From NCBI GenBank assembly GCA_009602725.1, contig WELB01000279.1, positions 6,488-37,511 of the forward strand: DNA of 31,024 nucleotides, given 5' to 3'. Of the stretch, positions 1 through 31,024 are shown piece after piece (positions within the stretch are counted from its first letter, which is position 1; each line of letters opens with the position of its first letter). The notes below the pieces were generated by a model. That model was not told where the DNA came from. It worked only from the letters and a program-made list of their open reading frames with translations, and searched no databases. Origin of the DNA: Spirogloea muscicola (taxonomy: Eukaryota; Streptophyta; Zygnematophyceae; Spirogloeales; Spirogloeaceae). The translations under genes and the position numbers were made by a program.

Positions 1-2461
1 CGGCGGCGAAGGCGGCGGCGACGGCGGCGGAGGCGGAGCCGCCGCCGCCGCCGTGGGACGGCCGCGCCGGCCTCTGGAGCGTGGTCATCCCGACGTACAA
101 CCGCCTGCCGATCCTGCGCAAATGCCTGGCAGCACTCGAGCGCCAGGGCTACGCCGCTTCTGACGGCGTCGCCTCCTACGAAGGTCCGGCGGCCGCGACC
201 TTATTGTACACACTTACCAGACCAACTGACACTTAGCCTCATGCTTAGCTTGATGATAATAACCACATGGAATTCCCAACCACAGCCGCATGTTGTACCA
301 TGAACCCTAAACCGTAACCCTACACTCCTAAAGCTGAAACCCTAAACCCTTACCTTAAATCTTAAGGTTAAGGCAAAAGTTGTGGCTGGGTCTGACGTAG
401 CTTGGCTGGGAGGCCCTGCGCCTCCCCACAGTGGTCGTTGTCGATGATGGCTCTGAGGATGGCACTGTGGAGCACCTGGAGGCCAATGCTGTGGAGTACC
501 CCCACGTCCGGCTGCTCCGGCAGGCCCACGCCGGCGCCACGGCCGCTCGCAACCTCGGCGTTGCAGGTATGCTGCAGCTCACAAGGTACTTACTGATGGG
601 TTTTTCTTAGATCATTAAGTGTATATATCATTAGTCGGATCCAGGTATTTAGCACCTATTGTTCAGGGGGTTTGCTGTCAGGACCTGGGCTTATGGGTTC
701 ATTTGCAGCGGTGCGGTGCATCTGATGGCCGCTGCCAGCGGCCTGCTAGAGGCGCGGGGCGCCACAATCGTCTTCATCGACTCGGACTTGGTCGTGACGC
801 CCACCTTCCTGTGCTCCCACGCCCGAGCTCTTCAATCCGGTACGACTGTATCTTGCTGTGACCTCCAACCGCACAGTAAAAGTCCGTTCAGTTGGCATTG
901 AGCAACTGATAGTCGATCAGTTGCAGCCTATGCTGCTGGAGTGAAGGTCTTGCAAGCGTTGTCAAGTTGGAGCAACAGCAGCATGTATATTAAGCTAGCT
1001 GTATGGTAGAGGCGGCAGCATATGAAAAAGATGGCGAAGACCGTGCCTTCACGTATGGGCGCGTTGTCAACACGTCCAACTTTGAGGACCCTACAGCGGA
1101 GCCATACAAACTCACGGTGCGAATATGCTGCTTGGTTGCATTCAGCCTTCCTCACCGTGTCCACTCAAAGGAAGGCGTGTACTGCCATTTACACTTGCGA
1201 CGTTATGAGCTAATGGGATCAACTCTGAGCTGCGTTGCCGTGGGCTTGGATGGACTTTTGCAGGATCTTTCAGCAGCATTCTTTGCGACAGGCAACGTCG
1301 CAATCTCCAAGCGGCGCTTGCTGATGGCCGGGGCGCTACTCGGGCCCAGCCTACATGGCCCATTCGATGCGGATTTCAGCGAATACGGTTGGGAGGACTT
1401 GGAGCTGGGAGGTGTGCAGCTGCAAGAAGCTTGCTCTTGCCACTTTGTGCCTGGGAACGGCTAGGTTGGCCAAAGTGGTTCTGTTATAAGTTCTTCTAGT
1501 ATTGCAGACACATAGCTAGGGATTTCACTCTTGGCATATTTGTTGTGGACTCTTGTGTCTTGCACACACCACCTAAGCTATCACCAGATTGCCAGAGATT
1601 ACAGCATAAGATTCACAGAGGATTCAGCACAGAGCCAGCTTCCTGGGACAGTTCTAGCAGCATGCAGGCACTGATTGAGGCTTTCCTTGAAGTTGGAATG
1701 ATACATACTTCTTTTGCACTCATTCTGTGCCATCTCGATGTTTTGGCAGTGAGGCTGAAGAAGCAGGGCGCACGAACACAGCCGTGCCCAGCGGCCGTTG
1801 GCTACCACTGGCACCCCGCTTTCTCCGTTGACCAGCTACCCAAGCTCATCGAGCAGGTGAAGACAGCTGGCTTGTCTGTTGACAACCAATCTTTGTTCAC
1901 AAGCAAGACCGAGGCTATCGTTAGCGATCTAATGTACTTCATCTGGTGACTCCTGCTACCAGTGATGGTAAAGGGCATGTCACTAGCTGAGGTAAAGGGA
2001 CGTCTAGCAGAGGAATGCAGTGGGTATTAGCTTTTTAATAGTCATGCTAACTATGTAGGACTGGGCATCCGGCCTTAATGACCACCTTGGCACCTCGCGT
2101 CATACATCCACCTGGGACTGTAGACCTTGAGCCTCGCATCATACAAGTACAGGTGCAGCTTGATGGCGTGTACTTACGGTGTATTGGGTGCCTGCAGGAG
2201 AGGCAGCGCGGTCGTAACGGCTTACGATTCTACCGGAAGCACCCGACATTAGACGTGCGGCTGATGATCCAGATGACGCCGTTGCATGAGGGCCTTTGGG
2301 CGCTGCTCACGTTGGGTGGCCTCCTGAACGAGGAGAGCCTGCGGCCCGCGCTGGACGCCCTGGTGCAGGCCGGCCAGCCGGGGCTGGCCGCCGCCCTGCT
2401 CTCGCCGGTCCTCAACTGGCACACAGTGCAGGCCTTAAAAGCCGAATTGAGGAGTTGCTAA
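1..2461 (+). CDS. Family 2 glycosyltransferase (GT-A fold), 5' partial, 7 exons
   Basis: Predicted to transfer a sugar from a nucleotide-sugar donor; the acceptor is unknown. Exons: <1-184, 432-585, 709-839, 1010-1116, 1264-1411, 1750-1856, 2198-2461 (TAA). Phases agree at every junction. Seen in order: an Ala/Pro-rich leader, the GT2 opening SVVIPTYNR, the nucleotide-binding VVVVDDGSEDGT, the metal-binding FIDSD (DxD), FATGNVAIS, the catalytic-type YGWEDLELG, then VGYHWHP and a helical C-terminus beginning KHPTLDVRLM. About 364 residues are visible; the start lies outside the window. Oddities: exon 1 needs a frame change at the A-run 120-123. The exon 2/3 junction adds about 13 residues after ARNLGVA; a better-looking donor at 567 (CAG|GTATGC) gives the wrong phase. 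Family assignment is firm; substrate is unknown. Cellular site is not determined, since no membrane segment is visible. Confidence 0.88.
303..357 (+). repeat. Degenerate telomere-like repeat in intron 1 of the GT2 gene
   Basis: Several imperfect CCCTAAA units lie inside the first intron of the glycosyltransferase, including CCCTAAACC and AAACCCTAAACCC. The array is too short and degenerate to be a chromosome end. In land plants a related 'telo-box' (AAACCCTAA) is a known 5' regulatory motif; a similar role here is inference. Confidence 0.75.
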
Positions 2462-2603
2462 CGATGACTAGACTGTGACTCAAGGGCAATGCAACCACTG
2501 TCAGAGCAGCATTGTGGCAGGTGTTAATAATGGCTCTTAGGATGAGCAGTGAACTGTTATTATGAAGGGAAATACAGATGTTTGCCAAGGTTGCCTATTT
2601 GCT

Positions 2604-2623
2604 TGTAAGTCTAGGCTATGTAA
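2604..2623 (+). other. Candidate poly(A) signals of the GT2 gene
   Basis: Two TGTAA pentamers (2604-2608 and 2619-2623) lie about 145-160 bases after the GT2 stop codon. TGTAA is the common green-algal polyadenylation signal. The motif is short, so chance occurrence is possible. Confidence 0.45.
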
Positions 2624-2939
2624 TGGTGGACCTGTACAATATCAGTGTCAGTCAAGACCTGGCTGAGTTGAGTAGCTACTGTTACTTTTATGCACATTCA
2701 TTACATTTAGTCAGAATATGTTGGAGCAGAGGTCACAAGCTCGCAAATCCAAGTCTAACTTTGACATTCTGGAAGATGAATGATCAAAGGCACGGCCAGG
2801 GCACGACCAGCTAATGCAAGCCGTGAGCTAAAGAATGCTGCAGGGAAAGAGCGAACTGAATGCGGTAAACCCGGCCGGAAGTCTGCAACAGTCAAGTCAG
2901 CCTGCTCTCAAGCTGGTGCAATAGGTCAAGCGTCCAAGC

Positions 2940-3045
2940 CTTTCAGAGGCTTTGTCAATTCTTTTCGGGGCTGGCTGTTCACAGCCCTCAGCCCCTTTGG
3001 GAGAGCCGCTTTCATTCTTCCTTGAAGGAAGAAGGCCCCGCCGAC
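2940..3045 (-). repeat. Hairpin repeat family (R1), inverted copy
   Basis: On the minus strand this reads as a hairpin with an AGCCAGCCC arm followed by a CGAAAAGAATTGACAAAG-like tail. It matches the copies near 21.6, 23.5, 24.6, 24.9 and 29.4 kb. See the R1 entries and finding. Confidence 0.6.
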
Positions 3046-3344
3046 ATTGAAGGCGAGGGAGGGCATACTACAACTGAATGAGCATACTTTGCGAGCTTGC
3101 GTTGGGCGGCATGGGCGGCTGCGTGTCCCGCCTTTGAGTTTGAGGATATTGAATCGGAGGGGTCAAAGAAATCAGCAATGACAACATCCGCGCTGATACG
3201 TTGGCCCCGCCTGACTTACACTGCTGCCACATAGTTTATGCAAAGCATTGCAGCACTACTTTGCTGCAATCACCTGTATAAGCCTCAGTGGACATGTCTG
3301 CTTGCATACTTCCTATTACCAAACCCTACTCGAAAACCTTGCCA

Positions 3345-3505
3345 TCCCACACAACTCGAGGATGTGCTTCCAGCTGTGATGGGCTTGCCGGCCGCATATC
3401 TGTCGTCCTTGCTTTGTGGCGTGTCAGCTTGATTGCAGCGAGCTGTCTCATGCTTTGCAAAGAAAGCTGGACGAGCTTTAGTTGGTGGCAGAAGGGCGTA
3501 AGTAG
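3345..3505 (-). repeat. Dispersed repeat family R2, inverted copy
   Basis: The reverse complement aligns over about 150 bases with 8075-8250. Shared landmarks are TTCTGCCACCA, CAGCTTTCT, CTGCAA and a final GGCAAGCCCATC followed by GGAAGCACA. Identity is imperfect, so this is an old copy. Confidence 0.65.
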
Positions 3506-3885
3506 GCAAAGACAGTAAAGGAGCAGGACACAGGGGCTGAGCTTAGTTCAGTCACTTAAGTTGGCAATCTATGCCTTGTTCCATTGCAAGAGAGGACTGC
3601 TCCAGAAGAGCACGCCTAATGGTAAGCAGCTCTATTAATTAACACAATGTTGGTCAGTCAATGCAGGGATTGCGGTCTCTTCTTCTTTGATCAGGAAAGA
3701 AGCCCATGTGGCGTCTGAAGGAGCCGATGCATCCACCCAATGAGGAGGGATACGGCTGCCACAAGCATGAACGCAAGCAAGCCTGTTAGTGGGACCTCTT
3801 TATGCACAATGTGACAAGTCCATCCTTCCTTACTAACTTGGGCTGAAACAACGTCAAAGACAGAAGTTCGAGTCAAGGATGCTTG

Positions 3886-6478
3886 TCAGCCAAACAAAAA
3901 ATCATCCTGCAATTCGGTCATTGTTGGTTCATCGTAGAAATGGTACCTGCCATTTGATGAGACTATGTAGGCATCCCAGTGTTTCCGTACCTGGAATGAT
4001 GAATCATGAGTCAACATCACAAGTATAAGAATTGGGAATCAGCAATCGAAGAAGCAGATCAGAACCTGGACATACAACTCGGTCAACACGTACCTATGCC
4101 GCAAAGTCCTGTCAACAGCTGACAGACTGTTGACACAGCCCCAATGAAACACAGGGCTTGCGTTACTTTCAGAATAAGCAAGGCAGGTGAGAGCCGCACC
4201 TCAATCAATGTAGCAAGGCTGGTGGTGCTACCAAAGTAATAAGCTTGAAAGGGAGCTGGAAGGCTGTGATCATCCACCTCCTTGTCCACATCATCAGCTT
4301 CTCTTGCTTCAATGTTACCCATGAATGGCTTGCCACCAACTTCGCTTTCACCACCAGCACCCTCCACTGCATGCCTGCTTACGGAGCCATTCTCCCCATC
4401 TTCGCCATGCCTTGATGCTGATGTTACCAGCTCTTTAGAGCCACCCTCTGTGATAGACAACTTGCAAGCATTGACCTGAGCATCCTGAGGCTCCTGAGCA
4501 TCCTGAGGCTCGTGGGTTGCTGCTGCTTGACTTGCTTCAGTGTCACCGTCCTCTGGCCCAGCAGTGTTACCGTCCTCTGGCCCAGCAGATAGGTGCTCAG
4601 GAGCACCACCAGAAGTGCTCAGATGTCCTCCTTCTCCAACTTCACTATCTCGAGCAAGCACCTGGGACCCCGTCTGCCGCTCCTCCAACGAGCCATCGCC
4701 AGCTGCACGCCTTTCCTCCTCTTCCACGGACGCTTGTACCCGTGCCAGGAAGTTGTCATCCTCCTCAGGAAGGAGATGACCTGCACGAGTCACTTCATTA
4801 AGTCATTGTCCACGGCATCTACAATCCTTGCTTTTGATGCATCTCCCATCTAAAAGCTCCAACAAAGTGAGCCAGCCAGGATCTACATCCACCTGCAAGT
4901 GACATCTAGTAGCATTGCACAAGATGCACAAGAAAGGCTACACCAGCTGCATTAACAAAGTAAAAATTGTAACTGTGCAGCCTTCGCTTATTCAGAAACC
5001 ATTTGGACAGGAGTTGCAGCCGAGTTGCATGAGCGCTGTGGAAGCCCAACCTTGACGTCGAAGCTTTTCCACCCGAAGATGTCGCAGCTCCTGCAGCTTC
5101 TCAACCATCAGCATCATCTCCAGCTATATGGCAGAAAGGCAGTAACTTGGAATCAGATACCTTTTTGTGTGAGGTGCCGATTGCAGTGTCATAAATCATG
5201 ATAAATTGCCAACATGAGGGTCAAGACCTCTGCCGAACAGCAGCTGGCCATAAGCACTAAACTACTGAGACAAGACTGAACGCCGTCTCATAAGCACATA
5301 GGTGGTCGTGCAGCATTAAGTGCAAATAGATGAGTTGCTACAGAGTGTCTGCAGACCTCTTCCTCCAGTTGAAGCCTGTCCTCTCGAGCTTTGTCAGCAG
5401 CAACTTGCTTCATGTGCTGCATCTGCATCATCCATAAGGCGTTGTGATACATACTTGATAGTCATCATCAGGCGGGGCACAGGTAGCTCAGCAGCATTAT
5501 GCAGCCAGAATGCAAAGTTAGACTTTGTGCTTGCTGCTCTCATCACCTCTATAAGTCCTGTGGAGCTTATTTAGCTTGCAGCTATCAAACATTTTCATAC
5601 TTTCAATCTCAAGAAGTGTTGCTACCTCAAGCTGTCCTTGACTGCAGACTTTCATCAGAAATATGAATTAGAAGATTCTTACCTTCCGTAAGGCAATGTC
5701 CTTGGCAATCTGCTGTGCTCGCCATTGATCTGCTTTTTGGTCTGCCTCCTCGAATTTGTTTTTCTCCTGTATCACCACAGGCTTATTATCAAACATAAAC
5801 CTTACAGGCAGTCCCAAGCATCAAGATTTCCTATTAGAAATTACTAGGACTGAGCTACTAGGACGTGTAGTGACGGTATTTGAAAGTCAAGCAGACCATA
5901 ACAGACCTGGCTACGCCCAGTGGCAGTTCTCTGTCGCAGCTTCTTACGCCTTAAGCGGTTCCTCAGCAGCTTGTGCCGCCTCCTCTTCAACTCGTCCCAG
6001 CTGATGACTTCATGCAACCTCAGCTGATCACTGCTCTCTCCTTCCTTCCTTCCCATTGCCCCCTCGAGTTTCTCCAGAACGCTAAGTAACTGCTGCTCTA
6101 GATCTTTCGCAGCATCCAGGTTAAGTGCAGATTCTGTCTGAGAGAGTTGCTCCATCCTCGGGTTTGAGACTTCGCCTTCTGGTGCATCGGACGTGACTGC
6201 CCTAGGACCAACGCTTGCTCCAGTACTTGCATGGGTTGACGTGACGGCAACCGTAGTGTCTGCAGCTGCTGCTATTGCATCCAGATCCTGCAACCTGCAA
6301 GTGAAACATATTGCAGTGAAGGAAATAGAGCTCTGAAAATAGGCAGATCGTCTGACCATATCGTATGCTCCGTTTTACACTTTGTCCAGCAGATTGCCAT
6401 GAATTTGGGAAAAACCTCATGCAAAGTTTTGCAAGAACGGCTCTTACTTAATTGTGAGTCTTCGAACGGTTGACTCAT
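3886..6478 (-). CDS. Unidentified acidic/coiled-coil protein with C-terminal WW-like segment (partial model)
   Basis: Not assigned to a family. Exons, 5' to 3' on the minus strand: possible start exon 6478-6448 (ATG, donor GTAAG, phase not reconciled), 6294-5907, 5766-5683, 5422-5357, 5123-5051, about 4892-4823, 4780-4200, 3990-3886 (TGA). Phases agree for 5907/5766, 5683/5422 and 4200/3990; the junction of the 5123 and 4892 exons is unsettled and the intron at 4822-4781 would be only 42 bases. Content: a Ser/Thr/Ala-rich stretch, a very basic KRRRHKLLRNRLRRKKLRQR segment, three short Glu/Gln/Lys-rich coiled-coil exons, a long acidic disordered exon with small repeats, and a terminal piece HWDAYIVSSNGRYHFYD that resembles half a WW domain. 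Such layouts often belong to scaffold or cytoskeletal proteins, but I assign no function. Confidence 0.55.
4480..4600 (-). repeat. Short in-frame tandem repeats in the acidic exon
   Basis: Two adjacent in-frame duplications code for EPQDAQ repeated twice and for a GPEDG-containing unit repeated twice. Both keep the frame, as expected of slippage in disordered coding sequence. Confidence 0.7.
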
Positions 6479-6542
6479 ACATTGACAGTCAAGCAACTTC
6501 AAGCGAGAGGAGGACCACTACAGATGAGGATACAGTAAAGGT

Positions 6543-7672
6543 CTAGGCGTACACAGCCTTGAGCAGGTTCAGCATCCTTGTGCCATCCAGGACCAGCTCC
6601 TCAACAGCGGGCTTTTTCCAACGCTTGTCCTCGTCAAATTTGCTGGTTATACCAAATCTGCTGACAGTAGAACAATCGATCATAATCGAGTAGAGAAAGT
6701 AACATACATCTTAAGCTGAGGATGGGAAGAGACTCTTCATCATTGTTGTCGCTCACAAATTGCTCTGGCTGCAAGCCTGACGAATACTGCAAAGTGGTCA
6801 AGCACATCCTGGCCACGAACCCCCAGTGCCCCTTGCAACGCTCTATCAGCAATGCAGGTGAGTAGCACTCCATCGTCAAGCATCACTGAGCTGATGGTGA
6901 ACCTGCTGCTTGAGTCGTGGCTGCTGGCAGCGCGTGTCTGCCGCCTGAACGATGTCAGCTCATGCGGCGTGCCATCCACTGGTGAGTAAACAGTCTGCAA
7001 ATCATGGCTCATGCTCCAAGCACAAGTCAGCCGCATGGCAAGCAAGTGCTTCTCTGAGGATTGTTGACACCTCCTAGTTGGGACTGCATTCAAAATCAGG
7101 GTTCGAGATTTGGAGAGTTTAAGGGTTTCAAGGATTAGGGCATAGGACTGGAACCACAGAACACCAGCAAAAATGAAAACTTGGATGTAGGTGAGATGCC
7201 AGACCGAGGAGGGCCAAGCAACCTGCTTATCACGGGCACGGGTACTAAGATACAGCAACAAAGAGAAATCTCTGATGCTAACCGACCAAGTCCTGGGTAA
7301 TAATTGAAGGAAACGGAACCCTACATTCTAAACCCTAAAGGGTAGACCCTAACCCTAATACTTCAACCCCACATCCTTAACCGTGCCAACCAGGAGCTAC
7401 ATTGAAGCAATTTTTGGCAATTGTTGGTAGATCCTCACCGTCATGGCCGCCGAGGTTCCTGTCGCAGGGATGGCGGCCAGCGCAGGCGGCGGCAGCCGGG
7501 CTGGCGCGAGCTGCTGGAAGCGCGGCGGCACCGTCGACCAGCCGAGCGGGCGATGCAGCTCTTGTGGCGACCGCTGCGGCGCTGGCGGCGGCGGTGGCTG
7601 CCGCCAGCCGCCGTGGCCATGGCGCCAGCCGTCGTGAAGCCCCGGCGACTGCGGCGCCGGTGGGCGAAACAT
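6543..7672 (-). CDS. Uncertain multi-exon gene; one exon resembles an RMI1-type C-terminal OB fold
   Basis: Three minus-strand pieces. The first, 7672-7439, is Pro/Gly-rich, ends GCCATGACG and is followed by donor GTGAGG; the true start may be this last ATG (Met-Thr). The second, 6994-6740, follows acceptor TTTGCAG in matching phase 0 and codes for 84 residues ending at TGA; its core RFTISSVMLDDGVLLTCIAD, then ALQGALG, recalls the strand-turn pattern of the RMI1 C-terminal OB fold (DNA-repair partner of topoisomerase III). The third, 6657-6543, follows an acceptor and reads SKFDEDKRWKK to NLLKAVYA and TAG. The second piece may end the protein, or splice on to the third through PEQFVSDNNDEES at about 6790-6730; I could not close that junction. 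The RMI1 reading is a weak resemblance. Confidence 0.35.
7098..7372. repeat. Degenerate telomere-like motifs within the putative first intron
   Basis: Scattered units include TTTAAGGGTTT and GGATTAGGG at 7119-7140 and a denser CTAAACCCTAAAGGG...CCCTAACCCTAA block at about 7317-7372. They fall between the two best minus-strand exons (7439 and 6994). Copies are imperfect. Confidence 0.65.
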
Positions 7673-7800
7673 CTGCGGCGGTGGCGAGCTCCATGCAACG
7701 GCTGGCAAGGGCCGCCACGAGGAGCTCGGCTCTGCGCCGAGCGGCCGCGGCGGCNCGCCGCCGCCGCCGCCGCCGCCGCCGCCGCGGTTCTTGAATGGAT
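7420..7800. repeat. GCC/GGC-rich low-complexity block with a one-base gap
   Basis: Strong GCC-repeat composition keeps several frames open on both strands at once, so open frames here are weak evidence by themselves. A single N at 7755 lies within the trinucleotide tract and probably marks a collapsed or unresolved repeat. The first exon of the minus-strand gene probably lies in the lower-coordinate part. Confidence 0.7.
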
Positions 7801-7954
7801 CTGCAGCTCGTCCTGTCGGCCCGATTTGCTTGGTCGTGGGCGATGACCTTCCGATAAGATGGGAGAAATTTGCATGTATTGAAATAGTATAGGAATAATA
7901 CTTGAGAATATCACCTGACATTTTGATACTTGACATCGATACTTGACGAAAAGG

Positions 7955-8250
7955 CCAAAGTGGCCAAGTACGACGGCAAGCACATCTGATGACGTACGTT
8001 ACCTTCTCCAAGTTGACCCGCTCAGTAACTACGGGTCAACACATACAGGTCATTTATCGATGCCTAAGTACCAGTTGGCAGATTCCAAGCCCTTCTGCCA
8101 CCACCTAGAGCTCGCCCAGCTTTCTAATGCAAAGAATGAGCCTGAGCACGCTGCAAACAGGCCGACACTCGATGGCGCAAGATCGACAAATATGCAGCTT
8201 TGATATGCAGCTGGCAAGCCCATCTCGGCCGGAAGCACATCTGTGCATCG
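7955..8250 (+). repeat. Dispersed repeat family R2, longest copy
   Basis: Begins near GTGGCCAAGTACGACGGCAAGC, runs through TGACCCGCTCAGTAAC and TTCTGCCACCACCTAGAGCT, and ends near GGCCGGAAGCACA. The first half matches the reverse complement of 25485-25640, the second half matches the reverse complement of 3345-3505, and the middle matches 9670-9865. About 290 bases, with no coding content recognised. Confidence 0.7.
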
Positions 8251-9669
8251 TGCATAGCCTAGATTGGCAATCTTCTCAAGGAGTGTGAGATTGAGGACCT
8301 ATACAGCCACAGTTTTGGACTGCAGCTGGCAGAAGCTGATCGCAGTGGGGGTAGTCGATGTAGTGCTGCAGCTTTGTATGTTCTGCACTACACACTGCAG
8401 GCAGCAAGTTGGTCAATGCTGGACGTCTGTAAGCCTCAGTAATGACGGCATCAACCAAGCCCGTGGTTCTCCACCGGGTTGCACACCCACAATGTCTAGG
8501 GTGCGGCGATGACGACGTCCTTGGGCAACCGTGGTGAGGGGCATTGTGTTGTTAACTGTTGCGACCCCAATCGCACCGGCGTCACAGATCAAGCCCGCCA
8601 GGCCATGGCGGAGGAGGTTGTGAATGCCCACCACTTGCGGTCCAGTGGGGCATTGCAGCATGTGTAGCGAGCTCATCACCCTGTGCACAAAAGCTACACT
8701 CACACTCGCGCACTCCAATCAGAGACGGATAGGAGGCCGAGGAAGAGTTGAAGCAGCGTCCGGAAAGCCTCGGGGCTGATGCTGATTCCGACTGCTTTCT
8801 GATCTGCGGCTCTTCACTCTTGGTTATGAAGTGAGTATCCTACCGGGAAAGCTTGGAGAAAAAGAAGAAATGCTCGCCCGTAGATTATAGGGGCTGGGAA
8901 GGCTTGAGAAAGCGCGTTTGGCCCCTTCGGACCTTGTCGTACTACTTCCGGCTGGCTTTTAAGAGCCCTCGCCCTCCTTGAGAGAGCCACTCTCTTTCAT
9001 TGCTGACTGAGGCAGCTCAAGAATGCGGCCAGCTCTGAGTCCGACTGGCGAGGCGGGCCGCGGCTGGGCCCGCCAGGCCTTTAGGGACATATACTTGCTG
9101 TCCCATGACAATGGAGCAGGTCGGCTAGCACCAGGCGATGTGCATAACTGAAATGCTTGACTTTGAATCCGGCAGGTCAGGCCCTCCATCAATGCATGTA
9201 AGTATCCCTCCAACGCACTTGAGCATGTGGGCAGCCAGAGTCATGTACAATGAGTTGACTGCCTGTTTGCTCAAGAAACAACGGACTTTCCTGAGGGCTG
9301 AAATACAGTTGGACGGTGGCTTCTGCAAGGAGCCAGGCCCAGAGCAGTAGTTCACCAGAGAGGGCAAAGTCACCCTGAAACTTGCAGACGTCGCGCCTGA
9401 TCTGGAAAGGTGGCCAGAATGACGGCACCCGCCTCCAGCATCTAGATTGCTGTTGCAGGCGATCGAAAAGCCTGATCCTCTTTGGACCCTTCACCCTCTC
9501 ATGAACTTCAACTTCAGAAGCGTACTTTGCTCTATGGAGAGGACGGGCTCCAGCGGGGGAGCTGTGATGGTATAGTATATATCGAATCCTGAGGTGGAGG
9601 GCTCAGGGGCTTTTTTGCCCGAGCGCAAGTTGCACGGGCAATTGCGTGTCGTGAGTGATGGCGAGTCAG
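8251..9669. other. Intergenic, no supported gene
   Basis: Open frames on both strands overlap one another and lack consistent splice sites or recognisable motifs. A minus-strand frame at 8413-8718 is the longest. The region also contains R1 hairpin-repeat material at about 8855-8995. Confidence 0.55.
8855..8995. repeat. R1 hairpin repeat, two pieces in opposite orientation
   Basis: A plus-strand piece (ATGCTCGCCCGTAG then GGGGCTGG) is followed by a minus-strand piece (CCCCTTCGGACCTTGTC then GGCTGGCTTTTAAGAGCC). The second piece shares the CCCCTTCGGACCTTGTC box with 9956-9972. Confidence 0.55.
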
Positions 9670-9865
9670 AGCGGCCAAGTACATTGACAAGGACAGTGGC
9701 GACTATTTGCCGCCTGCTGCTAGACCAGCTTGCTTAGTAGCCGCGGGTCAGCACGTAGCAATCTGCTGACGGATGCCCAAATGCCGGGCTGCAGGTTGCA
9801 AGCTACTGTGCCACCACTTAGAGCTTGGAGCTTGGAGCTTGCCCAGCTTTCTGGTGCCGCTCTTT
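9670..9865 (+). repeat. Dispersed repeat family R2, diverged copy
   Basis: Parallels 7955-8150: GGCCAAGTAC, then CTTAGTAGCCGCGGGTCAGCAC, GGATGCCCAAATGCC, TGTGCCACCACTTAGAGCTTGG and GCCCAGCTTTCT. A 7-base GAGCTTG unit is tandemly repeated inside it. Divergence from the other copies is clear, so it is not a recent insertion. Confidence 0.6.
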
Positions 9866-9954
9866 GGTGGAGGGAATGGAGGCGAAGTGGCGACGCCATG
9901 GTTGTTGAGCACTTCACCTTTTGAAGCCACTTTGCATGACTGCGATCTCATCTG

Positions 9955-10025
9955 GCCCCTTCGGACCTTGTCCGTGTATCGAATGGGCTGGCTTTTCGTT
10001 GCCATCGCCGCCCCGTTCGGTCCAG
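9955..10025 (-). repeat. R1 hairpin repeat, inverted copy
   Basis: Reads GGCCCCTTCGGACCTTGTCC and then GGGCTGGCTTTTCG. It matches the R1 pieces near 8.9 and 29.4 kb. Confidence 0.5.
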
Positions 10026-10055
10026 CCTGTGGCTCCGCTACTACAGTCATGAACA

Positions 10056-10113
10056 CCCTCTGTATGCACCTGTTATTGACATTTACAGCCCCTCTTCATA
10101 ATCAGCAGCCGCA
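10056..10113 (+). repeat. Short dispersed repeat, copy 1
   Basis: CCCTCTGTATGC, then TTTACAGCC and TCAGCAGCCG, in the same order and spacing as 14995-15047. Function unknown. Confidence 0.45.
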
Positions 10114-10355
10114 TTAAGCTTCTTCGTGGACGACCCTATTCACGGCTGTAAGAGTTGCGCAAGGCAGGCCGCCAAGTAATGCAGGGGCGGGTGGCATGGC
10201 GGCCCGACGGTCGCATGGCCGGCTTCTGGAGTTGGAAATGGCTGCCCCGGGGGCCAAATTCAGCTCTGCTGGATGTCAGATCAGGGGCGGGGCGCCCGGG
10301 CCGTCCGATGGCCTGCATGCATGCCCGGCGCATCATCGGCCGTACTGGCGCCCCC

Positions 10356-10462
<107 letters not shown>

Positions 10463-10870
10463 NNNNNNNNNNNNNNNNNNNNNNNNNNNNNNNNNNNNNN
10501 NNNNNNNNNNNNNNNNNNNNNNNNNNNNNNNNNNNNNNNNNNNNNNNNNNNNNNNNNNNNNNNNNNNNNNNNNNNNNNNNNNNNNNNNNNNNNNNNNNNN
10601 NNNNNNNNNNNNNNNNNNNNNNNNNNNNNNNNNNNNNNNNNNNNNNNNNNNNNNNNNNNNNNNNNNNNNNNNNNNNNNNNNNNNNNNNNNNNNNNNNNNN
10701 NNNNNNNNNNNNNNNNNNNNNNNNNNNNNNNNNNNNNNNNNNNNNNNNNNNNNNNNNNNNNNNNNNNNNNNNNNNNNNNNNNNNNNNNNNNNNNNNNNNN
10801 NNNNNNNNNNNNNNNNNNNNNNNNNNNNNNNNNNNNNNNNNNNNNNNNNNNNNNNNNNNNNNNNNNNNNN
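10463..10870. other. Assembly gap (408 N)
   Basis: Unsequenced bases bounded on both sides by CT repeats, so the gap probably formed where the microsatellite could not be assembled. True length is unknown. The 5' region of the LEA gene may be incomplete because of it. Confidence 0.95.

Positions 10871-10918
<48 letters not shown>
10871..10918 (+). repeat. CT dinucleotide tract upstream of the LEA gene
   Basis: Pure TC repeat of 48 bases directly after the gap. It ends 112 bases before the proposed LEA start codon. Confidence 0.95.
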
Positions 10919-10922
<4 letters not shown>

Positions 10923-11030
10923 CCGCGCCGCGCCGCCGCGGCTCCCCAGCCGAAGCTCGCCTTCTCCAGCAAGCCCGAGCCTGCCGGCGGCGGCGGCGGC
11001 GCCAGGCCGAGCGGCGGCAAGGCCGCCAGG

Positions 11031-12792
11031 ATGGCGTCCCAGCAGGAGCCCGCGGACCCGGCGCACGAGAAGTACGAGGAGGGCAAGCAGCAGGGCCGCG
11101 TGAGTCGAGCCCACGTTCCTCACAACCAGCCCCGCCTTCATCACCTGCCTCGTATTCCAATTATATTGACTGATGTAGTCACCCTGTAGTCATGGTGTGC
11201 TAGCGGTAGTGCAGTGTGCTGCATGCGCATGCACTTCTTGCATGTCTATTGTAAGCCACATAAGAACGTGCTGAACATGTATTATTAAACACGAGAGTTT
11301 ACGATTCCCTGCCCACGCCGTGTCTCAGCATGGCAAAGATACCAAGTCTGTGGTGATAATGCCACATTATGAAATGCAGCCCGTGTCTTGTGTTTGTCAC
11401 ATTGCCGCTCGTCACATGCGAATCCGATAAGCCTGTTGTGCAGAGCTATGTGGAAGCCACGCAACAGAAGACTGCGGCGGCCGTCGACTCGGCCAAGGAG
11501 AAGCTGGCGCAGACCAAGGAGGCAACGTCACATAAGGCACAGGAGACCACTGACGCGGCGAGGCAGAGAGCGGCCAAGGCCCAGGAGCGGGCGTCCGAGG
11601 AGGCTCAGCGTGTCGCGCAGGCGGCGAGGCAGAAGTACGAGGAAGCGCTGCGGAAGGTGGAGGAGGCTAAGGAGTACACCGGCGAGAAGGCGGAGGAGAT
11701 GCGAAGGAGGGCCGCTGAGGCTGCCGAGGACGCCAAGCACCGGGCCGCCGAAAGCGCGCAGCGGGCTCGCGAGCTGGCGGCAGAGCAGCAGGGCAAGACG
11801 GCCGGTGTGGTGGAAAAGGTGCATAGATAGTTACCTTGATCAATTCGACAATGTATTCTGCTATTGGGCAGTCTGAGATCTTGACCACAATGTGCAACAC
11901 AACTGCATGCAGGTCCTGGAGACTCTGTAAGGGCTAGCATTTCACCTACTTGACGTTTTTCAATGTTCGTCAACGTAATCTAATGTGATTTCACATGACG
12001 AGTGTAATGACTGCTGGGTATTAACTACTACTTCTGCAGCTAGGCGAGCAGTTAAAGAGCGTGCTCGAGTCGGCCAAGGATACTCTTTTCCACTCTGGAG
12101 GCGAGCTGAAGGAGAAGGCGAAGGAGACCCAGGAAACGATGGCGCAGAGGGCGCAAGAGACCAAAGAGGCGACAGCCCAGAAAGCGCAGGAGGCCAAGGA
12201 GAAGACAGCACAGACAGCGCAGGAGACCAAGGAGAAGACAGCACAGAAAGCGCAGGAGACCAAGGAGGCGACAGCCCAGAAAGCGCAGGAGATCAAGGAG
12301 GCTACGGCTGAGAAGACGCAGAGGGCGGCCGAGGAGGCGGAGCAGAAGTACGAGGCGGCCAAGCAGCGTGCGGAGGAGGCAAAGCATCAGACGGGCGAGC
12401 GGGCCGAGGAGCTGCAGCGGCGCGCTGAGGAGGCCAAGGAGCAGGCAAAGCAGGAGGCCGACGAGAAGATGCGGCGCGCTCAAGAGGCCGCTGCTGAGCA
12501 GCAGGGCAAGGCCAGTGGCCTGCTTGAGAAGGTGATGGCATGGTGTCTCTTGAGCACAGCCCTTCATAGTGTGCAGATGTAAAGCTGCATGTACATCCGA
12601 AAGTTGTAATCTTCTCCGCGGAATTGAAGCAATGTTGCAGCGAAAAAGTGAAAATGCTTATGGTGATAGCAGGAGTGGATCACAGCGGTGCTAACAATGT
12701 TCCCATGTGCTCAGGTTGAGGAGCAGTTGGGGGGGTTGCTGGAGAAGGCCAAAGAAATTGTGGGGGGTGGAGGTGAGCACCAGCAGAAGTGA
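11031..12792 (+). CDS. Group 3 late embryogenesis abundant protein (LEA_4-like), 4 exons
   Basis: A probable stress protein: group-3 LEA proteins are unfolded in water, become helical on drying and protect membranes and proteins. Exons 11031-11099, 11444-11818, 12040-12531, 12715-12792 (TGA), all phase 0 with GT-AG borders; 337 residues. The start MASQQEPADPAHEKYEEGKQ is the first in-frame ATG after the CT tract; the frame stays open upstream, so a longer N-terminus hidden by the gap is possible. Sequence is almost only Ala, Glu, Lys, Gln, Arg and Thr, with 11-residue units such as AQKAQETKEKT (residues about 165-235). No signal peptide is seen with this start, so a cytosolic location is likely. 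Exons 2 and 3 end in similar modules (AAEQQGKTAGVVEK and AAEQQGKASGLLEK), suggesting exon duplication. Confidence 0.9.
12110..12320 (+). repeat. In-frame 33-bp tandem repeats in LEA exon 3
   Basis: About six units coding for variants of AQKAQETKEKT/A are arranged head to tail, with strong DNA similarity (GCGCAGGAGACCAAGGAG recurs). This matches the 11-residue periodicity of group-3 LEA proteins. Confidence 0.85.
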
Positions 12793-12997
12793 AACTGGTA
12801 TTCACACTATACTGATGTCCATGGCGGACAACTCTCTGGACTCTCGATGCCAGCTTCGCTAGCTGCTGTACATATTCTTGAGAGACGTTCTGCCAGAAGA
12901 CCCTTTTGTAGAGACAGCGACACAGTGACTTAGTAACGTGCACCTTGGGTTGCAAACTACATGAAGAAGAGCCAGCTATTCAGCTGCTGGAGAACCT

Positions 12998-13002
12998 TGT
13001 AA
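12998..13002 (+). other. Candidate poly(A) signal of the LEA gene
   Basis: TGTAA about 206 bases after the LEA stop codon, in the 701-base gap between the convergent LEA and eL42 genes. I see nothing else in that gap (12793-13493). Confidence 0.4.
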
Positions 13003-13493
13003 GCCTCCTTGAGTGCTACATACACGTATCCGCCCCCACAATGTCACACTCTCTCAACCTGCAAGAGTGCGTGGGTGCATGTGCTGCCATGGCAGTCCGC
13101 TAGATACTTAGTCACTTGATGGTGATCTTACCTTTCTCCGTCGCCCTAGACCTGGTCCACTGACCTTTTTGTGCACTAACTGTATGCTCGAATACGAGCA
13201 ATCCAAAGACTGAGGCATTGACACCGTGCAGAGGCTCTTAACTCTACGAGCACTCACGCATCCTGTAACTGGTACTGTGGAGTACCTCAATGAGCACTTA
13301 ACAGACCAGCATGGGTGCTGGTGGATAACATATGCTCACTTGATTGCATCCAGCATCAATAACCATCAGTGACCCCATCAAGCTGCAAAAGAAGAGAGCT
13401 CTTCTCTTGCTAAAGAAGTATACATTCATGCAAATCTGCATAACCGCCCAAGACAAGGGTGTCTCTTGCACCCAAGAGCAAGCTTAAGTAGGT

Positions 13494-14596
13494 CTAGAAG
13501 AGTGAAGTGCTCTTGCCCTTCTTGTCTCCGCCAATTTCGAAATGCTTACATCGCTGCAGATGGATACGCCAGCACAAAAGTGAACTCAGGCCCTATGCAG
13601 AAAACATCTTAAGGCTGTTTACTGATCTCTGAATCGTATATGGAACAATGCTGAGAACCTGACTTTAACAAGCAGGCCCTTCAGGAAAGCCCAAGTGGAG
13701 TGGGCTCTCTGCATACCTTAATCGCATGCTGCGTGACATGTTTGCAGATCTGACACTGCAGTCTCAGCACAATCTTCTTCGTGGTCTTGGCCTGCGTGCC
13801 ACACGAGATGACTCTGACTCACATCAGATAGAGTGCAGCACCTCCTACGAGGCGCGATACATGTCGCCCGCTTCCCTTTTGTACAGAATGCACACTCCTC
13901 AAGTTGAGCACAAGCGCGTTGGCTCAACATAACTACTGCTACGAATTGTACCTTCTTGTGAAACACAGGCTTCGTCTGGCCGCCAAAGCCAGACTGCTTG
14001 CGGTCGTACCGTCGCTTTCCTGGATACATCGCAGAGCAGAGCACCGAGTCTCAGCCACATTAGCCTTGATAGCAACAACCATCTGGCACGTCTAAGTTGC
14101 TCCTCTCCTAGCATCCGCCGTGATTTGAGAGACGGTCAGAGCAAGCCCCGAGATGGAATCAGCCCGTCTAGTGATAGAGCCGCACGGAGCCCCGTGTGAG
14201 CCGCCGGCGCAGGTATGTCGCGGCGGCCCACCTTGGGCGTAGAGGCTGTCCTTGCCCTTCTTGTACTGCGTCACCTTGTGCAGCGTGTGCTTCTTGCACT
14301 CCTTGCCCGCGCAGAAGGACTTCTTCGTCTTCAGAACGTTCACCTGAGACGGCAGCATGGGGTGCGGGCGGCCTCAGCGACCGCTGACTTGACGAGCGCC
14401 GAAGGCGCACTGGGGCCCATGCCCACCGGAGCTGGAACAACGGCACCGGCGGCGACGCCGGCGGCAGCGACGGCGGCGGCGACGGCGACGGCGACGCCGG
14501 CACAGGCGGTCCTCGCCGTCGCCGCTTCGCCGCGGCCCCCGTTGCCAGAGGACCCCACGGAGACCATGGCGAGGTGGGCAGAGAGGCCTTTACCAT
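13494..14596 (-). CDS. RPL36A: 60S ribosomal protein eL42 (L44e / RPL36A), 5 exons, complete
   Basis: Component of the large cytosolic ribosomal subunit near the tRNA exit site. Exons on the minus strand: ATG alone at 14596-14594 (donor GTAAAG), 14343-14232, 14019-13952, 13791-13717, 13553-13494 (TAG). All phases agree and the product is 105 residues, the normal family length. Diagnostic blocks: [74 protein letters not shown] and [16 protein letters not shown]. Zinc-binding Cys residues are present as the pairs around residues 12/17 and in LQCQIC/RC. Residue 56 is Pro, the form linked to cycloheximide sensitivity in yeast and green algae. The ATG-only first exon is typical of this gene in many eukaryotes. 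Small ribosomal exons are easily missed by long-frame searches. Confidence 0.96.
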
Positions 14597-14660
14597 GGCT
14601 CGCCCTCGTCGGCAGGCGGCTTTGGCGGCGGCGGCGGCGGCGGCGGCGGCGAGAGGGGCG
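14400..14660. repeat. GCC/GGC-rich low-complexity block around the eL42 start
   Basis: Trinucleotide-rich DNA covers the eL42 first intron, its ATG and the 5' flank, including a (GGC)n run at 14629-14650. It opens long Ala/Arg-rich frames on both strands that have no independent support. Confidence 0.65.
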
Positions 14661-14706
14661 CCCGGCGAACGCGGCGGCGGTCCTGCGCGGCGATTAGCCC
14701 GCGACC

Positions 14707-14721
14707 TTAAACCCTGAACCC
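14707..14721. promoter_or_regulatory. Telo-box-like motif upstream of eL42
   Basis: CTTAAACCCTGAACCC differs by one base from the plant telo-box AAACCCTAA and sits about 110 bases upstream of the eL42 ATG. Telo-boxes are well known in plant ribosomal-protein gene promoters; function in this organism is inference. Confidence 0.4.
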
Positions 14722-14994
14722 GGGGGGGCGTGGAGGGAGGTTGACGGGGCGTCGTAGGGTGCCACCTCCCTCCTCGCCTGCCGCCGTCCGATGTGCGCGA
14801 TGATCTATGTGACCCAGACGGCAGGGCGAGCAGTCAGCGTCAGCCCTTCTCTTTCGCGTCAAGCGCCAGCGTCAGCGCCAGCGTCACCCTTGCCTCACAC
14901 CGTCTCACCGTAGCTGCCTCCCAAATCATCTTTCTTTCCATTTCATTTATTCTATATCACATCATTTTAACATGAATGTTTTCCTCTTCACTTC

Positions 14995-15047
14995 CCTCTG
15001 TATGCCCCTGACTGGCGTTTACAGCCGCTCAGAAGTCAGCAGCCGTA
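14995..15047 (+). repeat. Short dispersed repeat, copy 2
   Basis: Same ordered blocks as 10056-10113 (CCCTCTGTATGC, TTTACAGCC, TCAGCAGCCG). Confidence 0.45.
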
Positions 15048-15304
15048 AGTTCAGTTTCATTCGCCGCGCACTCTGATTATCGAGGTACAGAGAGAGGCTC
15101 TCGTTTGCATTCCGGGAGTGCAGAACGTACGTCGCAGATGCGACTAGCCCAAGTGCCGCGGCGGCTGTCGACCGCCGAAGCTACGGCAATGCGAGGCTTG
15201 GAGAAGTTTTGCGCAGGCCTCGGTTAGCGCAGCACGGCAATGAGCGGCGGTGGCTGCGTCGTGGAGAGTGCGCAGGCTGGATGGAAACCGCTTGGTAATC
15301 AAAG

Positions 15305-15475
15305 ATAGGGTTCGGGGTTAGGGTTAGGGCGTAGGGTCTCGATAGTTTGGGCGGCGTGCTCCTGGTAACCTCGCTGCTGCCACTGGCGGCGCAGTACACG
15401 ATCGTAACAGCCGACGAAGTGAGAGCAGCATTGACATTTTAGGGGTTTGGATTAGGGTTTTGGGTTGAGAGGTAC
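15305..15475 (+). repeat. Telomere-like GGGTTAG motifs upstream of the GH31 gene
   Basis: Two clusters, GGGTTCGGGGTTAGGGTTAGGG at 15309-15330 and TTTTAGGGGTTTGGATTAGG onward at 15438-15475, end about 30 bases before the GH31 ATG. Units vary, so this is an interstitial or regulatory block and not a chromosome end. Confidence 0.7.
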
Positions 15476-15505
15476 AGGGTTCAGGCAGCGGGACGCGGCT
15501 TGGAG

Positions 15506-18500
15506 ATGCCGTCTCCTGGGCAGCCAGGCCTTGGAGCGACCACTCCCAGCCGCCGACGCGGTCGAGGCCCCTGGAGGCCACCATGGCAGGTGCTGGCGGT
15601 TCCTGCTGTGCTCGCCCTACTGGCATGGACGGCGTACTCGGTGCTGCGACCCAAGCGCACGCTCGAGATTGGCAACTCCAGGCAAGCAGGCTCAACCCTC
15701 CACGACCTCAATGCTGCTGGCTCTGTTTGATCCATACAATGTATACATTACTGCTCATGCTTCTTCAAAGATGTCTTTTAGAATTTTGCCTGCTTAATTG
15801 GTGGCTCTGGTCAATTGGGTGTATTCCTATCCTATTTGGAAGCCCCCTCGCAAGTCTACAGCAAGGCAGACCTGCGTAGTGCATCTCTGACTTTGCTTCG
15901 GGTTGCTAAGTTAGCTCCTCGAGAAAGGGTAGTACACCATGGAGGTGAATGATAACAATAGTACTATAACAGTCCAGAATTGGGTTGAGGTTTCTGAGCA
16001 TCTAGGGCCTGGGTGACCTTCGGAAGCTCAGGGGTCCTCATAGCGACACTGCTAAGACGTCCTTGCTGCAATGGGTGCACAAAATGAAGTTCGCGTTTGA
16101 GGAGGACGGCCACAGTGTCTTCTCATACCACGACACTGATGGCTCTGGCGGCGTGATTCCCATTCTGCCGCTCGTTGTCGATGGCTTCTCAGTTGCAGGC
16201 CTCCAAGTTCGGACAAGCTGGCCACCGATAGCCAGCTGGTCTCAAGATGCGGACGCTATGGACTTAGGTACAGGGGAATGCCCCACACTTAGCCATTCTC
16301 TTAGTCTACAGCCTCCCCTGTTGCCAATGCTTGTACGCATACATCCTCTGTGCGACTGTAAGCTGAGCAGAGTCGCACATTTTAATCAAGACCAAAGCCC
16401 TGCAACACAAATCCTCACAATGTAGCAGTGGGAGCCTTAGTACTTAGGGGGTCCAGAAGTCCAGCATACATATCTCTTGACACAATGCAGCCTCCTGAGT
16501 GTCAATTTACTTTCTTGCGCTCTTACTGCACTTGTAAGCCAGACAGATGGTTGCACGTGACCCCACCACGTGCTGTTTTCACACGTCTTTGTCTTGAAGT
16601 TCCCTCAACTAGATGGTATTTAGTCTCATCTGAAGCGTATATCCTACAAATGGAGCCCTTAAAGGCTTGCAGATTAGCAATGGCCTCCTTGTGGATCTAT
16701 TGCTGCAGGCACGCCACAGCTAGGACTGATGGTGTCGCTTGAGGAGGTGGGCACGAAAGCCGTTGCTGTAACGTGGACTGTGCAAGACCCGGAAGCACAC
16801 AACGCCGGTGTGAATTTTGTTCTCAGTATCAATACGGGTTACTCGTCATGGTACAGTGGCGGCGAGAGATTCAACGCCGTGGACCAACGTGGCAACCGGC
16901 TGCCCATGTATAGCGACGACCAAAAGAAGGGCAATGTGGTGAGTAGCTGCTGTTGAAGCCTTTCAACGGGCTGACTGATGTTGACAATAAGGATTCCAGG
17001 TCACTGTTAAGGTCGGTAACCAGTTCCAAGCTGGTAAAAGTCTCTTAGGGTCAGAGAATACAGTCACTTAGTCTCAGCGTTCTCGCGTCTTCACTGACCT
17101 GCAGGCTGAAAAATCGTACAAGCCGGTGCCTTTTGTGATGAGCAGCCTTGGATTCGGAGTCTGGGTGGACAGTTATGCACCTGGGACTTTTGACTTGAAC
17201 CACCAGGATGACCCGGACTGTCTTGTACACCCTTAATTCTTAAGCCTTACTGCCTAGCCTTGGTACCCTGTGTCTGCAAGAGTCTCCATAATATGCATTT
17301 AGTGAAGTTGTTTGAGAACGCTGCAAGACCTTGACTGGTGACAGTGCGGTTCAGCAAACAGCAGAAGCAGAAGTGCGGTTATGTGATTTTTAATTGTCAC
17401 TTAGCTGACCTGACAGTCTTCCTGACACGTGAAGGCGGACTTGAGTTGCAGGTCGTGCGGTACACCGTGACAGATTCGCTGCGCGTCGTCTTCATTGGCG
17501 GGCCGAAGCTGTTAGATGTACTGGCCGAGTTCACGCGGCTCTCGGGCCGCCCGGATGTCCCGCCGGCCTGGGCTTTTGCCCCGTGGAAGGGCCGTGATGT
17601 GCACTTTAATTGCTCGGAGGCAAGCACCATCTCTGCGGCAGCCTTGCCTGAGATCCAGTAAGACAGCTAGCATGTTACATTACTTGCATTAGCCAGATTG
17701 GAGTGGAAGCACCAGGTCTCTCAAGTTGGACCATACCAACCAATCTCAGTTGATCCTTCTTACTAGTCATCCATTCATGGGTCCTCAGGTGATCGAAGAT
17801 GCGGAGCTCTCTAGAAAGTATGGGATTCCAGCGTCTGTCATCCTCATTGACAGCCCCTGGGCGACAGGTTACAACGACTTTGTGCTCAACCGGGACCAAT
17901 TTAGCGACCCCGAGGCCATGTTCAAGCGCCTCAAGCAACTCGGGTGCAGACCCTGCCTAGACGCCTCATTAAGGCTCTCTTATGTATATTAAGGCTCTTT
18001 TATGTATATTCACAAAGGTGCTGTATAGCAACCTCTATCACTGCCCAACTGATTTAGGAGAGCTGTTTTGTACACCGAATGTGCAGCTTTTACAACATCT
18101 TCTGGCTTACCCCATTTGTCAATAAAGAGAACCGCCAGGACATGCACGGAATCGACACTGGTCCATCTGCCAACTACGAGGAGGCGTCGGTGAACGGTTA
18201 CCTTGTGCAGAATGGGTCTGCAGGGCCGCAGGTGAGCAGAGACCTGCACCTAGGCAGGCAACATTTGGTACAAGAAAACACAACACGATAAAGAGTGCCA
18301 AGGTATTTTATTCATGGCCACATGACTTCATACTAGTCGACTAGACGATGTTTGCAAAATGGCACAAAAAAGTGGACATTTTGCACTACAGCATAATTAA
18401 GGAAGACAGCCTCTGGGAACTTTTGCCTGATTTGACATTCACTTGACTTTGTTCAGATGGTTTGACTATGAGTGTATTGGACCTCCTGTATCTGTTGTCC

Positions 18501-21035
18501 TATATAAAGACCTCTCGGCTTCTCTCTGCTATGCTGAAGAGGGACTAAAGACATAGCCATGTCTTGGCATTAAGGGCTCAGATACCTGATATGATGCCTT
18601 GCTAGTGCAGCTGGTTAAGTGGTGGAAGGGATATGGTGGGAGAGTGGACTTCACTAACCCTCGAGCAGTGGACTTCTGGCACCGGAGCCTCAACTTGACA
18701 CTGCAATGGGGCACGGCGCGGGGCTTCAAGTGCGACGATGGCGAGGGGAACTACTTCAAGGAGGGCGCGACGTTCTTCGACGGCACGCCTCTGACTCTCA
18801 TGCGCCTCCGGGTTAGCTCTTCCTTGTCCTTGAGAAAACCCACCTGTGACATTCCTGAAGCTCATTCATTAACTTACATGAGTTACACGATCCGTCCGCT
18901 GTGTCTGCTAAGATAAGTATGTGAGGCTTGCGTTTCTTTGAGTAGATGGACCAGCTGGTGAAGAGCTGGCTTACTCATCATGGATTTTTCCTTCTGGAGG
19001 CTTCTTATCTGGCTTGCATACCAGGCTCTGGGCCAAGGAGTTGAAGCTTGGAGTTTGCCTGCATGAGTATCCTCGAGGAGGTTGTCAGCCGCTGCTAAGC
19101 ACTGTGGAGCTTTCTGCAGTATCAGGAGAAGTATATGGATGCAATGTACTCGTTTGTCAAGAGATCTTTGGGGGGAGACGGTGTTATCATGGCTCGAAGT
19201 GCTTTCACCGGAACAGCCAAGTGCGATCCGGAGACTATCTCTGCCAGGCTCATAGCTCCAATTTGTGCAAATAAATCCAGAGCCAATCCCATTGGATTTA
19301 TTGACTTACCGACAGCACGCCAGCCATTTTGAGTAAAGTAGCAGTGGCAGGTGCAAGCAGAGAGCAAGCGTCTAAGCATGTTGAGGTGGGCGGAGGTGAG
19401 GCAGGTCGTTTGTGTGGGCGGGCGATCAGCGGGCAACGTGAACTGAGGCTGTGGGCCTGCCGAGCGTCATCATAGCGGGGCAAACCGCTGCAGCCTCCGG
19501 GCTGTTTCTGTGGGGCCACGACATTGCCGGCTATTTTGGCAAGGTCATCGAGAAAGAATTATTCCTGCGTTGGGCGCAGCTTGGGTGAGGACCAGTGCCA
19601 GATCCATTAACCCTGAGAATTCTACAGCTCTGAACCCCAGTGGCAGCTGACCAACTTTTGGCATGCACTGTACTCCGTCAACCTGTCGCGCCTGTATCAA
19701 GCAGACCCCTACATTTACCACAGAAATCAAGCAGACCCTACATGTACACAGAATCACTTTTTTGTGCTTCACAGCTATCAGTTGAGAATGCATGGCAAGA
19801 CTTCTCCATGTAGCAATCTGGTGGCCTGGCAGTAGTAGTGATTGCTTTGATAAGCAACTTGTCAGAAGAGGGCAATAAGGAAGAAATCTGACAATTGTTC
19901 CCAGAGTCTGCTCTGACGCAAGCGTGTTATGGTGGCTGCCGGTGCCCTATCGCCGCTCATGCACCAGTTCGGGCAGGCCAACAATGGGCCCTGGAACTAT
20001 AACGAGGAGACCATCTCAATCTACAGGACGTTTGCACGGCTCCACCTCTCCTTGAACCCCTACCTCATGGAAGCGGCACACATGGCCGCTGAGACGGGAG
20101 GGCCCATCATTTGCCCTATGGCCCTGTGCTTTCAAGCCGACCCGAATGCAAGGTCGCGACAGTGGCAGTACCTCCTTGGCCCAGACATACTCGTCGCCCC
20201 AATTTACAAGCCCGGTTCGAGCGTCTCCGTGAGTCTCTTGGACAACTCATGACTCGTTGTGACGCATCAATACTCATGTCCCTAACAGAAGTTGTCGAGG
20301 AGGTGAAAGCCAGCAAACTGTGTATCCTGCAAGGGTTCCAGTCAACTTGCAAGCACAGAGGTCGCCGTTGGTGCGTAAGCTGCATCCGGCAAGGGGTTGC
20401 AGAGTGGCTCTCTTATCAACATTCTTATGTTTCCCCTCAGGTGTACTTCCCCGAGAACACTGCGTGGGTGGACTTCTTCAGTGGCGGGCATGTCCAGGGC
20501 ATGGGTTCCGAGCTGCTCGTGGCTGTCCCGCTGGACAAGATGGCGCTGTATGTTCGGTTGGGGGCCATCCTGGAGACCATATCAGAGCATGTGGACACGC
20601 TGGTACCACGGGGCCCAGATACAGACGCCTCTGTCAAAACCCTGGGGAGGTATGTCCTCGTCTCCATCAGCCTGCGACTAAGACACTGTATCACATACTG
20701 TGTACGACTTTCAAGCTTAATATGCTGGCATGGACAGATGGCCAGTATTGGCACTCCATCTATTAAGCAGATAGATGATGTGAGCACAGGTGCGACCAAT
20801 TATTCACCCCTCATTCAGACTTTCAGCCATTACATCACAGAGGTACTTGTCAATCTGACCTCCGCTTGCCACTTATTTCCCTCTCCGTGCTTTCTGCTCT
20901 GTGTGCAGCCAGCGCATTCTGCAGCTGTGGGCCGGTGAGGGAGTCTGGACTTTAAGGACGCGAGAAGGCCTCCAAGTCGTAAGACGCACACACGGTGGAC
21001 ATGGAGTGCTGGAGCTGAGAACCCCGGCGGCTTGA
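15506..21035 (+). CDS. GH31 alpha-glycosidase with N-terminal membrane anchor, 13 exons, two apparent lesions
   Basis: Predicted retaining alpha-glycosidase (alpha-glucosidase/xylosidase group), anchored with the catalytic part in the secretory lumen or outside. Exons: 15506-15681, 16032-16267, 16709-16938, 17105-17224, 17452-17619, 17789-17943, 18087-18231, 18611-18811, 19120-19220, 19405-19584, 19943-20228, 20441-20649, 20909-21035 (TGA); 777 residues. Phases agree throughout. Residues 27-47 form a signal anchor. Family blocks: GVWVDSYAPGTFDL, AWAFAPWKGRDVH, VILIDSPWATGYN, FWLTPFVNKEN, nucleophile Asp452 in GFKCDDGE, acid/base Asp518 in WAGDQ, GHDIAGY, RWAQLGALSPLM and GPDILVAPI. The 66-residue spacing of the two Asp equals that in E. 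coli YicI. Introns 1 and 5 use GC donors. Defects: codon 523 is TGA where the family has Trp, and intron 10 lacks an AG acceptor. Read as drawn, the protein stops five residues after Asp518. Confidence 0.9.
17968..18010 (+). repeat. 21-bp tandem duplication in GH31 intron 6
   Basis: ATTAAGGCTCTCTTATGTAT and then a near-identical unit follow each other inside the intron. No effect on coding. Confidence 0.8.
18232..18610. other. GH31 intron 7
   Basis: A 379-base AT-richer intron (donor GTGAGC, acceptor TAGTGCAG). I see no nested gene or repeat in it. The other long introns (350 bases for intron 1, 441 for intron 2, 308 for intron 8) are similarly empty. Confidence 0.7.
19439..19441 (+). other. 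In-frame TGA at a conserved Trp codon of GH31 exon 10
   Basis: Exon 10 reads WAGDQRAT, then TGA, then TEAVGLPSVIIAG. GH31 relatives have Trp here, so TGA replaces an expected TGG (apparent G-to-A at 19441). Phase on both sides is otherwise intact. Confidence 0.85.
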
Positions 21036-21207
21036 GTCTTGGAGCTGCACTTCATGTTCCAGAATGTGCTAGAAGTCAGTATCACGCATGGCAGCTGGCT
21101 GTCGAGGACATCGAGTGACTGCAGCCATGCTCAGAGCTTGGGCCGCAACGTCTCAGCATGTCCGTTGACACTCCAGAAGGGTCGCACTAAGGTCGTGTAC
21201 AAATCCT

Positions 21208-21212
21208 TGTAA
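21208..21212 (+). other. Candidate poly(A) signal of the GH31 gene
   Basis: TGTAA about 175 bases after the GH31 stop codon, a usual distance for green-algal 3' UTRs. Confidence 0.5.
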
Positions 21213-21584
21213 TGTATGCTTGTAGCTCACACGGAACCCACGATGAAGAGGTACAGCTGAGATGAGATTTTTATATCTTCTTACATGAGAGTTCCATGGC
21301 AGGCTAACATTCTTTTCTTTGTATTCACATTGTATTCAATCTTCTCCATGTTCTGGAGTGACCTATGAAGGGGCGAAAATTTCTTCAAGTTGCAAGAGCG
21401 GTAGTTGCATGGTAGTGCACGCATCGCAGAAAAGGACCACACGTGGGCGTCGCTTCTTGTTGCGTGGCTCATGGCGTTTCAAGAATGCTTTGGCGTTTCA
21501 AGAATGCTGGCAAATAACGTCAAGCAAGACTAGTGGCGAGACAGAAAGACATGGAAGACATGGCAGATGGGTAATTGCATAATA

Positions 21585-21665
21585 AAGAGCTCATCCAATA
21601 GAAGCCAGTGGCTGTGAAAAGCCAGCCCGAAAAGAATGAACAAGGCCCAAAGGGCCGAAGGATTG
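21585..21665 (+). repeat. R1 hairpin repeat, single copy
   Basis: AGCTCATCCAATAGAAGCCAG, then GGCTGTGAAAAGCCAGCCC and GAAAAGAATGAACAAGGCCC. It is one of the cleanest copies and shows the short hairpin GGCTG..AAAAG..CAGCC. Confidence 0.7.
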
Positions 21666-21880
21666 GTAAATGAAAGCAAAGGCAGGAACAAATGTGTAAT
21701 GAGTGATGTAAGGGCCTGAGCGGCCTGAGCTGCAGTCGAGGCTAAGCATGGAGGTCGCAATAATGTACATTGCTTCAGGGATCTCTAAGCCCAGGAACTA
21801 AATAGTATGATGTGCGCAGCCTTGCTGCAGGGCCGCATGGCCATGACATGAATGTGAATATGCATGATCGAGGTGATCAT

Positions 21881-22816
21881 TTAAGCGGAACCAGCAAGGA
21901 CGGCCTGCTGCAGCACCTTGCGGTTGTACGCCCCAGGACGGAGGGTCTTGAAGCGGCTGGCAGCCTCGAAGCGGGCGAATTGGCAATCAGCAGCAAGGAC
22001 GCCCGAGGACTTGTAGCTGTCGGGCGTGCCCTGGAGGTAACCGGCGCCATTAGCGCCGGCGACCTGCCACACCCAGAGGAGCTCCGAGTACTCCACCTCG
22101 TAGCTGGTGGGCGCCTTGCTGGGGACGAGCGCGTTGGCGAAGGTCTGGCCGAGCACGCCGTGCACCGAGCGGCTGAAGTGGGCCTCCAGGACCTCGACGC
22201 TGAAGTGCACGTACGCGTTCTCATTGGTGCGCAGCGAGGGGACCTCGGGCCGCAGCTTGAGCAGCAGGCGCACGACGCCGGGGATGGAGACGATGATGCT
22301 GTCGACGTCGTCGTCGCCGTCGGGGCCGTGGCCCTCCCAGTGCACGCTCACGGCGCCGTCCTCCGACTTGCGCTCCTCCGTGAGGGCCAGCTTGTGCACC
22401 ACGCCGTCGAGCTCGACCGAGCCGAGGTAGCCGTCGCCGCGGGCGGCCTCGGCGCCCTCGCGCGCGGCCAGCACCAGGCTATGGCTGCCGGACAGGATGC
22501 CGACCTTAGTGATCCAGGTGTGGGTCTCGTCGCCGGCGGTGTAGCCCGTCATGTGCATGTTGACGTGCACCTTGCGGTCGCTGAACATGCAGTAGGTGGC
22601 GCCGGCAGCGCCGGTGAAGTCGAAGTGGATGCCGTCGGCGCCGGAGAAGTGGGGGTCGCCCTTCACGCCCACCGTCAGGGTCACCAGCGCCGGCGGCGGC
22701 GGGGTGCCGTTGCTGCTGCCGCCGAGATTGACGTCGACGAGATTGGCCATGGCCGTAGGCGCGGCGGCGGCGGCCACCAGGAGCAGGAGGGCGAGGGCGG
22801 CGGCGGCGCGGGCCAT
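21881..22816 (-). CDS. Secreted root-cap-like (VWD-related) protein, copy A, intronless
   Basis: 311 residues, function unknown; the plant family is called 'root cap' or LEA-like. Residues 1-24 are a signal peptide (Leu/Ala core, ending ATAMA-like PTAMA). A short linker with TPPPP follows, then the conserved domain: GVKGDPHFSGADGIHFDF, TYCMFSDRKVHVNMHM, TWITKVGILSGSHSLVLAA, HFSRSVHGVLGQTF and AADCQFARFE. The blocks SDxxxHxNxH, GILxGSHxL, VxGVLGQTx and DCxxARF are those of plant root-cap proteins. Only two Cys remain in the mature part (TYC, ADC), probably one disulfide. No ER-retention tail is seen; the C-terminus is LAGSA. The ATG is in a GCCGCCATGG context with a TATAAA box 114 bases upstream. 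It is near-identical to copy C over the central domain. Confidence 0.9.
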   Translation of the reverse strand: MARAAAALALLLLVAAAAAPTAMANLVDVNLGGSSNGTPPPPALVTLTVGVKGDPHFSGADGIHFDFTGAAGATYCMFSDRKVHVNMHMTGYTAGDETHTWITKVGILSGSHSLVLAAREGAEAARGDGYLGSVELDGVVHKLALTEERKSEDGAVSVHWEGHGPDGDDDVDSIIVSIPGVVRLLLKLRPEVPSLRTNENAYVHFSVEVLEAHFSRSVHGVLGQTFANALVPSKAPTSYEVEYSELLWVWQVAGANGAGYLQGTPDSYKSSGVLAADCQFARFEAASRFKTLRPGAYNRKVLQQAVLAGSA

Positions 22817-22929
22817 GGCGGCGGCTAGGAGGGCTGGCGGGCAAGGAGGACTGGAGTGTGTGCTGAGTGATGGGCAAGGGGGGAGGTTGGTGCGGGAGCT
22901 GGGTTGGGAACTGTCTGGCTGCCGAGCTC

Positions 22930-22935
22930 TTTATA
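22930..22935 (-). promoter_or_regulatory. TATA box of copy A
   Basis: TATAAA within CTGTATAAAGAGCTC on the minus strand, 114 bases upstream of the copy A ATG, in an otherwise GC-rich flank. Confidence 0.65.
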
Positions 22936-23039
22936 CAGGCGGGGCGAGGAGGGTGGTCGGTGAACCAGGAGGTGGGTAGCGCACATGGGGGCGCGAACGC
23001 GGCTGCGATCTTGGTGGGCGTATGAGAGGGGGGAAGGGT

Positions 23040-23040
23040 N

Positions 23041-23133
<93 letters not shown>
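23040..23133 (-). repeat. CT tract (GA on plus) upstream of copy A, with one N
   Basis: About 93 bases of pure GA on the plus strand, i.e. CT on the sense strand of copy A, starting about 225 bases upstream of its ATG. The single N at 23040 marks an unresolved edge. Frames running through it code only for Ser-Leu or Glu-Arg repeats. Confidence 0.95.
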
Positions 23134-23136
<3 letters not shown>

Positions 23137-23439
23137 AGGGGGCCCTCGTCGCACGTGGTGCCGTCCTGGCGCCTGGGCGGGCAATCGGGCTGACGCAGCT
23201 TGTCGCGATGCGAGACGCCAATCCCACGAGCACGTGCAAGCACGATGGCCCTCCTGGCGGCAATCAGCTCTGTGGCACTTGAGTGTTGTGAACAACCCCC
23301 GAAGCCACCTGCTGGCAGCAGAGGAGCTTCGGCGGGCGAGGGTGGCCGCACTGGCATGGTTTAGGGCGACGAATCCAGCAATTATCACGCGACGCCAGCC
23401 CCCAAGGCTGCTGGGGCCCGCTGCCCACAGAGTGAAGAG

Positions 23440-23940
23440 TGCGCCTCTCTCAGAAGAAAGAAGAAAGTGCTCGCCCATTGAGAATAGGGGCTGGAAAAGC
23501 CAGCCCAAAGAATCAACAAAGGACGAGAAGGGGGCCAGGGGAAGCGCTAAGAAAAACAAGGGCTCGCCCATAGAGGATGGGGGCTGGAAAAGGATAAGCG
23601 CGGCCAGATTGACTGGTGGCTGGGAAAGGCCAGCCCAAAGGAATGGACAAGGTCCGAGGGAGCCTGAGTGCGAACGACTAGGACTCAGACATCAGCCAGG
23701 GACTGGAAGCGCTAACAAAACAAGGGCTCGCCCATAGAGGATGGGGGCTGGAAAAGGATAAGCGCGGCCAGATTGACTGGTGGCTGGAAAAAGCCAGCCC
23801 AAAAAAGAATGAACAAAGGACGAGAAGGGGCCAGGGGAAGCACCAAGAAGAACAAGCACAATATGAAACTAAGCAGCTACGAAGCACCCAGTAACCCCTG
23901 CTAAGCAGCTGCAGGTCAGAGAAACTGGGTTCTCAGAGGC
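23440..23940 (+). repeat. R1 hairpin repeat array, direct copies
   Basis: Contains GTGCTCGCCCATTGAG, GGGGCTGGAAAAGCCAGCCC, and a roughly 100-base segment at 23541-23645 (AAGGGCTCGCCCATAGAGGA... GCGCGGCCAGATTGACTGGT) repeated about 170 bases later at 23711-23815. The array ends with an AAGCAGCTAC...CTGCTAAGCAGCTGCAGGTC block. Confidence 0.85.
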
Positions 23941-24569
23941 GCCCACCCGCCGTCTTCATGTAACTTGGCTACTTGAGTCGCTACGTTACTTAAGCCGGAA
24001 AAGTGCTAGAGCTTGGTTTAATCATTCGCTGGGCTTGCCAGACGCCTCTCCGACGTCACAACTCGAGCACGTTCGCCGGCCCCAGACGATGACCGGCGTG
24101 TCACCGGCATGAAATAGAATCCTTAGGATCTCGCGGTACCTCCGGAACAGTGGATGTATCTTTTAAAGTATGCAAATTCGGTATGATGCCGCCGGGGAGC
24201 CCGAACGTCGGTGAGCCCCCCAAGCCGCGTCCAGACGGGCCTCTGCTGTGTGCTGGGGGTAGGTGCACGTGCGGGACCTGCCTGGCCGGCGTTGTGGGCT
24301 CCTGCTTGCAGCTCACGTGCTCAGAACCGCCCCGCGGCCGGCACGTCGCGACGGAGCCGGTCGGAAAGAGCCGGCCGGTCTGGTCTATCTAGGTGAAGCT
24401 CAGGTGCGTGGAACAGAAAAAGACTGGGAGGCCGGTGGCAGCGGGGGGCCGTCCCTGCTCTCCTCGTTCGCTGACGCTTGACTGACTACGAACGAATCCA
24501 CCCCATAGACAAGGTCAGCGATTAGTAGGTCTTTGCTGGGATCAATCACCGGGGGTTTAGTAACGAACC

Positions 24570-24665
24570 CACAATATAGTGAGCAATCGCTTCAGACCTT
24601 GTCCATTCCTTTGGGCTGGCCTCTCCCAGCCACCAGTTAATGTGGCCGCGCTTGGGATCTCTTTT
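24570..24665 (-). repeat. R1 array segment, inverted copy
   Basis: The reverse complement reads GCGCGGCCACATTAACTGGT and then GGCCAGCCCAAAGGAATGG, ACAAGGT, matching 23590-23655 almost base for base. This makes the cluster a composite of direct and inverted units. Confidence 0.8.
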
Positions 24666-24714
24666 CGCTGGATGGACCATGTTCTTGGGCTAGGTTCTGT
24701 CAGGTAAAACCCCC

Positions 24715-25205
24715 CTTGCCGAAGAAGTGAGCTCTTCCGAAGGGGGCGGGGGGCTGTGAAAAGCCATCCTTTCTGCCCAAAGCTAGAATGGATGAACAAA
24801 GTTCCGAAGGGGCCGAGAGGCGCCAAAAGCCAGCCGTCATGCAGGGCCGTAAGCACCGCAAGTACGACCAAGACGCACCGACACGCCGTACGCGTCCTAG
24901 TAGAAAGAGTGTGCTCGCCCGTAAAGAAGAAGAAAGAAAGTGCTCGCCCATTGAGACTAGGGGCTGGAAAAACCAGCCCGAAAAAGAATGAACAGAGTAC
25001 GAGAAGGGGGCCAGAGGAAGCGCTAAGAAACAGAAGCAAAGCAGCTACAAATTCTCAGTAACCTCTGCTAAGCAGCCGCAGGTCGGAGATGCTAAGCTCG
25101 TAAAGAAGAGGGGCTGGCAAAGGGAAAAGCTCGCCCATAGAAGAGAGGGGCTGGCAGAAGCCAGCCAAAAGAAGAATGGACAAAATCCAAAGCCCAAATA
25201 TGAAA
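24715..25205 (+). repeat. R1 hairpin repeat array, second direct block
   Basis: Repeats the order seen at 23440-23940: GCTCGCCCATTGAGACTAGG, GGGGCTGGAAAAACCAGCCC, a GAATGAACA box, GAAGCGCTAAGAAAC, then AAAGCAGCTACAAATTCTCAGTAAC...CTGCTAAGCAGCCGCAGGTC, then another hairpin at about 25110-25175. It supports a unit of roughly 0.3-0.5 kb duplicated within the region. Confidence 0.8.
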
Positions 25206-25484
25206 AACATGCCGACAAAGAGAAGACAAAGGAACTGTAGCTGGGAAGGCGGCGCTAGGGTGGCGGACCCGCGTGCTGTAGTTGTACGGGAAGAGGAGCC
25301 CAGCCTTGGAGCTTCAGAGCTCACGTGCTCCAGCGCTTGCGCTCGAAAGACGCCAAGCAGTGGGAAAGTGTCCAGTGTGGGGGGCACGATGCGGAGGCTC
25401 CAGGTAGTCCGCCCAATTACAATAAGAAAATAAATGCAGGGACTGGAGACGTCCGGCTGCCCCCCTCCTCGCAAACCCTCCTTG

Positions 25485-25640
25485 CTGGCAGAAGAGCTAG
25501 TCAATTGCCGTCCGGTATTCGAGCGTCAGCTAGCGACCTCTATGTGCTGACTCGTGGTTACTGAGCGGGTCAGCTTAGCAGCAGGTGACGTACATTTGTC
25601 CAATGTGCTTGCCTTTGTACTTGGCCACACATGGCCTCCT
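25485..25640 (-). repeat. Dispersed repeat family R2, inverted copy in the copy B promoter
   Basis: The reverse complement reads GTGGCCAAGTACAAAGGCAAGCACA, then CTGACCCGCTCAGTAACCACG and CTCTTCTGCCAGCA, parallel to 7962-8105. It ends about 30 bases before the TATA-like box of copy B. Confidence 0.65.
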
Positions 25641-25667
25641 CGCAGACCGCGCGCCTCTCCCCGCCAG

Positions 25668-25676
25668 TACTTAAAG
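25668..25676 (+). promoter_or_regulatory. TATA-like element of copy B
   Basis: TACTTAAAG lies 89-97 bases upstream of the copy B ATG, similar in position to the TATAAA box of copy A. It is a weak match to consensus. Confidence 0.4.
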
Positions 25677-25764
25677 CGCCGCAGCCCAGCAGCCCCAGCA
25701 CTCACCTCCCTCCCCCCTGCCCTCCAGCCCGCACAGGCCAGCAGCTCGGCCAGCCGCCGCCGCC

Positions 25765-26778
25765 ATGGCTCGCGCCGCCGCCGCCTCCCTCGCGCTCCTG
25801 CTCCTGGCCGCCGCTGCCGCGCCCACGGCCATGGCCGGCCTCCTCGACATCTCCCTCGGCGGCGGCGGCGGCAGCTCCAAGTCGCCGCCGCCACCGCCGA
25901 GCCTGGTCTCGGTCTCCCTGGGCGGCGATGGCGGCGGCGGCGGCGGCGGCACCGGCAGCCCGCCGCCGCCGCTGGTAACCGTGACGGTGGGCGTGAAGGG
26001 CGACCCCCACTTCTCGGGCGCCGACGGCGTCCACTTCGACTTCACCGGCGTCCCCGGCGCCACCTACTGCATGTTTAGCGACCGCAAGGTTCACGTCAAC
26101 ATGCACATGGCGGGCTACACTGCCGGCGAAGAGACGCACACCTGGATCACCAAGGTCGGCATACTGTCCGGCAGCCACAGCCTGGTGCTGGCCGCGCGCG
26201 AGGGCGCCGAGGCTGCTCGCGGCGACGGCTACCTCGCCTCGGTCGAGCTCGACGGTGTGGCCCACAAGCTGGCCCTCACAGAGGAGCGCAAGTCGGAGGA
26301 CGGCGCCGTGAGCGTGCACTGGACGGGCCACGGCCCTGATGGCGACGACGACGTCGACAGCATCATCGTCTCCATCCCCACCGTCGCGCGCCTGCTGCTC
26401 AAGCTCCGGCCAGAGGTTCCGTCGTTGCGCACCAGTGAGAATGCATATGTTCATTTCTCCGTCGAGGTCCTGGAGGCCCACTTTAGCCGCTCGGTGCACG
26501 GCGTGCTCGGCCAGACCTTTGGCAACGCGCTCGTTCCCAGCAAGGCGCCTGCCGGCTACGAGATGGAGTACTCGGAGCTCCTCTGGGTGTGGCAAGTTGC
26601 GGGCACTGATGCCACGGGCTACCTCCAGGGCACTCCTGAGAGCTACAAGTCCTCGGGCCTCCTCGCTGCTGACTGCAAGTTTGCACGCTTTGAGAGTGCA
26701 AGCGGCCTTAAGTCCCTCCGGCCAGGTGCATACAACCGCAAGGTGCTGCAGCAGGCTGTCCTCGCTGGTAATGCTTAG
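25765..26778 (+). CDS. Secreted root-cap-like (VWD-related) protein, copy B, intronless, long linker
   Basis: 337 residues, the longest of the three copies. A signal peptide (about residues 1-24, MARAAAASLALLLLAAAAAP onward) is followed by a Gly/Pro linker with an internal duplication: two SLGG-Gly-rich blocks, each ending in a run such as KSPPPPPS or GSPPPP. SPPPP is the extensin-type motif that plants and green algae hydroxylate and glycosylate. The domain then repeats the family blocks GDPHFSGADGVHFDF, WITKVGILSGSHSLVLAA, RSVHGVLGQTFGNAL and AADCKFARFE, ending LAGNA. The start is in a GCCGCCATGG context. Likely a wall or extracellular glycoprotein (inference). Copy B runs opposite to A and C and is the most diverged in codon choice near its 3' end. 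Confidence 0.9.
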   Translation: MARAAAASLALLLLAAAAAPTAMAGLLDISLGGGGGSSKSPPPPPSLVSVSLGGDGGGGGGGTGSPPPPLVTVTVGVKGDPHFSGADGVHFDFTGVPGATYCMFSDRKVHVNMHMAGYTAGEETHTWITKVGILSGSHSLVLAAREGAEAARGDGYLASVELDGVAHKLALTEERKSEDGAVSVHWTGHGPDGDDDVDSIIVSIPTVARLLLKLRPEVPSLRTSENAYVHFSVEVLEAHFSRSVHGVLGQTFGNALVPSKAPAGYEMEYSELLWVWQVAGTDATGYLQGTPESYKSSGLLAADCKFARFESASGLKSLRPGAYNRKVLQQAVLAGNA

Positions 26779-29700
26779 ATATGGGCCCCTTCTCCTCTCT
26801 TTTACATCAGCAGCCGCTTTGTCTCCTTGTACAAGTTTGTTTCATTTTGTTTTTGGCTGTTTAAATTGGCCGCAGATTATATTATTACGGTTCCCCTGCA
26901 GCTGCTTATCGGCTTGGGCTGTTTGAAATTGTACATGCTTGAGGTTCTTTAGACCTCCAATTCCAGCTATACAGTGCTCCAGACTAGCGCATTCCTCCCC
27001 GCATATGTCTTGGTGCTGATAGCCATCCCACGCATGTCCAGCAAAATCTAGTAATACTGAAAAACAATTACATTGACAATTTCTGCCGAGGTCAGCGACG
27101 TGCAATCATCAGTATGTTGTCATTGAGAAGGCAAGCGGGCAACCAACTATAGCAACTGGGTTAAAGTTTCAAAAGGGGCAGCACAGCTCACTACCACTGT
27201 AGTCAAAGCGACTTGATGACTAGCTCCAGCTCCTTGAGGACTAGCTCCAGCTCCGGCTTCACCTACAACTGCGGGAGCCCTTCACAATCCCGTCGACTAG
27301 CAGCAAAATGCCTCAGCTGATGCCAAGGAGCGATTGCCGAAGACCGCAGCCCATGCCTTCTGTCATGTATGGAGGAATGGTATTGCTGCTGCCCTTTCTA
27401 TCAGAGAGAGAAGGGGCGCGGTTGGCATGGATTGAGAGGGAGGCCAAAGCAAGCCGGTACACTGCGTGTAGAGGAACGCAGGGATATCTAACAGGGGCCA
27501 AGGTTACAAAACGGGAGAATACAATAGACGTGAGAGTCTAGTATCTACGAGTGAGCACTAATTTGGCAGAATATCCATCAATGTCAAGGCCTCGTGGACT
27601 GCCTGGCTTGGCTGCACCCTGCTTGGAAGCACTCAAACATCAATCAATCGGATTGAAGGAAGGGCTATTGCTCCGAAATAAATTCAATATGAAATCCGTC
27701 CTTTGCATGTCAATCAATTTTCCGGCTCCCAATTGTCGGAGCTCAGGTCCTTGACCAAAGCAATCTGCTCACAGATACCCTTGGCCTCCGTCGCTTGGCC
27801 TCTGTGGCCGTTGGCATGGCATGGAGCACCTTCTGAATAACATATGATTATGGAAGCTCGCATTTCGCAATGAATGTCATGCGGAGATGGTTTTGGCTGG
27901 CTCTCATTCGTGCAGGATGGGTTGGACACATGAAATTCATCATGCGTTACTCAACTTGTTGTAGTTGATTGCACGCAAGTCAGCACCCTAGAAAGGCCTA
28001 CTCACCAGGACTGCAGCTTCTCTCCGTTCCACAATAAATCAACCCAATTAACAGCAACAGATACGTACAGCCACAGTTCCCGTTGCCTTGTGTATAGCTA
28101 GCGGGAGGATTCTGCAAAGACATTATGCCATGATCAGCCGTCGAGATCCTCGCAGTGTTGCCTCTTGCCTTACAATACCCCTTTGAGTCCAGCGTCCAAC
28201 GTCTCCAAGTGCCATAAGGCCACTAGAGAAGAGGCTTGCCCAAGATCTAGTAGCGTCCGGCGCTCGTTGGCTCGAGCTCCTGCACCGCCTAGCGAGCAGC
28301 GCGAACTCCCGACGTACCCAAGATGAGCAGGCCGGTCTCAACGCGGCAGGCACTCGCCCAGGTGTATCGCACGCGCCTGTCAGTGTCGCTGCAGCGGTCA
28401 ATGGGACACGCGCTTCATCTGCGTGCTGGTTGCGCTTCGGCTGACGCCTCTGGCTACAAACAGGGGACCCGCTACTTGGAGACTGTTTTTCTGACCTGCG
28501 GCGGCTCAGCAGGGGATATGAGCATCCAGAGAATGGTCGCCGTGTGCTTCAGCGCTTTTCTGGCCCCTCCAATTTTGTTCTTTCTATTTCCTAGGCTGGC
28601 CAATCACAGCCATCGGCCTCTACTGGAAGAGACTTCCTTCTGGCTCGCTTCCTCTGCTGGCCCCGACTATGTATCTCCAACTGTTGCTCTGATTCTTTCC
28701 AGCAGTCTGTAGCTCTTCCAGGTTCTCAGATGGTGCGGCATTGCGTGTCTGATCAATTATATGGTAATATCCAAGATCACTATGAACATGACCCACTGAC
28801 CTTGCCCTCTGAGGACGTGAGGTCCATATAAAGCTTATGTAAGTTGATGCCACCGGCGTGGATGGTCCTCTTTGCATGTCATCGTAGTCCTCACCCGACT
28901 GTGACTACAGCACTCCTGTGGCTAACACTTCGGATTCAAGCTTAACGTTAAAATTTTGCGGCAAAGATATTCTATTTTGCATGCCCTGTATTGCTTACAC
29001 TGGGACAGACATCAAGCTTCGGCTTCAGTCCCAGGCTTCGTGAATAGTTTGCCTGATCAAGGACTCGAGTTCCACGATCTATGACTGGCAATGACTATGT
29101 AGGTACTCCATCTCGTGCTGATGCTGAGGGTGGGCTTCGTGACCTCCTTTCAGCAGTGTCTGTTCTTTCTAGCCGCTTTTGATGAGGATGCGAACAACTC
29201 CTCAGGCTTTCAGGCCTTCATGTCCGATATGCTTTCATATCTCCCCGGCTTCCCATATGTCTACAGGGCTCCCTGGCACATGCCTTACATCTTCGTGTTG
29301 GGCGTGGCCGCCTCAGTCTCTGAGCAAGCGCCTACCTTCCTGCTGCTAATATCTCCACCTTGCGGCCGCTGACTAGGGGATTCGGAGTAACACCCTTGGT
29401 AGTCTCTACGTTTTTCAGCTCCTTCGGACTTGCTTCATGCAGAGGTGGGCTGGCTTTTCACAGCCCTCGCCCTCATCTTAGATAAGCTGCTCTTTCTAAT
29501 AGCTCTCCTGGAAGTGTGGGTACGCCATGCTCTCCAGTGGCCTCTCACTGTGCACCTTGAGCTCGCAGTGTCACTCTCTTTGACATTATACAGGCTCTCC
29601 AGTCTCGACATCGTACAGTACTGTGTCTGCAGTCCTAGAGGTCAGAGCAGAGGTTGCGTAGTCATGCGAGGACGGATCCCTGTATGGCGAATGCTGAACG

Positions 29701-29832
29701 AGAAGTAACAGTGGATGTCAACAAGGCTTCAATAATGTACAGGCAGGCAGCTTTGCCTTAGGCAGCGAAGCCTGTAGTGTAGAGAAGTATTGAAGTAAAG
29801 AATGAAGTGAAGAGCACCTACATAATGCGCGT
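26779..29832. other. Intergenic region between convergent copies B and C
   Basis: About 3 kb. I see 3' UTR sequence, a small tandem duplication of GACTAGCTCCAGCTCC (27218-27256), an R1 copy at about 29405-29505, and scattered frames. Two stretches could be exons but are not supported enough to call: 28123-28401 (minus) and 29138-29372 (plus, after the acceptor-like CTCCTTTCAG). Confidence 0.5.
29405..29505 (-). repeat. R1 hairpin repeat, inverted copy
   Basis: GTGGGCTGGCTTTTCACAGC, then CCTCGCCCTCATCTTAGATA. It is the reverse-strand counterpart of the 21585-21665 copy. Confidence 0.65.
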
Positions 29833-30759
29833 CTAAGCAGAGCCGGCAAGTACGGCCTGCTGCAAAACCTTGCGATTGTACGCGCCAGGCCGAAGGGCCT
29901 TGAGGCGGCTGGCTGACTCAAAGCGAGCATATTTGCAGTCAGCAGCGAGAATGGCGGATGACTTGTAGCTGTCAGGCGTGCCCTGGAGGTAGCCCGCGCC
30001 GTCGGTGCCAGCGACCTGCCACACCCAGAGGAGCTCCGAGTATTCCATCTCGTATACGGCGGGCGCCTTGCTGGGAGCGAGCGCGTTGGCGAAGGTCTGG
30101 CCGAGCACGCCGTGCACGGAGCGGCTGAAGTGGGCCTCCAGGACCTCGACGCTGAAGTGCACATATGCGTTCTCGTTGGTGCGCAGCGACGGGACCTCGG
30201 GCCGCAGCTTGAGCAGTAGGCGCACGACGCCGGGGATGGAGACGATGATGCTGTCGACGTCGTCGTCGCCGTCGGGGCCGTGGCCCTCCCAGTGCACGCT
30301 CACGGCGCCGTCCTCCGACTTGCGCTCCTCGGCGAGGGCCAGCTTGTGGGCCACGCCGTCGAGCTCGACCGAGGCGAGGTAGCCGTCGCCGCGGGCGGCC
30401 TCGGCGCCCTCGCGCGCGGCCAGCACCAAGCTGTGGCTGCCGGACAGGATGCCGACCTTGGTGATCCAGGTGTGCGTCTCGTCGCCGGCGGTGTAGCCCA
30501 CCATGTGCATGTTGACATGGAGCTTGCGGTCGCTGAACATGCAGTAGGTGGCGCCGGGCGTGCCGGTGAAGTCGAAGTGGACGCCGTCGGCGCCCGAGAA
30601 GTGAGGGTCGCCCTTGACGACCGCGATAGGTGGCGGCGGCGACGAGGCGATGGGCGGCGGCGGCGAGGCGGTCGTGGCGGTGTCCTTGGCGACGGCCCCG
30701 GGGATGTAGGTGGCGGCCGCCAAGACGAGGAGGGCGAGGACGGCGGCAGTGGGGGCCAT
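29833..30759 (-). CDS. Secreted root-cap-like (VWD-related) protein, copy C, intronless
   Basis: 308 residues. Signal peptide at about residues 1-24 (core VLALLVLAAATYIPGAVA), then a linker with two extensin-like motifs (ASPPPPIASSPPPPIAVV), then the domain from KGDPHFSGADGVHFDF to AADCKYARFE and the C-terminus LAGSA. The two conserved Cys are kept. The central coding DNA is nearly identical to copy A, while signal peptide and linker differ in both sequence and length. The ATG is in a GCCATGG context; no TATA box is visible upstream, although an R1 repeat lies about 170 bases away. Copies A and C share strand, with B inverted between them. Role unknown; a structural or protective wall protein is the simplest inference. 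Confidence 0.9.
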   Translation of the reverse strand: MAPTAAVLALLVLAAATYIPGAVAKDTATTASPPPPIASSPPPPIAVVKGDPHFSGADGVHFDFTGTPGATYCMFSDRKLHVNMHMVGYTAGDETHTWITKVGILSGSHSLVLAAREGAEAARGDGYLASVELDGVAHKLALAEERKSEDGAVSVHWEGHGPDGDDDVDSIIVSIPGVVRLLLKLRPEVPSLRTNENAYVHFSVEVLEAHFSRSVHGVLGQTFANALAPSKAPAVYEMEYSELLWVWQVAGTDGAGYLQGTPDSYKSSAILAADCKYARFESASRLKALRPGAYNRKVLQQAVLAGSA

Positions 30760-30924
30760 GGCAGGCGGCGGCAGGCGGCGGAGGGCGCTGCGCTGTGTGA
30801 CGGCCCTTGGCTGTCTGGTTGTCAGGCGGGAAGGCTGAGGACAAGGAGGGCGGCGGCGGGGTATGAAGGAATGTGGGCAGGGAAAGCTGTGGCCGGGCGA
30901 GAGAGGGAGGGAGAGTGAGGAGGT

Positions 30925-30985
30925 ACAGCTCTTCCAATGTGAGGCAATGGCTGTGAGAGGCCAGCTTAAGTTCTGCGCAAGATCC
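30925..30985 (+). repeat. R1 hairpin repeat upstream of copy C
   Basis: CAGCTCTTCCAATGTGAGGC, then AATGGCTGTGAGAGGCCAGC. It is collinear with 21585-21620 and 24730-24765. The remainder of the window end is G-rich with no recognised feature. Confidence 0.55.
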
Positions 30986-31024
30986 CGGAAGGGGGGGACG
31001 GGGAGGCGGGAAGAGAGGGGGGAA

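Follow-up and report, generated by a model that had tools for sequence, protein, structure and literature searches.

Three intronless genes and their products

The window (the whole stretch of DNA that was analysed, 31 kb) contains three open reading frames without introns, the two outer ones (P0001 and P0003) on the minus strand and the middle one (P0002) on the plus strand. Their products of 311, 337 and 308 amino acids join a signal-peptide-like start, a short linker and a domain opening with GDPH, exactly as and where the initial annotation had placed them, with GDPH found once per reading frame. The features are the following:

21881..22816, minus strand: P0001, intronless gene, 311 aa; signal-peptide-like start, one TPPPP, GDPH-type DPH/Root_cap domain
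22745..22816, minus strand: P0001 putative signal peptide, residues 1-24, ending A-M-A (hydropathy; cleavage site by eye)
22661..22744, minus strand: P0001 short linker, residues 25-52, with TPPPP (sequence)
22649..22660, minus strand: P0001 GDPH motif, residues 53-56, sole Asp-Pro of P0001 (motif scan)
25765..26778, plus strand: P0002, intronless gene, 337 aa; Gly-rich and Pro-rich linker, GDPH-type DPH/Root_cap domain
25765..25836, plus strand: P0002 putative signal peptide, residues 1-24 (hydropathy; cleavage site by eye)
25837..25998, plus strand: P0002 linker, residues 25-78, with SPPPPP, a poly-Gly run and SPPPP (sequence)
25999..26010, plus strand: P0002 GDPH motif, residues 79-82, sole Asp-Pro of P0002 (motif scan)
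29833..30759, minus strand: P0003, intronless gene, 308 aa; two SPPPP, GDPH-type DPH/Root_cap domain
30688..30759, minus strand: P0003 putative signal peptide, residues 1-24, ending A-V-A (hydropathy; cleavage site by eye)
30613..30687, minus strand: P0003 linker, residues 25-49, with two SPPPP and no cysteine (sequence)
30601..30612, minus strand: P0003 GDPH motif, residues 50-53, with putative self-cleavage site Asp51-Pro52, sole Asp-Pro of P0003 (motif scan)
29836..30606, minus strand: P0003 domain after the putative cut, residues 52-308, VWD-like part and Root_cap block (Pfam, profile comparison)

P0001 and P0002 are respectively 86% and 85% identical to P0003. All three products have a hydrophobic N-terminus (hydropathy) with an A-x-A site at residue 24 (read by eye). 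Between this site and VKGDPHFSGADG, the domain opening common to P0001, P0002 and P0003, lie 25-54 residues including one or two Pro runs. Asp-Pro occurs once per protein, at GDPH, and each protein has two cysteines, both downstream of the GDPH site and none before it; those of P0003 (C73 and C275) are invariant across the 21 representatives of the family described below.

A chance origin of the motif was ruled out: its degenerate DNA pattern occurs three times in the window, once per ORF, for 0.25 expected by chance, and three occurrences were reached in none of 100 shuffles. The possibility of pseudogenes was also ruled out, the frames being open and domain Ka/Ks ranging from 0.10 to 0.22 across all pairs of five copies (the three of the window plus one relative each on contigs C83 and C164). 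Among the window copies alone the domain Ka/Ks is low (0.14-0.17), and they therefore evolve as constrained genes. The nearest relatives of P0001 are the single copies on C83 and C164 (Ks 0.13-0.15), and domain Ks reaches 0.23-0.37 for pairs involving P0002 or P0003. A tRNA scan found none and an NCBIfam search gave no match. One intergenic stretch of the window has a partial match elsewhere in the genome.

The linker had been described as extensin-like. Each copy does have a Pro4-5 run (TPPPP in P0001, SPPPPP and SPPPP in P0002, SPPPP twice in P0003), but the label is generous, with only one or two S/T-P4 motifs per protein and no tyrosine. Extensins are recognised by at least two SP3-5 repeats: P0002 and P0003 have two each and P0001 has none, its single TP4 being its only such run, and the related copy on C83 (L010) has APPPP. 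The combination of a Pro-rich stretch with Root_cap nevertheless has precedents, since Populus PtEXT30 is listed as a chimeric extensin with PF06830, alongside Arabidopsis AtEXT51 (PMC5073881). These proteins likewise unite extensin-type Pro-rich repeats and Root_cap within one chain, although the table row reads 5/0/0/0 (the first figure taken as SP3 repeats) against the one or two S/T-P4 of the window proteins. Root-cap protein peptides were also detected in the Penium secretome (PMC6027541).

Two motif classes of the DPH/Root_cap domain

In Pfam searches, the three window proteins narrowly pass the curated Root_cap (PF06830) cut-off of 27 bits, with 27.5, 29.9 and 27.5 bits, and the proposal of a root-cap-like domain is thus supported for three of three. 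With DPH at its start and the Root_cap block at its end, this domain is the streptophyte "DPH domain" of PMC10796529. As described there, it starts with DPH (DPR in grasses), covers about 240-280 residues with a predicted beta-sandwich part then the Root_cap block (PF06830, IPR009646), and is present in many copies per genome (more than 2,100 streptophyte matches; at least 50 copies in some genomes, such as Closterium and wheat). The window copies share the DPH start, the order of the two parts and the multicopy character, but they are intronless, and a short S/T-P4 stretch stands where the sister genes have an Ole e 1 domain and AnIBP has an ice-binding domain (PMC10796529). Because DPH is the normal start of the family and DPR that of grasses, GDPH is no oddity, and the initial annotation was mistaken in taking GDPR as usual for root-cap proteins; indeed, both types coexist in this genome.

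The genome searched comprises 153 Mb in 471 contigs. The family set contains 78 loci (L001-L078), including the three of the window (L009, L012 and L013); the listed places C27:830948, C81:102053, C51:609260, C236:118662, C139:400445, C47:547247 and C66:430422 are outside this set, and C139:267739, which sits within L017, is covered only as part of that locus. Exons were joined with our own splice-aware aligner, working without transcript support. For the representative set, 68 of the 78 loci reached the motif region well enough and ten were dropped.

Considering the motif, the 78 loci divide into 29 GDPH, 13 NDPH or DDPH, 24 CGDPR and 12 without a readable Asp-Pro. Among the last, five are masked or partial (L031, L037, L041, L058 and L061) and the first exon of L035 was not found; the motif seems to be missing in L044 and L064-L068, of which L064, L065 and L066-L068 have a readable upstream frame yet no DPH. 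The two classes are closely tied to a neighbouring residue: a cysteine directly before the motif goes with Arg in 24 of 25 Asp-Pro loci and its absence with His in 41 of 41, figures to be read as a pattern and not as an independent count because related loci share ancestry. All 24 GDPR loci have this cysteine, and L056 is the only GDPH locus that has it (motif codon CAC in L056, CGC in L057 and L060).

An N-terminal Ole e 1 domain (PF01190) was found in the sister genes tested, whether of the GDPH type (L014, E 1.2e-12; L028, E 4.3e-7) or of the GDPR type (L007, E 2.3e-7). The window genes have a short Pro-rich stretch in its place. They are also without the intron found in the nearest GDPH class, which the window type joins in the tree with a support of 90/91; this tree, which includes a VWD outgroup, has very long branches and does not fix the root. 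The His of that outgroup suggests that H may be ancestral over R at the motif. D51 and P52 (P0003 numbering) are each kept in at least 90% of the 21 representatives. In the nine GDPH-type representatives, the 26 invariant positions of 238 columns include D51, P52 and H53, the DPH filter having removed none of the nine, and the codons of these three sites show synonymous changes.

GRAS, a streptophyte marker, gave 92 exon-level matches in this genome, and GRAS and root-cap matches tend to occur in threes, on different contigs. GRAS genes together with such triplication suggest a zygnematophycean alga, for example Spirogloea muscicola. For a bacterial or viral origin, tblastn against genome contigs and viral contigs gave no relatives, in scans by short patterns that may miss distant ones.

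Probable relationship to the VWD domain

The initial annotation had linked GDPH to the von Willebrand D (VWD) domain, which in some animal mucins breaks one of its own bonds. The Pfam VWD profile (PF00094) scores 11.7 and 12.9 bits in two window proteins, below its cut-off of 22.9, and does not match P0001; a whole-genome search with PF00094 gave no match, and 14 controls were equally silent. A profile search of the PDB ranks FCGBP (8rde and 8r0t) first, but its stretches are not significant singly (i-E 4.6 to 89), the small whole-sequence E-value being a sum over repeated motif matches, and most of them cover about 20-25 residues at the motif. Because the single PDB stretches were weak and Pfam VWD was below cut-off, a profile-profile comparison was built. 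The VWD profile contains eight bacterial VWD domains, of which those from L087 and L088 are incomplete, and leaves out a short stretch (L093); on the family side, alignment A2 combines P0003, P0002 and 12 of the 21 representatives and alignment A4 contains 13 of the 21. Across two phyla of 198 genomes each, PF00094 matched in 1/198 and 4/198, starting genomes included.

HHalign of 13 family members against the eight bacterial VWD domains gave a probability of 95.1% (P 3e-8) over 126 columns with 17% identity, and the 14-member set gave 96.0% (P 4.7e-9) over 132 columns. After the motif and about 20 following residues were cut from both sides, the probability was 33.9% (P 4.3e-4, score 31.3, 84 columns) and the alignment remained collinear with the full one. 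As controls, 100 column shuffles scored at most 15.6 (at most 18.3 for the uncut profile), the reversed profile 11.4, and the unrelated secreted Ole e 1 domain from sister genes against VWD 14.9 (probability 0.37%). Taken by class, nine GDPH-type sequences reached 95.3% and four GDPR sequences 13%. The proposed VWD link thus stands as a profile similarity that extends beyond the motif, but not as a PF00094 match. A Pfam scan of 14 members (E up to 1) matched Root_cap in 14, ITI_HC_C in 7 (best E 0.0037) and VWD in 4 (best 0.14), as well as two unrelated families in one member each (best 0.045).

The acidic loop of VWD, which has a calcium role, is not present after G-L-x-G, where P0003 has GVLGQTFANALAPS and bacterial VWD GLFGTYNGNVNDDF; the bacterial loop N-G-N-x-N-D-D has no counterpart in the window family. 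Animal VWD domains contain more than two cysteines. With bacterial VWD, the likeness is a collinear profile over the 126 columns. With the VWD domains of FCGBP, MUC2 and RGMB (PMC10880436), the window proteins share G-D-P-H at the start, then D-G and F-D-F-x-G, but they have only two cysteines and none before the site, no C8/TIL/E modules, Thr at a Gln position and no acidic loop near the end. From these profiles, we consider it very probable that the DPH/Root_cap domain is related to VWD by common descent, the motif carrying much of the signal but not all. In the open-access literature, we found no paper tying the root-cap/DPH domain (PF06830, IPR009646) to VWD or GDPH, which is not proof of absence; the terms 'GDPH', 'von Willebrand' and 'VWD' do not occur in PMC10796529, and a query combining VWD and streptophytes gave one match, which concerns other proteins.

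Possible Asp-Pro self-cleavage and its alternatives

We propose that the three genes encode secreted extracellular-matrix proteins of a streptophyte alga, in which a short Pro-rich peptide precedes a streptophyte DPH/Root_cap domain, the latter probably belonging to the VWD fold family as a divergent member with few cysteines. By alignment, the conserved GDPH would lie at the VWD self-cleavage position, between the first two strands. In the most likely mechanism, Asp51 would attack its own carbonyl and so break the Asp51-Pro52 bond, under the mildly acidic conditions of the secretory pathway or the wall. No cysteine precedes the site in the mature window proteins, so that after cleavage strand pairing alone would retain the Pro-rich peptide, which could come free; in VWD domains that lack a disulfide to the first strand, cleavage could in principle release that strand (PMC10880436). 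Judged from sequence, this explanation as a whole comes near to an even balance, with slightly more doubt than confidence.

The cleavage step itself is possible but a little more open to doubt. The G, D, P and H of self-cleaving GDPH domains are complete in three of three window proteins, and in FCGBP the changes of D to A or N and of H to N abolish cleavage (PMC10880436). Mutation of FCGBP Q4094, 14 residues after the Asp, partly blocks it, and the host cells that supplied MUC2 for its structure left the GDPH uncut (PMC10880436). The position of Q4094 is Thr in three of three window proteins. R replaces H in 24 of the 66 motif-bearing loci and some relatives have no DPH, so the family does not need cleavage.

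It is quite possible, if on balance somewhat doubtful, that the domain is a VWD relative that stays uncut, the protein being an adhesive or oligomerising module of the wall or mucilage. The Thr at the FCGBP Gln position in all window copies fits this proposal, as do the retention of Asp-Pro at the 24 loci where His is Arg, the conservation of D51 and P52 in at least 90% of the 21 representatives and the DPR of grasses (PMC10796529). Likewise, a gel spot assigned to the homologue AnIBP ran at about 55 kDa, in agreement with an uncut mass of 54.5 kDa, the spot not being identified by mass spectrometry (PMC10796529). However, a mere turn would not obviously require the observed coupling, with His wherever the preceding cysteine is absent (41/41) and Arg almost wherever it is present (24/25).

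It is unlikely that these proteins are routine root-cap/Pro-rich chimeras, of a wall protein kind already listed in plants, in which GDPH is of no consequence: PtEXT30 with its PF06830 domain, listed with AtEXT51 (PMC5073881), and the more than 2,100 streptophyte matches to DPH domains (PMC10796529) agree with such a reading, but it leaves unexplained both the VWD profile match and the constant His in the cysteine-free class. Very unlikely is convergence in a short GDPHxxxxDG motif attached to an unrelated beta-sandwich. In its favour, most PDB stretches span only the motif, Pfam VWD is below cut-off, identity is 17% and the probability falls to 34% without the motif. Against it, the motif-free profiles, which align collinearly with the uncut ones, reach 31.3 where none of 100 shuffles exceeds 15.6, and ITI_HC_C gives a weak match of its own, at the opposite end of the domain, in 7 of the 14 members.

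That match, to the C-terminal domain of inter-alpha-inhibitor heavy chains, provides a further comparison. ITI_HC_C (PF06668) scores 11.6 and 12.3 bits in two of the three window proteins, below its cut-off of 27 bits, and a whole-genome search with PF06668 gave no match. In ITIH3, 5 and 6, GDPH lies between the first two strands of a predicted VWD-like fold (PMC10880436). The heavy chains of inter-alpha-inhibitor lose a C-terminal pro-domain on attachment to chondroitin sulfate, through an ester at the C-terminal Asp (PMC7170535, PMC4661386). The likeness consists of the weak Pfam match that 7 of 14 algal family members show around HGVLGQ; on the other hand, the algal matches are below cut-off, Pfam finds no vWA module in the window proteins, and the ester to sugar is known from heavy chains.

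By analogy with these chains, one may speculate, at a level we regard as very improbable, that DPH/Root_cap is the plant-lineage self-cleaving VWD pro-domain. Its cleavage would leave the N-terminal module (Pro-rich peptide or Ole e 1 domain) ending in an activated Asp that could be esterified to wall or mucilage polysaccharide, CGDPR being the uncut branch in which the cysteine could tether the first strand. If true, wall peptides would be covalently fixed to sugar. The VWD tie would give a concrete hypothesis for the whole streptophyte family, namely one Asp-Pro self-cleavage, possibly with sugar esterification, for which the GDPH and CGDPR classes within one genome form natural matched controls.

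Motif variants and domain fusions among relatives

Within the class that carries a Cys directly before GDPR, one locus, L056, reads CGDPH, with a motif codon CAC vs CGC in its close relatives L057 and L060; by sequence, L056 is thus a natural contrast to these two. Four further loci (L038, L043, L045 and L050) constitute a class with N or D replacing G ahead of DPH, and their N-terminal region differs and contains cysteine. A Pfam scan of this region in L038, the only class member scanned and a hand-joined sequence, gave no match. In the domain relatives L066, L067 and L068, the frame continues upstream with no DPH motif anywhere there, and as read from their sequences these would be natural versions of the domain without the motif.

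The Ole e 1 domain (PF01190) was found fused to the DPH/Root_cap domain in the three genes tested, the GDPH genes L014 (contig C139) and L028 (C11) and the GDPR gene L007 (C46), whereas the window copies lack it.

Gene sets in threes

Root-cap and GRAS genes of this genome tend to occur in sets of three, each on different contigs (trios C40/C55/C139, C46/C47/C66 and C27/C28/C180), a pattern as expected after genome triplication.

Other features of the window

23452-25172, scattered 40-90 base repeats, GCTCGCCCATxGAG...GGGGCTGGAAAAGCCAGCCC (copy also at 21595)
23040-23133, long GA microsatellite, N just before
12061-12582, +, LEA_4-like repeat ORF (E 2.3e-10, under curated cut-off)
11369-11830, +, LEA_4-like repeat ORF (E 0.001, under curated cut-off)
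20111-20938, +, ORF carrying a C-terminal segment of glycosyl hydrolase family 31 (score above cut-off, 28.1 bits)

Alongside the repeats is an inverted pair of 62 bases, with copies 934 bases apart, and together they possibly represent a non-coding mobile element. The microsatellite lies ~220 bases upstream of the ATG of the first root-cap gene (21881..22816, -), and the ORF with the glycosyl hydrolase segment is a neighbour of that gene. The two LEA_4-like ORFs are also neighbours and possibly encode desiccation proteins.
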